From contig NZ_CP085524.1 of the NCBI RefSeq assembly GCF_004353525.1, positions 1,212,142 to 1,276,141 of the forward strand: a stretch of 64,000 bases of DNA. The letters run 5' to 3'. Position 1 is the first letter of the stretch. Every line of letters starts with the position of its first letter. This DNA comes from Zhaonella formicivorans (GTDB taxonomy: Bacteria > Bacillota > DUOV01 > Zhaonellaceae). Below the pieces are notes generated by a model. The model saw only the letters and a program-made list of their open reading frames with translations. It ran no database searches and was not told where the DNA came from. Below are positions 1 through 64,000 of this stretch, piece after piece. Both the position numbers and the translations under genes were made by a program.

Positions 1-63
1 TAATATTACACCAGCAAAACCTAAAACAAGAATCTGCGGTGGAGACAACTTCCTCTGGTTCAT
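1..63 (-). CDS. TrkH-family potassium uptake protein, N-terminal 21 codons (runs off the window)
   Basis: Only the first 21 codons are inside the window, read leftward from an ATG at 63-61 behind a strong AAGGAGGA Shine-Dalgarno site at about 69-76. The peptide begins MNQRKLSPPQILVLGFAGVI, which matches the usual start of TrkH/KtrB-type potassium channel subunits, where a short LSPPQ-like cytoplasmic lead precedes the first membrane helix. The gene is divergent from uppP. The family call rests on this short N-terminus alone, so it is tentative. Confidence 0.6.
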   Translation of the reverse strand, partial: MNQRKLSPPQILVLGFAGVIL

Positions 64-180
64 AAGATCCTCCTTGGCAACTCTCAAAATTTAAACAAAT
101 ATATTCTACTGCAAAAAATCGAAAATACTAGAGTAAATTTTAAAAAAGAAAGAAAATTTGCCGGAGCGAAAAAGCTTGGG

Positions 181-209
181 TTGATTTTGCACCGCGAAAA
201 ACCTAATAT
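181..209 (+). promoter_or_regulatory. Probable sigma-A promoter for uppP
   Basis: A TTGATT -35 box at 181-186 and a TAATAT -10 box at 204-209 are separated by 17 nt and lie about 50 nt before the chosen TTG start of uppP. The boxes are recognised by sequence only. Confidence 0.4.
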
Positions 210-260
210 AGTATGAGGGTTATATTTCACTTAAACTACAAAAGTAAAGGAGCGACAATC

Positions 261-1058
261 TTGTCTATATTTCAAGCTTTAATTTTAGGTTTCGTTCAGG
301 GATTAACCGAATTCCTGCCCATCAGCAGCTCGGGCCATCTTGTGCTTTTGCAACGGTTGTTTAAAATACAAGAAGCTTCATTGGCTTTTGACGTGATAGT
401 TCATTTCGGCACCCTCATTGCAGTTATAATTTTCTTTTGGTCGGATCTTATTGCTATCGTTAAAAAACCTTTTGATAAGCTCTCTGTGTTGCTAGTTGTG
501 GGGACAATACCCACTGCGCTGATCGGCCTTGCTTTTGGTAACTTTTTTGAACAAGTTTTTCATACTGGGCAAAGCTTAGGGATAGAATTCTTTATCACCG
601 GAGTGACTTTATGGCTGGCTGAAAGTTTGCGCAGCGGTTCAAAGGTTTTAAAGGAAACTTCAGTTTTTGATGCAGCTTTTATCGGGACCATGCAAGGCGT
701 GGCTATTTTGCCGGCAATTTCCCGTTCGGGGCTTACTATCGCCGGGGCCTTGTTCAGGGGCCTTGACCGGAAATTTGCCGCCCGTTTTTCCTTTTTGCTT
801 TCTATCCCCGCTATTTTAGGAGCCACCGTACTTGAGGGCAAAGACCTATTCACCGCCGGCTTAACCGGGAATGCACTCTGGCCCCTGCTTGTTGGCGCAT
901 TTGCCGCTGCACTGGCCGGCTATGTGGCCATCAAGTTTATGCTAAAAATATTGGAAAAGGGTACTTTAAAGATCTTTAGCTATTATGTTTTTCTTTTGGG
1001 AGCTTTAGTATTAGTAGATCAGTTGTTTTTTAATTTGTTCTTCCCACCCTTGTTTTAA
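261..1058 (+). CDS. uppP: Undecaprenyl-diphosphatase UppP (BacA family)
   Basis: This integral membrane phosphatase removes a phosphate from undecaprenyl diphosphate, recycling the lipid carrier used for peptidoglycan and teichoic acid synthesis and giving bacitracin resistance. The two family signatures are present: an N-terminal GLTEFLPISSSGHL motif near residue 16 and a central SRSGLTIAGALFRGL motif near residue 158, embedded in a protein of about eight hydrophobic segments. I chose the TTG at 261 because AAAGGAG at 246-252 precedes it; the in-frame ATG at 213 has no such site and adds an untypical tail. The 265-aa length is normal for the family. Confidence 0.93.
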   Translation: MSIFQALILGFVQGLTEFLPISSSGHLVLLQRLFKIQEASLAFDVIVHFGTLIAVIIFFWSDLIAIVKKPFDKLSVLLVVGTIPTALIGLAFGNFFEQVFHTGQSLGIEFFITGVTLWLAESLRSGSKVLKETSVFDAAFIGTMQGVAILPAISRSGLTIAGALFRGLDRKFAARFSFLLSIPAILGATVLEGKDLFTAGLTGNALWPLLVGAFAAALAGYVAIKFMLKILEKGTLKIFSYYVFLLGALVLVDQLFFNLFFPPLF

Positions 1059-1094
1059 ACTGTACGAACAAGAAAACAACAAAGGAAGAAGCGT

Positions 1095-2069
1095 ATGAAA
1101 TGTACCGCTAAAATCTTCGCCTGCTGCAGCATTGCCCTTTTTTTAGTAACCGCGTGTAGTCCTGCTTGGCGGAGTGAGCAGCAGACCCAACCCGCACCGG
1201 AACATGAAGGCTACACTGCTAAAAACAGCTTTGAAAATACTGTTATTCAAAATTTGGCAAGCCTAAAAGGACGGGCTGCAGGCAGCAAATACGAAAAAAA
1301 AGCAGCCTCTATTCTCGCCAGAGAATTTGCTACTTTGGATTTAAACCCTTTAAGGGAAGGAAACAATTTCTATTTTCAGCCCTTTTCCATTCCTGCACGT
1401 TCAGCTTTTTATGAAAACAGCAGGCTCAAATTTAAAGGCACAGGCCCGGCCACCAATCAGTCGCAAAATATTGTAGGAATTCTACCGGGCAAATCCGATC
1501 AATTTTTAATTTTTGGCGCCCACTACGACGGACAGGGGATCAACAACGGACAAATCTATCCCAGTGCCAACGATAATCTGTCTGGCATCGCAGCCCTGCT
1601 GGATATTTGCCGGGCCTTAAATGCCAGGAAAAATCGCAACTTAAACTATGTATTTGTAGCTTTTGGAGCCGAGGAAATGGGCTTGTATGGCTCCGAATAT
1701 TTTGTTAAAAATCTACCGTTCCCCAAGGAGAAAATAACCGGGATGATCAATTTGGACACGATAGGCACTGCCTCCGGCAAAATGGTAATTGAAGCAGTGA
1801 AAAATTCCCCGTTGGTGCAAACCGTTTACGATAAATTGCTGCAGTACGACTTTCAAGTAACACTGGACATAACCGACAAACGCACCTCCGACCATTATCC
1901 CTTTGGCCAAGCGGGTATTGACTCCTTATCGGTAATGGCTTGGGACTGGCTTGCTAATAACCATACCCCTCAGGATACTTTGGACAAAATAGATTATAAA
2001 CAGCTTAAACTGGTCTCCAGAGCAATCAGCGATGCCGCCATGTGGCTGGATGAAAATTTAAAGCAATAA
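1095..2069 (+). CDS. M28-family zinc metallopeptidase, lipoprotein
   Basis: This is a secreted, membrane-anchored aminopeptidase-like protein of 324 aa. The N-terminus has a signal peptide ending in a lipobox (LVTAC, Cys21), which indicates lipid attachment outside the membrane. The catalytic domain shows the M28 zinc ligands in order: FGAHYDG (His), SANDNLSG (bridging Asp), FGAEEMGLYGS (catalytic Glu-Glu), INLDTIG (Asp) and a C-terminal DHYPF (His). An AAAGGAAG site precedes the ATG. It follows uppP by 36 bp and may be cotranscribed with it. Its natural substrate cannot be told from sequence. Confidence 0.88.
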   Translation: MKCTAKIFACCSIALFLVTACSPAWRSEQQTQPAPEHEGYTAKNSFENTVIQNLASLKGRAAGSKYEKKAASILAREFATLDLNPLREGNNFYFQPFSIPARSAFYENSRLKFKGTGPATNQSQNIVGILPGKSDQFLIFGAHYDGQGINNGQIYPSANDNLSGIAALLDICRALNARKNRNLNYVFVAFGAEEMGLYGSEYFVKNLPFPKEKITGMINLDTIGTASGKMVIEAVKNSPLVQTVYDKLLQYDFQVTLDITDKRTSDHYPFGQAGIDSLSVMAWDWLANNHTPQDTLDKIDYKQLKLVSRAISDAAMWLDENLKQ

Positions 2070-2078
2070 AAAAAATGC

Positions 2079-3434
2079 TTACCTGCGTACCATCCTGGCC
2101 ATAAAAAATCCGTCTGTCCCGTGAACGTGGGGTAAAAACTGGAGGTAGCCGCGTTTGGCCGTAGCCAAGTCGTCTACTCGCTCTGGGGTAAAAGGCAATA
2201 GATCTAAAATGCTCTCCAGCTGAAAATCAGCATTCTGTTTTAAAAACTCGGTCACAACCACGATATTTTCTTCGGGAGAAATGGAGCAAGTGCTGTAGAC
2301 CAATACTCCGCCAGTCTTCAACGAACGGCAAGCTCCGTTTAAAATTTCCAACTGCAAGGTGCTTAAATCCTCTATTTGCTCCGGAGTTTTTTTCCATCTG
2401 GCATCGGGTCTCCGCCGAAGCACACCTAATCCCGAACATGGTGCATCAATTAAAAGGCGATCAACTTGTCCTTGGAAGTTTTCCCCTATTTTTCTGGCAT
2501 CCAAAAGCTTTGTTGCGATGCTTTTGATACCTAAACGCCGGCAGTTTTCCGCAATCAGCCCCAATTTATGTTCATGCACATCGCAGGCAATAATTTGACA
2601 ATCGTCTTCTGCCAGCTGGGCCAAGTGAGTCGTTTTTGTCCCTGGCGCTGCACAGGCGTCGATCACCAAATCCCCGGCCTTGGGCCGGACCAGGTGGCTT
2701 ATCAGCATGGAACCTTCATCCTGCAGTAAGAATTCTCCTGCTTTAAAAGCTGTCAACTCTTCCAAACTGACAAAGTTATGGATTAAAAGTCCCTCCGGAG
2801 TGAATAGGCTCTCTTTAGTTTCAACACCTTCCTCTGCCAATTTGGCGGCCAACATGCTCCGGGTAATCTTCAAAGTGTTGGTCCTGATACTGTTTGCTGC
2901 CGGTTGGTTATTTGCCTTGCAAAGGGCGATAGTATCTTCCACGCCGTATTGTTTAAGCCAGCGCTCCACCAGCCAAGCCGGATGGGAATATTTCAAGCTG
3001 ATATGTTCAACTGGGTTCACATCCAGTTCCGGAAAAGAAATTGAACCCTTATTTCTTTCTACGTTGCGCAACACGCCGTTCACCAGTTTCACCGTACCGG
3101 CATGTCCGTATTTCTTGGCCAAGTTAACGCATTCATTTATTGCCGCGGAAGCAGGTATTTTATCCAGGTAAAAAAGCTGGTAAACCCCCAGGCGCAGGAT
3201 ATTCCTGATCCAGGGGGTTAATTTTCTTAAACCGCGGGCAACAAATTTTTCCAAAACCCAGTCCAAAGTGTTTCTGTGTCGGGTAACTCCATAAACTAAC
3301 TCTGTAGTTAGACCTCGCTCCAGTTTGCTAAGACCGGTTTGCCCGATAGCCTGACTTAAAGCCAGGTTAGCAAAAGCATCCTCTACTTCGATTTTATACA
3401 AGACTTTTAGTGCAACTTCCCGGGCCGACTGCAT
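2079..3434 (-). CDS. rsmB: 16S rRNA (cytosine-967-C5)-methyltransferase RsmB
   Basis: RsmB methylates C967 of 16S rRNA using S-adenosylmethionine. The protein has an N-terminal NusB-like RNA-binding domain (about residues 1-140) and a C-terminal Rossmann methyltransferase domain. The SAM-binding DACAAPGTKTTHLAQL motif, the DAPCSGLG motif with the first catalytic Cys and the YSTCSISPEEN motif with the second are all present. The 451-aa length is standard. Its ATG follows the stop of the upstream yugP-like gene directly, so it is the last gene of the priA-def-fmt-DUF116-yugP-rsmB operon. It converges on the M28 peptidase with only 9 bp between stops. Confidence 0.95.
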   Translation of the reverse strand: MQSAREVALKVLYKIEVEDAFANLALSQAIGQTGLSKLERGLTTELVYGVTRHRNTLDWVLEKFVARGLRKLTPWIRNILRLGVYQLFYLDKIPASAAINECVNLAKKYGHAGTVKLVNGVLRNVERNKGSISFPELDVNPVEHISLKYSHPAWLVERWLKQYGVEDTIALCKANNQPAANSIRTNTLKITRSMLAAKLAEEGVETKESLFTPEGLLIHNFVSLEELTAFKAGEFLLQDEGSMLISHLVRPKAGDLVIDACAAPGTKTTHLAQLAEDDCQIIACDVHEHKLGLIAENCRRLGIKSIATKLLDARKIGENFQGQVDRLLIDAPCSGLGVLRRRPDARWKKTPEQIEDLSTLQLEILNGACRSLKTGGVLVYSTCSISPEENIVVVTEFLKQNADFQLESILDLLPFTPERVDDLATAKRGYLQFLPHVHGTDGFFMARMVRR

Positions 3435-4127
3435 CTATTCATCCCTTCTTAACATGCCGGATAAAATGAAGAGGCGAAGGAGAGTTAAAACAGCCGTCAG
3501 CGCCGCTGCTACGTAGGTCAGGGCAGCTGCACTTAATACGCTTCTGGCCGGGCCAACTTCCTGGCGGGTCAGGTAACCGCCCCCTTCCAGCAAAGCAATG
3601 GCCCTATTAGATGCGTTGAACTCTACAGGTAGCGTAATCAGTTGAAAAAGCACCACGGCTACAAAAGCCATAACTCCGAATCTGGCTAAACCCGCAGCTC
3701 CTAAAATAAGGCCTAAAAAGAGCAAGGGAAAAGCCAGGTTTGAGCCGAACTGGGCAATAGGAGCTAAGTTATTGCGCAGTGCCAGGGGAAAATAGCCTAC
3801 ATCATGCTGAATAGCATGGCCTGTTTCATGGGCAGCAATCCCAAGAGCGGCCAGGGAACTGCTGTGGTAAACCTGAGAGGAAAGACGCAGTTTCTTGTGC
3901 CGCGGGTCGTAATGATCTGTAAGGTGACCAGGGATCATTTCAACCTCCACATCATAAATGCCCGCTTCCCTTAAAAGCTGCCGGGCTACGGCTGCCCCTG
4001 TCAGCCCTGTGGTCGAGGAAACCCTGGAATATTTAGTAAATGCCCCCTGTACTTTAGCCTGGGCATAAAGTGACAAGATAATTGCCGGTATCAACAAGAC
4101 AAATGTGGGATCAAAAAACGGAAACAT
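3435..4127 (-). CDS. YugP-type membrane zinc metallopeptidase
   Basis: This 230-aa membrane protein belongs to the YugP family of putative neutral zinc metallopeptidases. A hydrophobic N-terminal segment is followed by the zinc-binding HETGH motif near residue 107 (inside AAHETGHAIQHD) and then three or four more hydrophobic helices. A second conserved feature, PVEFNASNRAI, lies near residue 168. The family sits in this place, between fmt and rsmB, in many clostridia. The substrate is unknown. The start is the ATG at 4127, with a GGAGGGGG site just before it. Confidence 0.88.
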   Translation of the reverse strand: MFPFFDPTFVLLIPAIILSLYAQAKVQGAFTKYSRVSSTTGLTGAAVARQLLREAGIYDVEVEMIPGHLTDHYDPRHKKLRLSSQVYHSSSLAALGIAAHETGHAIQHDVGYFPLALRNNLAPIAQFGSNLAFPLLFLGLILGAAGLARFGVMAFVAVVLFQLITLPVEFNASNRAIALLEGGGYLTRQEVGPARSVLSAAALTYVAAALTAVLTLLRLFILSGMLRRDE

Positions 4128-4158
4128 TAAACCCCCTCCTTAAAATTCTTCTTTATCC

Positions 4159-4983
4159 TTATTTTATCTGATAAGGCCTACCTTGTAAACCCCGGTGGGG
4201 TATATCCAGGGAAAAAGACTGCTCTGCCAAGTTCTGATTTTGTATAAGGCAAATAAGTGCTTCTTCAACTTGGTCAATGTATACGTCGGTATTAAAGCAA
4301 GGTCCCTGGGGCCGCAAATTTAGAACTCCCAAAACTGGCATGGGATTGATTTCCTGTATGCCGCTGGTCAAATCCCGTTCACAGGCAATAGCTACTATTC
4401 CTTTTGGCCGCAGATCCTTCACGAACTTTCTTGCCAGCGTGCCGCCGGAAGCAACCGCCAATTTGACTCCATACTTGTCTTTTAGGTTATGCAAATCATT
4501 GATAACACATTTACCGCATCGACGGCAATTCTCGACATCTACGGTAATTTTATACTGACATTGACTCCATTGTAGGCAGTGAGGCGCAAGGATCATAATT
4601 TCCTCAGACTTAAACATCAACTTACGGTTGCGTACCAGTTCATTGTTCACAGCAATAAAGGATCTTTTTATGCGGTCCTGATCAATGTTAAAAATTTTAC
4701 CTAAACCGAGGGCAATGGGAAAAAGCATATTAACCGCTGCCAGCATAAGGTTCTCCATGGAAGGGTTTGCTTTAGCGCTCCACAAATTAACTATCAAGCT
4801 AAGTAGCCCAAAAGCCAGGGCGCCCAATAAGAGAATGACTGCTCCTCCCAAGATTAAAAAAAACTGGTTTAGTAAATTAACCCTGTGTACAGCCAATAAC
4901 CAACCTAGGATAATTAGGGCCAAAATAGTAAACAGACTGAGGAGCAACAGGCCAACAAAAATCCGCTTTGGGGTATTCATCAT
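4159..4983 (-). CDS. DUF116 domain-containing membrane protein
   Basis: This 274-aa protein has two hydrophobic helices in the first 70 residues and a cytoplasmic DUF116 domain. The domain is rich in Cys (PHCLQWSQCQYK, ENCRRCGKCV, IACERD and GPCFNTDV), which suggests an Fe-S or zinc site, although the function is not known. The start codon overlaps the fmt stop in an ATGA junction at 4980-4983, showing translational coupling. The family is commonly encoded between fmt and yugP in Firmicutes, so it may have a role linked to translation start or membrane proteolysis; that is inference from position only. Confidence 0.85.
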   Translation of the reverse strand: MMNTPKRIFVGLLLLSLFTILALIILGWLLAVHRVNLLNQFFLILGGAVILLLGALAFGLLSLIVNLWSAKANPSMENLMLAAVNMLFPIALGLGKIFNIDQDRIKRSFIAVNNELVRNRKLMFKSEEIMILAPHCLQWSQCQYKITVDVENCRRCGKCVINDLHNLKDKYGVKLAVASGGTLARKFVKDLRPKGIVAIACERDLTSGIQEINPMPVLGVLNLRPQGPCFNTDVYIDQVEEALICLIQNQNLAEQSFSLDIPHRGLQGRPYQIK

Positions 4984-5921
4984 TCTCTACTTCCTAAAAC
5001 TATACCCGGTTCTACGTTATAACCGCGGCAAAAGGCCGCGGCTTCCATGGCCTGTTTTCCCTGAGGTTTAACTTTAGTAATCAGCAAAGCTCCCCTGCCA
5101 CACTGCACAACAAACCCTCTGTTTTTATCCAAACTCAGGATTGCTCCCGCCCTTGCATATTCCGGTTTTTCCAGCGACTCGGCTTCTAAAATTTTTAGCA
5201 CTTTCCCTTTGTAAGTAGTATACGCACCAGGCCAAGGATTCATGCCCCGGATAAGATTGGCTAACTCTCTGTTAGACTTAGACCAGTCGATTTCTTCATG
5301 TTCCCGTGTCAACTGCGGAGCATAAGTAGCTTTAGACTCATCTTGGGCGAAGCGGGGAGCAGATCCCCGGGCAAGCAGTTCCAGAGTTTGTATTAACAAC
5401 TCCGCTCCCTTCTCTGCCAGCTTGTCATGCAGCGTACCTGCCGTATCCTGTGGCTCTATGGGCACTCTTTTTTGCAAAATTACATCTCCGCTATCCATAG
5501 AACGGGCCATGTACATAGTGCTGACTCCGGTTTCTTCCTCACCGTTGATAATAGCCCAGTGAATTGGTGCTGCACCACGGTAGGCCGGTAAAAGTGAGGC
5601 GTGCAGATTTATACAGCCAAAGGGAGGAAGGTCCAAAATACTTGCCGGTAATATTTGCCCATAAGCAACAACGACAATTAACTCAGGCGCCAGCTTTTGC
5701 AAAAAAAACTGTGCTTCAGGATCCTTAATGCTTTCCGGTTGGAACACAACTAACCCTAAATCCAAAGCAGCTGCTTTTACCGGCGACGGCTGCACCTTTT
5801 GCCCCCTCCCCTTAGGCCGGTCAGGCTGGGTAATTACAGCATCCACCTGATGTCCTGCATTCACTATCTTTTTTAGACTAGGTACCGCAAAATCAGCGGT
5901 GCCCATAAAAACTGTGCGCAA
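4980..5921 (-). CDS. fmt: Methionyl-tRNA formyltransferase
   Basis: Fmt formylates the initiator methionyl-tRNA with 10-formyltetrahydrofolate. The 313-aa protein has the N-terminal catalytic domain starting MRTVFMGTADFAVPSL, the folate-enzyme motif NLHASLLPAYRGAAPI near residue 107 with the catalytic Asn/His, and a C-terminal OB-like tRNA-binding domain. It lies 40 bp after def, the deformylase that later removes the same formyl group, and is coupled to the DUF116 gene by an ATGA overlap. All key residues appear intact. Confidence 0.96.
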   Translation of the reverse strand: MRTVFMGTADFAVPSLKKIVNAGHQVDAVITQPDRPKGRGQKVQPSPVKAAALDLGLVVFQPESIKDPEAQFFLQKLAPELIVVVAYGQILPASILDLPPFGCINLHASLLPAYRGAAPIHWAIINGEEETGVSTMYMARSMDSGDVILQKRVPIEPQDTAGTLHDKLAEKGAELLIQTLELLARGSAPRFAQDESKATYAPQLTREHEEIDWSKSNRELANLIRGMNPWPGAYTTYKGKVLKILEAESLEKPEYARAGAILSLDKNRGFVVQCGRGALLITKVKPQGKQAMEAAAFCRGYNVEPGIVLGSRE

Positions 5922-5961
5922 AAAATAACACCTCTTTTAAATAATAGAATGCCACTTAACT

Positions 5962-6408
5962 TTAGTCCATTTTTTCCAGTCTATCTACGAATAGTATCCC
6001 CTCCAGGTGATCGATCTCATGCTGCATGGCTCTGGCCAAAAGACCCGTTCCTTTAATCTCAAACTCCTTGCCTTCCCTGTTCAAGGCTTTAACTGTAACC
6101 TCAGCCGCCCGTTTCACTTCCCCCTGAACTCCGGGAATGCTCAAACAACCTTCGGTGTCGATCTCTTCACCATTCATGGCGATAATTTCCGGGTTAAGCA
6201 GCTCCAACAAGCCCTCGCCCACATCAATGACCACAACCCGCTTGGAAACACCAATCTGCGGCGCTGCCAAACCAACCCCGTTTGCTTCATACATTGTGTC
6301 CTTCATATTATCTAAAAGCTTAATAATATTGGGCGTAATGCTGGATACTGGTTTCGCCTTTTCCCTCAACACCGGGTTCCCAATTTTCACGATATTATAT
6401 ACTGCCAT
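5962..6408 (-). CDS. def: Peptide deformylase
   Basis: Def is an iron/zinc hydrolase that removes the N-formyl group from nascent proteins. The 148-aa protein has the three family motifs: [10 protein letters not shown] near residue 44, EGCLSIPG near residue 90 with the metal-binding Cys, and QHEIDHLEG near residue 128 with the HExxH metal site. The ATG at 6408 is preceded by an AAGGAGGAATTGCA site. It sits between priA and fmt in the conserved operon order. Confidence 0.96.
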
Positions 6409-6420
6409 TGCAATTCCTCC

Positions 6421-8631
6421 TTAAAACATCCCAAGTGGGTCCACATCTATGCTCCAATGCAGCCTGCCGGCTAAATGGGTTGCTTGATGGTATTGCTGTA
6501 AACAATTACCCAAATTTCGGCGCATTTCTTCAAGCCTATCGCCCTTCAAAATAATTTGCCAGCGGTATAAATCCTGCAATTTTTGAATAGGAGCAGGGGC
6601 AGGGCCAAGCACAACAACTTCCGGCGCATTTTTTGTTTTTACCAACTGCGCAAAATCCTGGCAGCCTTGAATAACTTTTTCCTCATCCTTCCCTGAAATC
6701 AGCACCCTGATTAAATGGACGAAAGGTGGATAACAGAGTTCCTTACGGACCAATATTTCCTTTTGATAGAATTCCTGATAATCATGTTTTTGGGCAGCCA
6801 GGACCACTTCATGGTCAGGCCAGTAGGTTTGAATAACCACCTCGCCTGGTTTGCTGCCCCTGCCGGCCCTACCCGCCACCTGTGTCAACAACTGAAAGGT
6901 GCGTTCTCCGGCCCGGAAGTCGGGCAGGTTTAAACTTAAATCAGCGCTGATTACTCCTACCAAAGTAACACCGGGAAAATCCAAGCCTTTAGCAATCATT
7001 TGGGTTCCCACTAAAATATCCAGGTCTGACTGCTTGAAAGCCTGCAAAATTTCCTGCCTATACCCTTTCTTGTTGGAAATATCGGTATCCAGCCTACCAA
7101 CTTTAGCTTCCGGAAAAAGCAGTCTGACTTCTTGCTCCACCCTTTCTGTACCGATGCCAAAACCCCGGATCCGCCTCGAACCGCATTCTGGACAAGCTTG
7201 TGGCACTTCCTGCCGGTAGCCGCAGTAATGGCATTTTAGCTCCCGGGCGGCGGCATGATAAGTTAAAGAAATGGCACAAGATTTACAGCCTATAGTATGT
7301 CCACAATCCCTACAGACAAAAAAACTGCTGAAACCTCTCCTGTTTAAAAAGAGAATAGTCTGTTCCCGCTTGTTCAGACGTTCTTGGATTTTTTGTTGCA
7401 GTGTTCTGCTGAAAATGCTGAAATTTCCTTGACGCAGCTCTTCCCGTAAATCCACAACATGCACTTGAGGCAGCGGCCTGGACTCAAACCGCTCGGTCAA
7501 AGTCAATAATTCAAATTGACCGGTGCTGGCCCGGTAAGCCGATTCAATAGAAGGCGTGGCACTGCCCAAAAGCACTAAAGCCCCGTTTAACTCTCCTCTT
7601 TTTAAGGCTACTTCCCGGGCATGATACTTGGGGTTTGTCTCCTGCCGGTAACTGTTCTCATGTTCTTCGTCAAGGATTATCAGCCCCAAATCAGAAAAAG
7701 GCGCAAAGATAGCGGAACGAGCGCCCACTATAATCGAAACGTGTCCACCGGAAATTTTCTCCCAGGCCAAACGCCGCTCCTTGGGAGTTAAATCGCTGTG
7801 CCACGCAACCACCTCTTCCCCAAACCGGGCCCGGTAACGCCCTACCATTTGCTCGGTCAGAGCTATTTCCGGTAAGAGTACAATTGCCTGCCTTCCCAAT
7901 TGACGGTTGATGGCTAAAGCTTGCAAGTAGACTTCAGTTTTGCCACTGCCCGTAACCCCAAAAAGCAATTGAGCAGCAAACTGCCCTTTCCGCAATGCTT
8001 CCTTAATCCGAACCAAAACCCTCCCCTGCTCCGGGGTCAGTTCGTAGGGCTGTTGTAGTTTCTGCTCTTTTTGCTGTTCCAGAGTGATTAGTTCAATATA
8101 ACCCTTATCTTGAAGAGCTTTAAGATTCGACATGGAGGCAGCGGCTTTTTTTAATAGGGGTTTGACGGGCAAAACAGGTTTATCAGCTAAAATTTTAATT
8201 ACAGCCGCTTGTTTTGGAGCCCTTTTTAACTGTTGCAAAACTTCCTCTGCCCGCAAACCGGGCTTTAACCTGACTGCCTGATCTATCTTCGAACCGGTCC
8301 TTTGGCTTATTGGGGGCAAAATTGCTTGCAGCACCACACTCAAGGGACAGATATAGTATTCAGCCATCCAACGGGCTAACTTAAGCAGTTCAGAAGTCAA
8401 TGGTGGAACATTTTCCTGAACAGCTTTGATTTCTTTGGTAACCTCCACCTCTGCCTTTTCGGCAAAACCAATCACCACTCCACCGACAGTCCTGTTGCCA
8501 AATGGGACAACTACTCTGCTGCCAAGTTGTACCTTTTGCTTTAAAGTGCCCGGTATTGTGTAATGAAAAATCCTATCAAGCTTGCGGTTAGTAAGTTCCA
8601 CAACTACCTCGGCATATGGCAACCAATCCAT
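6421..8631 (-). CDS. priA: Primosomal replication-restart helicase PriA
   Basis: PriA is a superfamily-2 3'-5' helicase that reloads the replisome at stalled forks. The 736-aa protein has an N-terminal 3'-binding domain, Walker A in FGVTGSGKTEVYL near residue 225, a DEEH Walker B motif (LIILDEEHENSY), and two zinc-binding Cys clusters (CRDCGHTIGCKSC and CHYCGY...CPECG) inside the helicase C-terminal lobe. Length and motif order are standard. It is the first gene of the def-fmt-rsmB operon; the gene that commonly precedes it, metK, is about 20 kb away in this genome. Confidence 0.96.
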   Translation of the reverse strand: MDWLPYAEVVVELTNRKLDRIFHYTIPGTLKQKVQLGSRVVVPFGNRTVGGVVIGFAEKAEVEVTKEIKAVQENVPPLTSELLKLARWMAEYYICPLSVVLQAILPPISQRTGSKIDQAVRLKPGLRAEEVLQQLKRAPKQAAVIKILADKPVLPVKPLLKKAAASMSNLKALQDKGYIELITLEQQKEQKLQQPYELTPEQGRVLVRIKEALRKGQFAAQLLFGVTGSGKTEVYLQALAINRQLGRQAIVLLPEIALTEQMVGRYRARFGEEVVAWHSDLTPKERRLAWEKISGGHVSIIVGARSAIFAPFSDLGLIILDEEHENSYRQETNPKYHAREVALKRGELNGALVLLGSATPSIESAYRASTGQFELLTLTERFESRPLPQVHVVDLREELRQGNFSIFSRTLQQKIQERLNKREQTILFLNRRGFSSFFVCRDCGHTIGCKSCAISLTYHAAARELKCHYCGYRQEVPQACPECGSRRIRGFGIGTERVEQEVRLLFPEAKVGRLDTDISNKKGYRQEILQAFKQSDLDILVGTQMIAKGLDFPGVTLVGVISADLSLNLPDFRAGERTFQLLTQVAGRAGRGSKPGEVVIQTYWPDHEVVLAAQKHDYQEFYQKEILVRKELCYPPFVHLIRVLISGKDEEKVIQGCQDFAQLVKTKNAPEVVVLGPAPAPIQKLQDLYRWQIILKGDRLEEMRRNLGNCLQQYHQATHLAGRLHWSIDVDPLGMF

Positions 8632-8767
8632 CCCCCTCCCAATTTAAGGCTATTATACCAAAAACACATCATGGTATAAACAAACTTTTGGCGCAAAAAA
8701 GCAGAACGTGTTTACGGTTATATTTTGGGGAGCAGGGTGGAAAATTAAAGTGAGGAGGTGAACGCAC

Positions 8768-8905
8768 ATGCCGATTAAAGCTAGCTGTCCGATGGACAAC
8801 TGCCAGTACAAAAGCCAGGACGGGGGATGCCAAAAAAATTTCCCGACAAGTAAAATTGACAGCAGCAAAGCTGACAATTGCCCTAGCTGCTTTAAAGCAA
8901 AATAA
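8768..8905 (+). CDS. DUF1540-like small cysteine-rich protein (45 aa)
   Basis: This short ORF starts at an ATG behind an AGGAGGTG Shine-Dalgarno site at 8753-8760. The 45-residue product has two Cys pairs, CPMDNC near the N-terminus and CPSC near the C-terminus, plus an isolated Cys in GGCQKN. That matches the single-copy DUF1540 layout, thought to bind a metal. A good hairpin terminator follows immediately, which supports it being an expressed single gene. Function is unknown. Confidence 0.75.
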   Translation: MPIKASCPMDNCQYKSQDGGCQKNFPTSKIDSSKADNCPSCFKAK

Positions 8906-8915
8906 CTTGACTTGC

Positions 8916-8946
8916 AAAGCCGGCGTGCCGGCTTTCTATATTTTTC
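8916..8946 (+). terminator. Hairpin terminator after the DUF1540 gene
   Basis: A 9-bp perfect stem (AAAGCCGGC at 8916-8924 and GCCGGCTTT at 8927-8935) is followed by a T-rich stretch to 8946. It lies between convergent genes and could act in both directions. Confidence 0.7.
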
Positions 8947-8955
8947 ATACCTGTG

Positions 8956-10206
8956 TTATTTTTGCAAAATCTCTACTTGCTTAATCCTATTTCCCTCCAT
9001 TTTGGCAACTTTAAATTCCATTCCTTCCAGTGTGAAAATCTCTCCTTCCTCTGGGATCTTGCCTAAAGTGCTATAAACAAACCCACCTAGTGTATCTGCG
9101 TCAGAACTGCATAGGTTGATATTAGTCTCCTCCCGCAGTTCATCGAGGCGAACTGAACCGTCAATCAAGGTAGTATTCTCGTTTACACTAATAATGCGAT
9201 TCTCAACATAATCATATTCATCGTCTATTTCGCCTAAAATTTCCTCCACTAAATCCTCCAAAGTCACCAAGCCTGCCGTCCCGCCAAATTCATCAACTAC
9301 TATTGCCAAATGAAACCTGTGTTTTTTCATTTCTCTGAGCAAATCGCCGACCTTCTTAACTTCCGGCACAAAATATGCCGGGTGGACAAATTCCGCAACT
9401 TGGCGCTGCCGGTCCAAGCTTTCCATAGCTAGGGCCAAATCTTTCACGTAGATTACGCCCAAAATATTATCAATAGTATCTTCGTAAACCGGAATACGCG
9501 AATATTGTTCTTCTTGCAGCTGGTACAAAAAATCAGCCAACGTCAAAGAGGAAGGTACTGCAAACATGTCGGTCCTGGGCACCATTACGTCTTTAACCAG
9601 TGAATCCGTAAATTCAAGGACGCTGTGGATCATCTCCTTCTCTTCAACATGCAGCACCCCTTCTTCCTGTCCCACATTAACCAGGGTTAAAATTTCCTCC
9701 TCGGTAATTAAAGGCTCTTTTCTGTTTTTGTAACCTAAAAACTTTAACACCCCATTGGTCAAAAATGAAAATAGTTTAGTTAACGGAAAAAATAATTTCA
9801 TCAGCACACTTATGGGCTGCACAACCAGATAAGAAACCCGTTCGCTGCTGTGAGCGGCAATGGATTTAGGGACGATTTCACCGAAAATCAGCACCAACAA
9901 AGTCATCACGGTGGTAGCAATTGCCAAACCAATTCTTTCACCCAACAGTTCCACAGCCAGTATTGTAGCCAAAGCCGAGGCCCCGATATTGACAATGTTA
10001 TTTCCAATTAAAATAGTACTTAAAAGCTTGTTAGGCTGGCTAACTATTTTGGCTACTTTTTTGCCTTTTGCATTGCCATGTTCCGCCAGGTAACGTACCC
10101 TAATCTTGTTTATGGACATCAAAGCAGTTTCCGCAGCTGAAAAAAAGGCTGAAAAAAGCAGCAAAACCCCCAGTAACAATAAACGCAAAAAAATCTGACC
10201 GTCCAT
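8956..10206 (-). CDS. CNNM/CorC (HlyC-type) membrane protein with CBS pair
   Basis: This 416-aa protein has the family layout: an N-terminal DUF21/CNNM membrane domain with about four helices (residues 1-190), a CBS-domain pair (about 205-325) including VMVPRTDM at its start, and a C-terminal CorC/HlyC domain (about 345-414). Members act in magnesium or cobalt homeostasis, probably as Mg2+ exporters or regulators; the older name haemolysin is misleading. A GGGGTATTTCAT region precedes the ATG at 10206. It appears monocistronic. Confidence 0.9.
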   Translation of the reverse strand: MDGQIFLRLLLLGVLLLFSAFFSAAETALMSINKIRVRYLAEHGNAKGKKVAKIVSQPNKLLSTILIGNNIVNIGASALATILAVELLGERIGLAIATTVMTLLVLIFGEIVPKSIAAHSSERVSYLVVQPISVLMKLFFPLTKLFSFLTNGVLKFLGYKNRKEPLITEEEILTLVNVGQEEGVLHVEEKEMIHSVLEFTDSLVKDVMVPRTDMFAVPSSLTLADFLYQLQEEQYSRIPVYEDTIDNILGVIYVKDLALAMESLDRQRQVAEFVHPAYFVPEVKKVGDLLREMKKHRFHLAIVVDEFGGTAGLVTLEDLVEEILGEIDDEYDYVENRIISVNENTTLIDGSVRLDELREETNINLCSSDADTLGGFVYSTLGKIPEEGEIFTLEGMEFKVAKMEGNRIKQVEILQK

Positions 10207-10280
10207 ATGAAATACCCCTTTGATTTAGGCAATAAATTTTTCATCTATTCTACCCCAAAAGGATCTAGCTTATTTCCATG

Positions 10281-10317
10281 GACAAAACAAAAACCCGCCC
10301 AGCAAAAAGGAGCGGGT
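10281..10317 (-). terminator. Terminator after the thiamine-binding protein gene
   Basis: Read on the minus strand, ACCCGC (10317-10312) pairs with GCGGGT (10298-10293) and is followed by a T-rich tail. It lies 23 bp after the stop codon at 10340. Confidence 0.55.
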
Positions 10318-10339
10318 AGCAATCCCCAAAAAGCTGCAC

Positions 10340-10636
10340 TTACAGTTTCTCTTCCACAGCTTTAATTTTTCCTTCCATAGTTACTTCTTTGTCCCGCCGG
10401 TCATCGATTTTAATTACGGTAGATACCCTTTGGGCTCCTGCTGCAAAGACCGCTTCTTGCATTTCCCGGATTGCCTCCATGATCTCATCCAAATCGCCCT
10501 CTAAAACAGTGAACATGGGGCTCAATTGACGCTTCAGATGAGGCTTTTGCAAAAGCACCCGTTCCGCCGCAGCCACAAAGCTGCTTACACTTGTTCCCAC
10601 CCCTAAAGGAGTTATGCTGACTGCTACAATAGCCAA
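10340..10636 (-). CDS. MTH1187/YqgV-family thiamine-binding protein
   Basis: This 98-aa protein matches the MTH1187 family (DUF77), small ferredoxin-fold proteins that bind thiamine or related HMP compounds in the cytoplasm. It opens MAIVAVSITPLGVGTSVSSF, has the conserved LTPMFT-like stretch PMFTVLEGDLDEI in the middle, and ends with DDRRDKEVTMEGKIKAVEEKL. Length is typical. It has no thiamine riboswitch upstream and no thiamine gene next to it, so its cellular role here is uncertain. Confidence 0.85.
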   Translation of the reverse strand: MAIVAVSITPLGVGTSVSSFVAAAERVLLQKPHLKRQLSPMFTVLEGDLDEIMEAIREMQEAVFAAGAQRVSTVIKIDDRRDKEVTMEGKIKAVEEKL

Positions 10637-10716
10637 AATGCATCACCCTTTCTAATAATAATATCTGCATGAGAAAGTCAATACTACTGATAATGAACTT
10701 TAACGAGGTGATTACA

Positions 10717-10890
10717 GTGAGACTCCTGTCACTGAAACGTAATTTAGGGATATTTGACAGAGTACTGCGGGTAATTGTAGGTTTGGCTTTATTAGCCTTT
10801 GGTTATTTAGCAACCTTAAACACACCTTCCACCATAGCAATCTACGTTCTAGGAATAATTATGCTGGTTGAAGGTTTTGCCGGCTACTGA
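10717..10890 (+). CDS. DUF2892 (YgaP-like) small membrane protein
   Basis: The 57-aa product begins VRLLSLKRNLGIFDRVLRVI and continues with two hydrophobic helices, the common form of DUF2892 proteins, where an N-terminal N-x-G-x-x-D-R-x-x-R signature precedes the membrane hairpin. I chose the GTG at 10717 because GAGGTG at 10705-10710 is placed correctly before it; the in-frame ATG at 10669 adds a non-homologous tail. Function is unknown; relatives occur with rhodanese or sulfur-metabolism genes. Confidence 0.8.
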   Translation: MRLLSLKRNLGIFDRVLRVIVGLALLAFGYLATLNTPSTIAIYVLGIIMLVEGFAGY

Positions 10891-11132
10891 CTTTTCTACG
10901 ATTTGCTTGGTTGGTCAACCTACGGAGAAAACTAGTATTGGTAATTGAGCACTCCTTTAGGTAAATTATACCATTTATTAGTCAGCAAATAAACAACGAG
11001 CTAATTGCGATGTTCCAGGAGTCAGATGGGACAAGGAATGAGAGAAACACAAAAATATATTTTCTCCCAAGATACATGCCATAAAGGCTAATTATAGCCT
11101 CATGTCCTAAGACTTAGCTAAGCAATAAAATA

Positions 11133-12556
11133 AGGCAGGCAAATCCCCTAAGTGGTAAAATGTAAGTGATCAAATCATTAACCCAAAAAGGAGGTTGCCT
11201 GCATGGCTATTATACCACAACTCAAGCTATTTAGCTGGAACGAAATTGAAGGACTGGGTGACTTAGAACGATTGCGGCTCGTACTAGAGTACATGCCAGA
11301 TGAAGAATTGATGCGGCTATTGGAAGCAAAGCGAGGAAAGGGTCGGGATGATTACCCAGTGCGGGCGATGTGGAATTCAGTGCTTGCAGGAATAGTATTT
11401 CAACATGATAGCGTAGAAAAATTACGGCGTGAACTGGGCCGGAACGGGCAACTCCGTGATATGTGTGGATTTAAAGGTACGGCAGTACCTCCGGCTTGGG
11501 TTTATACACGTTTTTTAAAAAGCATAGTCGAATATACTGAAGAGCTCGATAACATTTTAGATCGCCTCGTTGAGCAGTTGCAAGAGATTTTGCCTGAATT
11601 CGGCAAGCGTCTAGCCATCGACAGTAAAGCGATCTCGTCTTACGCTAAGCAGCAGAATAAGAATCAAACACCTGATGGCAGGCGAGATACTGATGCCGAT
11701 TATGGCAAAAAAGAATACAAGGGTGTAACCGAAGATGGCAGACTATGGGAAAAGATCATCAAATGGTTTGGCTACAAGTTACATTTAGTCGTAGATGCAA
11801 CTTATGAACTACCAGTAGCCTTTAAAGTTACCAAAGCCTCGGCTTCGGATATTAAAGAAGGTCATGCCATGCTTGAACAAATAGAGCGGAGACAACCAGA
11901 GATATTGAAAACAGCAGAGACCCTAGCAGCAGACAAGGGTTATGATGACACAAAGCTTATTGAAAAGTGCTGGGATAAGTATCAAATCAAACCGGTCATT
12001 GATATCCGTAATATGTGGAAAGACGGAGAAGAAACACGGTTGCTGAGCGGAAAGGAAAACGTAGTCTATAACTACAAAGGTAATGTATACTGCTATTGCC
12101 CGAAGACAAATACCCGGCGGGAGATGCCCAGTGGGGGATTTGAAAAAGACCGTAATACACTAAAGAAGCTATGCTGTGCCGAACATTACGGAATAGAATG
12201 TAAAGGCCGGGAACAATGCCCAGTAGCACAAGGGATACGTATACCCCTTTCAGAAGATCGGAGAATCTTTACGCCGATCGATCGAGCAAGCCAAAAGTGG
12301 GAAAAAGAATACGATAAGCGCACCAGCGTTGAGCGAGTAAACAGCCGTATTGACGTATCATTTGGCTTTGAACTGCATACGATCCGGGGCATGGCCAAGA
12401 TGAAAATGCGATGTGGATTAGCATTATGTGTTATGTTAGCTATGGCGCTAGGACGAGTGAAAGAAAAGCAGGCAGATAAAATGAGAAGCTTGGTAGCTGC
12501 AGTTTAGCCACTATCATAAGTGAATAATAAATTTTAGAAAAGATATTCACAGGCCT
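11133..12556 (+). mobile_element. DDE insertion sequence, about 1.42 kb, with weak terminal inverted repeats
   Basis: The transposase gene is bounded by sequences starting AGGCAGGCAAAT at 11133 and, on the other strand, AGGCCTGTGAAT ending at 12556, which agree at about 10 of 17 positions. The boundaries are tentative and no clear target duplication is seen. The 300 bp before the element, from 10891, holds no gene. Confidence 0.55.
11203..12507 (+). CDS. IS5/IS1182-type DDE transposase
   Basis: The 434-aa protein has an N-terminal DUF772-like region (about residues 50-130) and a DDE catalytic domain. I read the acidic triad as DSKAISSY (Asp near 143), AADKGYDD (Asp near 245) and ERVNSRID (Glu near 379), the last being the usual C-terminal motif of this group. 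A strong AAAAAGGAGG site precedes the ATG. The frame is intact, so the element may still be active. I cannot say with certainty which IS family name applies. Confidence 0.85.
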   Translation: MAIIPQLKLFSWNEIEGLGDLERLRLVLEYMPDEELMRLLEAKRGKGRDDYPVRAMWNSVLAGIVFQHDSVEKLRRELGRNGQLRDMCGFKGTAVPPAWVYTRFLKSIVEYTEELDNILDRLVEQLQEILPEFGKRLAIDSKAISSYAKQQNKNQTPDGRRDTDADYGKKEYKGVTEDGRLWEKIIKWFGYKLHLVVDATYELPVAFKVTKASASDIKEGHAMLEQIERRQPEILKTAETLAADKGYDDTKLIEKCWDKYQIKPVIDIRNMWKDGEETRLLSGKENVVYNYKGNVYCYCPKTNTRREMPSGGFEKDRNTLKKLCCAEHYGIECKGREQCPVAQGIRIPLSEDRRIFTPIDRASQKWEKEYDKRTSVERVNSRIDVSFGFELHTIRGMAKMKMRCGLALCVMLAMALGRVKEKQADKMRSLVAAV

Positions 12557-12718
12557 AAATTGTGGATAACAGGACTTTTATGCTTTTTTAAAGGTTGAAC
12601 TGTCAAAATATCTGTGATCCAAGTTTAAAACTTAAAAATTTAGAATGAGAAGTATTCCAATGTTATGACCTATAGAGAAAAAAAGAGTACAAAGCAAAAA
12701 GCTCACAACGGTTTCAGA

Positions 12719-12747
12719 TTGACTTATCCAGTATTTCATCGTACAAT
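12719..12747 (+). promoter_or_regulatory. Promoter of tRNA-Thr(CGU)
   Basis: A TTGACT -35 box (12719-12724) and a TACAAT -10 box (12742-12747) are 17 nt apart and lie 23 nt before the mature tRNA. Nothing else is seen in 12557-12718. Confidence 0.6.
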
Positions 12748-12770
12748 AAGTGGTGCGTTATTTAGATGAA

Positions 12771-12845
12771 GCTGATGTGGCTCAGGGGTAGAGCAGCGCA
12801 CTCGTAATGCGCAGGTCGAGGGTTCGAATCCCTCCATCAGCTCCA
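12771..12845 (+). tRNA. tRNA-Thr, anticodon CGU
   Basis: The sequence folds into a complete cloverleaf. The acceptor stem pairs GCTGATG with CATCAGC, the anticodon arm pairs GCGCA with TGCGC around loop CTCGTAA, and the T arm carries GGTTCGAATCC. The anticodon CGT reads threonine ACG codons, and CCA is encoded. The 3' 45 nt also form the left attachment site of an integrated element, so the insertion left the tRNA gene intact. Confidence 0.96.
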
Positions 12846-12848
12846 AAA
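12801..12848 (+). repeat. attL: 48-bp direct repeat, left copy, within tRNA-Thr
   Basis: The copy begins at CTCGTAATGCGC in the anticodon loop and runs through the tRNA 3' end into CCAAAA. The right copy at 15323-15370 is identical over all 48 bases. The two diverge immediately outside. Confidence 0.92.
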
Positions 12849-12910
12849 AGCTAGTAATGGCAAGGGTTTCGGGTCTCAGTGAACAAAGGGCGACGGAAGG
12901 AACCGGAAAC

Positions 12911-12928
12911 AGTTCACATTTAGTTCAC
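12911..12928 (+). repeat. 18-bp direct repeat AGTTCACATTTAGTTCAC, left copy (possible integrase arm site)
   Basis: The same 18 bases recur at 15179-15196, near the other end of the element and in the same orientation. Each copy holds two AGTTCAC heptamers. Such paired direct repeats near both att cores fit arm-type integrase or excisionase binding sites. The left copy overlaps the stop of the chimeric integrase ORF. Confidence 0.6.
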
Positions 12929-13783
12929 CGAACCTAAAATCCCAGCCTTAGAACCGGACTGCTCTCCGGTTCTTTTTTTGCCCACCAGGACGTCATTGAA
13001 CCGCAGCATGGCTTCATGCTCCACCTTGGGCATCACGTGGTGGTAGACCCGGATGGTGAAGGCCACGTCACTGTGACCCAGCCTTTCACTGACCATCTTA
13101 ATGTCCTCACCGCGCTTGATCAGCAGGGTGGCGTGGGTATGACGCAGGTCATGGAAGCGGATGTCAGGCAAACCGGCTTTCTTGAGGACGGGCTTAAAGT
13201 AGCGGTCCAGGTTGTCAGGATTGAAAGGTGTACCCGTTTCGCTGGGGAATACCAGCCCTTGGTCCTCATACATCGGTCCCAGGCGGAGTTTATGCTGCAT
13301 TTGCTGTATGCGGTGTTTTTTCAATGCTTCAATGACGGATGGCGGCAGTGAAATAGTTCGCTTAGAAGTTTTAGTTTTCGGCGGAACGAATTGGAGCTTC
13401 CCTTTTGCCGTTTCAAGCGTCCTCTGGACCGTCAAAAGTCCGTTCTGAAGGTCAAAATACCCTCTACACCAAAAATGTCTGTTTCCATATTTATATTTCA
13501 AGTTTGCATGCCTATCAAATATCATTAATGAACTTTTTCCTTTAAGATAACCAACGAAACTAGACACGCTTATTTTAGGCGGTATTGACACCAACATGTG
13601 TATGTGGTCTGGGCAGGCATTGGCTTCTATTATTTCTACCTTCTTGTATTCACACAGTGTTCTTAATATTTTCCCTATATCCTGTTTTATTTTTCCATAT
13701 ATCACTTGCCTTCTATATTTCGGTGCAAATACTATGTGATATTTGCAATTCCATTGCGTATGTGATAAACTTTCGGTATCCAT
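12920..13783 (-). pseudogene. In-frame chimera: IS200/IS605 TnpA N-terminus fused to a tyrosine integrase C-terminus
   Basis: Residues 1 to about 110 are an IS200-type Y1 transposase, opening MDTESLSHTQWNCKYHIVFA and carrying the HUH motif in CPDHIHMLVS. The sequence stops matching at HFWCRGYF, before the C-terminal helix with the nucleophilic Tyr. From DLQNGLLTVQRTLE onward it is the catalytic domain of a tyrosine recombinase, with the HDLRH box, GHSD and a VYHH tyrosine. The integrase N-terminal domains and first catalytic Arg are missing. Neither half has a full active site. It probably arose when an IS200 copy inserted in the integrase gene and a deletion joined the two. The ORF stays open for 287 codons. 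Confidence 0.85.
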
Positions 13784-13903
13784 TTGGATAACTACCTCCT
13801 TTGTTATAGTGCAGCTGGCGAAACCTGCACTATTTTACCAAACGGAGGTAGTTTTTTCTACTCATAGCTAAAGCTCTTTGGAACCACCTGCATAGCAGGT
13901 GGT
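13784..13903 (-). mobile_element. IS200 left end with RBS-sequestering leader
   Basis: On the minus strand this leader begins with a hairpin ACCACCTGC/GCAGGTGGT (13883-13903), as at IS200 left ends. An AACTACCTCC segment (copy at 13844-13853) can pair with GGAGGTAGTT at 13789-13798, the Shine-Dalgarno of tnpA, and an inner AGTGCAG/CTGCACT hairpin (13808-13831) lies between them. This is the known IS200 device for limiting transposase translation. The right end of the element is missing. Confidence 0.7.
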
Positions 13904-13916
13904 TTTCGTTATACAA

Positions 13917-13953
13917 AAAGACCCAGGAGCAGTTTAACTGCTCCTGGGTCTTT
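13917..13953. terminator. Perfect 18-bp palindromic hairpin, bidirectional terminator
   Basis: Two 18-nt arms, beginning AAAGACCCAGGAGC and ending GGGTCTTT, are complementary without mismatch around a single T. A-rich and T-rich flanks fit rho-independent termination, most likely after the toxin operon read from the right. Confidence 0.65.
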
Positions 13954-14107
13954 CTAACAAACCTGGCACGGTGCCAGTTGTTTTTGTGACAGCCGGTAAG
14001 GGCCTTGTTTTTTGTCTTAAGGTTCTTACGGGCTGCCGCTTTTTTAAAGACTGTGAAAGCCATACAAAGAGGTGATATTTTCTGGTGAAGTGCATTTAGG
14101 ATAATAT

Positions 14108-14494
14108 CTAGGGCGTGTCATGGGCATTTTCCTTAGCAAACAGTTCAATTAGGCTATTTCTTATGGTCTTAAATATTTCTGGTTCTAGGCGGCCCAAGTA
14201 AGCCTTGACCCGCCGCACATCAACTGCGCGCAGCTGGTCCAGTAGGGCTATCGAAGCCTGGGGTATTCCACCGGAACCACGTGGTAAATGCCGGTATAAA
14301 TTCGGGTTTTTCCTGGCCCATGGGCCGGTCTGCGTGGTCAAAGGTACTGCTATCACCACTGGATAACGTACTGGGCCTTGGGGTATGCCTACGACGATTG
14401 CTGGCCTGTAACCCTCTTGTTCGTGTCCTTTCGGATCGTGTAGGGGGAGAGCAATCAGCACGACATCGCCTGGTGTTAGCGGTTCATTTTTCAT
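14108..14494 (-). CDS. PemK/MazF-family endoribonuclease toxin
   Basis: The 128-aa protein has the PemK/MazF fold signatures: PGDVVLIALPLHD at the start, RPAIVVGIPQG near residue 29 and VIAVPLTTQ near residue 46. MazF toxins cut mRNA at short sequence motifs. Its ATG overlaps the antitoxin stop in an ATGA junction (14491-14494), so the two are translationally coupled, as toxin-antitoxin pairs usually are. It is the last gene of a three-gene operon inside the tRNA-Thr element and may be the reason that element has been kept. Confidence 0.85.
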   Translation of the reverse strand: MKNEPLTPGDVVLIALPLHDPKGHEQEGYRPAIVVGIPQGPVRYPVVIAVPLTTQTGPWARKNPNLYRHLPRGSGGIPQASIALLDQLRAVDVRRVKAYLGRLEPEIFKTIRNSLIELFAKENAHDTP

Positions 14495-14736
14495 GCCTCC
14501 TTGCCTCCCACAACAACTAAACCTACGCCTGGTTGATAACGCACTGGCTTGCCGTTGGGCAGCCCTTCAGGCCCCCATTCATAGGGTGGTAGTCCGCCCA
14601 GGTCGGCCTCCAGCCAATCCCCGTCTTCAGTATTGGCTTTGCTCAAAACAAATTCCAAGAACCTTTTCACCGCTAGGGTCTCCTGTTCTGGCAAGGCGTC
14701 AACTAGCCGGTGCAGTTCTTCTTTAAGTAGGCTCAA
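14491..14736 (-). CDS. Putative antitoxin partner of the MazF-type toxin (81 aa)
   Basis: Starting at the TTG at 14736, behind AAAGGAGGT at 14745-14753, the product is 81 aa. A helical N-terminus (LKEELHRLVDALPEQETLAV) resembles DUF2281-like antitoxins, and a Pro/Gly-rich C-terminal tail could wrap the toxin. A longer open frame from 14874 would overlap the upstream HTH gene and lacks a good ribosome site, so I rejected it. The start overlaps the HTH gene by 14 nt and the stop overlaps the toxin start. Assignment as antitoxin rests on position, size and shape. Confidence 0.7.
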   Translation of the reverse strand: MSLLKEELHRLVDALPEQETLAVKRFLEFVLSKANTEDGDWLEADLGGLPPYEWGPEGLPNGKPVRYQPGVGLVVVGGKEA

Positions 14737-14920
14737 AATCAGAAACCTCCTTTCGATAGCCGCGTAAAAAAGCGTCCAGGACGTCAGCATGGATACGCCA
14801 AACCCGGCCCACTTTGACTCCCGGCAGCTTACCGCGTGCCAGTAAGTTATATACAGTTTTGGGGTGGACGGCAAGACAGTGGGCCGCCTCGGGAACAGTT
14901 AAAACCTTTTCGGTTTCCAT
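14723..14920 (-). CDS. Excisionase-family (MerR-like) helix-turn-helix protein
   Basis: The 65-aa product METEKVLTVPEAAHCLAVHP... has the excisionase-type DNA-binding fold: TVPEAA, then HPKTVYNLLARGKLPGVKVG, a winged helix and the final IHADVLDAFLRG. The ATG at 14920 is preceded by AGGAGG. In integrative elements such proteins direct excision; as the first gene of a toxin-antitoxin operon it could also autoregulate it. It overlaps the antitoxin start by 14 nt. Confidence 0.82.
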   Translation of the reverse strand: METEKVLTVPEAAHCLAVHPKTVYNLLARGKLPGVKVGRVWRIHADVLDAFLRGYRKEVSDFEPT

Positions 14921-14942
14921 AGAAAGCAACCTCCTGTACTTA

Positions 14943-15322
14943 TTATAACTCTTTTCCCATTTCTTGATAATCTCTCTTTAGCTGTAGAATGCTCGAATAC
15001 ATATTTGTAAGAGAACGTTGTCAGACAAAATGCCGCCGAAATTGCTCATCATCAAGCAGTTGCCTCAGTGATTTCTTTGGGGGCTTGGAAGAACTCCCGT
15101 CCCCATCCTTTTTTGATTCGGTCTGACACGATCATCACCTCTAAAAAATAAAAAGCCCTGGTAGGGGCTTAAAATTTTAGTTCACATTTAGTTCACATAC
15201 TTGGTGAAAAAGATGGTATTTCTTGGACGTGGTAACATTATCCAGGCTGGGAAGCCTTGAAAATACTTGATTTGTTGGATTTAGAAATACACGATGGACA
15301 GCTTAAAACGCCAAAATAATCG
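14943..15322. other. Non-coding right arm of the integrative element
   Basis: This 380-bp stretch has no convincing gene. It holds an AAGCCC/GGGCTT hairpin (15153-15170) with a T-rich tail on the minus strand, then the second AGTTCACATTTAGTTCAC repeat, then AT-rich sequence up to the att core. Confidence 0.5.
15179..15196 (+). repeat. 18-bp direct repeat AGTTCACATTTAGTTCAC, right copy
   Basis: It is identical to 12911-12928 and in the same orientation, 126 bp before the right att core. See the left copy for the interpretation. Confidence 0.6.
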
Positions 15323-15370
15323 CTCGTAATGCGCAGGTCGAGGGTTCGAATCCCTCCATCAGCTCCAAAA
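15323..15370 (+). repeat. attR: 48-bp direct repeat, right copy (tRNA-Thr 3' half)
   Basis: It is identical to 12801-12848 and has no 5' tRNA half upstream. It marks the right end of the integrated element. Confidence 0.92.
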
Positions 15371-15647
15371 TTATCAAGGCTTTCGGGATTTTGACCGGAA
15401 GCCTAATTTTATGATTTTGGCCCAATTTCGGTCCGATTATCTAGAAAAATTTTTGCCTCAGCAAAAGTGGGCCAACCACAGCTGCTGGGGCTATTTTCAT
15501 TATTAGCTTGATGCGCAAGGCTGTAATATTATTTCACCCGTCTAGTTTGGCTGCTGACAGCGCCACAAATTATAGTTCCAAAAATTCCCTTAATGAAAAG
15601 CAGTACCTTGGAGAAGGCTATAGCTAAAAAGGAAAGGTTGGCAAACC

Positions 15648-15899
15648 ATGAAGCCTTACATTCGAAGACGATCCGATTTTATCGGATCAAACCCAATAGC
15701 CGAGGAAAATGATGCAGGAATTATTGTTGTGAGAGATGGAAACAAATACAAAATAGCAGTGGAGATGGATGTGGATACAGTGGTCTGGGTTGATGAAATA
15801 AAAGATAGAAGAGCCCTTGATGGTTTGATAGACAGTTTAATCGATAAAGCGCCGGCAATCAGAAAGCAATTTGCCGGCTGTCGTCCAGATTATACATAA
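15648..15899 (+). CDS. Hypothetical protein (83 aa)
   Basis: I do not recognise the family. The ORF starts at an ATG behind an AAAGGAAAGG site. The product begins with a basic stretch (MKPYIRRRSDFIGSN) and continues with an acidic, beta-prone segment (IIVVRDGNKYKIAVEMDVDTVVWVD), then two amphipathic helices. A weak hairpin (GCCGGT/ACCGGC at 15921-15938) follows. It lies just outside attR. The 277 bp before it (15371-15647) hold nothing I can name. Coding is plausible but unproven. Confidence 0.5.
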   Translation: MKPYIRRRSDFIGSNPIAEENDAGIIVVRDGNKYKIAVEMDVDTVVWVDEIKDRRALDGLIDSLIDKAPAIRKQFAGCRPDYT

Positions 15900-16140
15900 A
15901 AAGCTAAGTCCTTTTCGAGTGCCGGTATAAAAACCGGCCTTCTATTTGGCGTACAAGACCCTTTCTTTTATCCTAAAGTGTTTGTTACCTGTGAAATTAC
16001 AGTTTTATCAGCTTTTTAAATTCAGATATTTCTAAACGGGCTCATTATCAGTAAAACCGTACTCAACAATAACTGTTTCTGGCACATCAGGCCAGGTCAC
16101 CCGATGCTTAAATAGTGATCTTTGCCTGGCTGTCTTTTGC

Positions 16141-16299
16141 TTACATCGTTACATCGGGCATCTTGTGAAGAACATCTTCTAGTACTGCACAATCAGTACA
16201 GCCATTTTGAACTCCACCCTTCTTACAGGTGTCTAAACAGTAGTTGATTGATTTTTTGAGCACCTCCACTTCTTTTTGATTTAATGTTAGAGTTACCAT
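16141..16299 (-). CDS. Small cysteine-containing protein (52 aa)
   Basis: The reading frame starts MVTLTLNQKEVEVLKKSIN and contains Cys at YCLDTCKKG and GCTDCAVLED, a CxxxC...CxxC arrangement that could bind a metal. A GCAGGTGAATAC site precedes the ATG. It is too short to be caught by ordinary ORF cut-offs. It lies directly after a lysR remnant. I do not recognise a characterised family; similar short proteins of the form TLNxKEVxxLKxSIxxCLxTC occur as hypotheticals in Firmicutes. Confidence 0.6.
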   Translation of the reverse strand: MVTLTLNQKEVEVLKKSINYCLDTCKKGGVQNGCTDCAVLEDVLHKMPDVTM

Positions 16300-16315
16300 T
16301 TGTATTCACCTGCCT

Positions 16316-16448
16316 TTAACCATAGTATTCTTCATTGCCTGTATCTGCATGCTAATGGCCGGCTGGGAGATGTGCAAGACGCGGGCGGCTTCTGAAAACT
16401 TTTCTTTTCGGCTACCGCCCGGAAGATTTCCATCTGATTTCGGGTCAA
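16316..16448 (-). pseudogene. LysR-family regulator remnant (HTH only, two frameshifts)
   Basis: From a TTG at 16448 behind AGGAGG the frame reads LTRNQMEIFRAVAEKKSF, then one base is missing. The next frame continues SEAARVLHISQPAISMQIQAM, the LysR recognition helix, then a second missing base leads into EEYYG and a stop. Only the first 45 or so residues of a normal LysR protein of about 300 residues remain. It follows the yeiH remnant by 36 bp; LysR regulators are commonly paired with yeiH-type exporters. Confidence 0.75.
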
Positions 16449-16483
16449 GAAGGAACCTCCTTTTCTAATTGCTTGCAGAACGG

Positions 16484-16815
16484 TTAAGTAATCTGAAACA
16501 ATGCCAGTAATAGCCACCCAAACAGAGCCAGGGCCGAAGACCACAAGCAGGGAGGGCCCCCTACCTGCCTAAATAACTGCAGCTCCACGTTCAGGCCTAG
16601 CCTGGCCATGGTCAGGACCAAAATGCTTATTTGAAGAATAGACTGCTCAATGGCCGGAGCCATGAAGTTAAAAGTATTTACCAGGCTAAAGCCCAGGAAG
16701 CCGAAGACAAACCAGGGGATTGGTAATTGCAGTCTGGTCAGGGATAAGTGATGCCCAAGCCACCAGAAAAGGATAATAGCAAAGATTATGATTAATGCAT
16801 CTGGCACTAAGTCCT
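16484..16815 (-). pseudogene. YeiH-type (UPF0324) membrane exporter, C-terminal remnant
   Basis: The frame beginning near KFRLKDLVPDALIII encodes three or four hydrophobic helices, with PWFVFGFLGFSLVNT and MARLGLNVELQLFRQVGG, typical of the C-terminal third of the TIGR00698/YeiH family of putative sulfate exporters. The front two thirds of the gene is absent; the open frame upstream merely reads through the fapA gene. With the lysR remnant it shows that a yeiH-lysR locus was destroyed at the edge of the signalling cluster. Confidence 0.7.
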
Positions 16816-18659
16816 TAAGCCTGAACTTCTCTGGACCGGAGGTTTCCTTCCTTATCCAACCACAAGCGGATGCCTTTTTCCTCCCTATCAAAACGATAAA
16901 CCCGGTCGCCCAACACTATAGAAGCGTTCTCAAAGGCATATCCCACGGTAACCACGGCTGCCGGGCCAGCCACCACCCTGGTGGTGGCCCCACCCCTGGA
17001 CCCCATCTCTCCCACATGCACATCCCCCCTAGCCTGTATCTCGCCACCGCGAAATACCCCGGATACAGTCACTTTCTTACCAGCCTGAATCCGGGAATTA
17101 TAACAACCACTGCCCACCACCTGGACATCGCCGGTAGCTATAACGGTGGAATTGAGGACGCTTGACGCAACCACATCGCTTTCCGCAGACGGCGGGGACG
17201 CAAAGGCCTGTTCCCATTCCTTGGCTCGCTGGGCCAATGTTTCTACCTCCCGGACATCACGCACCGCCAAAGGGGAACGGACCAGCGCCCGTTCGACTTC
17301 CCGGATAAATTCTTCCAGGCCTTCATCGGCTAATCCCGGTGGCATAGTTTCAACCTGCTTTTTGAAGGTATTGACAGCAGCAGGAAGATGGCGAAACTTC
17401 CCCTCCAACAGCAACTTTACCAGGGGGCCGATACCGCGTTTAAGATCGCCCTGCTTGAACGCCGGGTGACCCAGCAACTGCCGGATAGCCGTGGTCATCC
17501 CTTGCAAACCGGCTGCCAAAGCATGAACCTGCGGCTGTATTCCTTGTAGAAAGGCTGGAGTTCCTCCTGCTGCCACTACCGATGCCAGGATATTTCCCCT
17601 GATCAAGATGGACCCAGTAGCTTGAACCCTAGCCCCCGATACCAGCCCTCCCACCCTGATATTCCCGCCCGCTTCTACCGCCATCCCTTCTGCCACATTT
17701 CCGGCAATTAGGATATCTCCTTTAAAGACAATGTTACCTGAAGCAAGGTCTACGTCACCAGCATGCACCAGTTCAGGTAATACACTTACTCTCACCAAGT
17801 CGCGCCCGGGGGAGGCCACAGGACGTCCGGCACGGGCCGCTACGGCTCGTTCACCGTCCCTGGTAAGTACGGCTCCTTCACCTGCAGAAAGGATAAAGTC
17901 CCGGGGCGACGGCGGCATAATTACCTCACCCTTGACGCTGGTACCGGGACGACCCGGCCTAGGCGGGTGTTTGACAGCCAGGATATCTCCTGCCTCCACC
18001 GAAGTAAAAACATAGCGTTCCCGGAAATCCACCGCTTCGTCTTCCCCCGCCAGTACCGGCAACTTGGAATCAGAGGTAAAAAGCAATTCTACCCGACCGT
18101 CTTTTCCTGGTTCTGCAGGAATGCCCCGGGCGATAACCACCTCCTTTTCATCGCAGGATGTAACACCGCGAGAACATGCTTCCCAGTCTACGCCATAGTT
18201 AATCCCCAGCCGGGATAACTCCTGCAATAGTTCGTCCCATGTGAGTGGTGGAAAACGTTCTTCTCGTTCCACAACCGCCAGTTGTAATATCCTGGCGGCC
18301 GGGAGATCCGGCAGTTCCCGGTAAACTACTATCGTAGGGAAAGTTCGCAATATCGCTTGCAGACCATCGGAAGAAACGGTCACAGACCATTTCCCTTCTC
18401 TTCGCTCTTCCACCGTTTCCACCCGCACCGTATCCTTCAAGGATACGGGGGTGGATTGAGTACACTCCCGGTCGTTAACAATCAGTCTTACCCCCTGGCA
18501 AGGTACCACCACCGGGTAAGGTCCCTCCGGTAGGTGCCGGACAACAAGGCGCCCCTGTTTCACAAAAGCATATGGACCCACCGCTTCTCCGTTCGGAAAA
18601 GCATTGTCCACTGCGCTCGCTGTTGCTGCGGGGGAGCCCCGGATAATCTCCTCTTTCAT
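16815..18659 (-). CDS. FapA/DUF342 polymer-forming domain protein
   Basis: The 614-aa protein belongs to the FapA (flagellar assembly protein A, DUF342) family. An N-terminal FapA domain occupies about residues 75-260 (DWEACSRGV, IARGIPAEPGKDG). A beta-helical region of short repeats follows, such as ASGNIVFKGDILIAGNV and VEAGGNIRVGGLV, then a helical segment and a second run of beta-turns. The GIPAEPGKDG and PGTSVKGE motifs are typical. Family members have been linked to flagella, surface or signalling functions. A GCAGGAGGTGAATTCCTA leader precedes the ATG. It follows the SpoIIE-type phosphatase by 119 bp, so it may be the output end of the cluster; that is inference. Confidence 0.85.
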   Translation of the reverse strand: MKEEIIRGSPAATASAVDNAFPNGEAVGPYAFVKQGRLVVRHLPEGPYPVVVPCQGVRLIVNDRECTQSTPVSLKDTVRVETVEERREGKWSVTVSSDGLQAILRTFPTIVVYRELPDLPAARILQLAVVEREERFPPLTWDELLQELSRLGINYGVDWEACSRGVTSCDEKEVVIARGIPAEPGKDGRVELLFTSDSKLPVLAGEDEAVDFRERYVFTSVEAGDILAVKHPPRPGRPGTSVKGEVIMPPSPRDFILSAGEGAVLTRDGERAVAARAGRPVASPGRDLVRVSVLPELVHAGDVDLASGNIVFKGDILIAGNVAEGMAVEAGGNIRVGGLVSGARVQATGSILIRGNILASVVAAGGTPAFLQGIQPQVHALAAGLQGMTTAIRQLLGHPAFKQGDLKRGIGPLVKLLLEGKFRHLPAAVNTFKKQVETMPPGLADEGLEEFIREVERALVRSPLAVRDVREVETLAQRAKEWEQAFASPPSAESDVVASSVLNSTVIATGDVQVVGSGCYNSRIQAGKKVTVSGVFRGGEIQARGDVHVGEMGSRGGATTRVVAGPAAVVTVGYAFENASIVLGDRVYRFDREEKGIRLWLDKEGNLRSREVQA

Positions 18660-18778
18660 TAGGAATTCACCTCCTGCTAGGCGTTAGGATTTGTCTCTAG
18701 GACTTCCAGCACTCGGAAAAACCCTATCACTTCCCGGTCTTCTCGAATAAGATCGGGGATGGAACAATAAAGCTGCTA

Positions 18779-20200
18779 TTAAATAGCCGCCAGATACTTG
18801 TTATCATCAGCCACTTTCAGCACTACCATTGTGATATCATCCTTCTGCGGTAAATTTTTCGTAAAGTCAGTAACACTTTGGAAAACCTGATCTTCAATCT
18901 CTGTTGCCGGGCTGTTCGCATACTGGATTAAAATTTGCCGCAAGCGCTCCAAACGGAAAGCCTCCCCCCTTTCATTTCGTGCTTCTACAATCCCATCCGT
19001 GTAAAAAAACACGTAATCATCATTATTCAATTGAATTGAATGTTCTTGGTACTGTTGATGAGGCATCCCTCCCAACATGATTCCCTTCCCTGGTAGTTGT
19101 TCACAGCTTCTCGTCCTCCCTTTTACAATCAGGGGGAGATTGTGCCCTGCATTGGCATAAGTAAGGATTTTTGACTGCGGATCGTAATCAGCGCAATAAA
19201 CCGTGACAAATGAACCCAGTGCTTTGAAGTCATCGTACAAGATGCTGTTCATGATCGTTAGCGTTTCTCCTGGACCTCTTCCTTTTTCGGCTGCGTTTCG
19301 AAACGCACTTCTTGTTAACAACATCAACATAGCTGCTGGAATTCCTTTGCCCATCACATCCCCAATTACGATCCGGAGTTTTCCGTTCTTTAGTATACAG
19401 AAATCGTAATAATCCCCCCCGATCGAGCAAGCAGCAATCGATGTGCCCGCAACCTGTCCACCCACGAATTCCGGGACTCCTGTATTTAATAATTTGCTTT
19501 GAATCTGCTGGGCTAACTGTATTTCTCTTCTTAAAGTGTTCTTCAATTCATGGGCTAATTGATTAGACCGCTTCTGTAATTCCTGCATCCCCCTTGCTAT
19601 CGCATGAAGGCTGACAGAAAAAATACATAAACAGGCCAGTATCAAAAACGGCGCCAACCGGTAAAAAGAAATCAACATCACACCAAGGGAGAGCAAAAAT
19701 ACGTGATATATCCCGCTATTCTTCCAATCAATTCCTTTCTTGTTAGCCATATAGCTGCTGAGCAACAATGTTCCGTACAAAGAAGCCACCGAGGCGATTA
19801 CACTGGTGTAAAACGAAAGACTACCATATGGTACATTGCCAGTTAACAAGTTAATCATTACCATAACGATGATCAAAAGCACCCATTTAAACCAAAAAAG
19901 CCAATGGCGCCAAGTCTCCTTAGGTTGAAGAATAATCTGTGTAACGGCAACGGCCAACATTATAAATGATGCTTGAACAACCGGATAATGAAAAGCCATA
20001 ATCCCGGCGAGAACAGGGAGTAATGATAACTCCTGAGCTGTTTCAATTGTAAAAAACCACTCGGTTAAAAGCAGGCCAATTAAGTATAACAATAAATACA
20101 TCCAGGTTTTCTGCCAACTGAAAATAATCGCGGAAGCTCCAAACAATCCGCCAACCGCTAACAACACACCCATGTACTTTGCACGACTTGAAGCTTTCAT
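18779..20200 (-). CDS. Membrane SpoIIE/RsbU-type PP2C serine phosphatase
   Basis: The 473-aa protein has six or so hydrophobic helices in residues 1-190, a coiled linker, then a SpoIIE/PP2C phosphatase domain (about 230-468). The metal-binding acidic residues are intact in IGGDYYDF, IGDVMGKG, YTDGIVEAR and KDDITMVVL. In partner-switching systems such phosphatases dephosphorylate a STAS antagonist, which then captures the anti-sigma kinase. The ATG at 20200 lies 1 nt after the stop of the STAS gene, consistent with a direct partner. A longer open frame to 20386 overlaps the STAS gene and lacks family similarity. Confidence 0.9.
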   Translation of the reverse strand: MKASSRAKYMGVLLAVGGLFGASAIIFSWQKTWMYLLLYLIGLLLTEWFFTIETAQELSLLPVLAGIMAFHYPVVQASFIMLAVAVTQIILQPKETWRHWLFWFKWVLLIIVMVMINLLTGNVPYGSLSFYTSVIASVASLYGTLLLSSYMANKKGIDWKNSGIYHVFLLSLGVMLISFYRLAPFLILACLCIFSVSLHAIARGMQELQKRSNQLAHELKNTLRREIQLAQQIQSKLLNTGVPEFVGGQVAGTSIAACSIGGDYYDFCILKNGKLRIVIGDVMGKGIPAAMLMLLTRSAFRNAAEKGRGPGETLTIMNSILYDDFKALGSFVTVYCADYDPQSKILTYANAGHNLPLIVKGRTRSCEQLPGKGIMLGGMPHQQYQEHSIQLNNDDYVFFYTDGIVEARNERGEAFRLERLRQILIQYANSPATEIEDQVFQSVTDFTKNLPQKDDITMVVLKVADDNKYLAAI

Positions 20201-20201
20201 C

Positions 20202-20516
20202 TTAATTAGCCCCTTTCTGCAAGGCCTCGATGATTTGAAACAACCCCACTGTGTTAAGAAGTTCAGATATATTCTCATTGGCATTTTCGAGGCTGACAGT
20301 AAAACCCAGTTCCTGTGACAGGCGAACGACTTGAAGAATGGCACCAATCCCGCTTGAATCGATGAATTCAAGCCCAGCCATGTCAATGACCAATCCAGAG
20401 ATATCAGAAAGTTGTTCCGTCTGACTGTTAAAAGTATCCACAGTGGAGATGTCCAATACGCCTTCTAAACTGAGCCTTACAGTCTTTCCTTCCGGACGGG
20501 ATTTTACGTTAAGCAT
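20202..20516 (-). CDS. STAS-domain anti-sigma factor antagonist (first copy)
   Basis: The 104-aa protein is a single STAS domain of the SpoIIAA/RsbV type. The phosphorylation site is intact in FIDSSGIGAILQ near residue 54. I chose the second ATG (20516) because AGAGGGGA sits 9 nt ahead of it; the first ATG is almost on top of that site. The start overlaps the stop of the fused kinase gene by 8 nt (ATGCTTAA) and the stop is 1 nt from the phosphatase start. This gives a tight kinase-antagonist-phosphatase triplet. Confidence 0.92.
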   Translation of the reverse strand: MLNVKSRPEGKTVRLSLEGVLDISTVDTFNSQTEQLSDISGLVIDMAGLEFIDSSGIGAILQVVRLSQELGFTVSLENANENISELLNTVGLFQIIEALQKGAN

Positions 20517-22632
20517 AATGCACATTCCCCTCTTTAAGAGTCGTAATATTGTTGGCAGCTACCTTTTCAGGTGTATCAACTAAGTTGATCTCTAACATGA
20601 TGGTTGTGCCCTGGGAACCGGTGCTCAGCACAATGCGATCCATCACCTTTAGAAGTAAATAGAACCCCCATCCCGCAGAGTGTTTGGTCGAGTATCCGGC
20701 CATCAGAGTTGTCCTGGGAAGTTCGGATAAGTCTATGCCGCTTCCGTTGTCCGACACGAAAATTCGGAGAAGATCACCAACCATATAAAGGCTCATTTGT
20801 CCCTCTGTCGCATGTTTCAATACATTGGTAACCGCTTCGGAAGTGCCAAGCAATATGTTATATCTAACCTTAGGCGGGAGAGGACGAGACTCCAGTACCT
20901 CCTGCACCCGCCGGCGGCAGTTGACGACATCCGTTTTCGTAAGGATTGGGTGACTGGATATGTATACCCCTGTTTTCAACTGTTCAATTTCCTGTTGTTC
21001 CACCAGCAAAAGTTTTCCCTGTGTTACCGAATAGATCACTTCACGATAAAGGTTTCGAACTCGTTCTTCTTGTTTTTTCTCATATTCGAGTATGTCAGTC
21101 ACATCAAAGAAGATAACACTGACCTGATCGCCAGAAGGAACACAGTAGACATCATATATCTTACGAGATTGCGCTTCTTCGAGTATTTCTCGCACTCCGC
21201 CCTGTTGTCTGCGTACTTTTTCCACCAAAGTAATTACCTGCTCCCGGCATGGAATATCGATGGAATCTCCTGCCTCATTTCTAAAGTCACCATCATAACG
21301 TACGATTAGAGACGCACCAAATTTATCCAACAGTTGTGACTGGTAAACCCTTTTCCGCACTTCGCTGAACACGAGGTTCTCGATCAGTTTCTCTTCAATG
21401 GTGGCCGGCATGGCCGTTTCTCTGGGCTCCTCCTGCAAATCAGCAATCTCTAATACAATTTCCACCACCTGTGGGTCCAGTTTGGTTCCCGCCAGTGCTG
21501 CAAAATCAGTTTGGGACTTCTTCTTGTAAAAAATGTGGTCGTACTGATCTGCAGCAGCAATAATCCGAGCTCCCAGCGGTATATGCTCTCCCGACATACC
21601 AGCAGGGAACCCTGTGCCGTCCCAGCATTCATGGTGGTAGCGAATATACTCGGAGGACTTGGCTAACCCGGCTATCTCCTTTACCATATCTGCGCCAATT
21701 TCCGGGTGTTTGCGATATTCCCTTTCTTCTTCGAGGGTAAGCGGCCCTCGCTTTTGAAAGATTTTTTCCTCCAGGTAGGTCTTGCCCAAGTCGTGCAATA
21801 GGGCCGCATAATGAATTGAATCAATTTCATCCTGGGACAGTTTCACCTTTTCCGCAATTTTGCGGGCTATCCTGCCAACCCTGGTGGCATGTCCTCCACT
21901 GATAGACAGTTTGTTTTCAGTTAATTGAGTGAGTGATTCCATCGTCGTTAAGTAGGTTTTCCGCAAGTTGATGAATAAGGAAAAAGCATAGCGCAGGGCT
22001 AAGAAAACTACAAGAACAAATAGTGTTTCAATCCAGAACTGCAGTTGATCATTTAGCTCATAAGAAAGAGCCAGACGCACGCTTAAAAGAGAAATGACCA
22101 AATGTATTAAAAGGCCGTCTTGGACCATTTCAATCCAAGTGGCGAAGTATTTTCTTTCACTCAGTTTAGAGATGATGACGGACATCAAGGTGATGTTCAC
22201 AAGATAGTAGAGAGCAATGGCCACAAGTAAACGGGGAACATCATACCACGTAAAAGTCCCCGGTATGCCCCCTGACCACAGATACCCGTATCCTGCGGCA
22301 ACAGTACAAATAATATACTGGCTTGTATTATATAAAAACTTAATTTTCTCGCTTTTAAGCAATGGAATACTGATTAAAGAGATTATAATCTCAATTACTA
22401 CCGCTTCTTGAATGCCGTAGACGGCCATTACAACGAAAGTGAAGGTAGTGGAGCCTGAAAATACAGTTCCGTTTGGTAATTCAACATAAAATTTTTCAAG
22501 CAATCCAGCAATCAGGCCAATTGCCAAAACAAAAGGCAAAAATTCTATTTTTAGGCCGGATAACATCAGCAAGAGAACAGCCATGCCGGTAGCGATGACT
22601 GTATATATAAAGTTTTTCAAATATCCTGGCAT
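20509..22632 (-). CDS. Membrane HD-GYP / PAS / anti-sigma-kinase (HATPase) fusion protein
   Basis: The 707-aa protein combines three signalling activities. Residues 1-225 carry seven or so membrane helices. An HD-GYP domain covers about 240-400, with HATRVGRIA, LLHDLGKTYL and HHECWDGTGFPAG; the GYP motif is GFP here. A PAS-like domain covers about 425-530, ending VIFFDVTDI. The C-terminus (about 570-690) is an RsbW/SpoIIAB-type HATPase with N box EAVTNVLKHA, G1 box DNGSGIDL and G2 box GYSTKHSAGWGFYLLLK. HD-GYP proteins hydrolyse or sense c-di-GMP, and RsbW-type kinases phosphorylate STAS antagonists and hold sigma factors. Such a fusion would link c-di-GMP directly to partner switching. The neighbours are the STAS and phosphatase genes. 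Confidence 0.88.
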   Translation of the reverse strand: MPGYLKNFIYTVIATGMAVLLLMLSGLKIEFLPFVLAIGLIAGLLEKFYVELPNGTVFSGSTTFTFVVMAVYGIQEAVVIEIIISLISIPLLKSEKIKFLYNTSQYIICTVAAGYGYLWSGGIPGTFTWYDVPRLLVAIALYYLVNITLMSVIISKLSERKYFATWIEMVQDGLLIHLVISLLSVRLALSYELNDQLQFWIETLFVLVVFLALRYAFSLFINLRKTYLTTMESLTQLTENKLSISGGHATRVGRIARKIAEKVKLSQDEIDSIHYAALLHDLGKTYLEEKIFQKRGPLTLEEEREYRKHPEIGADMVKEIAGLAKSSEYIRYHHECWDGTGFPAGMSGEHIPLGARIIAAADQYDHIFYKKKSQTDFAALAGTKLDPQVVEIVLEIADLQEEPRETAMPATIEEKLIENLVFSEVRKRVYQSQLLDKFGASLIVRYDGDFRNEAGDSIDIPCREQVITLVEKVRRQQGGVREILEEAQSRKIYDVYCVPSGDQVSVIFFDVTDILEYEKKQEERVRNLYREVIYSVTQGKLLLVEQQEIEQLKTGVYISSHPILTKTDVVNCRRRVQEVLESRPLPPKVRYNILLGTSEAVTNVLKHATEGQMSLYMVGDLLRIFVSDNGSGIDLSELPRTTLMAGYSTKHSAGWGFYLLLKVMDRIVLSTGSQGTTIMLEINLVDTPEKVAANNITTLKEGNVHYA

Positions 22633-22726
22633 GGCTATTCTCTCCTTTCTTCAGAAAAAATATTAAGGAAAAAAGGGGCGTAGAATAAATCATTTTCAAG
22701 TAACAGTCATGTAACAGGAACGTCGT

Positions 22727-22804
22727 TTAGCGCCATGGAATTCTAGCCACAGCCGCCAGTATCATGGAAGCCACGGTCAGCCAGAAGAAAACCTTCTTCA
22801 TCAT
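22727..22804 (-). CDS. Possible 25-aa hydrophobic peptide
   Basis: A short frame reads MMKKVFFWLTVASMILAAV and ends RIPWR. The start lies behind an excellent GGGAGGTGAT ribosome site. The product would be one membrane-spanning helix. It stands between the DUF5317 gene and the fused HD-GYP/HATPase gene on the same strand. There is no homology argument; the call rests on the ribosome site and hydrophobic pattern. Confidence 0.4.
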   Translation of the reverse strand: MMKKVFFWLTVASMILAAVARIPWR

Positions 22805-22862
22805 ATCACCTCCCCCCGGATGAATTGCTTCACCCTAATGATCTACGCCCCAAAGTTTGAAT

Positions 22863-23414
22863 CTAATGGCTATACTGTTTTAACATTCCCTTGTAAATAA
22901 ACCATGAGACGCCCAGCGTCACCGCAATGTCACCGAAGCTTACCACCATGCTGCTGAAAACAAAAGGAGGACGCAAGGGAATGACGTCAGCTAAATACGG
23001 TAGAAGGGTAGATTCCGTCAGCGGTTGGTGTTTTGTCACCCCTTCCACTACTACAGGTATGTATGAGGATAAACCCGCCCACTCCAGCGCATCCAGGGAT
23101 ACGGGCATCCTGCCGCCATTGGCGATTATCACCAAGAAATTGAGTAAGGTGCCGAGAATAAACAGTTTAATGCCCGGGATGTGGCGATTGCACCAGCAAC
23201 CATAGATTAACATTAAGTAGGAAACAACTACCCAAAAGGCAAAACTCCGGTTTATCAACAAAACGCGATGGTAAAGAAACATCACTATCAACTGTAGCAA
23301 TAACCCGGATATGATCATCCACTGCTTCCTTATTTCGGTTTCCGACAGGCGCCGCAGTGACCCTTTTTTAAGAAAAGCAATGATAATCACCGGGATTAGA
23401 AACTCGTAAATCAT
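22863..23414 (-). CDS. DUF5317 family membrane protein
   Basis: The 183-aa protein has five hydrophobic segments and the family hallmark NGGRMPVSLDA near residue 99, followed by an extracellular loop and a C-terminal helix. It starts at an ATG behind TTAAGGAGAGG. DUF5317 proteins are of unknown function and are often found near signalling or HD-GYP genes in clostridia. It lies 45 bp downstream of the second STAS gene in the same transcription direction. Confidence 0.75.
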   Translation of the reverse strand: MIYEFLIPVIIIAFLKKGSLRRLSETEIRKQWMIISGLLLQLIVMFLYHRVLLINRSFAFWVVVSYLMLIYGCWCNRHIPGIKLFILGTLLNFLVIIANGGRMPVSLDALEWAGLSSYIPVVVEGVTKHQPLTESTLLPYLADVIPLRPPFVFSSMVVSFGDIAVTLGVSWFIYKGMLKQYSH

Positions 23415-23459
23415 CGAGTCCTCTCCTTAATTGCAGTAGTCAGTAAGGCCCAGGATGAT

Positions 23460-23783
23460 TTAAAATGATGAGCGTTTAAAGTGTTCCTCACCCAAGAAAG
23501 CCGGTACGCCCATCACATCCAATACCTCGTAAACATCTTCGCTAAGGTTGCAAACGGAAAACGGCTGTTGGTTCTGGTTCAGATCTTTCCAGATAGCCAG
23601 GAGACTTCCCACACCAGTAGAGTCCACAAATTCTAAACCAGCCAGGTCGAAAACAATCAGCCCGTTAATAGGTTTATGTTTTTCATAAAAAGTTTTAAAT
23701 TCAGGTACAGTGGAGAGGTCAAGTTCCCCGGCTACCCTCAGGACGGTGGCTTGATCTTCTAAACTAACAGATAAAGACAACAC
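23460..23783 (-). CDS. STAS-domain anti-sigma factor antagonist (second copy)
   Basis: The 107-aa protein is a single STAS domain with the phosphorylation site in FVDSTGVGSLLAIW near residue 57. The GTG at 23783 is preferred because GGAGGT lies 7 nt before it; a GTG at 23792 overlaps that site. It differs clearly from the other STAS protein, so the cluster holds two different antagonists but only one phosphatase and one kinase. It is separated from the HD-GYP gene by a 159-bp structured gap. Confidence 0.9.
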   Translation of the reverse strand: MLSLSVSLEDQATVLRVAGELDLSTVPEFKTFYEKHKPINGLIVFDLAGLEFVDSTGVGSLLAIWKDLNQNQQPFSVCNLSEDVYEVLDVMGVPAFLGEEHFKRSSF

Positions 23784-23946
23784 GCTGAACACCTCCGGAC
23801 CGTCTGTAAATTACTTTATTGCTAAATGCGTCCTTCTTCAAACGCATTGCAGCTGCCACTCTATCTAACCTGATAGTAATGCGTTTCGCCGGCATACTGA
23901 AAACATGGCTCCGCGTCGCATTTTTCACCAACCTTCTGCCTATCAG
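23784..23946 (-). ncRNA. Candidate switch-like RNA structure between the HD-GYP and STAS genes
   Basis: CTGATAG and CTATCAG arms (23870-23876 and 23940-23946) can close a stem starting at the HD-GYP stop. The segment at 23878-23886 can pair with six bases at 23917-23922 or, exclusively, with nine bases at 23840-23848. A further AAATGCG copy lies at 23824-23830. I could not match it to a known riboswitch; it lacks the GEMM core. Confidence 0.35.
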
Positions 23947-24713
23947 CCCTTCCCGGCTGCATTTCCTTTCAATTGCCACAATATTACCAGCAAACGGTCC
24001 AGCCATTGGCTCTGGGCGTATACCAGCGGATGTGACAACGTGACGTATGAATCCGCCAATTGTACAAGCCATTGCTTTTCCTCGTCTATCTGCCTTTCCA
24101 GCCTGGCCGGGTCGCGATAGGTGGCAGTCTGCCAGAAAGGCTCTTTCGCCAGAGCAGCCACCAGCTCCGGGTCGAACTGGGAACCGGCACCCTGATAGAC
24201 TTCTTCCAGCGCTTCATACATTTTTAAAGGCAAGTGGTAAGGACGTAAGGAAACCATGGCATCCAGGGCATCGGCCAAGGCAATGACCCGGGCGCGCCAG
24301 GGGATCTGTTGTCCCCTCAGACCCTCGTATCCCTTTCCATCCCATCTTTCGTGGTGATAGCGGACCATTTCCACCAGGAGCCTGTCCCCTCCCCTCTCTG
24401 CAACCAACGAGGCGCCCCGCCAGGAGTGTTCCTTTAATTGCACCCATTCCTCTTCCGTGAGCGGTCCCGGCTTGTCGATAATGTCGCGTGAAATTAACAT
24501 CTTTCCTACATCATGGCAGAGCGCCCCGGCAATTAAGATTTCCTGCTCCACTTCGTCAAGACGGAGGAAAGTGCATATTCTCATGCATAGATTGGCCACA
24601 TTGGCGCTGTGGAGGAATAATCTGGGCCAGGACTCTTTCATCGACTTTAACAGGTCGCCTATCCCCGTTAGCTCTATAGGTACCGCCCCCTTTTTAAATT
24701 TTCTGTCCGTCAT
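23943..24713 (-). CDS. Soluble HD-GYP domain protein (c-di-GMP phosphodiesterase-like)
   Basis: The 256-aa protein is mostly an HD-GYP domain: LHSANVANLC, GALCHDVGKML with the HD pair, IDKPGPLTEEEW, RYHHERWDGKGYEGL and ADALDAMVSLRPY. The GYP signature is GYE. The HD and HH metal ligands are retained, so hydrolysis of c-di-GMP is possible but not certain. The ATG at 24713 is 10 nt after GGAGGT; the upstream in-frame ATG overlaps that site. Its leader holds a c-di-GMP-I riboswitch and terminator, making this a c-di-GMP enzyme whose transcription is likely set by its own ligand. Confidence 0.88.
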   Translation of the reverse strand: MTDRKFKKGAVPIELTGIGDLLKSMKESWPRLFLHSANVANLCMRICTFLRLDEVEQEILIAGALCHDVGKMLISRDIIDKPGPLTEEEWVQLKEHSWRGASLVAERGGDRLLVEMVRYHHERWDGKGYEGLRGQQIPWRARVIALADALDAMVSLRPYHLPLKMYEALEEVYQGAGSQFDPELVAALAKEPFWQTATYRDPARLERQIDEEKQWLVQLADSYVTLSHPLVYAQSQWLDRLLVILWQLKGNAAGKG

Positions 24714-24763
24714 TTTATTGTCGACCTCCATACCAGAACATTAACGGACAGACGTATTTTATG

Positions 24764-24794
24764 AACAAAAACGACAGCCCGACCAGAGCTGCCG
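24764..24794 (-). terminator. Terminator of the c-di-GMP riboswitch expression platform
   Basis: Seven base pairs (24794-24788 with 24778-24772, one G-U) around a 9-nt loop are followed by TTTTTGTT on the minus strand. It lies between the aptamer and the ribosome site, as a transcriptional switch would. Confidence 0.65.
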
Positions 24795-24831
24795 CAACAG
24801 AACACATTTAAAACAATAACAATACCTTTAT

Positions 24832-24915
24832 CACGGCAACCTGGCAGTCATACCCTCTAGGGCTACAGACCCATGGCTTTGCGCCCCACCCTTTCGGGTG
24901 GTTTGCCTTTAGCAC
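24832..24915 (-). ncRNA. Cyclic-di-GMP-I (GEMM) riboswitch aptamer
   Basis: Read on the minus strand, the sequence shows the class-I core in order: GGCAAACC, a GAAA-capped hairpin (CCACCCGAAAGGGTGG), GCGCAAAGCC, a second hairpin around CCCTAGAGGG, and the closing ATGACTGCCAGGTTGCC that pairs with the 5' GGCAAACC. The receptor bases around GCGCAAAGCC and the GAAA tetraloop are as expected. A terminator hairpin follows about 40 nt later. The downstream HD-GYP gene gives a fitting function. Confidence 0.9.
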
Positions 24916-25590
24916 AATAAAGTTTTTTTACCCAACATTTTAAGTGCATGATTCAATATCGCCGGAATACAAAAGTTTCTCCAGCGGTCAAAACGTTCGC
25001 GTTTAAAGAATCCTTCTTACAGGATAAATGAATGAGGAAACAATGCGGAAATAAATCCTTTGACAAGAAAGGGGTTTGATGCGCCCCGCTGTCAACCCCA
25101 CGAAACGCAAGGGCAAACCTAGGAGGTAGGTTAGAAAGACAAGTTAAAAATGCAAACGTTCCAAAGGACCAGAAGTGCAAAGAAAAAGGGGAGAAAATTA
25201 GAATTATCCATAAAATGGTACTAATTACATATAATACCCCCCCCCCCCCCCGAGGGGAGCATATGTTCTGGTAGCATAGTCTAACGCTTTCATCTTCCCG
25301 GTCATTCCTCTCCATTTCTTTCTCTCATAAAACTATTTCAACAAAAATTGCCGTTTTCCTGCCCTCCTTCCCCATTTTTCGAAATACAAATTCATAACTA
25401 CCGACACCAAAGCCATGTCTACAGATAGGATACCGGCGCCGGCATCTATCATGTGTTTTCACGACAAAATTCGATTTTTTATGTTAACTTAACTGCCGCA
25501 TGAGTGATTGCCTCATTCGGCAGCTTTGGCTGTCGAAGATTAGCAGAAAAGAATTTGGTTATATTTCCATAATTTTAATATTACTGCTCC
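24916..25590. other. Gene-free intergenic region with hairpins and a 15-C run
   Basis: No convincing gene is present in about 680 bp. Visible items are a hairpin with TTGACA/TGTCAA and GGGG/CCCC arms at about 25058-25095, a run of 15 C at 25237-25251, a CCGGCGCCGG palindrome near 25432, and a CTGCCG...CGGCAG hairpin at about 25492-25522. The minus-strand open frame 24953-25315 has no ribosome site and looks non-coding. Confidence 0.5.
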
Positions 25591-25592
25591 CT

Positions 25593-25644
25593 TGCCAAAC
25601 AAATGTTCCCTGTGATATCATCTTTATTGTCAAACATTTGTTTG
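25593..25644 (+). promoter_or_regulatory. SOS promoter of yolD-dinB with two LexA boxes
   Basis: A TTGCCA -35 (25593-25598) and a TATCAT -10 (25616-25621) are 17 nt apart. Between them sits CAAACAAATGTTCC (25596-25609), which fits the Gram-positive LexA/DinR consensus CGAACRNRYGTTYC at 13 of 14 positions. A second, palindromic box CAAACATTTGTTTG lies at 25631-25644. Binding of LexA here would block transcription until DNA damage. Confidence 0.75.
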
Positions 25645-25654
25645 GGGTGAATTT

Positions 25655-25975
25655 ATGGCGAGCAATAGTAAAAACATTATCTGGGAAATGCACCGGTTAA
25701 TGCTCCCAGAAGTAACTGAAGCAATACATCGAAAAGAAGAAAAAAAGAAACTGGTGGAGAAACCAATGCTCTCGGAAGATCGCTTGGAAGAGTTAGAGCA
25801 CAGCCTTCGCGAATGTCTGGAATTAGCACGGCCAGCAAGGTTTACGTACTATCGAGCCGGTATTATCAAGTCAGTGATGGGAGTACCTATTAAGGTAAAA
25901 GGCTCATATCTGGTCCTTTTTCACCAGCTTGGTGAACTTTTTATTCCACTGAAGGATTTATTGGATATTAGCTAA
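25655..25975 (+). CDS. YolD-like family protein
   Basis: The 106-aa protein resembles the YolD family, small proteins usually encoded directly before Y-family polymerases of the UvrX type in Firmicutes and their phages. The central LMLPEVTEAIHRKEE and the C-terminal beta region (YYRAGIIKSVMGVPIKVKG) fit. A GGGGTGA site precedes the ATG. The stop overlaps the polymerase start by one base. It probably assists or regulates translesion synthesis, which is inference from its constant pairing. Confidence 0.82.
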   Translation: MASNSKNIIWEMHRLMLPEVTEAIHRKEEKKKLVEKPMLSEDRLEELEHSLRECLELARPARFTYYRAGIIKSVMGVPIKVKGSYLVLFHQLGELFIPLKDLLDIS

Positions 25976-27162
25976 TGGGACAACGGGTAATAATGCTTGT
26001 AGATATGAATGCCTTTTACGCATCGGTACACCAGGCAATGGATCCTTCTTTGCAGGGCAAACCGGTAATTGTGGCGGGCGACCCCGATAAGCGGCACGGA
26101 ATTATTTTAGCTAAAAGTTACGAATGTAAGAAATATGCGAAGCTTGCAACCGGCATGCCTTTATGGGAAGCCAAAGCCTTGATTCCCCACGCCATTGTTG
26201 TTAAGGCGCAAATGGATCTATACGTTAATTACTCCGCCCATATCAATGAAATTCTGCATGGCTTCACACCCCTGGTAGAATCATTTAGCATCGATGAATC
26301 TTTTTTAGACGTATCTGGTTGTGAGAAACTTTTTGGTAACCCTTTGGAAATAGCAAAGAAGATTCAAAATAAAATTATGCATGAAGCCGGTATTCCCTGT
26401 TCCATCGGCATTGGTGCTAACAAGCTTTGTGCTAAGCAAGCTGCAGACTTTAAAAAGCCCATGGGCATTAGCACCCTCTGGCCGCATGAGATTAAAGAAA
26501 AGCTTTGGCCACTGCCGGTGAAAGAGTTATTTGGCGTTGGATCCCGCCTGGAAAGAAGAATGCACCTGCTCGGCATTAAAACAATTGGTGATTTAGCTAA
26601 CTTTGATACTCGGATTTTAAAGAGCCGGTTTGGCGTGGTTGGATTATACCTCTGGCGCTGCGCCAATGGAATTGATGATGGTCCGGTGGATCCTTATTCC
26701 CTGGACACAGCTAAAAGCATAGGTCATCAATTGACTCTGCCCAGAGATTATATCGGGTTCGAAGAGATTGCTACTGCTATTTTCGACATTTCGGAGCTCG
26801 TTGGCGCCAGGGTTCGGGCTGGAAAATATATAGGCAGAACAATAAACCTAAACTTAAGGGACAGCGATCTGTTCTACTACAGCTGGTCCCGGACGCTTAG
26901 GGAGCCTACGGATTTAACCGAGGAAATATATCAGGCGGCTGTAACATTAATGACCGATGTATGGCCACAGTGGCGCCCGGTTCGGATGGTAGGAGTAAGC
27001 CTTTCAAACTTGGTGCCAAAATCGGCTGTGCAGTTAGAATGCTTTAGTAAAAGGGAAAAGATGGGGACTATCAATGCAGTGGTGGATGTTCTACGGGAAT
27101 CATATGGCAAGAATTGTGTTCTGCGTGGCCGGTCACTGTTGCCGGAGGGATTATTCCGCTGA
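25975..27162 (+). CDS. dinB: Y-family translesion DNA polymerase (DinB/UvrX type)
   Basis: This 395-aa error-prone polymerase copies past damaged bases. The first catalytic carboxylate is in MLVDMNAFYASVHQAMDP, the steric-gate region follows, and the second catalytic pair is in FSIDESFLDVSG near residue 105. The helix-hairpin-helix thumb is at VKELFGVGSRLERRM and the little-finger domain forms the C-terminus. It is encoded with YolD behind two LexA boxes, so it should be induced in the SOS response. The UvrX/ImpB branch fits better than housekeeping DinB because of the YolD partner. Confidence 0.92.
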   Translation: MGQRVIMLVDMNAFYASVHQAMDPSLQGKPVIVAGDPDKRHGIILAKSYECKKYAKLATGMPLWEAKALIPHAIVVKAQMDLYVNYSAHINEILHGFTPLVESFSIDESFLDVSGCEKLFGNPLEIAKKIQNKIMHEAGIPCSIGIGANKLCAKQAADFKKPMGISTLWPHEIKEKLWPLPVKELFGVGSRLERRMHLLGIKTIGDLANFDTRILKSRFGVVGLYLWRCANGIDDGPVDPYSLDTAKSIGHQLTLPRDYIGFEEIATAIFDISELVGARVRAGKYIGRTINLNLRDSDLFYYSWSRTLREPTDLTEEIYQAAVTLMTDVWPQWRPVRMVGVSLSNLVPKSAVQLECFSKREKMGTINAVVDVLRESYGKNCVLRGRSLLPEGLFR

Positions 27163-27201
27163 ATGTTTGTGGAATGAAAGATTAAATAAAAAATTTTCCT
27201 C

Positions 27202-27230
27202 TTGACTGGCAAGCTACTTTTTGCTATAAA
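27202..27230 (+). promoter_or_regulatory. Promoter of tRNA-Thr(UGU)
   Basis: A TTGACT -35 box (27202-27207) and a TATAAA -10 box (27225-27230) are 17 nt apart, 15 nt before the tRNA. Confidence 0.7.
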
Positions 27231-27245
27231 TATTACTGTCCCTAA

Positions 27246-27320
27246 GCCGACGTAGCTCAACGGTAGAGCAGCTGACTTGTAATCAGCAGGTTGCGGGTTC
27301 GAATCCCATCGTCGGCTCCA
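27246..27320 (+). tRNA. tRNA-Thr, anticodon UGU
   Basis: A complete cloverleaf is visible: acceptor GCCGACG with CGTCGGC, anticodon arm GCTGA/TCAGC around loop CTTGTAA, and T arm GGTTCGAATCC, with CCA encoded. The anticodon TGT reads threonine ACA codons. It is a different isoacceptor from the tRNA-Thr at 12771. Confidence 0.96.
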
Positions 27321-27324
27321 AGCA

Positions 27325-27354
27325 ACACAACCAGCCCGTCGGTTGTGTTTTTTT
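27325..27354 (+). terminator. Terminator after tRNA-Thr(UGU)
   Basis: ACACAACC (27325-27332) pairs with GGTTGTGT (27341-27348) and is followed by a run of T. Confidence 0.8.
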
Positions 27355-27419
27355 GTTGATGGATAAATGCGAAAACGGCCCTTTCTAATCCAGGGCCGCT
27401 AAGGCAAGGGAAAAATTTC

Positions 27420-27848
27420 TTAATGGAAATCTATATCGATGCGTTTTCTTTGATCAGCCTGGGCTTTTGGCATCCGGACTTCCAAGATGCCGTTTCTGTA
27501 GGAAGCCTTAGTGCCTTCCGCTAGCACCCTGCTGGGCAATGCAACGGAGCGCTGGAACCGCCCGATAAAACGTTCTTTTCTATACATTTGCTCTTCTTTC
27601 ACTTCGCCACTCCTGTTTATCTGGCCGCTCACACTAAGCAGATCATCCCGAACTTCAATGTGGATATCATCTTTCTTTTCCAAACCGGGGATTTCAAAGG
27701 AAGCTATTACTTCATTTTCGGTTTCATGTACGTCAACCCTGGGCCCTAACATATTTTGCACAGCCGACGGCCACTCGTTGAACAACCTGTCCATTTCCCT
27801 TTTCCAATTCTCCAAATACCTGAATGGTTCATAAGGTATCAGTGCCAC
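27420..27848 (-). CDS. Hsp20/alpha-crystallin small heat-shock protein
   Basis: The 142-aa protein is a holdase chaperone that binds unfolding proteins. After a short N-terminal region with RYLENWKREMDRLF, the alpha-crystallin domain starts at PRVDVHETENEVIASFEIPG and includes the conserved AxxxNGxL-like motif TKASYRNGILEVRMPK near residue 115. A GAGGTGAGTTTAA site precedes a GTG start. No CIRCE element is seen upstream. Confidence 0.93.
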   Translation of the reverse strand: MALIPYEPFRYLENWKREMDRLFNEWPSAVQNMLGPRVDVHETENEVIASFEIPGLEKKDDIHIEVRDDLLSVSGQINRSGEVKEEQMYRKERFIGRFQRSVALPSRVLAEGTKASYRNGILEVRMPKAQADQRKRIDIDFH

Positions 27849-27875
27849 TTAAACTCACCTCAAATACTATTTTTT

Positions 27876-28051
27876 TTATTGTGTAAAAAACGGGAGAAAT
27901 TTATTCAGGGTCTCAAAGTAGTTTTGTAAATCCGAACAAATCAACATCTCGTTGTCTTTTGTTTTAACCACCATGATATATTACCTTGCATTTCCTCAAT
28001 AAACTCAAGCAACTCATTCGTAGGAGTGGGAAATCTTTTTACCTCCGTCAT
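27876..28051 (-). pseudogene. Small gene with a probable frameshift (two overlapping short frames)
   Basis: One frame starts at an ATG (28051) and reads MTEVKRFPTPTNELLEFIEE before ending in WWLKQKTTRC. A second frame picks up at MVVKTKDNEMLICSDLQNYF (27974) and ends KFLPFFTQ at 27876. Joined by one frameshift they would give a single protein of about 58 residues. It could equally be two tiny overlapping ORFs. The rest of 27849-28257 shows nothing else. Confidence 0.35.
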
Positions 28052-28257
28052 TAAGGATTTTCTCCGGTATTTAAAATGTCAGCCTTCTTTTATATATTAT
28101 TCCGCTGCCATGGGAATAGCTACTTGCTCCCCATTATGCTATATTAACCATGTACCGCAAAAGTCAATTACGCGCGCTAAACCTTAGTTGGCTTATGTAA
28201 ACCGGAAAGTTGGTTACTTGTTAGCCAAAAAAAAAGTTTTGTTGCTGTGGTGATGTC

Positions 28258-28623
28258 ATGGATAGACAGTTCTGGATATATATGCTGCTCTGCAAAAACG
28301 GTGCTCTTTATACGGGCATGACTACTGATATTATTGAGAGGTATGTGCAGCACCTGCGCGGCACCGGCGGGTGTAAATATACCAGAGCCAACCCGCCGGT
28401 TAAGCTTGCCCAGTGTTGGAGACTGATAGGAACCAGATCGGAAGCATTGAAGGCGGAAAAACTGATCAAGAAAGTCAGCCGAAGGCAAAAAGAACTTTTG
28501 GTAGCCTCCCCCCATCTCCTTGGCTCTTTGCTTTACAATGCTTTGCAGCAAAATTTCTCGGTCAAACCCTGTAATTTAGAACTAATCGCAGCAGAAATAA
28601 AAAGACGGGTTTCCCCGTCTTAA
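28258..28623 (+). CDS. GIY-YIG nuclease domain protein (UPF0213/YhbQ-like)
   Basis: The 121-aa protein opens with the GIY-YIG nuclease fold: WIYMLLCKNGALYTGMTTDI, in which IYM and LYTG are the family's two tyrosine motifs, then ERYVQHLRGTGGCKYTRAN and the conserved Glu in SEALKAEKLIK. YhbQ-like stand-alone domains are usually about 90 residues, so there is an extra C-terminal 30-residue tail. The ribosome site is weak. The substrate is unknown; DNA repair or RNA cleavage are possible roles. Confidence 0.87.
   Translation: MDRQFWIYMLLCKNGALYTGMTTDIIERYVQHLRGTGGCKYTRANPPVKLAQCWRLIGTRSEALKAEKLIKKVSRRQKELLVASPHLLGSLLYNALQQNFSVKPCNLELIAAEIKRRVSPS
28601..28622 (-). terminator. Terminator after metK
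   Basis: AAGACGGG and CCCGTCTT arms (28602-28609 and 28614-28621) are followed by TTTATTTC on the minus strand, 11 nt after the metK stop. It overlaps the end of the convergent GIY-YIG gene. Confidence 0.7.
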
Positions 28624-28631
28624 CATCCTTT

Positions 28632-29822
28632 TTACAGCCCAGCCCCTTTTCTTAAGGCGTCCGCTTTATCCGTGCGTTCCCACGGCAGGTCCAAATCCAA
28701 ACGCCCGAAATGACCGTAAGCAGCTGTCTGTTTATAAATCGGCCTGCGCAAATCCAAAGCCTGGATAATGCCAGCCGGACGCAAGTCAAAATTCTCCTGA
28801 ATTAGTTTGGTCAACTTATCATCGCTTATTTTACCTGTGCCGAAAGTATCAACCATAATAGAAACAGGACGCGCCACTCCAATAGCATAAGCCAATTGGA
28901 CCTCGCACCGGGCAGCCAAACCTGCCGCCACCACGTTTTTGGCTACATAGCGGGCAGCGTAAGCAGCGGAACGGTCTACTTTAGTGGGATCTTTACCGGA
29001 GAAAGCACCGCCGCCGTGTCGCGCCATGCCTCCGTAGGTATCGACGATAATCTTTCTTCCTGTTAGCCCGGCATCGCCTTGTGGTCCGCCGATCACGAAA
29101 CGTCCGGTGGGGTTAATGTAGTACTTGGTATATGCATCTAATAATTCAGCAGGAATTACCGGCTTAATTACTTTTTCAATTATATCCTGCTGGATGATCT
29201 CCATGCTCACATCCGGGCTGTGCTGAGTGGAAATTACTACGGTATCCACTCTAACCGGCTTGTCATCTTCATATTCTACAGTTACCTGAGACTTACCATC
29301 GGGACGTAAGTAGGCAAGTTCTTCGTTTTTGCGCACTTCTGCCAGTTTCCTGGTTAGCTTGTGAGCTAAAGCAATGGGCAGAGGCATATACTCGGGGGTT
29401 TCATTGCTGGCATAGCCAAACATCATCCCCTGATCCCCCGCTCCTATGGCAGCAATCTCCTCTTCCGACATCTCACCTTTTTTTGCTTCATAGGCTTTAT
29501 TTACACCCATAGCGATATCGGGCGACTGCTCATCGATTGCCGTTAAAACTGCACAGGTATCACAGTCGAAACCGAATTTGGCCCTGGTGTAACCAATCCC
29601 GCGAATAGTTTCCCTTACAACCTTGGGAATATCCACATAGCAGTCGGTGGTGATCTCTCCAGTTACCAGCACCAATCCCGTTGTGATTGCAGTTTCGCAA
29701 GCAACCCGGGCATTAGGGTCTTGGGAAAGAATAGCATCTAATACTGCGTCCGATATTTGGTCAGCAATCTTATCCGGATGTCCTTCGGTTACAGATTCTG
29801 ACGTAAATAACTTCTTTACCAT
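28632..29822 (-). CDS. metK: S-adenosylmethionine synthetase
   Basis: MetK makes S-adenosylmethionine from ATP and methionine. The 396-aa protein starts [18 protein letters not shown] and contains the signatures [12 protein letters not shown] near residue 115 and [19 protein letters not shown] near residue 255. I chose the ATG at 29822, preceded by AAAGGAGAG, over an upstream in-frame start that overlaps coaBC. It is 16 nt after coaBC, with no room for a SAM riboswitch. It ends the yicC-remA-gmk-rpoZ-coaBC operon and is followed by a terminator. Confidence 0.97.
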
Positions 29823-29838
29823 CAGTCCAACTCTCCTT

Positions 29839-31062
29839 TTACAGTTTATTTCTACCAAACCCCGGTAAAGATGCCACAGCGTCTAAAATTCTGGCCGCCA
29901 CTTCTTGTTTGCTGAGTAAAGGAAGCGCAACCTTATTTCCATCGGGGTACAGCAGTGTAACAAGATTTGTATCGTGATTAAAGCCAGCTCCCGGTTTAGT
30001 AACATCGTTAGCTACAATGAGGTCCAGCCTTTTTTTGGCTAACTTCTCACGGGCGTTTGCCAACAAGTCCTGGGTTTCTGCGGCAAAACCCACCAGTAGC
30101 TGTTTCTGCTTTAGCTGACCAAGTTCCTGCAAGATATCTGGAGTTTTTTGCAATTCCAAAAACAGGCTTCCGCTTTCTTTTTTGATTTTGTGCTCGTGGG
30201 TTGTAATCGGTGTGTAATCTGCTACCGCTGCCGCTTTAAGCACTACATCCACATTGGCGTAATGCCGAAGAACCAGTTCCCGCATTTCCCTGGCACTCTC
30301 AACTTGATAAAACTCCACACCTGCAGGCGGGGTTAAAGCGGTATTTCCGGAAATGAGGATAACTTTAGCGCCACGCTTTTGGGCTTCCCCTGCCAAGGCA
30401 AAACCCATTTTTCCCGAACTCCTGTTGCCGAGGTAACGCACAGGATCTATGGCTTCCCTAGTCCCGCCGGCCGTTACCAGGACGGTTTTGCCTTTGTAAT
30501 CCAGCTTGGGATAAAGCAGTGCTTCAATTGACTTTAGTATTACCGGAATACCTGCCAGCCTTCCTTTGCCAACAGCCCCGCAGGCTAGCCTGCCCTCTTC
30601 CGGTTCAACAAAATAATACCCAAATTCTTTTAGTCTTTTTAGGTTAGCCTGGGTAACAGGGTTTTCATACATATTGACATTCATGGCAGGAGCCAGCAAA
30701 ACCGGAGCACGGCTGGCCAGCACTGTAGCAGTTAAAAGGTTATCGGCAATTCCCCAGGCTATTTTGGCAATGGTGTTGGCAGTAGCCGGTGCAATTACAA
30801 TTAAATCCGCTTTTTCAGCCAATTCAATGTGGGGCACATACCTGCCCTGGTTTAAATGGGGCTCGTCCACCCACACCGGGTTTTTAGATAAGGTCTGTAG
30901 AGTTAAAGGAGTAATAAAATCAAGAGCAGCTTTGGTCAGGATCACGTGCACCTCGTGACCTGATTTCACCAAGCTGCTGGTTAAATCTGCGGCTTTATAG
31001 GCTGCAATGCCACCCGTTATCCCAACTAAAACTACCTTAGTGTTTTTATATGGCTCATTCAT
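29839..31062 (-). CDS. coaBC: Bifunctional phosphopantothenoylcysteine decarboxylase/synthetase
   Basis: CoaBC carries out the second and third steps of coenzyme A synthesis from phosphopantothenate. The 407-aa protein has the FMN-dependent CoaC half (residues 1-185), with [20 protein letters not shown] carrying the catalytic His, [10 protein letters not shown] and [10 protein letters not shown]. The CoaB synthetase half follows, with [20 protein letters not shown] and the dimer motif KIKKESG. It starts 2 nt after rpoZ in the conserved operon. Confidence 0.96.
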
Positions 31063-31064
31063 AG

Positions 31065-31268
31065 TTACTTGATCCCCGATTTGGTTCTTTCAAAACTAAC
31101 CTTGCCTTGAGCAATTTCCTCCAATGCCCTTGTTACAGGCTTAACGCTTTTGGCACTGGTTGTTTCTAAGCTACCTGTAAAGGAACGGGCCCTTTTTGCA
31201 GCAACCACCACTAAAGTATACTTGCTGTCCACATGCTTCATCAACTCATCAATACTTGGCTGGTTCAC
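31065..31268 (-). CDS. rpoZ: RNA polymerase omega subunit
   Basis: The omega subunit helps assemble RNA polymerase by chaperoning beta-prime. The 67-aa product VNQPSIDELMKHVDSKYTLV... has the conserved KYTLVVVAAKRAR segment and the helical VKPVTRALEEIAQGKV end. The GTG at 31268 is used because GGAGGGA precedes it; the open frame extends upstream without such a site. The position between gmk and coaBC is the standard clostridial order. Confidence 0.93.
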   Translation of the reverse strand: MNQPSIDELMKHVDSKYTLVVVAAKRARSFTGSLETTSAKSVKPVTRALEEIAQGKVSFERTKSGIK

Positions 31269-31356
31269 TATATTCCCTCCAATTCCAACGCAAGTTGATT
31301 TTTTTAATAAAAATGAAACAAAATTGTTGCATTGGAATGCTTTTCGGATTAAAATT

Positions 31357-31956
31357 TTAGCTCCATTCAAGGCTAAACGCCTTGCGTTGGGGACGGCATT
31401 TTTCCGCTATGATTATGGCTTTAAGCTTTTCCACTGCTGTCTGCACTTCATCATTAACTACCACATAATCGTATTCTGAGACGTAAGTGAGCTCCTGCTG
31501 CACACAGCTAAGACGCTTTTTAATGACTTCCTCCGAATCGGTTCCCCTGCCGGTTATACGTTTTTCCAACTCCCGGATGGAAGGCGGAACAATAAAAATG
31601 AAAACTCCTTTGGGATATTGTTTTTTAATTTGCATTGCCCCTTGAATATCTATTTCCAGGATTATATCTTCCCCGCGCTCGAGGGATTCCATTACTTGTT
31701 TTTTAGGAGTACCGTAATAATTATCGTATACCCTTGCCCATTCCAAAAACTCGCCTTGAGCCAGCATCTCATCGAACTTTTCCTTGGTTATGTAATAGTA
31801 GTTGATGCCTTCTACCTCGCCGGCCCTAGGCTGCCTTGTGGTAGCAGAAACAGAATATTTTAGTTCCGGCATTTGTGCTCGAAGCGCTTGGCAGAGGGTT
31901 CCTTTTCCAGCACCCGATGGGCCCGAAAGTACAATTAAAAGTCCCGGAGCTTGCAC
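31357..31956 (-). CDS. gmk: Guanylate kinase
   Basis: Gmk phosphorylates GMP to GDP with ATP. The protein contains the P-loop LSGPSGAGKGTL, the GMP-binding SVSATTRQPRAGEVEGINYY and the Asp motif EIDIQGAMQI. I prefer the GTG at 31956, one base after the remA stop and with AGAAGGGGCAGAA as ribosome site, giving 199 aa; an ATG at 31986 would overlap remA and has a poor site. Confidence 0.95.
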   Translation of the reverse strand: MQAPGLLIVLSGPSGAGKGTLCQALRAQMPELKYSVSATTRQPRAGEVEGINYYYITKEKFDEMLAQGEFLEWARVYDNYYGTPKKQVMESLERGEDIILEIDIQGAMQIKKQYPKGVFIFIVPPSIRELEKRITGRGTDSEEVIKKRLSCVQQELTYVSEYDYVVVNDEVQTAVEKLKAIIIAEKCRPQRKAFSLEWS

Positions 31957-31957
31957 C

Positions 31958-32230
31958 TTATTCTGCCCCTTCTGCCATGCTGGCATTTTCTTTAACGGAA
32001 AGACGGTGGGCTACTGTTTCCGGCTGGACGGCCGAAAGTATCACGTGATCGCTGTCGGTAATGATAACTGCTCTGGTGCGCCGCCCATAGGTGGCGTCGA
32101 CCAGCATCCCCTTGTCCCGGGCCTCCTGGATAATCCGCTTAATAGGTGCTGATTCGGGACTTACAATGGCAATAATTCTATTAGCTGAAACAATATTCCC
32201 AAAACCGATATTGATTAATTTAATATCCAT
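31958..32230 (-). CDS. remA: Extracellular matrix regulator RemA (DUF370)
   Basis: RemA is a small DNA-binding protein that in Bacillus activates matrix and osmoprotection genes. The 90-aa protein [20 protein letters not shown]... has the conserved [20 protein letters not shown] and [20 protein letters not shown] blocks. The ATG at 32230 follows GGGGGTAAAG. The gene order yicC-remA-gmk is conserved in Firmicutes. Confidence 0.94.
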
Positions 32231-32301
32231 GAGCTTTACCCCCAATTTAAAACTTGCAACTTGCGCCGGTTTTGTTCTGCTGCGTACAACCAGAAGCGGA
32301 G

Positions 32302-33180
32302 CTACTCCAGATTTTGTACCTGTTCCCTAATTTTTTCAACTTCGCTTTTAATGGCAACTACTTTCTGGCTGATCAAAAGGTCACTTGACTTGGAACCAAT
32401 GGTATTGATTTCTCGATGCATTTCCTGCACTAGAAAATCCAACTTCCGCCCAACAGGACCTTCGCCTTCCAGCGACTGCTGCAATTGTTCCAAATGGCTA
32501 TATAGCCTCACCAGCTCTTCAGTAATGCTGGAGCGGTCGGCGTACAACGCCACCTCCAAAGCAAGCCTGTTCTCATCAACGGGCACACTCCCCAGCAGTT
32601 CCTCAATTCTAGCTGTAAGCTTCACCCGGTATTCTTCCACAACTAATTGAGAACGTTCTTCAATTTCCTTCACGTATTGCAGTATAATGTCTTTTCTGTT
32701 CAAAAGGTCAACAGCGAGCTTCCGCCCCTCTTCACGCCGCATCCGGAGCAACTGCCGAATAGCGCCCTCCAGGGCCGACTCCATCACAGGCCAAAACGCC
32801 TCGCTGTCCTCTTCCGGTTCTTCAATTGTCAGTACTTCCGGCAACCCGGCTATTGCTAAAACCCCAAGATTCTCCGAAATATCCAGAAATTGCGCTAATT
32901 CCTTCAAAGAACTATAATAAGCCATTGCTAATTCCTTGTCAACCTTAAGCCTACGCTTTTTTTCGCCTGTTTCCTCTACGTTTACAAAAACATCAATCCG
33001 TCCACGATCAAAGTTGCTTTTCAACACGCTCTTAATTCTGTCTTCCATCATGGTATAAGCTCTGGGCAGCCGTACCATCGTCTCCAAAAACCTGTGATTG
33101 ACTGATTTCATTTCGATTGTTACCGTTTTTCCTTCTCCGGTGGCTTCCCCTCGCCCATAACCCGTCATGCTGCTAACCAT
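32302..33180 (-). CDS. yicC: YicC-family endoribonuclease
   Basis: The 292-aa protein starts [20 protein letters not shown], the usual YicC opening, followed by [20 protein letters not shown]. It ends with the DUF1732 region [19 protein letters not shown], which contains conserved Glu and His residues. YicC proteins have been shown to be a family of endoribonucleases. It is the first gene of the remA-gmk-rpoZ-coaBC-metK operon. A GCAGGGGGAAAA site precedes the ATG. Confidence 0.94.
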
Positions 33181-33285
33181 TTTTCCCCCTGCCTTCCCAT
33201 TTACACTTGCAGCGAAATTTTCCTATGTATTATTAGCAACTTCTTGAGGATAATACCCCTTTGTCCTCTTTTACCCTAAAATACT

Positions 33286-33312
33286 TGAAAGAGAGCCTAG
33301 GTCGGCTCTCTC
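33286..33312 (-). terminator. Terminator after ahcY
   Basis: GAGAGCC and GGCTCTC arms (33291-33297 and 33304-33310) are followed on the minus strand by TTTC, just after the ahcY stop. Confidence 0.65.
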
Positions 33313-33316
33313 CCAA

Positions 33317-34567
33317 TTATACTTCCCATCCGGCCAGGTATTTAGCCTGTTCGGGCGTCAAACGGTCAATGCTTACCCCTAAACTTTGCAGCTTCAGGTT
33401 TGCCACCCTTTTATCGATTTCCTCACTTACAGGATATAGTTTTGCTTCCAGTTTGCCGTAATTTTGGTCTACATACTGTAAGGACAATGCTTGCAATGCA
33501 AAAGTCATATCCATAATCTCCGCGGGATGACCGTCGCCGGCGGCCAAATTGACCAGCCTGCCTTCAGCCAGTAGATAAAGTTTACGACCATCGGCCAACT
33601 GAAACTCCTCTATATTTTTCCTGACCACCCGTTTCTGCACTGCTAAGGATCTTAAATCTGGTTTGCTGATTTCCACATCAAAATGGCCCGCGTTAGCCAA
33701 GACAGCGCCATCTTTCATCACCTGGAAATGTTCTTTAGCGATAACATCTTTATTGCCGGTAACGGTAATAAAGAAATCGCCCAACGGGGCAGCCTCCACC
33801 AAAGGCATTACGCGAAAACCGTCCATAATTGCTTCCGCTGCCTTAATAGGATCTATTTCCGTAACAATCACCTTGGCACCTAAGCCTTTGGCTCGCATGG
33901 CAACTCCTTTGCCGCACCAGCCATAGCCAACCACTACTACAGTCTTACCCGCCACCACCAGGTTGGTGGTACGCATAATGCCATCCCATACTGACTGTCC
34001 GGTGCCATACCTGTTATCAAACAAGTATTTACACAAGGCATCGTTGACCCCGATCATGGGAAACTTCAACACGCCATCTTTTTCCAAGGCTTTGAGACGC
34101 AAAATACCGGTCGTAGTCTCTTCTGCTCCGCCGCGTATCTTCGTTAGGAGTTCCTGTCGCTCAAAGTGAATGGTTGAAACCAGATCCCCGCCGTCGTCAA
34201 TTATTAAATCGGGCTCAAAATCCAATGCCTGGTGGATATGCTTTTTGTATTCTTCCTCCGTGGCCCCGTACCACGCAAAAGCACCAATCCCATCCTTGAC
34301 CAGGGCAGCTACTACATCGTCCTGAGTTGATAAAGGATTGCTGGCTGTAACCGTCACTTCAGCCCCGCCGCTTTGGATCACTTTGGCCAGGTAAGCGGTC
34401 TTAGCCTCTAAATGGAGGCAGATTACAACCTTTTTGCCGCTAAAAGGCTTTTTTAATCTAAACTCCTCTTCAATAGTTCTGAGCACTGGCATGTGCTCCT
34501 GTACCCATTCGATTTTTAATTTTCCTTCCGGTGCCAAATTAAGGTCCTTGATAGCATAGTTCTGCAT
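33317..34567 (-). CDS. ahcY: S-adenosylhomocysteine hydrolase (or S-inosylhomocysteine hydrolase)
   Basis: AhcY splits S-adenosylhomocysteine to homocysteine and adenosine, removing an inhibitor of methyl transfer. The 416-aa protein has the substrate motif [14 protein letters not shown], the NAD-binding [19 protein letters not shown] and the C-terminal [17 protein letters not shown]. It is the short form, without the roughly 40-residue insert of many bacterial enzymes. Short forms in some anaerobes act on S-inosylhomocysteine, so the substrate is not certain. The ATG at 34567 has GGAGGTG before it. Confidence 0.92.
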
Positions 34568-34766
34568 AAATACACCTCCAAAAAGGCCCACAGCCTTTGT
34601 ATTTTTACTCCCATATCATATTATGCTTCTGCTGATTTTCCCCCGCCGACCGGAGCAACAACGGCATTTTATCCAATGGTTTTCTGCACATAACCGGCTT
34701 CTGACTTTATTATGTTCTCCTTTTCCCAGTCAAATCCTGCCTGAGTTTACTTGCGATAAAAAAAAT

Positions 34767-34791
34767 AAGGCATGAATTGCTCATGCCTTGA
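34767..34791 (+). repeat. 25-bp hairpin repeat flanking element A, left copy
   Basis: This sequence is itself a hairpin, with AAGGCATGA and TCATGCCTT arms. It recurs at 35198-35222 with one mismatch, on the other side of element A, in the same orientation. Confidence 0.85.
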
Positions 34792-35197
34792 GATCGTCGA
34801 CAAAGTATTATTAGCCCTCGCAAAATTGTAACCCTTGTACCGTTGCTCCAAAGACTATCGCCAAGAGCGCTGGCCTGCTCAGGCTCTATGCAAGCCTTAT
34901 GAACGACCGCATAAGGGCAACTAGACTTCTGCCGGCCCTAAAGGACTGGAATTTCTATGCATTATGAAACATAATGCTAGAAATTCTGGCGCGCTCACGC
35001 TTGGTACAAGCCAAGTCTTCTTTACGTTTGACTTCCAGCGGCACGCGGTGACGCGACGTCCTATCGCTCCACCGCTCTCGCGGCGTCCGTGCCGCTCGTC
35101 CGCTTCCAGTCAAACTCTTCGCAGAGCGCTCTAGGGCTTGTCATAATGTCGCAACTACACACAATGGATTACAATTTTTGCATTTGTCTACAAGCTG
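34792..35197. mobile_element. Structured repeat element A (shares its ends with element B at 62483-62620)
   Basis: About 403 bp begin CGTCGACAAAGTATTATTAG (34795) and end TTTGTCTACAAGCTG (35183-35197). The interior is full of inverted repeats: GCAAAATTGTAA near each end, a GAATTTCTA...TAGAAATTC hairpin at 34950-34987, and GTTTGACT...AGTCAAAC with nested CGGCACG/CGTGCCG at about 35028-35117. No protein of sensible size is encoded. Its two ends recur in element B, and both elements are bracketed by copies of a palindromic hairpin. It may be a mobile element or a structured RNA. Confidence 0.65.
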
Positions 35198-35222
35198 AAG
35201 GAATGAATTGCTCATGCCTTGA
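35198..35222 (+). repeat. 25-bp hairpin repeat flanking element A, right copy
   Basis: It matches 34767-34791 at 24 of 25 positions. It lies just after the dapL stop (35239, minus strand) and could be dapL's terminator, duplicated when element A arrived. Confidence 0.85.
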
Positions 35223-35238
35223 TTGCTATGTTATGTTA

Positions 35239-36411
35239 CTAAAACTCTACCTTGCCGATAGCTTCCTGCATCCTCCGTAAAGCTTCTATGATACGCTCCT
35301 TTTCAATGCAGAGAGAAATGCGGAAATAACCCTCGCCGTATTCACCGTACCCATTGCCTGGGGTCACTATAACGCCTGCTTTTTCCAGCACAACCTCAGC
35401 AAAGCCGGCGGAAGTGTAGCCTTTAGGTACCGGCGCCCAGATATAAAAGGTAGCTTTCGGCTTTTCCAAGCTCCAACCCATAGCATTCAGCCCGTCTACC
35501 ACTACATCCCGACGTTCGCGGTAAACTTCGCACATCCTTTGCACGCATTCCTGGTCACCAAGCAGCCCGGCTATACCGGCATACTGTACCGCCTGGAATG
35601 CACCGGAATCGAGGTTGGATTTTAACCTACCCAGGGCTTCAATGACATCTGCCCGGCCTGCAGCCCAGCCGATCCTCCAACCGGTCATATTGTACGGTTT
35701 GGACAAGGAGTTAAATTCAATGCCCACTTCTTTGGCTCCGGGGGCCTGCAGGAAACTAGGCGCTTTATATCCTTCAAAAGTAATTTCGCTATAAGCAGCA
35801 TCATGGCAGACTATGACATCATACTCTTTGGCAAAGGCAACCACGTCTCGGTAAAAATCCAAAGTAGCCAAAGCACCTGTGGGGTTGTTAGGGTAATTAA
35901 TAAACATCAACTTAGCTTTCTTGGCAACCTCCGAGGGAATTGCCTCAAGATCCGGCAAAAAGCCGTTTTCGGCTTTTAGCGGCATCAAATATGGCTCTCC
36001 GCCTGCCAAAAGGGTACCGATGCCGTAAACGGGATATCCCGGATCGGGTACCAGGTTGATATCGCCCGGGTCTACATAACAGAAGTTAATATGGGCAATA
36101 CCTTCTTTGGAGCCGATGAGGGTAACCACTTCCGTCTTGGGATCCAATTCCACACCAAACCTTCTTTTGTACCAAGCTGCTACAGCCTTGCGGTATTCCA
36201 ACAGGCCGACGGAAGAAGGGTACTGGTGGTTAGCCGGATTATGGGCTTCTTCTACCAGTTTGGCGATGATATGGTCCGGGGTGGGACGGTCCGGGTCGCC
36301 AATCCCCAAACTGATGATGTCAACGCCTTTCTCCTTGGCTTCAGCGATTTTCTTTTCAATCCTGGCAAATAAATAAGGGGGTAATTTTCTGATCCGTTCC
36401 GCTTCTCTCAT
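35239..36411 (-). CDS. dapL: LL-diaminopimelate aminotransferase
   Basis: DapL is a PLP enzyme that converts tetrahydrodipicolinate directly to LL-diaminopimelate, the short route to lysine and peptidoglycan. The 390-aa protein is a fold-type I aminotransferase with [28 protein letters not shown] and the PLP-lysine motif [15 protein letters not shown] near residue 233. It lies 16 bp after dapF and shares its lysine riboswitch. DapL next to DapF is functionally exact, since DapF acts on the DapL product. Confidence 0.9.
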
Positions 36412-36427
36412 TTTATCAACATCCTCC

Positions 36428-37264
36428 TTAAACGCTGTAATCTCCGTTAAAAACAGTCTCCGCAGGTCCGGTCATATAAACGTGGTTGTCATGCTCGTTC
36501 CAAAAGATCTGCAAATCTCCCCCGGCCAAATGAACGGTTACTTTTCGCTCGGTCAGAAGATTTAATACTCCTGCCACCGCAACAGCACAAGCCCCTGTAC
36601 CACAAGCTAATGTTTCGCCCGCTCCCCGCTCCCAGACTTTCATCCTAACTTCATTGGGACTTAAAATCTGTACAAATTCCACATTGGTCTTTTTGGGAAA
36701 AACATAATGGGTTTCGATTTGCCGGCCTAATGCGGCCAAAGGAATCTCATCCAAATTTCCTGTGTAAATAACGCAGTGCGGATTGCCCATGGACACCGCC
36801 GTTACCTGGTAAGGCTGTCCCCCTACCACCAGAGTCTCATTTACCACCAGGCCCGGTTCTCCCAGCATTGGAATAAGCGCACGGTCCAGATGAGGTTCTC
36901 CCATATCCACACAAATGCCGGTAATGCTGCCACTTTCTATTTGCAGGCGGGGCACGATTATGCCAGCCAGGGTTTCAACCCTGATCTCCTCTTTTTTTAC
37001 AATCCCTTGTTCATACACATATTTGGCAAAACACCTGATGCCATTTCCGCACATCTCCGCCTCGCTGCCATCGGAGTTAAAAATGCGCATTCTGATATCT
37101 GCTACCTCAGAAGGCAGAATAATCATAAGCCCGTCGGCCCCGATTCCAAAATGACGGTCGCATACCTTAACTGCCAGCTCTCCTAAGTCTACCCCAGGGC
37201 TCAGTTCTTTACCCTCCAACACTACAAAATCATTACCCAAGCCATGCATTTTGGTAAACTTCAT
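36428..37264 (-). CDS. dapF: Diaminopimelate epimerase
   Basis: DapF converts LL- to meso-diaminopimelate without a cofactor, using two cysteines. Both are present: [13 protein letters not shown] near residue 75 and [14 protein letters not shown] near residue 219. The 278-aa product starts [15 protein letters not shown] at the ATG at 37264, behind ACGGAGGTG. The longer open frame runs into the riboswitch terminator and is not used. It is the first gene after the lysine riboswitch. Confidence 0.96.
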
Positions 37265-37293
37265 AGTCGCACCTCCGTTTTTCCTCGTGAGAA

Positions 37294-37325
37294 TAGCAAA
37301 AAACGGCTGAGAGTACATCACCAGC
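37294..37325 (-). terminator. Terminator hairpin of the lysine riboswitch
   Basis: On the minus strand CGGCTG pairs with CAGCCG and is followed by TTTTTT. It lies between the aptamer and the dapF ribosome site, so lysine binding would favour early termination. Confidence 0.75.
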
Positions 37326-37562
37326 CGCAAGTCTCAAAGGCAAGGTAAGACTCATCCCTCCTGTTCGTGAGATAGTGCTCCACCTAATAGCCAGGTACCA
37401 TTAGGTGACAGTCCTGCACCTGTTCGATGCAGGCCCAGCCAAGAAGCCTGGGTAGCTTCTTGACTTCGGCGGATGCCCCTTTCCCTACAGCTCATTACCA
37501 CCCGGTTCCTTGTAAGTACTTTTGACTACCGCACCTCTACCTCACCTCTTCTGAGATGAGGT
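37326..37562 (-). ncRNA. Lysine riboswitch (L box) controlling dapF-dapL
   Basis: Read on the minus strand the leader has the conserved L-box order: GAGGTAGAGGTGCGG, a loop-E-like AAGTACTTACAAGG, GAGCTGTAGGGAAAGGGGCATCCGCCGAAG, a GGCTTCTTGGCTGGG...TGCATCGAACAGGTGCA region, GGACTGTCACCTAATGG... and GGTGGAGCACTATCTCAC, which closes the long P1 stem. The GGGGCATCCGCCGAAG block is diagnostic. Downstream genes are dapF and dapL of lysine synthesis. Confidence 0.93.
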
Positions 37563-37584
37563 TTATTTGATAAAGTTTGTGGTA

Positions 37585-37614
37585 ATCTTAACATACTCTT
37601 TTAGTTATTGTCAA
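37585..37614 (-). promoter_or_regulatory. Promoter of the lysine riboswitch-dapF-dapL transcript
   Basis: On the minus strand TTGACA (37614-37609) and TAAGAT (37590-37585) are 18 nt apart, just ahead of the aptamer. Confidence 0.65.
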
Positions 37615-37634
37615 TCGTTTTTAGTGGATGTTCA

Positions 37635-40391
37635 TTAAGCTTTTAAGTAAATCAGTTTTCTGCCGATAGGTTTAACCAGGTAATGAATAAAAGCCGTAAA
37701 GAAAGTTCTCCAACCGGCTACCATGAGGATCAAGTACCAATGATAGCCGTTTAGGGGAGTAGTTTTAAAAATTGGCTGTAGCCAAGGCAGGTATATAACC
37801 GCCAGCTCCATGGTAATTGAGCAGCAAACAGCTAACACCAGGTAGGGATTAGAAAAAACACCCACCTGAAATAAGGAATACCTTTCAGATTTACAGTCAA
37901 ATACATGGAACAACTGGGAAAAAACCAATGTGGCAAATGCCATGGTACGGGCCAAAGTCAAATTGCCATCGCTTAAGTAATTGGCCAGCACAAAAACCAG
38001 GAGGGTCCCAAGGCCAATCTGCAGCCCCCTACTCCCTATTTTGCGCCATAACCCCCGGGAGAATACGCTCTCTTTCGGATGACGCGGTTTGCGCTGCATA
38101 ATGTCCGGGTCAGCATTATCAACCCCCAGCGCCATAGCAGGCAGCCCGTCTGTGACCAGGTTCACCCAGAGGATCTGAATAGGAAGCAGCGGTAACGGCA
38201 GAGCAAACAAAGCGGCCAGAAACATGGTTAACACTTCGCCTACATTACAGGACAAAAGATATCTGATAAATTTCCGGATATTGTCATAGATTGCCCTTCC
38301 CTCTTCCACCGCAGCAACTATGGTGGCAAAGTTGTCATCGGCCAGAATCATTGCCGAAGCTTCTTTGGTAACATCTGTTCCGGTCTTGCCCATGGCAACC
38401 CCGATATCCGCCTCCTTAACAGCAGGCGCGTCATTTACCCCGTCCCCGGTCATGGCCACCACCTCACCTCTTTGTTTCAGTGCTTTCACAATGCGCAGCT
38501 TATGCTTGGGAGAAACCCGGGCATATACCGAAATATCCTTCACCCGGGAGGCAAATTCTTCATCATCCATGGCATCCAACTCCACGCCGGTTATTACCTG
38601 TCCGGCCCCTACCGGCAAGCCCAATTCTTCTGCTACCGCCCGGGCTGTGATCTGGTGATCGCCGGTAATCATTACCGTCTTAATCCCCGCCTGCTTACAT
38701 ACTTGAATGGCTTTAAGTGCGGAAGGCCTTGGCGGGTCTATCATTCCTACCAAACCTAAAAATACCAAGTTATGTTCCAAATTGTCCGCTTCCTCAAGTC
38801 GCTCATCCCCTGACAGCTGCCTGTAGGCTATACCCAATACCCTTAAAGCTTGGCGGGCCATGGACTCATTTTCCTTCAGCACTTTTTCCTTAAGTTCATT
38901 GGTCAAGGAAAGAGCTTTACCTTCAACTAAAACGGACTGGCAGAGATTTAAAATAACATCGGGAGCCCCTTTAGTATAAATAGTCGAAACCCCGTCGTCC
39001 TGCCGGTAAATGACAGACATACGCTTGCGCTCCGAATCGAAAGGTATTTCGCCAATTCTCCTCTCTTCCCGCTCCACCTGTTCCCGCCAGATCCCGCCTT
39101 TGGCAGCTAAAACCAGCAGGGCGCCTTCCGTAGGATCGCCGCTGATTTCCCAACTGCTTGCCTTCCCGTTTTTTTGTCTGAACAAACCGGATAAGGGAGT
39201 GCCGTCTTTCTTCAGGCCTGCATTATTACATAAAGCGCAGCATTTGAGCAACAGTTTCATCGTCTTGTTCCCCCTGCCGATTTTCTTGCCATTTGCCTCA
39301 AATTCCCCCCTCGGGTCATAACCTTGCCCTGTAACCTGCACCTTCAGGCCATCGCAAAAGATCTGTCGGGCAGTCATTTCATTTTGGGTTAGCGTCCCTG
39401 TCTTGTCGGAACAAATTACCGTAGCACAGCCCAGAGTTTCCACAGCGGGCAGTTTACGGACAATGGCATTCCTGCGGATCATTTTTTGCACTCCGATAGC
39501 CAGCGCCACAGTTACAATTGCGGGCAGACCTTCCGGAATAGCCGCCACCGCCAGGCTGACCCCTGCCAGAAACATCTGGTAGATGGCTTCTCCTCTTAAT
39601 ACCCCGGTTACTACTACCAGAGCGCAGATGAGCAGGCAAAAAACCACCAGCAACTTGCCGAGCTGGGCCAGGCGCTTTTGCAGCGGTGTTTCTTCTTCTT
39701 CAACCTGCTCAATCATTCCCGCGATCTGACCCATTTCAGTGCGCATGCCGGTAGCAGTAACCACGGCCTTGCCTCTGCCCCTGGTAATTACTGTGCCCAT
39801 ATAAACCATGTTCTTCCTGTCGCCCAAAGCCACTTTTTCCCCGTCAAGAGGTTCCGTTTTCTTTTTCACAGGATGGGATTCACCCGTTAAAGTGGCTTCT
39901 TCTACTTCCAAATTAACTGCCTCTGTCAACCTGGCATCGGCAGGCACCCTATCCCCCGTTTCCAGGCAGAGCAAATCCCCAGGCACCAGGTCTTTAGCAG
40001 GTACTGTCCGCTGCTGCCCATCCCTGATTACAGTTGCTGCGGGTGCAGCTAGTTTTTTTAACGCCTCCAGCGATTTTTCCGCCCTAAATTCCTGAATAAA
40101 ACCTAAAATGGCGTTAAGAATTACAATGGCCAGTATAGTTATGGCATCAGCGTATTCCCCCAGCATGCCGGAAATTAGAGTAGCCCCGATTAACACCAGC
40201 ACCATAAAATCCTGGAATTGTCCCAGCAGGATTTTCAGCGGTAAAATTCTTTTTGCTTGCTGCAGCTGGTTCGGCCCAACCTCCGCCAGCCTGCGTTCCG
40301 CTTCTTTTCCGCTTAAGCCTTTTTCTCCGTCGGAAGCCAAGATCGCCATAACTTCTGAGGCTTCCAATTGAAACCAACTACGCTCCTTCAT
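37635..40391 (-). CDS. Calcium-transporting P-type ATPase (PacL/SERCA-like)
   Basis: This 918-aa P2-type ATPase pumps cations, most likely Ca2+, out of the cell. An N-terminal cation-ATPase domain is followed by the actuator motif TLTGESHPV, the M4 ion-site AAIPEGLPAIVTVA, the phosphorylation site ICSDKTGTLTQNEM, the hinge MTGDGVNDAPAVKEADIG and the M6 ion-site LWVNLVTDGLPAMALG. The length and ion-site motifs fit Ca2+-ATPases. It stands alone, divergent from rqcH. Confidence 0.93.
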   Translation of the reverse strand: MKERSWFQLEASEVMAILASDGEKGLSGKEAERRLAEVGPNQLQQAKRILPLKILLGQFQDFMVLVLIGATLISGMLGEYADAITILAIVILNAILGFIQEFRAEKSLEALKKLAAPAATVIRDGQQRTVPAKDLVPGDLLCLETGDRVPADARLTEAVNLEVEEATLTGESHPVKKKTEPLDGEKVALGDRKNMVYMGTVITRGRGKAVVTATGMRTEMGQIAGMIEQVEEEETPLQKRLAQLGKLLVVFCLLICALVVVTGVLRGEAIYQMFLAGVSLAVAAIPEGLPAIVTVALAIGVQKMIRRNAIVRKLPAVETLGCATVICSDKTGTLTQNEMTARQIFCDGLKVQVTGQGYDPRGEFEANGKKIGRGNKTMKLLLKCCALCNNAGLKKDGTPLSGLFRQKNGKASSWEISGDPTEGALLVLAAKGGIWREQVEREERRIGEIPFDSERKRMSVIYRQDDGVSTIYTKGAPDVILNLCQSVLVEGKALSLTNELKEKVLKENESMARQALRVLGIAYRQLSGDERLEEADNLEHNLVFLGLVGMIDPPRPSALKAIQVCKQAGIKTVMITGDHQITARAVAEELGLPVGAGQVITGVELDAMDDEEFASRVKDISVYARVSPKHKLRIVKALKQRGEVVAMTGDGVNDAPAVKEADIGVAMGKTGTDVTKEASAMILADDNFATIVAAVEEGRAIYDNIRKFIRYLLSCNVGEVLTMFLAALFALPLPLLPIQILWVNLVTDGLPAMALGVDNADPDIMQRKPRHPKESVFSRGLWRKIGSRGLQIGLGTLLVFVLANYLSDGNLTLARTMAFATLVFSQLFHVFDCKSERYSLFQVGVFSNPYLVLAVCCSITMELAVIYLPWLQPIFKTTPLNGYHWYLILMVAGWRTFFTAFIHYLVKPIGRKLIYLKA

Positions 40392-40543
40392 CCTGATTGT
40401 CCCTCCCAGCTAATGCTTCCATCTTTAGAATCATATTCCAGTGCTTGGGAGAAAATAACTGTTCCCCTTCCCTTTTAGTTGCAATTTAAACCTTGCCTCT
40501 GCTAGAATGAATTAATAGTAAGACTGAGAAAAGGAGTAAAACA

Positions 40544-42313
40544 ATGGCCTTTGACGGGATTGTACTGGCTGCTGTACAACAGGAACTATCGGCAAGACTT
40601 TTAAACGGTCGCATAGATAGAATTTATCAACCGTCCTCAGATACCGTAGTATTGCACATCCGCCAGCGAAGCGGAAACTTTAAACTTCTATTGTCTGCCC
40701 ACGCTTATGATGCCAGAGTACACCTGACTACAGCCAATTTTAGCAACCCATTTAACCCGCCTCTTTTTTGCATGGTTTTGAGGAAACACTTGGAAGGCGG
40801 CAAAATATTGAGTATCGAGCAGGAAGAATTGGAGAGGCTGCTCTCTTTTACCGTGGAAGCCCTGGATGAACTTGGTCAAATGAAGAGCAAGCAATTGATT
40901 GTGGAAATCATGGGCAAACACAGCAATATCCTGCTGGTGGACCCGGAATCAAACACCATAATCGACGGCATCAAACGCTACACCCATGCGGTGAGCAGGC
41001 ACCGGGAAGTTCTTCCCGGCAGGGTTTATATCGCCCCGCCCGCTCAACATAAGCTTAACCCGCTCCACATTTCTGAGGAGCAATTTAAAGCCGCGCTTTT
41101 TAACGACAATTTTTCTGCCAAAGTAAGTAAAATACTGGTTAAACAACTGGCTGGGCTCAGTTCCCTCATGGCAAACGAAATTGTTTACAGGGCAGGCTTG
41201 GACCAGGAAATAACGCTGGAACTGCTGGGAGATTATGATTTGACCAGGCTGTGGCAGGAATTGCAAAGCATTGCTGCGGCTGTCAAGACCGGTGCTTTCA
41301 CTCCATCGGTCTACTCGTTCCGGGATAACCTGCTGGATTACGCTGCTATTAAATTACAACAGTTCCCTTTTGCCCAAGAAATGATTTTTCCCGGCATGAG
41401 CGAGGCCTTGGACAGTTTTTTCCAGGCGAAGCAGGCTAAGGACGAACTGCAACGGGCTAAAAATGAGCTGCGCAGAATTTTAACCAAAGAGCTGGAGAGA
41501 AACAGAAAAAAGCAGGCGCTGCAGGAAGAGACCATCGCCCAGGCAAAACTGGCCGAACCTTACCGGATTAAAGGTGAGCTCTTGACTGCCAATATCTATC
41601 GCGTTAGTAAAGGCGACAAGACTGTCCTGGTGGAAAATTTCTACAACCCTGATGACGGTCCCCTCTTGATCGAGTTAAAACCGGAGCTCTCGCCTGCCCA
41701 AAATGCACAAACTTACTTTAAAAAGTACAACAAAGCCAAAGCAGGGGCAAAAAAAGCACAGGAACAACTGCGCTTAACCAACGAAGAAATTTATTATTTG
41801 GAAAGCGTTCTGGAAAGTGTTGATAGGGCAAATCAAATGGCAGAACTGGCTGAAATCAGGAGCGAAATGATTGCCCAGGGCTACTTGGAGCAGGATATCC
41901 CAAGGAAAAGCAAAAAACCCCAGCAAGAACAAGCAAAAGCAATGCCTATGGTCTTTCGGGCCAGCAGCGGTTTACCGATTTTAGTGGGCAAAAACAACAG
42001 GCAAAATGACTGGCTGACGATGAAACTGGCTAAAGATCACGACATCTGGCTGCATGTTAAAGATCTGCCCGGTTCCCACGTGGTCATCCAAACCGGGGGG
42101 AAAAATGTGCCGGACAGCGCCTTGCTGGAGGCCGCAACCCTGGCTGCATATTTCAGCAAGGGACAATATTCGGGCCAGGTACCTGTGGACTGGACCTTGA
42201 AAAAGTACGTTAGAAAGCCTAACGGAGCCAAACCTGGAATGGTAATCTACGATCACCAGCAGACCATCTATGTCACCCCGGAGGAAGAAGTGGTCAACAA
42301 ACTTAAAGCGTAA
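40544..42313 (+). CDS. rqcH: Ribosome quality-control factor RqcH (NFACT/FbpA family)
   Basis: RqcH binds stalled 50S subunits and adds alanine tails to nascent chains for degradation. The 589-aa protein starts MAFDGIVLAAVQQELSARLL, the NFACT-N domain. Coiled-coil helices lie at about residues 290-340 and 400-440, and the NFACT-R domain forms the C-terminus with KNNRQNDWLTMKLAKDHDIW and HVKDLPGSHVVI. The older name fibronectin-binding protein refers to the same family. An AAAAGGAG site precedes the ATG. Confidence 0.94.
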   Translation: MAFDGIVLAAVQQELSARLLNGRIDRIYQPSSDTVVLHIRQRSGNFKLLLSAHAYDARVHLTTANFSNPFNPPLFCMVLRKHLEGGKILSIEQEELERLLSFTVEALDELGQMKSKQLIVEIMGKHSNILLVDPESNTIIDGIKRYTHAVSRHREVLPGRVYIAPPAQHKLNPLHISEEQFKAALFNDNFSAKVSKILVKQLAGLSSLMANEIVYRAGLDQEITLELLGDYDLTRLWQELQSIAAAVKTGAFTPSVYSFRDNLLDYAAIKLQQFPFAQEMIFPGMSEALDSFFQAKQAKDELQRAKNELRRILTKELERNRKKQALQEETIAQAKLAEPYRIKGELLTANIYRVSKGDKTVLVENFYNPDDGPLLIELKPELSPAQNAQTYFKKYNKAKAGAKKAQEQLRLTNEEIYYLESVLESVDRANQMAELAEIRSEMIAQGYLEQDIPRKSKKPQQEQAKAMPMVFRASSGLPILVGKNNRQNDWLTMKLAKDHDIWLHVKDLPGSHVVIQTGGKNVPDSALLEAATLAAYFSKGQYSGQVPVDWTLKKYVRKPNGAKPGMVIYDHQQTIYVTPEEEVVNKLKA

Positions 42314-42340
42314 TGCCCGGCTCATCGCCGGGCGTTATTT
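42313..42340. terminator. Terminator between rqcH and the convergent phosphodiesterase gene
   Basis: GCCCGGC (42315-42321) pairs with GCCGGGC (42327-42333), followed by GTTATTTT. Confidence 0.7.
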
Positions 42341-43807
42341 TCCTGTTAAATGTTCGAGGATAAAGGGGGCTATCTTATCTATTTGACATGTTTGTGGCTG
42401 CTTGTCGGTGCCCGCTATGATCAGCGGGACCAGGGAATCCTCCCGGTGTAAGGAACCGTGACTCCCGCCGCCGGGGTGGATAGCAGCCGCTTCCCCGCCG
42501 AACTCGTAACCGGGTGCGGCAGATAAGGCAATGCAGGTTTCGGGCCTGGCCTCCAATGCGTGTCTTATCCTGTTAAATGCATCAGGGTACTCAGCAAAGT
42601 GGACTGTATTTTCTTTAACTTTGCCGCCTACAACTGCAATGTCACCTTCAAAATCCCACCCAATGCCGGCATCATCCTTAAAGCTTCCCCCAGAGGAAAA
42701 GGCTAGCAATTGACCGTTCCCGCCGCTCTTTACAAAGTAAGTTTTCTCCTCCCGCCACATCACTTGGGCAATCCGGGGATCTTTCGCAAGCTGCCCCACT
42801 ATTTTGCGCCTGAGCTCCAGGCGTTCATGCAAAATATCAATATAGGCCATCCGCTCATTGGGGCTGATAACCAAATCGCTGTCCCTGCTGCCCTGAGCGC
42901 CGAGGCGCAAAACTCGGTAAGAAGGAAGCAACTGCTCCAAATTAATCACCGCTTCTTTTCCCCGCAAGACCGGTGTTTGGGCATGGTCCCCCATGATGAT
43001 AAAAATCATCCGGTTTAAAACTTCATCCGAACCGCAAGCCCGTAAAATCTCGCCTAAGTAGGCATCCACCCGCCTAATGATTTTACTTGTAGCCCACGGG
43101 CCGTGCCGGTGGCTATAGTGATCGTTGTCGGGGAAATAGAGCAGCGTCAACTCAGGCAGTTCCCCCCGTTGGATCAAATGGAGGCAGGCCGCAGCAGTAA
43201 AAGCATCGTTGATGCCGTAACGTTTCCATGGTGTGTACAGATAAGCTCCCTGCAACGTCAAGCCAGGAGGGTAGATTATTTTGCCTAGGATTAGCTCTTC
43301 CGGCCCCAGGATTTGTTCCCCGCGCAGCCATTTTCCGGAGAGCAGGCGGAGCAACCATGGAAAGTTGGGCTCATGTTTTACAGAACCTCGTCGCATAAAG
43401 AAATTAAGGTTGGCAGATTTCAGACCTTGCTTGGATAACTGTTCATGCAGGGTTAAAACCTCTTTTTTTAAATGGCAGTGATTTAAACGGTAAAACCAAT
43501 TATATAAGGTTCTCCCCAGCCCCTGTTTCAGGGCAGCACTGAAAGTAGCGCCATAATTTTCCCACCGATCCTGCTCGTAGTTATACCAAACAAAACCCGG
43601 TACCCCGTGACATTCTACCTGAGTACCGGTCATGATGCTTGCAGTGGCAGTAGGGGTCATAGTTGGGAAGACGGAAACGCACGCAGGGGAATAAAAGCCG
43701 TTTTTGCGCAAGAAATCTAAATTAGGTGCCAGTCCGCCGGCGAAACACTGTTCCAGCACGCCGGGGTGAAGTGAATCAATTATGCACAGCACCACTTTTT
43801 TGTTCAT
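42335..43807 (-). CDS. Alkaline phosphatase-superfamily protein (type I phosphodiesterase/nucleotide pyrophosphatase)
   Basis: The 490-aa protein has the superfamily metal ligands and nucleophile: CIIDSLHPGVLEQCF with the first Asp, FPTMTPTATASIMTGT with the catalytic Thr, FPDNDHYSHRHG, IIMGDHAQTPV with the Asp-His pair, and GGGSHGSLHREDSLVPLI near the C-terminus. The start at 43807 has a GGGGGATCC leader. No signal peptide is evident, so it is probably cytoplasmic. The substrate is unknown. It lies downstream of the pyr operon on the same strand but after the pyrE terminator. Confidence 0.85.
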   Translation of the reverse strand: MNKKVVLCIIDSLHPGVLEQCFAGGLAPNLDFLRKNGFYSPACVSVFPTMTPTATASIMTGTQVECHGVPGFVWYNYEQDRWENYGATFSAALKQGLGRTLYNWFYRLNHCHLKKEVLTLHEQLSKQGLKSANLNFFMRRGSVKHEPNFPWLLRLLSGKWLRGEQILGPEELILGKIIYPPGLTLQGAYLYTPWKRYGINDAFTAAACLHLIQRGELPELTLLYFPDNDHYSHRHGPWATSKIIRRVDAYLGEILRACGSDEVLNRMIFIIMGDHAQTPVLRGKEAVINLEQLLPSYRVLRLGAQGSRDSDLVISPNERMAYIDILHERLELRRKIVGQLAKDPRIAQVMWREEKTYFVKSGGNGQLLAFSSGGSFKDDAGIGWDFEGDIAVVGGKVKENTVHFAEYPDAFNRIRHALEARPETCIALSAAPGYEFGGEAAAIHPGGGSHGSLHREDSLVPLIIAGTDKQPQTCQIDKIAPFILEHLTGK

Positions 43808-43885
43808 AGGATCCCCCCACTGCTGTACCAACCAAATACGTCTTTACTCCTACAAGTTTTCATTATATTTTATCTTACCGACAGG

Positions 43886-43918
43886 CAAAAAATGCAGCCG
43901 GCTAAACCTTGCGGCTGC
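43886..43918 (-). terminator. Terminator of the pyr operon, overlapping the pyrE stop
   Basis: GCAGCCG and CGGCTGC arms (43912-43918 and 43894-43900) are followed by ATTTTTTG on the minus strand. The stem includes the last pyrE codons. Confidence 0.75.
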
Positions 43919-44477
43919 CAGGTTTAACCAGTGGCAAACCTGAGCTGCACAAAGGGCACTCTTCCGGGGAATATGATTTGACATCCATGGCCAGCAAACT
44001 CTCGGTACGGACACCTAAATCAATTTTACCGTTGCTTCTGTCAACCAGTACGGCAGCACCTGCTACAATACCTCCTGCTTGGCGGACCAGTTCTATAACT
44101 TCCGACACCGAACCGCCTGTAGTTATAACATCTTCCACCACTAAAACCTTTTCCCCCGGTTTAATGGTGAAACCACGGCGCAGCTGCATCACGTTATCTT
44201 CCCGCTCGGTAAAAATGGCCTTTACCCCAAGCTGCCTGGCCATTTCATAGGCCACAATTATGCCTCCCATGGCCGGTCCCACAACCAGGTCCACCCCTGC
44301 GCCGGCAAAACGCCCTGCCAGTTCCTGGCAGAGTTTAGTTGTATATTCCGGGTACTGCAAAACTTTGGCACACTGGATATAGCGGTCGCTGTGCCTGCCG
44401 GAGGTTAAACGAAAATGGCCCTCCAACAGAGCTTCGGAAGCAATAAATATCTGTTGTATTTCTGCTTGAGTTAACAT
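43902..44477 (-). CDS. pyrE: Orotate phosphoribosyltransferase
   Basis: PyrE joins orotate and PRPP to form OMP. The 191-aa protein has the PRPP motif VLVVEDVITTGGSVSEVIE near residue 110, the conserved VVGPAMGGIIVAYEMARQLG and the FTEREDN flexible-loop region. The ATG overlaps the pyrF stop by 7 nt, so translation is coupled. It is the last gene of the operon. Confidence 0.96.
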   Translation of the reverse strand: MLTQAEIQQIFIASEALLEGHFRLTSGRHSDRYIQCAKVLQYPEYTTKLCQELAGRFAGAGVDLVVGPAMGGIIVAYEMARQLGVKAIFTEREDNVMQLRRGFTIKPGEKVLVVEDVITTGGSVSEVIELVRQAGGIVAGAAVLVDRSNGKIDLGVRTESLLAMDVKSYSPEECPLCSSGLPLVKPGSRKV

Positions 44478-45196
44478 AAACCCTCCTCCATTTCAGCAAG
44501 AATTGCCTGGGCTGCTCGCACCGGATCGGCCGCAGCCGTAATGGGTCTGCCTATTACCAGGTAAGAAGAACCCTGCCGGATTGCTTCCCTCGGAGTAGCA
44601 ACCCTCTTCTGATCTCCTTGCTCTGCCCCCTGCGGGCGTACCCCGGGGGTAACCGTCAGAAATCCGGGACCACAGGCGGCCCTAATCAAGGAACTCTCCC
44701 GCGGCGAGGCCACTACGCCATCCAACCCCGCTTCCTGGGCTAACTTGGCCCATTTGAGCACTGTTTCTTCCGGGGAGCCCTTTAGGCCTATTTCCTGTAA
44801 ATCCTCTTCCCCCAGGCTGGTTAAAACGGTTACCGCTATCAAGAGTGGTTTGGCAATGCCTTTTTCTCTTGCCGCTTCTTCCACCGCCCTGGCAGCAGCA
44901 GCCATCATTTTCAGTCCGCCGGAAGCATGCACATTAAACATGCGCACACCGTAGGCGGTTAACACCCGGCTGGCCTGGGCTACCGTGTTGGGAATGTCAT
45001 GCAGCTTGAGGTCAACAAAAATTTTCCCCCCTTTGGCATGGATAGTCTGAAGCACCTTTGGGCCCAGGCTGGTGTAAAGCTGCAAACCAACTTTGAACAT
45101 CCCTACATGAGGACCTAACAGTTCGACCAGTTCCTCTACTTCCTGCAAAGTATCAACATCTAAGGCAACAATTAAACGTTCTTTAATTTCTTGCAC
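44471..45196 (-). CDS. pyrF: Orotidine 5'-phosphate decarboxylase
   Basis: PyrF decarboxylates OMP to UMP. The 241-aa protein has the catalytic motif FVDLKLHDIPNTV near residue 60, LIVALDVD at the start and VTPGVRPQGAEQGDQKRV near residue 186 with the phosphate-gripper loop. An AAAGGAGTG leader precedes the ATG. The 128-bp gap to pyrD holds degenerate heptamer repeats and no regulatory element that I recognise. Confidence 0.97.
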   Translation of the reverse strand: MQEIKERLIVALDVDTLQEVEELVELLGPHVGMFKVGLQLYTSLGPKVLQTIHAKGGKIFVDLKLHDIPNTVAQASRVLTAYGVRMFNVHASGGLKMMAAAARAVEEAAREKGIAKPLLIAVTVLTSLGEEDLQEIGLKGSPEETVLKWAKLAQEAGLDGVVASPRESSLIRAACGPGFLTVTPGVRPQGAEQGDQKRVATPREAIRQGSSYLVIGRPITAAADPVRAAQAILAEMEEGLC

Positions 45197-45204
45197 GCGA
45201 TCAC

Positions 45205-45348
45205 TCCTTTTCAGCCCACAGCTTTCAGCTATCAGCTGACAGCTATTACCCTGGACGATTTGAATTTTGCATTAAAATTATAGTGAAATGTTTTCACTAT
45301 CAACTATCAACTAGCAGCCAACAACTAACAACTAATATGGGCCGCCCC
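45205..45348. repeat. Degenerate heptamer repeats (CAGCTNT / CAACTAN type)
   Basis: The stretch holds several near-copies of CAGCTAT (about 45217-45246), then of CAACTAT or CAACTAA (45298-45335). The same motif, inverted, lies at about 49268-49306. The repeat runs into the 3' end of pyrD and supplies its last codons. Confidence 0.6.
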
Positions 45349-46245
45349 CACCAACTCACTAATATCTGCTATCCCATTATCCAGACAGTATTTTTCCAGC
45401 CCCTGGATGATCTCAATTGTGGCTCTAGGATTCAGAAAATTACCTGTTCCCACCGCCACGGCAGTGGCTCCGGCCAGAATGAATTCCAGGGCATCTTCCA
45501 CGGTAACAATGCCACCCATGCCGATGATAGGGATTTTAACGGCCTGAGCCACCTGCCAGACCATGCGGACAGCAACCGGCTTTACTGCGGGCCCCGATAA
45601 ACCGCCCGTGACGCTACCTAAAACCGGTTTACGCTTGTAGATGTCTATAGCCATTCCCAAAAGAGTATTAATCAGAGACAGGGCATCAGCGCCGGATTCT
45701 GCCGCAGCCCGGGCAATGGCTGTTATATCGGTTACGTTGGGAGACAATTTGACAATCACCGGCAAATGCGTATTGGACTTAACTTGCCGCGTCACTTGAG
45801 CCACCAAGGCGGGGTCAGTACCGAAGACCATGCCGCCGGCCTTGACATTAGGGCAGGAAATATTCACTTCCAATGCTGCCACCCCCGGAACCGACAGTTT
45901 GGCTGCCAGGATTCCGTATTCCTCTACGGTATTGCCAGAAATATTGACGATAAAGTTGGTTTGATGCCGCCTTAACTCCGGCAAAATCTCAGCCAGGAAA
46001 TAATCTGCACCCGGGTTCTGCAGTCCGATCGCGTTTAAAAGTCCGGCGGGAGTTTCCACCAAGCGGGGCGGCGGGTTCCCTTGCCTGGGCTGCAAGGTAG
46101 TCCCCTTCACCACTACCCCTCCCAGTTGGTTCAGCTCCAGATAGGGTAAAAGCTCAAGACCAAACCCAAAAGTGCCCGAGGCGGTAAGCACCGGATTTTT
46201 TAACTTCAGTCCCCCTACATTAACTGCCAGGCTTACCTTACTCAT
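45325..46245 (-). CDS. pyrD: Dihydroorotate dehydrogenase B, catalytic subunit
   Basis: PyrD oxidises dihydroorotate to orotate with FMN; the B type passes electrons to NAD through PyrK. The 306-aa protein starts [20 protein letters not shown] and has [20 protein letters not shown] with the catalytic Cys, [10 protein letters not shown] and [20 protein letters not shown]. The start overlaps the pyrK stop by 8 nt. The last codons (HISC) are written by an intergenic heptamer repeat, so the natural C-terminus may have been altered. Confidence 0.96.
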
Positions 46246-47029
46246 TCCAGATCACCGCCTTGCTGTCATAAACAGGTCCTTCGCAGCAAACCCTGGTATA
46301 CCTCTCCTGTCCTTCTTCCCGTGTCCGGCAGGCACATCCCAGACAAGCCCCGATGCCGCAGGCCATATATGCTTCCAGGGATACCTGGCATTCTATTCCC
46401 TGGCTATCAGCTATAGCTGTTACTGCCCGGAGCATGGGTTCAGGCCCGCAGGCAAATACAATGCTATATTCAGCAGTTTGCAGTTCCCGCTCCAAAGGGG
46501 CCGTTGCCAAACCCTTTTCACCGGCGCTCCCGTCAACTGTAGTCAAGAGCAATTTTTCCGCGCAAGAGGCATATTCCTGGACGCGCAAAAGGGAGGAAGA
46601 ATCATTGAAGCCTAAAATTGCCGTGGCCGGTTTGCCTATCGCCTGCAAAGCCTGCAGCAGGGGTAAAAGGGGGGCCACTCCCATGCCCCCGCCTATCACC
46701 AGCGCTTTACCCAGGCCTGCGGGTAGTTGAAAACCATTCCCCAAAGGCCCCAAGAGATCGATGGCCTGTCCGCTCCGCATACCGGCTAAAAGCTTGGTTC
46801 CCTGACCTTTTATCTGGTATAAAAGGCCGATCTTTCCTACCTGCGGCTCTATACTATGCAGGCTGATGGGCCGCCGTAAAAGCGGTGCATAAGTGCTGCC
46901 GCACTTGACATGCACAAACTGGCCCGGTTTCGCTTGGGCCGCAATTTCCGGTGCCAAAATCTCCATAAAGTAAATCCCGGGGGCCGCTTCCTCTTGTCCG
47001 ATAATCTTTCCCAGCACCTGGTTGGCCAT
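46238..47029 (-). CDS. pyrK: Dihydroorotate dehydrogenase B, electron-transfer subunit
   Basis: PyrK is the FAD and 2Fe-2S subunit that links PyrD to NAD. The 263-aa protein has the FAD-binding [10 protein letters not shown], an NAD-binding [15 protein letters not shown] and the C-terminal cluster ligands [13 protein letters not shown]...CCEGPVYD. I use the ATG at 47029 behind a GGAGTGG site, because the longer open frame overlaps pyrC. It is encoded directly before pyrD, as in Bacillus. Confidence 0.95.
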
Positions 47030-47040
47030 TTTTCCACTCC

Positions 47041-48330
47041 TTATTCCAGAATTTTGCCGTCTGCCATGACCACCCTGCCATTGACGATAGTGTAAACCGG
47101 CCAGCCTTTTAGTTCCCACCCGGCGAAAGGAGTGTTTTTGCCCATGGATTGAAATCTTGCGGGATCTACAACAGCTTCTTTTTCCGGGTCAATAATTGTC
47201 ACATCCGCCGGACTGCCGGCACTTAAAGTTCCCAAGGGAAGGTTCAGTATTTTAGCCGGGTTAATTGTCAATTTGGCTATAGCCTCGCTCCAGTCGAGGA
47301 TTCCGGTATGGATCAGCTGAGTGACCATCAAGGGCACTGCTGTCTCCAACCCTACCATGCCGTTTGGGGCATAGGCGTATTCCACTTCTTTTTCTTCCCG
47401 GGCGTGGGGAGCATGGTCCGTAGCAATTACTTCAATAGTGCCGTCAGCCAGTGCTTCCAGAATTGCCTCCCGGTGTCTGCTGCTGCGCAGTGGGGGGTTC
47501 ACCTTTGTAGCGGTGTTATAACCAATTACCGCCTCATCTGTCAAAGTAAAGTGATGGGGTGTTGCTTCTGCCGTTATTTTAATGCCCCTTGCTTTGGCTT
47601 CCCTCACCAGCCGCACTGAACCGGCTGTGCTGATGTGGGCTATATGCACCGGGCTACCTGTTAACTCTGCCAGGATAATATCTCTTGCCACCATTACTTC
47701 CTCTGCCGCAGCCGGAATTCCCCGGAGACCCAGGACTGTTGAAATATAACCTTCGTGCATATAACCGCTTGCCACCAGATTTAAATCCTCGCAGTGGCTG
47801 ATAATCGGCAGCTGGAACATCTGGGCATATTCTAAAGCCCTGCGCATTATTTCCCCATTATGCACCGGCTTTCCATCGTCGGAAAGCGCTACCACTCCGG
47901 CCGCTTTCAGTTCGCCGATTTCCGTCAGTTCCTCCCCTTGAGCCCCTTTGGTCACATTGCCAACAGGATAAACTTTCACCTTGCCTTCCTGCTCAGCTTT
48001 TTGTTTGATAAAAGAAACTACTGCCTTGTTGTCGGCAACAGGGTTGGTGTTTGGCATACAAACCACAGCAGTAAAACCTCCTGCCGCGGCAGCCCTGGTA
48101 CCGCTGGCAATGGTTTCCTTATGCTCAAATCCCGGCTCCCGCAAGTGCACGTGCATGTCGATGAAACCGGGAGCAACGATTTTACCTTCGGCTTCAATCT
48201 GTTCATCCGCTTCTTCGTTAATGTTCTCCTCAACTTTTACAATCAGTCCGTCCACAATTAATACATCCCTAATCCCATCTATGCCGTTGGCCGGATCAAT
48301 TACCCTGCCGCCTTTAATTAACAACTTCAT
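47041..48330 (-). CDS. pyrC: Dihydroorotase
   Basis: PyrC closes carbamoyl aspartate to dihydroorotate. The 429-aa protein is a metal-dependent amidohydrolase with [16 protein letters not shown] near residue 58, [22 protein letters not shown], the ATDHAPH motif near residue 305 and a C-terminal VTIIDPEKE. It overlaps the pyrB end by 17 nt, which indicates coupling. It is the long (class I) form usual in Gram-positive operons. Confidence 0.96.
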
Positions 48331-49252
48331 TGACGTTTTTCCCTCCCATGAGAAGATATAAGATAGCCATCCGTACTGCGACGCCGTTGGTCACCTGCTC
48401 GTCCACAACCGAGTGCAAGCTGTCGTAAACATCAGGCATGATTTCCACACCGCGGTTCATAGGCCCGGGGTGCATAACCAAAGCATCGGGCTTTGCCAGT
48501 GCCAAACGCTTGCGGTCCAGGCCGTAGAGGTTGGAATATTCACGCAGCGAAGGCAAAAGCCCTTTTTTCTGCCTTTCCCTCTGCACCCGCAGCACATTGA
48601 TCACGTCCACATCCTTTAGCGCCTCTTCAGCGCTTTGGAACACCTCCACCCCCATGCGCTGGACTTCCTTGGGAAGCAACGTGCTGGGGCCAACAACCCT
48701 GACCTTGGCGCCAAACTTGGTCAATCCCCAGATATTGGAACGGGCTACCCTGCTGTGCAGTATATCCCCTAAAATAGCAATTTTTAAATCAGCCAGCTTC
48801 CCCTTCTTTTCCCGGATAGTAAACATGTCGAGTAACCCCTGGGTGGGGTGTTCATGCATCCCATCACCTGCGTTAATCACCCGGGATTTAATCCTTTGGG
48901 CGAGCAAATGGGGAGCGCCCGCCGCTTCATGGCGGATAACGATTACGTCTGCCCCCATCACTTCGATGGTTTTACCCGTATCAATTAAAGTTTCGCCTTT
49001 TACCACACTGCTGGTTGCCACTGTTAAGCTGGAGGTATCGGCACTCAAGTACTTGGCAGCAATTTCAAATGAAGTGCGTGTCCTGGTGCTTGGTTCATAA
49101 AATAAAGTAACCATGGAGCGACCTCGTAAAGTTGGTACTTTTTTTATTTCCCGTTTGATAATATCTTTCATCGGGACAGCAGTATCCAAAATCAGATTGA
49201 TTTCGTCGGCGCTAAGCTCTTTCAAACCCAGCAAGTCTTTGCGCTTCCACAT
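48314..49252 (-). CDS. pyrB: Aspartate carbamoyltransferase catalytic subunit
   Basis: PyrB makes carbamoyl aspartate, the first dedicated pyrimidine intermediate. The 312-aa protein has the carbamoyl-phosphate motif [15 protein letters not shown] near residue 52, [14 protein letters not shown] near residue 133 and [11 protein letters not shown] near residue 262. The ATG at 49252 follows AAAGGGAGG; the longer open frame starts inside a repeat and is unlikely. No pyrI regulatory gene is present. A PyrR attenuator lies upstream. Confidence 0.96.
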
Positions 49253-49320
49253 TTTTTGTTTCCTCCCTTTATTAGTTGTTAATTGGTGGTTGATAGTTGT
49301 TGGTGCAACCTGTGACACTT

Positions 49321-49425
49321 CATAAAGTTATCCTAAATAATAATGGACCCCACAAGGAGGTCCAGGCGTATGGCAAAAATCAGCCTGTTCTCCTTGTTAG
49401 CCTCTCCGGACTACATTTAAAGGAG
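49321..49425 (-). promoter_or_regulatory. PyrR-dependent attenuator between pyrR and pyrB
   Basis: On the minus strand the PyrR binding loop reads AGTCCGGAGAGGCTAACAAG, close to the known anti-antiterminator consensus. A terminator with GGACC and GGTCC arms and a T-rich tail follows. UMP-bound PyrR would favour termination. Confidence 0.82.
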
Positions 49426-49433
49426 CAAGCTTC

Positions 49434-50140
<707 letters not shown>

Positions 50141-50150
50141 TGGGGCAATG

Positions 50151-51182
50151 TCAAGTAGCATTTTTACTTGTAATAGCTGCGATTAAACCGAAAGAACCGG
50201 CCAACATCATATCGCCGAAAGGAACTGCCATGTAGTAATTTCCCGCCCGGGCTAACTCGCGGCGTGGGCCGGTAACCGCCACAAATTTATAGCCGCTGCC
50301 GCGCACGTAATCAGGATGGATGTAACAGCCATGCCCGCCGTCGTCATAGACCTCCGCATTGCGCAGTTTTTTCGCCTGCAAGGCTGCAACATAATGTAAC
50401 AGCTTACCCTGTGTGAGGAGACCCGTATGATGTTCAAACAGCCCCCAGACCCGGTAGCCCTGGAGCAAAATGCCCACAGTGTGCTGATTGCCGATATTAA
50501 GCACTACCAAACCCTCTTCCTGGTGTTGTTTTACTTGTGGGTCGCATAAAGCCCCCCAGATGGCTGCTGCACCGGTATCCATGACGTAAGCGCCGGGTAG
50601 TTTCTCAATGGCCGCCGCCATCCTTGTGAGAGAGGAAGGCACCTTCTGGTAGAGCAAATTCCTGATGTCGCCACCGGCTTCGCAGAATTCCTTCCACAGT
50701 TTAAACCGAAACAAACGGTTGCTCATGCCAATACTTTCCCCGTGGTCCTGCACCGCTACGGCTACAGTTTTGGGCAAAGTCACGCCGTAGGGCTCCAAGC
50801 TTTTCGCCAGCGTTTTTAAATCCACGTCACCCATTTCAATAGCGATGGACCCTCCAGGCTGCTCTTCCGTAAGCTCAATTCCCAGGGATCTGACTTTGTC
50901 CAAATCGTCAGCCACTGTCTTAGCCGCTTGAGGGGTGGCGTAAACCGGAAAACCTTGCTTTAAATGCTTTTTGATTGCGCTGACACAAGCCCCCCCTCCC
51001 ATCAGTTTGCCATGTAAAAATACCCCCTGACCTCGTACAGTAGCTTGTGCAATCTTCCCGGCTACTACCACCGTTTGGGAAGGTAAAATAAGCTGCACGC
51101 AATTTTCAATTGGTTTGTCCGGTTCATAAAGTAAAATATCCTGGGTTCCGCCCCCTACATCAATAGCCAGAATGCTTTCCAC
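50151..51182 (-). CDS. DUF1786 domain-containing protein
   Basis: The 343-aa protein belongs to DUF1786, a family sometimes mislabelled as pyruvate formate-lyase activating enzyme. It begins SILAIDVGGGTQDILLYEP, which resembles the phosphate-1 motif of the actin/Hsp70/sugar-kinase ATPase fold, and has VLNIGNQHTVGILLQ, perhaps the second phosphate motif, near residue 223. I infer an ATPase-like fold, but the reaction is unknown. It is upstream of pyrR on the same strand. Confidence 0.8.
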   Translation of the reverse strand: MESILAIDVGGGTQDILLYEPDKPIENCVQLILPSQTVVVAGKIAQATVRGQGVFLHGKLMGGGACVSAIKKHLKQGFPVYATPQAAKTVADDLDKVRSLGIELTEEQPGGSIAIEMGDVDLKTLAKSLEPYGVTLPKTVAVAVQDHGESIGMSNRLFRFKLWKEFCEAGGDIRNLLYQKVPSSLTRMAAAIEKLPGAYVMDTGAAAIWGALCDPQVKQHQEEGLVVLNIGNQHTVGILLQGYRVWGLFEHHTGLLTQGKLLHYVAALQAKKLRNAEVYDDGGHGCYIHPDYVRGSGYKFVAVTGPRRELARAGNYYMAVPFGDMMLAGSFGLIAAITSKNAT

Positions 51183-51354
51183 TAACAGCCCTCCCTAACG
51201 CAAATAAATACAATGTTTTTCAGAGTATCCAATTTTTCCTGTCGTTCTAGTCCCCTAGCCTTCTGTCACTTCTGCCTTGGCTAATAGCAGTAATTAGTCT
51301 ATAATAGTTTTGTTACACATTTAACCTTTAATGCACAGTATAAGAGGTTGTAAT

Positions 51355-53274
51355 ATGTCTTCAGTAAATTTATACTCCCAGAAGTGGTTAGCAAAAGTGC
51401 AAGCATCTGCTGCGGGTTATGCTGCCCGCAATTTGGATTATATGCTCTTTGCCTGTTTAATGCTCTTTAAAGTCATGGAGTTTAATGACCAAATCGGCGT
51501 GATGAAGCCTACCGGTTTCCTGGCAGCTTCTTTAGGCTCCGTCTTGATAATCGCAGGATGCATCCTCCTTTTACCCATAACACAGAGAGCCCTTTTCCTA
51601 TACCTGTGCGACATCCTCATATCCTTGATAATGCTTGCTGATCTGTTTTTTTACAGGTACTACAGCGATGTCATTTCCATCCCCGTTCTCTTACAAGTAG
51701 CTCAAGCAGGTTCGGTTAAACAGAGCGTGTTTTCCCTTTTTCAACTTGGGGACCTGATTTTCCTGTTTGATTTGCCTTTACTGTTCCCTTTGTTGAAAAT
51801 TTCAGGCAAAGCACGATCCAGCGCGGAAAAAGTTTTATTCAGAAAAAGGGCGGCTAAGGCTATGCTACTCTTTTTTTGCGGTATTTCCCTGATTTCCTTC
51901 AAGGTTATAAGCCTGGAAAACACCATGGGTAAAAGAGTGTTTACCAATATTTTAGATCAAACTTTTTTTGTGGAGAACATTGGAATTTTAAATTTTCATG
52001 CTTTTGATTTCTACAAGTATGCCAAAAAACAGCTTAGCCAAAAAGAGCTTTCCAGGGCATCCCGGCAAGAAATCAGCCAATGGTTTGCCAGCACTCCACC
52101 TGCAAAACCGGAGCAGAGCAAATACTTTGGCATTGCGAAAAATAAAAACCTGATCGTGGTTCAAGTGGAAGCACTGCAAAGCTTTGTCCTCAACAAAAAA
52201 ATCAATGGTAGGGAAATCACTCCTAATCTCAATAGGCTTTTAAACAACAGCATATATTTCAATAATTTTTATTTTCAAACGGCACAAGGAAATACCTCCG
52301 ATGCTGAGTTTTTGGTAAACGTTTCTTACTACCCTGCCAGGGAAGGCTCGGTATACTTTCAGTACGCTGCTAACCGGTTTAATTCACTGCCCGGCAAATT
52401 AAGGGAAGCAGGCTATACCACCATGGCCATACATGCCTACAAGCCCAGCTATTGGAACAGAGCTGCCATGTACCGCAGTTTAGGTTTTGAGGCATTTTAT
52501 AGCAAGGAGGATTTCATCCCCGATGAACAGGTTGGCTGGGGCTTAGGAGATAAATCTTTTTTCAAACAGTCAGCCGCTAAACTTGCCGCTGCTGTTCAAC
52601 CTTTTTACGCTTTTTTGGTAACCTTGTCCAGCCATTATCCCTATGATGCTTTCAGCGCGGGTTCTGACTTTGATCCCGGCAGATATGCCGGAACTTTTTT
52701 GGGAAACTATTTCAAAGCTATCCACTATGCTGACGCTGCCTTAGGCTCCTTTATTGAGGAGCTCAAGGCAAACGGGTTATGGGAAAACTCCGTGGTTGCA
52801 GTTTACGGGGACCACAGTGCCGTTAGCAAGGTGGAGAAAGACGACCTGCTGGCTTTCCTGGCGGCACCCGATGATGAATTAACCTGGGCCAAACTGCAAA
52901 AGGTTCCGCTCATCATCCACTTGCCGGGAGATGCCCACGCTGGAACAAAGAACATAACCGGCGGCCAAATTGACCTGTTCCCCACTTTGGCTAACCTTCT
53001 GGGGCTGAAAGTGCCTAACCTGCTGGGCCAGGACCTGCTGAGCTCTACCCAGGGGTTAGCAGTGTTCAGAAACGGTTCTTTCACGGACGGTAAAATTTTT
53101 TACTTGCAGACTACTGGTCAGGTATACGATGTTAAAAGCGGAGAAATCCTGCCTGTAGAGCAGTATACAGCGCAAATTGCCCAAGCTCAAAAAAGGCTTT
53201 GGATTTCGGACCAAGTGCTGGAACATGACTTAATGCCAAGCTTAAACAAAAAAAGCCAGGATAGTAAGCTTTGA
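51355..53274 (+). CDS. LTA synthase (sulfatase) family membrane enzyme
   Basis: The 639-aa protein has five membrane helices in the first 200 residues and an extracellular sulfatase-type domain. The LtaS-like active site is visible: IVVQVEALQSF with the metal-binding Glu, AQGNTSDAEFLVN with the nucleophilic Thr and VYGDHSAVSK with the Asp-His pair. Such enzymes polymerise or transfer glycerol phosphate from phosphatidylglycerol to lipoteichoic acid or its glycolipid primer. I chose the ATG at 51355 behind AAGAGGT. It is monocistronic, with a strong terminator after it. Confidence 0.88.
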   Translation: MSSVNLYSQKWLAKVQASAAGYAARNLDYMLFACLMLFKVMEFNDQIGVMKPTGFLAASLGSVLIIAGCILLLPITQRALFLYLCDILISLIMLADLFFYRYYSDVISIPVLLQVAQAGSVKQSVFSLFQLGDLIFLFDLPLLFPLLKISGKARSSAEKVLFRKRAAKAMLLFFCGISLISFKVISLENTMGKRVFTNILDQTFFVENIGILNFHAFDFYKYAKKQLSQKELSRASRQEISQWFASTPPAKPEQSKYFGIAKNKNLIVVQVEALQSFVLNKKINGREITPNLNRLLNNSIYFNNFYFQTAQGNTSDAEFLVNVSYYPAREGSVYFQYAANRFNSLPGKLREAGYTTMAIHAYKPSYWNRAAMYRSLGFEAFYSKEDFIPDEQVGWGLGDKSFFKQSAAKLAAAVQPFYAFLVTLSSHYPYDAFSAGSDFDPGRYAGTFLGNYFKAIHYADAALGSFIEELKANGLWENSVVAVYGDHSAVSKVEKDDLLAFLAAPDDELTWAKLQKVPLIIHLPGDAHAGTKNITGGQIDLFPTLANLLGLKVPNLLGQDLLSSTQGLAVFRNGSFTDGKIFYLQTTGQVYDVKSGEILPVEQYTAQIAQAQKRLWISDQVLEHDLMPSLNKKSQDSKL

Positions 53275-53297
53275 GCTTTCTACTGTCCTGGCTTTTT
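53252..53297 (+). terminator. Terminator after the LTA synthase-like gene
   Basis: A long hairpin pairs AAAGCCAGGA with TCCTGGCTTT, with an inner AGTA/TACT, and ends in TTTTTT. The left arm lies within the last codons of the gene. Confidence 0.8.
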
Positions 53298-53350
53298 TAG
53301 CTGCCAATAGTATGTCTTGGAAACTGCGGCAAAATCCCTGTTTGCTCAAT

Positions 53351-54139
53351 TTATTTGATTAACCGCTGGCGCATTAAATTTAGCGGGGGAAATAGAAAGA
53401 TAAGAATAAATATAACCAGCCATAACACGTTAAACAGCAAATTCCAGCTAACCTGGCCAAAGGACAAAGAACGGATTAAAACTACCAGGTGATAAAGGGG
53501 TGTAAACCAGGCCAGCCTTTGAATAAAAAGAGGCATCCCCTCTAAAGGATAAAAAACGCCGGCAAACAGAAACATAGGGGTTACTAGTAGTGTAAAAAAG
53601 TAACTCAGCGAATCTATATTAGGTACAAAACCCACCCAAATTAGACCCAGTTCAGCAAAAACAAAGCCGCACAGGACCAACACCAAAGGGATCAGCAAAG
53701 CATAAAAAGAAGGTACCAGACCTAAAACAGCAATTACCAGCAGGATTACCGAACCGTAAAGCACGCTTTTAAAAACTCCAAATAAAATATCTCCCAACAC
53801 TACTTCTTCAATATTAATGGGAGTGGCAATAATGGCGTGGTATGTATGCTGGAATTTCATCCGCACAAAACTGTCATAGGAGCATTCGGAAGCAGCCGCC
53901 CACATAGCGGAAGAAGCAATCAGCCCCGGGGCAATAAAATTAAGGTAGGGCATGCCTTGAATGTCAGTAACATACATTCCAAGCCCATAGCCCATGGCTC
54001 CCAGATACATCAGCGGTTCAAGAAAGTTAAAGGTGATATTGGTAACCCAGATCTTTTTAAACACCAGCAGGTTGCGTTTAAAGACTTGCCAAGCCTGTAA
54101 ACTTAAATCAGGCCGGCGCCACAGCTCTAACCAGTTCAT
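53351..54139 (-). CDS. ABC-2 type exporter permease
   Basis: The 262-aa membrane protein has six hydrophobic segments and the ABC-2 permease pattern, with YLNFIAPGLIASSAMWAAA near residue 66 and the conserved VTPMFLFAGVFYPLEGMP near residue 185. It resembles the NodJ/DrrB type of drug or polysaccharide exporter. The start overlaps the stop of the ATPase gene by one base, so the two form one exporter. The substrate cannot be told. Confidence 0.88.
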   Translation of the reverse strand: MNWLELWRRPDLSLQAWQVFKRNLLVFKKIWVTNITFNFLEPLMYLGAMGYGLGMYVTDIQGMPYLNFIAPGLIASSAMWAAASECSYDSFVRMKFQHTYHAIIATPINIEEVVLGDILFGVFKSVLYGSVILLVIAVLGLVPSFYALLIPLVLVLCGFVFAELGLIWVGFVPNIDSLSYFFTLLVTPMFLFAGVFYPLEGMPLFIQRLAWFTPLYHLVVLIRSLSFGQVSWNLLFNVLWLVIFILIFLFPPLNLMRQRLIK

Positions 54140-55056
54140 TATTCCAGCCCCTTTCCCGCCAACTTAAGAAAGACATCTTCCAGGGTTGCCGGCCTGAGCA
54201 ACTGGTGGTAAAAGGTATAGGGAGTTTTCCTTAATTCAGCCCAGAGGGTTTCACCGTCTTTAGGGTAGAGATAAGTGACTTCTCCCATCAATTGATAACC
54301 TGAAATGTATGGCTTAACGCGCCGAATAAGTTCTGCCCGGTCCCCTTCCATACTTACTTCCAACACTTCTTGTCCAATATGGGCTTGTACCAACTCAGCG
54401 GGTCTGCCTTCCTCCAAGATTTTCCCTTCATCCATAATAAGCAGCCTGTCACAAAGCTGGCTCGCTTCCTCCAAATAGTGGGTTGTCAAAATCAATGTCA
54501 CTCCCTGCTGCTTTAACTGCCGCAGCCGCTGCCAAATTAGGTGCCTGGCCTGGGGATCCAGCCCGGTGGTGGGTTCATCCAAAATTAAAATTTTCGGTTT
54601 GTTGACAAGGGCCCGGGCAATGGTCAGACGGCGCTTCATGCCCCCTGATAATTCCTCAACCTTGGTCCCGGCCCTATCCGCCAGGTCAGCAAAATGGAGC
54701 AATTCCTTAGCCCGACGCTCAGCTTCTTTTTTAGGTATGGAAAAATAAGCGGCATAAACAACCAAGTTCTCCCATACTGTCAAGTCCTGGTCCAGATTGT
54801 CTTCCTGGGAGACTACCCCAATTCTACTTTTCACTTCGCGGGGCTTTTGTGTTACATCGTATCCTAAAACTGTAAGCCTTCCGCTGGTTACCGGCGAAAA
54901 ACAGTAGATCATTTTTACCGTCGAAGTCTTCCCTGCCCCGTTGGGGCCCAAAAGTGCGAAACATTCCCTTTCCTTAACTTTAAAACTTATACCTTTTACA
55001 GCCTGAAAATCCCCATATGTTTTAGTTAAGTTTTCAGCTTCAATGACAAAACACAT
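54139..55056 (-). CDS. ABC transporter ATP-binding protein (NodI/DrrA type)
   Basis: The 305-aa ATPase has Walker A LLGPNGAGKTSTVKM, a Q-loop region VVSQEDNLDQDLTV, the signature LSGGMKRRLTIARALVN, Walker B ILILDEPTTGLD and the H-loop LTTHYLEE. The C-terminal 80 residues carry the extra domain usual in DrrA/NodI-like subunits. It powers the permease encoded downstream. A GGAGGATGAAGA site precedes the ATG. Confidence 0.92.
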   Translation of the reverse strand: MCFVIEAENLTKTYGDFQAVKGISFKVKERECFALLGPNGAGKTSTVKMIYCFSPVTSGRLTVLGYDVTQKPREVKSRIGVVSQEDNLDQDLTVWENLVVYAAYFSIPKKEAERRAKELLHFADLADRAGTKVEELSGGMKRRLTIARALVNKPKILILDEPTTGLDPQARHLIWQRLRQLKQQGVTLILTTHYLEEASQLCDRLLIMDEGKILEEGRPAELVQAHIGQEVLEVSMEGDRAELIRRVKPYISGYQLMGEVTYLYPKDGETLWAELRKTPYTFYHQLLRPATLEDVFLKLAGKGLE

Positions 55057-55395
55057 TCTTCATCCTCCGCTTTCCGCATGGCTCTAGGAAGCTTAGCAAG
55101 AAAATGAAAATCAAAGGTACACAATTATGCCCATCAAAGTGACCAATAGAAGTCACCAGTCCCCGGTAAGTCGCGCTTTCGTTAGTCAATAGTCATTAGT
55201 ACTGAAGCAAGACAGCATGTGAGAATTTCATTAAACTAAAGACTAACAACCAAATACTAAGGACGCATTCATAGGCCGCAACCGGTGACTAATGACTGGC
55301 GACTGGGGACTTAGTTTAAAAAACCAGTCTGACTCATTTTTTGTCCGGGTTAAAAGAAATGTTTTTTTCGCTGAGTTTTGCTGCAGCAAACTTTA
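55057..55395. repeat. Intergenic region with degenerate GACT/AGTC repeats
   Basis: No gene is seen. The segment at about 55150-55205 has AGTCACCAGTCCCCGG and AGTCAATAGTCATTAGT, and 55288-55312 has the inverted form GGTGACTAATGACTGGCGAC with GGGGACTTAG. Together they can fold into a long imperfect hairpin. The pattern is a 7-10-bp degenerate repeat rather than an IS. Confidence 0.55.
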
Positions 55396-56274
55396 TTATT
55401 TGATTTCCTCAAGGAGTCTTTCCAGATCCTCTTTGGTAAAATGATACCGGTCAGCGCAAAAATGGCAGGTTAACTCAGCTTGACCCTGCTCCCGCAGCAT
55501 GCTTTTCAGTTCTTCCTTGCCGAGGCTGATTAAAATTTTTTCCAGGCGCTCCCTCGAACAACCGCAGTAAAATTTAAGAGGGAGCTTTTCATGGACGGTG
55601 ACCTCAAAACCCTTTAAAACCTTATTCAAGATTTCCTCCGGAGAAAGGCCTTCATCTACCAGTTGGCTAACCGGCGGCATGGCCTGAATATTCTCCTCCA
55701 GTTTCTCTACCGTCCCTTCCTCAGCACCCGGCAATAGTTGAACCATAAAGCCGCCGGCTGCCCTTACGGAATTATCAGTTTCAATTATTACTCCCAAAGC
55801 AACTGCGGTTGGAATTTGTTCTGAAACGGTAAAATAGTAGCTCAAATCTTCGGCTATCTCTCCGGAAACCAAAGGCACGCTGCCTGTATAAGGCTCTTTT
55901 AAACCCAAGTCTTTGGTCACATATACCATGCCGTTTTTACCAACCGCCCTACCTACATCCAGCTTGCGCGCTGCCTTGCTGGGCAAATGGATCAAGGGTT
56001 CCTGCACATATCCCCGTACTGCTCCGCTTGCATCGGCCACCGCAACTACTGCCCCAAGAGGTCCATCGCCTACAATTCTGAGGGTCAGTGTGTCCTCACC
56101 CTTCAAGGTGATACCCATCATAGCCGCCGCCGTTAAAACTCTGCCTAACGCAGCTGAAGCAGTAGGCAAGGTACCGTGTCTTTTCCTTGCTTCCTCCACC
56201 AACCCGGTTGTGGCAGCAGCAAAGGCCCTAATTGCGCCGTCCCCTGCAGTGGCCCTTATTACGTAATCCTCCAT
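55396..56274 (-). CDS. hslO: Redox-regulated chaperone Hsp33
   Basis: Hsp33 is a holdase activated by oxidation, when four zinc-binding cysteines form disulfides. All four are present: FYCGCSRERL near residue 235 and ELTCHFCADRYHF near residue 268. The 292-aa product starts MEDYVIRATAGDGAIRAFAA from the ATG at 56274, behind GGGGTGAAGG. Length and layout are standard. Confidence 0.95.
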   Translation of the reverse strand: MEDYVIRATAGDGAIRAFAAATTGLVEEARKRHGTLPTASAALGRVLTAAAMMGITLKGEDTLTLRIVGDGPLGAVVAVADASGAVRGYVQEPLIHLPSKAARKLDVGRAVGKNGMVYVTKDLGLKEPYTGSVPLVSGEIAEDLSYYFTVSEQIPTAVALGVIIETDNSVRAAGGFMVQLLPGAEEGTVEKLEENIQAMPPVSQLVDEGLSPEEILNKVLKGFEVTVHEKLPLKFYCGCSRERLEKILISLGKEELKSMLREQGQAELTCHFCADRYHFTKEDLERLLEEIK

Positions 56275-56365
56275 ATCCTTCACCCCGGTTATGTGTCTAA
56301 TAGACAAAATAATAGCATATCAGTTAAAATGTTAGTATCGCATTTTACGGAAGGAGTCAACAGGC

Positions 56366-56722
56366 GTGAGTTTTGTCCAGTTTCTCTTTTACCAAGGTCT
56401 CACTTTTTTATTATACTTCTTTGCAATTTATTTAACTGCAGGAGGCCAGGGTCTGGTAGCCAATATGGTAATGAATTTTTTAACATTTTTCAGCATTTCC
56501 TGGCTCATCGCCATACCAAAGTCCAATTTCAAAACCGCTCTTCCTGACGTTTTAGCGGTAACGCTCAGTTTTAACACGGTTACCTACCTTTTGGCTTACG
56601 CGCTTTATTCCCCTTTACCTTCGTGGCAGTTGCTGCTTTTCGATTACCTGATGGTAATTGTCTACAGCATAATTGGGATTCTAGCGGCCATGCGCCTTAA
56701 ACAACAACAAAGCGAACGTTAG
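56366..56722 (+). CDS. Small membrane protein of unknown function (118 aa)
   Basis: The 118-aa product, from a GTG behind AAGGAGTCAACAGGC, has four hydrophobic helices and a basic C-terminus (MRLKQQQSER). It resembles the many DUF-type four-helix proteins of clostridia, but I cannot name its family. It is divergent from hslO and converges with the YkgJ gene, overlapping its end by 4 bp. Confidence 0.65.
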   Translation: MSFVQFLFYQGLTFLLYFFAIYLTAGGQGLVANMVMNFLTFFSISWLIAIPKSNFKTALPDVLAVTLSFNTVTYLLAYALYSPLPSWQLLLFDYLMVIVYSIIGILAAMRLKQQQSER

Positions 56723-57381
56723 CGCAGCAGCGCCTGCCAAAGCCTTGGCGGGCATATTTCTTTTATTAGCACCTCGTCGTAATCTTCTTTCCCTTGGAAA
56801 GGGGTGTCAATCCAGTCAGCGGGGTTTACTTCCGGTTCCCACGCTTCATGGTATAATTCAGCTTCCGGTATGTTTTGCAAGCACCATTTCACCAGCTGAT
56901 CCTCTCCCAAATTAACAATTGTTTCCCTTAACCTTTCGGCCCGCTGACTTAGAGGTGCACAAATATAGGTTTGACAGACCAGAGGCCTATGGTTATAGAT
57001 GGTGCACTTCTTGTTTTCAGTTTCCAGGAAAAGGCATTCGCCCAGCTCTGTCTGTCCCAAAGTGATATCTATTACACTGCCTTCCGCCTTAACGTTAGTA
57101 TAGCGTTTAATAATATCGGCCAGTGCCAAATCCTGCCCCAACTCAGCCAAACCTCTTTTCAACTGGTAGATGTCAACCAAGGTCAAAGGAATCCGCTCGT
57201 GACAGCAAAGGTCGCAGCCTGCACATTGGCTTTGGGTTCCCCTGCTCCTGGTAAGTTGGCCCTCCAAAATAAAATTATTTAAGGCCTCCAGGTAATCCCG
57301 GAGGCTGGCTCCCGTTTCCAAAACCTGCAGATCGTAACCTGCTCCTGTAGAAAAATTTTTGGCGATGATTTTAACGCTCAC
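56719..57381 (-). CDS. YkgJ-family cysteine-cluster protein
   Basis: The 220-aa protein carries the YkgJ (CxxCxxxCC) pattern: CAGCDLCCHERIPLTLVDIY near residue 60, then ECLFLETENKKCTIYNHRPLVCQTY near residue 122. These Cys residues probably bind zinc or an Fe-S cluster. The GTG at 57381 is placed after AAGGAGAAA. Function is unknown; the family has been linked to metal handling. Confidence 0.82.
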   Translation of the reverse strand: MSVKIIAKNFSTGAGYDLQVLETGASLRDYLEALNNFILEGQLTRSRGTQSQCAGCDLCCHERIPLTLVDIYQLKRGLAELGQDLALADIIKRYTNVKAEGSVIDITLGQTELGECLFLETENKKCTIYNHRPLVCQTYICAPLSQRAERLRETIVNLGEDQLVKWCLQNIPEAELYHEAWEPEVNPADWIDTPFQGKEDYDEVLIKEICPPRLWQALLR

Positions 57382-57472
57382 AACTTTCTCCTTCCCCACG
57401 CTGTAGCTTTTAAGTTATATACACCCCAAAATCAGCGGACACAAGGGTTAATATTTTCAACTAGCTGAATGT

Positions 57473-57715
57473 TTATGTTTTCTCCGGATCACTTTCAATT
57501 ATTTCCGCCGCGATTAGATTCCTGGCTTCTTCCGCGTACCGGCTGGGTGCCAGGATTTTTACCTGGGCCAGCGGCCCCGTATGCAGGCCATAAAGTTCTC
57601 CCAGCGACTCACCGCTTAAACGCACAGGTATCCCTTCAGAATCCAGAAGTTCACCGACAACTTCAGCTTCCAGTTTATCCCTGGCAATAAACACTACCTC
57701 CCACTCTTCCGCCAA
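57473..57715 (-). CDS. DUF2007 putative signal-transducing protein
   Basis: The 80-aa protein opens EEWEVVFIARDKLEAEVVGE and has ALL-type features of DUF2007: a beta-alpha-beta fold with LLDSEGIPVRLSGESLG and the C-terminal VKILAPSRYAEEARNLI. It starts just 3 bp after the rluD-type gene, so it is cotranscribed with lspA and rluD. Its ligand is unknown. Confidence 0.78.
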   Translation of the reverse strand: MAEEWEVVFIARDKLEAEVVGELLDSEGIPVRLSGESLGELYGLHTGPLAQVKILAPSRYAEEARNLIAAEIIESDPEKT

Positions 57716-57718
57716 TCC

Positions 57719-58648
57719 CTACGCCTCCTTCTTACGGGTTTTTCGGAGCTTTTCCAGCAAATCTGCAAAATACTGAGGAAGGGGCGCCGTAAATTCCAGA
57801 TATGCCCCGGTGCGGGGATGGACAAACCCCAAAGTGGAGGCATGTAGCGCTTGTCCTTCCAGGCCGAAATGGGGCTTTTGGGGCCCGTATTTGGGATCTC
57901 CAACCACAGGATGACCTAAATAGGCCATGTGCACCCTGATCTGGTGGGTCCTGCCTGTTTTTAGCCGGAGCTGCAGGTAAGTATAATCCACGAAACGCTC
58001 TAATACAGTGTAGGAAGTTACCGCTTCTTTCCCATTTTTGTCCACAACGGCCATTCTTTTTCGTTCCCGCGGATCGCGGCCGATCGGAGCCTCGATCCTG
58101 CCTGACTGTTCCTTAATCGTGCCGTGGACTAACGCCAGGTAGGTGCGGGTAACCGAATGTTCTTTTATTTGCTTAGCCAAATGCCGGTGAGCGGCGTCGT
58201 TTTTTGCCACCACCAAGACCCCGGAAGTGTCTTTATCAATTCTATGAACAATTCCCGGCCTCAGAATCCCGTTAATCCCGGATAGATCCCGACAATGATA
58301 AAGCAGGGCATTAACCAAAGTGCCGGAATAATTGCCGGCAGCAGGATGGACAACCATACCCTGCGGTTTATTCACAACCAGCAAATCGCCGTCTTCATAC
58401 AGTATATCCAGCGGTATCGCCTCCGGCAGCACTTCTAAAGGTTCAGGGGCTGGAATAACCACGGTGACCGCATCATCTTTTTTTAATTTGTAATTGGCTT
58501 TAACTGCCTGGTGGTTAACCTGAACTTGCCCCGCTCCAATCAGTTCCTGAATACGTGAACGAGATAATTCCGGCAGCTGTTCGGTCAAATAACGGTCCAA
58601 GCGTTTGCCGCTATCTTCTGCTGTAATTAAAAAATTCACTACTTCCAT
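57719..58648 (-). CDS. rluD: Ribosomal large subunit pseudouridine synthase (RluA/RluD family)
   Basis: The 309-aa enzyme changes uridine to pseudouridine in 23S rRNA. It has an N-terminal S4 RNA-binding domain (RLDRYLTEQLPELSRSRIQE) and the catalytic core with GIVHRIDKDTSGVLVVAKND, containing the catalytic Asp, followed by the family motif GRTHQIRVHMAYLGHPVVGD. It follows lspA by 13 bp, an order conserved in Firmicutes. The exact target uridines are inferred from the RluD-like class. Confidence 0.93.
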   Translation of the reverse strand: MEVVNFLITAEDSGKRLDRYLTEQLPELSRSRIQELIGAGQVQVNHQAVKANYKLKKDDAVTVVIPAPEPLEVLPEAIPLDILYEDGDLLVVNKPQGMVVHPAAGNYSGTLVNALLYHCRDLSGINGILRPGIVHRIDKDTSGVLVVAKNDAAHRHLAKQIKEHSVTRTYLALVHGTIKEQSGRIEAPIGRDPRERKRMAVVDKNGKEAVTSYTVLERFVDYTYLQLRLKTGRTHQIRVHMAYLGHPVVGDPKYGPQKPHFGLEGQALHASTLGFVHPRTGAYLEFTAPLPQYFADLLEKLRKTRKKEA

Positions 58649-58661
58649 TGTGTCACCTTGA

Positions 58662-59111
58662 TCATGGATTACGTTTTCCTTCCGGCATGCGCAAGATTTC
58701 CCAGCAGAGCAGCGCTACACCGATAACTATAGCTGTATCAGCCAAATTAAACACCGGCCAAATGCGAAAATCAAAAAGATCTACCACATAACCGGTCCTC
58801 AAGCGGTCTATAAGGTTTCCAATGGCCCCTCCCAGTTGTAAAGCCAGCCCCAGGCGCAGCAGTTTCTGTTCATGGCCAAGGCGCCGGTAAAAAAATAAAA
58901 TTATCAGTACCACAACTATGCCAATAGCTACAAAAAAAGAAGTCTTATAGGCCATAATGCCGAAGGCGGCGCCGTAGTTTTTCACAAAAGTCAAGTGAAA
59001 AATCTCGGGGATTACAGGTATGGATTGGCCTTCTGCCATGTTTTTTACAACCAGGAATTTAACCAACTGGTCTGAGAACAGGACAGCAAAAACTACAAAA
59101 AAGAAATGCAA
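58662..59111 (-). CDS. lspA: Lipoprotein signal peptidase LspA
   Basis: LspA cuts the signal peptide of lipidated prolipoproteins. The 149-aa protein has four membrane helices, the opening DQLVKFLVVKNM, and the two catalytic Asp motifs GNLIDRLRTGYVVDLFDF and FNLADTAIVIG. The start is a TTG at 59111 behind GGAGGAGATTAT. Substrates in this window include the M28 peptidase and the lipoprotein at 59590. Confidence 0.95.
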   Translation of the reverse strand: MHFFFVVFAVLFSDQLVKFLVVKNMAEGQSIPVIPEIFHLTFVKNYGAAFGIMAYKTSFFVAIGIVVVLIILFFYRRLGHEQKLLRLGLALQLGGAIGNLIDRLRTGYVVDLFDFRIWPVFNLADTAIVIGVALLCWEILRMPEGKRNP

Positions 59112-59249
59112 ATAATCTCCTCCTTAGCTTTACCAATTCGTGATAATTTTAGCATACCCTATATATGCACTGCAATTAGGACAAAAAGTGCAGTAAATAG
59201 TTTCACCTCCGGCGGGACAAAATAATGCCAGGAGGTGAAACAAGAAGGT

Positions 59250-59351
59250 TCAATTTCCGCAAGAAGACCACCCGCAAAACGGGCAATAACGGCATCCACC
59301 TTCGGGTATAAGCTCCTGTCCGCATTCAGGACAAATATTTTCAGGAACCAT
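59250..59351 (-). CDS. 33-aa double zinc-ribbon peptide
   Basis: The short frame reads MVPENICPECGQELIPEGGC and continues RYCPFCGWSSCGN. It has two CxxC knuckles (CPEC and CPFC) with spacing of a zinc ribbon, and a further Cys pair. An AGGAGGTGGGGAG ribosome site precedes the ATG. The GGC..CPxCGWS ending resembles the C-terminal zinc ribbon found in some ribonucleotide reductases. No function can be assigned. Confidence 0.65.
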   Translation of the reverse strand: MVPENICPECGQELIPEGGCRYCPFCGWSSCGN

Positions 59352-59463
59352 CTCCCCACCTCCTGTTTTTAGTTTATCAATACGGATGTTCGGATACAAG
59401 CCGCGGTTTTCAGCCTGTAGATTTAGTTAAGAAGCAACAAATTTGCCAAAGGAGGTTTGCCAA

Positions 59464-59571
59464 ATGCTAGGCATCAATAGAAAAAATTGGAAATGGCTGC
59501 TGCTTTTAGCCTATCCTCTTACCCTGCTGGGCAGGATGTTGGCCCGACCGTCCCGTAAAAGACATAAATAG
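59464..59571 (+). CDS. 35-aa single-helix membrane peptide
   Basis: The frame reads MLGINRKNWKWLLLLAYPLT and ends LARPSRKRHK, a single hydrophobic helix with a basic tail. An AAAGGAGGTTTGCCAA leader precedes the ATG. It ends 18 nt before the lipoprotein start on the same strand and is probably cotranscribed. No homologue is recognised. Confidence 0.55.
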   Translation: MLGINRKNWKWLLLLAYPLTLLGRMLARPSRKRHK

Positions 59572-59589
59572 TTAGGAGTGGGAACAACT

Positions 59590-60000
59590 TTGCGCCCTTT
59601 GCTTTACCTGCTTTTGTCGTGTCTGCTTTTTATCACACCCGGCTGCGGGCGGGTCAATGTAGATTTTACCGACCCTGAAGCTGTAACACAGCAATTTATG
59701 CGGAGTCAAGCCGGCAACGACCGCAGTGGGGTAAATGCAGTGATTACCCCGGAGCTGAAAAATAAATTTAAGGCACAAAAATTATATTTGGGAGATCGGG
59801 TAAAATTACGCAAATCACGGCTTAAAGAGAGTGAAATCCGCAAGGCCTGGGATGAACCAACAAAAAAAGTTTACCAGCTTAACTACGCGGTCAGTTACCT
59901 GGAAGGAAAAGAAACCAAAACCCTGCGGCTGCGGGAAGCGGTATCTTTGACCAATAAAAACGGTAATTGGTATATCGATGATTACGTCACGGAAAAATGA
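59590..60000 (+). CDS. Lipoprotein of unknown function (136 aa)
   Basis: From a TTG at 59590, with AGGAG at 59575-59579, the product has a signal peptide ending in lipobox ITPGC, then a domain with TDPEAVTQQFMRSQAGND and a C-terminal beta sheet ending NGNWYIDDYV. The last part resembles small NTF2-like or DUF4878-type secreted domains. It should be anchored outside the membrane after LspA processing. The GTG at 59578 falls within the ribosome site and is unlikely. Confidence 0.7.
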   Translation: MRPLLYLLLSCLLFITPGCGRVNVDFTDPEAVTQQFMRSQAGNDRSGVNAVITPELKNKFKAQKLYLGDRVKLRKSRLKESEIRKAWDEPTKKVYQLNYAVSYLEGKETKTLRLREAVSLTNKNGNWYIDDYVTEK

Positions 60001-60002
60001 TT

Positions 60003-60036
60003 AAAAGCTCCATCATCCCAAGATGGAGCTTTTTCC
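60003..60036 (+). terminator. Terminator after the lipoprotein gene
   Basis: AAAGCTCCATC (60004-60014) pairs with GATGGAGCTTT (60022-60032), followed by TTCC. It lies between convergent genes. Confidence 0.75.
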
Positions 60037-60037
60037 T

Positions 60038-60784
60038 TTAATGATGCTGCTCTCCCACATCAATCTTCTCCGCCGGAGTGTCCTCATCATCAAGTCCGGT
60101 AAAATTCTCGTAAATTATCCCATCATCGCCAATTTCGTAGGGGATATGATCCACATCGTCTACCATCCCCACATCCTCGTCAAAATCATAATAGATCTCG
60201 GGGTAATGTCCCGCATTTGGTACGTCGGAAGGAGTGTCGGAAGTGCCGAAACGCGCTACATCCTGCCAAGCATCCTCCCCGTCATACATAATCTCATCTT
60301 CCGCCTCACCCAGCTCCAGCGGAGATTGATCGTGAGTTAACCCGCCAAAAGGTGGAACAATTACATCCTCTTCTATAGGACGCGGGTGTCTGTCCCCTTC
60401 GCCTTCAAATTCTTTTCTACAGTCCAGGCACAAGGTAGTCTCCGGAGCAGCCTCCAGTCTTTCAGCAGGTATCTCCTGACCACAGATATTGCAACGACCG
60501 TATGTGCCAGCCGCAATTTTTTGCAGGGCATCCTCTATTTTCTGCAGTTGAATTATGGCATTGTCCCTCAGGGCCAAATCTTTGCTGCGTTCAAAAAGCT
60601 CGGAACCTGAGTCAGCAGGATGATTGTCATAGGAAGACAACTCACTGAGGCTATCCCTCATTTCAGTATGCAAACCTGCTGCTTGTGTAGCAGAATCTGT
60701 TGAGTCTATTCCTTCGATTAGCCGCAGGTAAGCGGAGCGCATTTCTTCCAACTGTTTTTTATACTTGACAAATTCAGCTTTCAT
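60038..60784 (-). CDS. TraR/DksA-family zinc-finger protein (YteA-like)
   Basis: The 248-aa protein has a coiled-coil N-terminus, a conserved DNHPADSGSELFERSKDLAL segment and a C4 zinc finger in CNICGQEIPAERLEAAPETT...CLDC. This is the YteA group, found in spore formers. The C-terminal 100 residues are very acidic, with many Asp-Glu pairs, which is typical of the group. DksA relatives bind RNA polymerase in the secondary channel; whether YteA does so is not known. Its position near lspA and ileS is usual. Confidence 0.88.
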   Translation of the reverse strand: MKAEFVKYKKQLEEMRSAYLRLIEGIDSTDSATQAAGLHTEMRDSLSELSSYDNHPADSGSELFERSKDLALRDNAIIQLQKIEDALQKIAAGTYGRCNICGQEIPAERLEAAPETTLCLDCRKEFEGEGDRHPRPIEEDVIVPPFGGLTHDQSPLELGEAEDEIMYDGEDAWQDVARFGTSDTPSDVPNAGHYPEIYYDFDEDVGMVDDVDHIPYEIGDDGIIYENFTGLDDEDTPAEKIDVGEQHH

Positions 60785-60793
60785 CTTGGCCTC

Positions 60794-61318
60794 CTAATTT
60801 AAAACGTGAATAACTTTATCCTGGCTCCACCTGGCCGGTGCCGGCGGCTCTTCGGCGCTGTAGCCAAGACTCACCACTGCCGTTGGAATATGAGTTGGCG
60901 GCAAGCCTAAAACTTTTTGAACCTCCCCTTCGTTAAACCAGCCGATCCAACAAGAACCTATGCCGTAGCCGGCAGCCGCCAGCAGCATATAGCCAGCCGC
61001 CAGCGCAGTATCCTGAATACAGTACAGCTTCTCTCCTCTTTCCCCATACTTTTCCTTGGACACTTCCGGCAGCGCGCATACAACTATGTTGGCTGCAGCC
61101 TTTCGCACCGTTTCCTGGTCATTGCAGGCCGCCGCCAGCTTCTCCTTGAGCAATGGGTTTAAAACCACGTAAAATTCCCAAGGCTGGAGATTGCCGGCAG
61201 AAGGCGCCCAACGGGCCGCATCCAGGATTCTGCCCAATGTAGCTTCCGGAATAGGTTGGCCGGTAAAATTGCGAACGCTTCTGCGCTCCAAAATGCATGC
61301 GATCACATCTTTGGTCAT
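60794..61318 (-). CDS. Nitroreductase-family FMN flavoprotein
   Basis: The 174-aa protein has the nitroreductase opening ILERRSVRNFTGQPIPEATL, the FMN-contacting ARWAPSAGNLQPWEFYVV and the C-terminal VVSLGYSAEEPPAPAR. Members reduce nitro compounds, quinones or flavins with NAD(P)H. No Fe-S domain is attached. It is 9 bp before yteA and 17 bp after the DUF5665 gene on the same strand. Natural substrate unknown. Confidence 0.88.
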   Translation of the reverse strand: MTKDVIACILERRSVRNFTGQPIPEATLGRILDAARWAPSAGNLQPWEFYVVLNPLLKEKLAAACNDQETVRKAAANIVVCALPEVSKEKYGERGEKLYCIQDTALAAGYMLLAAAGYGIGSCWIGWFNEGEVQKVLGLPPTHIPTAVVSLGYSAEEPPAPARWSQDKVIHVLN

Positions 61319-61335
61319 GGTTTAGCCTCCTTATG

Positions 61336-61635
61336 TTAGCTTTGTTCCCGCACCATCCTGATAATATCTGCGATAAAATCGCTGAGCACGGGCAAATTGA
61401 GCAGTACAAGCCGTTGGAGAATGTAAATAATAATAGCCCCTAACAAGGTGAAGCCCACTGCCATACCAACTCCCCGGGCCGCCCCCGCCAGGAAATTAGT
61501 CCAAAGGAGCCTTTTGGGATCCCTGAGCATTTCCACATATTCAGCTAAATTTAACCGCTCCATTCTGCCTATTAACTCTGCGGTTTTATCCTGTAATTCG
61601 GTAATACCGGGTTCTTCTTTTTTGTATTCAAGCAT
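61336..61635 (-). CDS. DUF5665 family membrane protein
   Basis: From the ATG at 61635, behind CAGGTGAGAAG, the 99-aa product has an amphipathic N-terminus (ELIGRMERLNLAEYVEMLRD), the conserved RLLWTNFLAGAARGVGMAVG and a membrane helix, then a second amphipathic helix. This is the DUF5665 layout. Function is unknown. The longer frame from 61686 lacks a ribosome site. Confidence 0.75.
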   Translation of the reverse strand: MLEYKKEEPGITELQDKTAELIGRMERLNLAEYVEMLRDPKRLLWTNFLAGAARGVGMAVGFTLLGAIIIYILQRLVLLNLPVLSDFIADIIRMVREQS

Positions 61636-61716
61636 CTTCTCACCTGCCCAAGTATTACTTAATTTACCCCAAAACGAGCAGAACAATTAATGAAAGCTGG
61701 TAAATCTATAAAAGAA

Positions 61717-61740
61717 AAAGTCCTGCTAACGCAGGACTTT
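61717..61740 (-). terminator. Terminator after pduL, overlapping its stop codon
   Basis: AAAGTCCTG and CAGGACTTT arms (61717-61725 and 61732-61740) with a T-rich tail on the minus strand. The upstream arm is within the pduL end. Confidence 0.72.
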
Positions 61741-62346
61741 AACCCGGTCACCGTTTTTCAGCAAAGCGCAGTTTGCCTCGTCGGTATCAACGTGCAATTC
61801 TGTGGCATATTTGGGGCTAACCCGCAGCAAAACGTTATCAAAAACGATTCCCCGCTCACCAGGGACTTCCACCCTCACAGTCTGACCGTTTTCCAAACCA
61901 TATTTGGCAGCTTCGTCAGGGTGCATATGAATATGCCTGGCTGCCAGGATTACTCCTTCTTTTAAAGCCACAACCCCTTTAGGCCCAATTAGAGCAATTC
62001 CGGGTGTATCCTCCAGATTGCCCGATTCCCTTACGGGGGGCTTGACACCCAGCTTAAAGGAATCCGTTAAAGAAACTTCAACCTGGGTTTTTTTCCTGGT
62101 AGGGCCCAAAATTCTTACACCTTCTATAGCACCTTTAGGCCCTGCAATAATCACCGTTTCCTGGGCTGCGAATTCGCCTGGCTGGGACAAATCTTTAATT
62201 TTGGTCAACTGATAACCTTGTCCGAAAAGAGTATCTAAATCCCCCACCGTTACATGCACATGCCGGTTGGAAATCCCAACGGGAACGGTTATTTCCATGC
62301 CGCCGACCGGTTCACCGGCTCTGTCAACTTGATCGAAATCAGGCAT
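61726..62346 (-). CDS. pduL: Phosphate propanoyltransferase PduL (phosphotransacylase)
   Basis: PduL interconverts acyl-CoA and acyl phosphate. The 206-aa protein has two PduL half-domains with the zinc-binding His motifs: VGISNRHVHVTVGDLDTLFG near residue 27 and AARHIHMHPDEAAKYG near residue 135. An N-terminal extension of about 20 residues (MPDFDQVDRAGEPVGG) is short and does not look like a microcompartment targeting peptide. No microcompartment shell genes or acetate kinase lie nearby. It may serve as the cell's phosphotransacetylase. Confidence 0.9.
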   Translation of the reverse strand: MPDFDQVDRAGEPVGGMEITVPVGISNRHVHVTVGDLDTLFGQGYQLTKIKDLSQPGEFAAQETVIIAGPKGAIEGVRILGPTRKKTQVEVSLTDSFKLGVKPPVRESGNLEDTPGIALIGPKGVVALKEGVILAARHIHMHPDEAAKYGLENGQTVRVEVPGERGIVFDNVLLRVSPKYATELHVDTDEANCALLKNGDRVKVLR

Positions 62347-62460
62347 TGCTTTTCTCTCCTTGTCTGCTGTTCTCTCAAAACTAGTATATGATAAACAATC
62401 CTGGTTATCCGGGTAAAATGTTAGCTTTCCATCCTGATTTTGTATCAGAGCATATTTTTA

Positions 62461-62482
62461 GGCTGTTAAATTATTAACAGCC
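62461..62482 (+). repeat. 22-bp palindromic repeat flanking element B, left copy
   Basis: GGCTGTTAAATTATTAACAG plus CC is a palindrome. A copy with 20 of 22 matches lies at 62626-62647 in the same orientation. Confidence 0.85.
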
Positions 62483-62625
62483 CAGCTTGTAGACAAAGCC
62501 CACATGTATTATTTCGCTCTGGACAAGCTCGCACGCGTTGACCTTTGGCAAAGCCTCCGACAGCTGAGCGAAACCAGTCCCGCTCCATAAAACATGTGGG
62601 CTGATAAGAGTTTGTCGACGGTCTG
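62483..62625. mobile_element. Structured repeat element B (inverted relative to element A)
   Basis: About 140 bp start CAGCTTGTAGACAAA (62483-62497), the exact reverse complement of the right end of element A, and end GTTTGTCGACG (62610-62620). Its last 23 nt match the inverted left end of element A at 20 of 23 positions. Inside, GCCCACATGT pairs with ACATGTGGGC and CGCTC pairs with GAGCG. No gene is present. Like A, it is flanked by direct copies of a palindrome. Confidence 0.65.
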
Positions 62626-62647
62626 GTCTGTTAAATAATTAACAGCC
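62626..62647 (+). repeat. 22-bp palindromic repeat flanking element B, right copy
   Basis: It matches 62461-62482 at 20 of 22 positions. It overlaps the gcvH stop (62639-62641) and probably forms the hairpin of the gcvH terminator. Confidence 0.85.
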
Positions 62648-63022
62648 TTCTTTCAGAAAATCAGCATATTGCTCGCTGGTCATCAGTTTAGCAACTTGTT
62701 CGGGTTTAGTGAGCCTAATTCGCACCATCCAGCCTGTATCGTAGGGGTCTTCATTTAACAGTTCAGGTGAATCAAGCAGTGCTTCATTAACCGCTATTAC
62801 TTCGCCGTCAACGGGACTGTAAACGTCGGAAACAGCTTTGACTGATTCAATCACCCCAAAACTTTTCCCTTCCTCTAGCGTGTCATCTTCCCCTGGTAGT
62901 TCCACATAAACAACATCACCCAGGGCTTCCTGAGCATAAGAGGTTATGCCGATTGCAGCCTCTTCACCTGTCACTAATAGCCATTCATGATCCTTAGTAT
63001 ACTTGCGATCCGACGGATACAA
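62639..63022 (-). CDS. gcvH: Glycine cleavage system H protein
   Basis: GcvH carries the lipoyl group that shuttles aminomethyl units in glycine cleavage and can take part in lipoate metabolism. The 127-aa product, from a TTG at 63022 behind GAGGAGGG, starts LYPSDRKYTKDHEWLLV and has the lipoylation motif SFGVIESVKAVSDVYSP with Lys near residue 63. The other glycine-cleavage genes are not in the window. Its stop is within the repeat that flanks element B. Confidence 0.94.
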   Translation of the reverse strand: MYPSDRKYTKDHEWLLVTGEEAAIGITSYAQEALGDVVYVELPGEDDTLEEGKSFGVIESVKAVSDVYSPVDGEVIAVNEALLDSPELLNEDPYDTGWMVRIRLTKPEQVAKLMTSEQYADFLKEGC

Positions 63023-63055
63023 GAAACACCCTCCTCTCACGTGTTTAATTCCTTG

Positions 63056-64000
63056 TTATGCTAAATTCGCAATGACTTCCGCACACCGGGAGCAAATGGT
63101 GGGATGTTCAGCTGTTTGGCCTACTGTGGGACTGTAGGTCCAACAACGCTCACATTTTTCTCCGGGCGCCACGGTGACAGCCAGCTTCAATCCTTCGATG
63201 TCGACTGCCTGAATAGCATTATTCGGAGCCTTTTCCATGGTAGCCACTTCGACGGCAGAAACAATAAACAGAGTTGCCAGCTCTTTTTCCATTGGTTTTA
63301 AGAATTGGTACCAGTCTTCATCGGCATAGACACTTACCATTGCATTTAAGGAGTTGCCAATGATTTTTTCCTGACGGGCCAGTTCTAAAGCTTTGGAAAC
63401 TTCTTCCCTGACCTCTATCAGTTTATTCCACTTTACTTCCAGTGACTCGTCCAGGTATTTTTCCTGTACTTCAGGCCAGCCGGCCAGTTGGACGCTGACC
63501 GGGCTGCCCGGCTGTTTAGGAATATAACGCCACACTTCTTCACTGGTAAAGGCTAAAATAGGCGTGATGAGTCTCACCAGGGCCATGATAATTTCATACA
63601 TTACGGTCTGCGCCGCTCTTCGGGCCGGATCATCCGGTCTGGAGATATACACCCTGTCCTTGATAATATCCAGGTAGAAAGCGCTCATATCGACTACACA
63701 GAAGTTATGGATGCTGTGGTAAACCACATGGAAATCATAGTTCCGGTATGCTTCCGTAACTTTTGCTATTAACCTGTGCAGTTTCAACAATGCCCAGCGG
63801 TCAATTTCCAGGAACTGCTCGTAAGCCACCTTATCCTGTTCGGGATTAAAATCATACAAGTTTCCTAACAGGAACCGGCAGGTATTCCGGATTTTGCGGT
63901 AAGCTTCAGTCATCTGCTTCATGATGTTGGGCGAAGCGGCCACGTCCCGTTTGTAATCGGCGGAAGCCACCCAAAGCCTTAAAATGTCTGCACCCATCTG
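63056..64000 (-). CDS. ileS: Isoleucyl-tRNA synthetase, C-terminal part (continues past the window)
   Basis: The last 315 or so codons are present. They encode the anticodon-binding domain (RKIRNTCRFLLGNLYDFNP, DRWALLKLHRLIAKVTEAY) and the C-terminal zinc finger CERCWTYSPTVG...CSRCAEVI that is diagnostic of bacterial IleS. The catalytic core with HIGH and KMSKS lies outside. It precedes gcvH by 33 bp; an ileS-near-lspA order is common in Firmicutes. Confidence 0.93.
   Translation of the reverse strand, partial: QMGADILRLWVASADYKRDVAASPNIMKQMTEAYRKIRNTCRFLLGNLYDFNPEQDKVAYEQFLEIDRWALLKLHRLIAKVTEAYRNYDFHVVYHSIHNFCVVDMSAFYLDIIKDRVYISRPDDPARRAAQTVMYEIIMALVRLITPILAFTSEEVWRYIPKQPGSPVSVQLAGWPEVQEKYLDESLEVKWNKLIEVREEVSKALELARQEKIIGNSLNAMVSVYADEDWYQFLKPMEKELATLFIVSAVEVATMEKAPNNAIQAVDIEGLKLAVTVAPGEKCERCWTYSPTVGQTAEHPTICSRCAEVIANLA

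Follow-up and report, generated by a model that had tools for sequence, protein, structure and literature searches.

The window analysed here is a stretch of 64,000 nucleotides from a complete genome of 3.31 Mb in Bacillota (G000), which lies near Desulfallas sp. Bu1-1 (86% identity in the kinase described below). A unit on its minus strand runs from 24,916 to 16,815, with a c-di-GMP-I aptamer at the start and FapA at the end. Together with a promoter-like element further upstream, it comprises the following features:

25231-25268, minus strand: promoter-like element composed of a LexA-like box GAACATATGCTC (one mismatch), a G15 tract and TATTATATG, with G tracts in the same place in relatives
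24831-24916, minus strand: c-di-GMP-I riboswitch aptamer (RF03167, 72.1 bits against a gathering score of 59, E 1.5e-17)
24771-24795, minus strand: intrinsic terminator, with a 5' arm able to form an antiterminator with the 3' end of the aptamer, a predicted OFF switch
23943-24731, minus strand: HD-GYP phosphodiesterase with a C-terminal Spo0E-like domain
23985-24101, minus strand: the Spo0E-like domain (residues 211-249; motif SQWLD; PF09388, E 1.9e-7)
23460-23792, minus strand: STAS protein 1, phosphosite motif VDSTG
22863-23414, minus strand: DUF5317 membrane protein (PF17248, E 7.5e-45)
22727-22804, minus strand: conserved hydrophobic ORF of 25 residues with a strong ribosome site
20509-22632, minus strand: membrane kinase with about 6-7 TM segments, HD-GYP, PAS-like region and RsbW/SpoIIAB-type HATPase (HATPase_c_2)
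20202-20525, minus strand: STAS protein 2, phosphosite motif IDSSG
18779-20200, minus strand: membrane SpoIIE/PP2C phosphatase with intact metal-binding motifs (E 7.2e-53)
16815-18659, minus strand: FapA (DUF342), candidate target of the switch

Each gene of the operon is confirmed by both Pfam and NCBIfam. Along with the Rfam match, they recover on the minus strand every part named in an earlier note on this DNA, although the span given there, 20202-24915, stops short of SpoIIE and FapA. What that note called a soluble HD-GYP protein is indeed an HD-GYP protein, but its Spo0E-like domain had been overlooked; likewise the kinase and HD-GYP domains of the membrane fusion are as described, while its PAS domain is only PAS-like, since the Pfam PAS models give no match to the window kinase. 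The 25-residue ORF (22804-22727) and the poly-G promoter-like element upstream are additions to the earlier list. Moreover, the genes of the kinase and STAS2 overlap (-17 nt) and those of STAS2 and SpoIIE are 1 nt apart, and both junctions suggest translational coupling.

The leader of the window operon contains an aptamer above the curated score with an adjoining expression platform. The best-scoring model is the 'GGC' variant, and the window has an A against the consensus G; judging by the Vc2 structure, such an aptamer is probably a normal c-di-GMP binder. The 5' arm of the terminator, GCGGCAGCTC, pairs with the 3' end of the aptamer, GGTTGCCGTG, in a duplex of -20.1 kcal/mol against -13.5 kcal/mol for the terminator, and none of 200 shuffled arms pairs equally well. 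The same 3' segment closes the ligand-binding helices in the Rfam structure, and includes the C in contact with the ligand. Antitermination and ligand binding would then be mutually exclusive, which predicts an OFF-type riboswitch that lets transcription through when c-di-GMP is low. By our own tally 21 of the 27 operon loci carry a c-di-GMP-I aptamer in the leader, and in most of these the terminator 5' arm copies the partner strand of the aptamer, for example in L196 (-28.7 kcal/mol) and L209 (-24.9 kcal/mol), with 0/200 shuffles as strong; several leaders outside the GGC variant give a weak OFF prediction, namely the second copy in L009 and those of L155, L200 and L206. With an OFF switch, the phosphodiesterase gene would be on at low c-di-GMP, closing a positive loop.

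Upstream of the aptamer by 168-320 nt, the window and most operons of the Spo0E type have a tract of G7-G22, directly followed by TATWATATG or a similar sequence and preceded in one clade by GAACATATGTTC, which resembles the LexA box of Gram-positive bacteria. The element is found in the window and in L009, L153, L156, L198, L202, L207-L211, L286, L287 and L289; in L200 and L206 the G tract is downstream of the aptamer. As a background, 0.97 Mb of unrelated loci contain one G run of at least ten. The length of the tract varies among relatives, which would fit phase variation, and the element can be considered a candidate phase-variable, SOS-linked promoter. Divergent from the operon are a YolD-like and a Pol IV-like gene (25655-27162, plus strand), and upstream of them is AAACAAATGTTC, one mismatch from a LexA-like box. 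A ten-base G run is also observed within the HD-GYP-Spo0E coding region of L286 (7861-7870), where slippage would shift the frame.

The HD-GYP-Spo0E protein may start at 24713, which has a better ribosome site than 24731. Its HD-GYP domain keeps the metal ligands HD, H, HH and D as well as R-x-Y, and the GYP reads GYE. The Spo0E domain scores 31.4 bits with PF09388 (cut-off 23), its SQxxD motif takes the form SQWLD, and the S-x-x-L/V-D motif of the fusion agrees with four further Spo0E-like genes found in the genome. Full-length fusions are present in 10 of 324 genomes, nine of them in or near an operon of this type, while the tenth (L286) has a c-di-GMP aptamer upstream too. The Spo0E domains of L210 and L211 are below the Pfam cut-off, and many operons have no such fusion (L199-L201, L203 and L206). 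Spo0A is present in 32 of the 34 operon genomes. The fused Spo0E-like domain would link c-di-GMP to Spo0A, a direct route from messenger to sporulation; the open-licence literature on Spo0E with HD-GYP yielded no description of this fusion.

As for the partner-switching proteins, the window kinase keeps the N-box and ATP motifs of a GHKL Ser/Thr kinase (SEAVTNVLKH, DNGSGI, GWGF). Its PAS-like region is assigned by homology to relatives whose AlphaFold2 model has a PAS-like fold. For the soluble kinase of one relative, the model (pLDDT 81) has an HATPase that matches RsbW (6m36, TM 0.83) and SpoIIAB. The metal ligands of the kinase-fused HD-GYP are kept in the window, with D362 changed to N in L012; KKKS stands in place of the substrate motif R-P-Y-K, and the region after it is shortened. 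Given these altered substrate-site residues, the domain may be a sensor rather than a c-di-GMP-degrading enzyme. The D-S-S/T phosphosite is kept in 47 of 47 aligned STAS proteins, a set drawn up without window STAS2, which itself reads IDSSG, and the metal motifs of the window phosphatase are all in place (GGDY, GDVMGKG, NAGH, YTDGIVE, DDIT). By sequence, the kinase, STAS and PP2C proteins have what is expected of a partner-switching system. At the N-terminus of the soluble kinases of L198, L203, L207 and L210, four conserved Cys precede a beta domain with six predicted strands. A canonical PilZ receptor at this N-terminus was considered and rejected, as RxxxR is absent and a profile search matched no PilZ structure; the modelled layout is PilZ-like, which we regard as a lead.

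DUF5317 is a recurrent partner of 7TM-HD-GYP proteins outside the operon too, and a search of the open-licence literature found no description of it. The same genome has a second, paralogous DUF5317/MASE9-HD-GYP pair, without a kinase domain, at L162 (G000:C1:2176000-2194000). The 25-residue ORF between DUF5317 and the kinase is found in all close relatives having DUF5317 and the membrane kinase. The conserved long-range stem that encloses this ORF pairs GGGGCGUAGA with UCUACGCCCC and is followed by a U-run (22655-22856, minus strand), and L012 has one compensatory pair in the stem; a possible attenuator is suggested by this arrangement.

The co-occurrence in relatives on which the earlier note had staked its proposal is conserved, since the operon recurs in many related spore-forming bacteria of several families. 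Its conserved unit consists of the riboswitch, an HD-GYP protein (often Spo0E-fused), a PAS-like/RsbW-type kinase, STAS, PP2C, STAS and FapA. In close relatives the membrane set is still in place (L009, L010, L011/L013, L012, L153, L155 and L156/L157). The distant loci L158-L161 keep the HD-GYP-kinase, FapA and STAS, mostly with PP2C; the HD-GYP-kinase there covers just part of the window kinase, and FapA is still beside partner-switch genes. A search with FapA revealed a wider pattern, namely a soluble PAS-like/HATPase kinase, STAS, PP2C, STAS and FapA, frequently preceded by a c-di-GMP aptamer and an HD-GYP gene. At E ≤1e-100 the kinase has 27 matches in 26 of 398 genomes, and 25 of the 27 adjoin FapA; as for the other two, one is split between contigs (G076) and one is 14 kb away (G059). 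Moreover, partner-switch neighbours are found at 17 of 21 independent loci of the window FapA subfamily beyond the query set, compared with 2 of 20 other FapA genes (nominal Fisher p 6e-6, since the genomes are related). Conservation across families together with this comparison rules out chance clustering.

FapA is a flagella-linked protein, and that of the window has both the FapA_N and the beta-solenoid domains. It shares 86% identity with the FapA of L196, which has the soluble set, and 84% with those of L153 and L157, which have the membrane set. FapA accompanies either set, as a common target would, and is the best candidate target. The earlier note had named it as a possible one, and its recurrence as a neighbour in a large Bacillota sample now strengthens that suggestion. 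Several FapA genes without STAS are also near HD-GYP genes. A model of FapA gave no significant match in the PDB, only weak ribosomal L27-like and MinC-like ones, and for this reason no STAS-binding surface can be proposed. The flagellar FlhA occurs in 33 of the 34 genomes with the operon and also in 326 of the 398 sampled, so that flagellation is uninformative as an independent test. A truncated YeiH/Cons_hypoth698 transporter fragment (16484-16891, minus strand) overlaps the end of fapA, and in L184, too, FapA has a YeiH-like neighbour. Another ORF of the window (12920-13783, minus strand) by eye joins in frame an apparent IS200-type transposase N-terminus and a tyrosine-recombinase C-terminus.

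With these features, the best-supported reading, based on gene neighbourhood and precedent, is that the operon encodes a partner switch under c-di-GMP control, targeting FapA instead of a sigma factor, to which we give a probability of about 0.58. When c-di-GMP is low, the riboswitch would allow transcription, and the HD-GYP-Spo0E protein would further lower c-di-GMP in a self-reinforcing loop; it may also dephosphorylate Spo0A~P, so that sporulation is held back. The RsbW-type kinase would phosphorylate the STAS proteins and the PP2C phosphatase would reverse this, and the phosphorylation state of the STAS proteins would decide their binding to FapA and thereby how FapA affects flagellar assembly or the organisation of the cell pole. 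In the window lineage, a membrane kinase and phosphatase would have replaced the soluble set still found in relatives. The tie of the partner-switch set to c-di-GMP, as the earlier note had supposed, is favoured by the gene set and the riboswitch. What the sequence directly supports in this tie is transcriptional control by the predicted OFF-type riboswitch; control of the kinase by c-di-GMP is what we infer, as are STAS-FapA binding, the direction of the effect, the Spo0E activity and the sensed signal. Neighbourhood alone is no proof of a target, and FapA may instead be an input or a partner of HD-GYP.

A different explanation is that the switch controls c-di-GMP turnover, after the manner of SiaABCD and HsbA-HsbD, with a STAS protein or the HATPase regulating the fused HD-GYP or a diguanylate cyclase and FapA merely co-expressed. 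The fusion of HD-GYP to the kinase in the window, L158-L161 and L212 speaks for it, as do the GGDEF-type response regulator (GGEEF by eye) between STAS1 and DUF5317 in L010 and the known non-transcriptional partner switches on cyclases (PMC7647112). However, the fused HD-GYP keeps its metal ligands but has lost R-P-Y-K and is shortened there, the soluble kinases have no HD-GYP and still have FapA, and a cyclase is not a recurrent neighbour at the operon loci, so we consider this explanation rather unlikely.

It is also very unlikely that the kinase acts as anti-sigma factor on a sigma factor encoded at a distance (SigF, SigG, SigD or ECF), in spite of the likeness of its HATPase to RsbW and SpoIIAB, by sequence and in the relative's model, and of the 18 sigma-70 region-2 genes in the genome. 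Only SigF and SigG among these 18 are of the SigB/F/G type, with no SigB-like factor, and SigF is served by a SpoIIAA and a SpoIIAB of its own. No local sigma factor lies in or beside the window operon, just as the earlier note had observed, and none is a recurrent neighbour at the loci of relatives, where isolated ECF genes appear only at L179 and L213; the distant sigma factor that it had offered as an output thus loses ground. Least probable of all is that the unit mainly controls sporulation, with HD-GYP-Spo0E as the effector, the partner switch tuning it and FapA in a sporulation or cell-pole role, because many operons have no Spo0E fusion and the Spo0E activity is itself a prediction, even though the fusions gather around this operon and Spo0A is nearly always present.

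Returning to FapA as the target, a more comprehensive reading is possible but doubtful as a whole, in which the poly-G/LexA-like promoter (possibly phase-variable and SOS-linked) and the OFF riboswitch would set expression, HD-GYP-Spo0E would lower c-di-GMP and Spo0A~P, and the sigma-less switch would control FapA directly.

Among described systems, SiaABCD and HsbA-HsbD of Pseudomonas come closest. To our knowledge, neither includes FapA, Spo0E or a riboswitch, nor does SiaABCD include an HD-GYP kinase fusion or a second STAS protein. As here, SiaABCD of Pseudomonas aeruginosa combines a PP2C phosphatase, a GHKL kinase and a STAS-like antagonist with a link to c-di-GMP and no sigma target (PMC7647112, PMC8457831). 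Its target is the diguanylate cyclase SiaD, whereas the candidate here is FapA, and the window operon has antagonists of the STAS family, not of the SiaC type, and no GGDEF gene. One STAS protein in HptB-HsbR-HsbA of P. aeruginosa, with HsbD and FlgM, joins motility and c-di-GMP (PMC6482189; PMC7647112). That system differs in its target, which is either FlgM, an anti-sigma factor, or the cyclase HsbD, and in having kinase and phosphatase both in HsbR. A partner switch of the proteobacterium Sinorhizobium meliloti acts through a cyclase and is not known to involve FapA. This switch, for mixed-linkage glucan, acts through c-di-GMP (cited in PMC7647112). The kinase, STAS and PP2C families and motifs of the window are those of SpoIIAA/AB/E-SigF and RsbV/W/U-SigB, but the window set has no sigma factor in or beside it. 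In Streptomyces, RmdB and RsiG-WhiG also tie a c-di-GMP phosphodiesterase to an anti-sigma switch and sporulation (PMC13232838), but by a GGDEF-EAL protein acting on a sigma factor, without STAS or PP2C. As for FapA, that of Vibrio is bound by EIIA-Glc only when EIIA-Glc is dephosphorylated (PMC6877527), which is a precedent for phospho-dependent control of FapA, although the partner there is a sugar-transport protein and not STAS.

To sum up, Pseudomonas (PMC7647112, PMC8457831, PMC6482189) and Sinorhizobium (cited in PMC7647112) have sigma-less partner switches that act on c-di-GMP enzymes, and in the open-licence literature on FapA/DUF342 and STAS we found no description of a FapA-linked one; the conserved module is real, and is a variant of partner switching without known FapA-linked precedent in that literature. 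In Bacillota, the almost automatic interpretation of a partner switch is control of a sigma factor, and here FapA and c-di-GMP riboswitches are found instead. With this module the cell may have an undescribed means of choosing between swimming and other ways of life, and FapA, whose action is poorly understood, would gain a regulator and a testable mechanism. If the more comprehensive reading with its four decisions were true, it would be a lifestyle switch joining motility, damage response and sporulation without a sigma-factor output.
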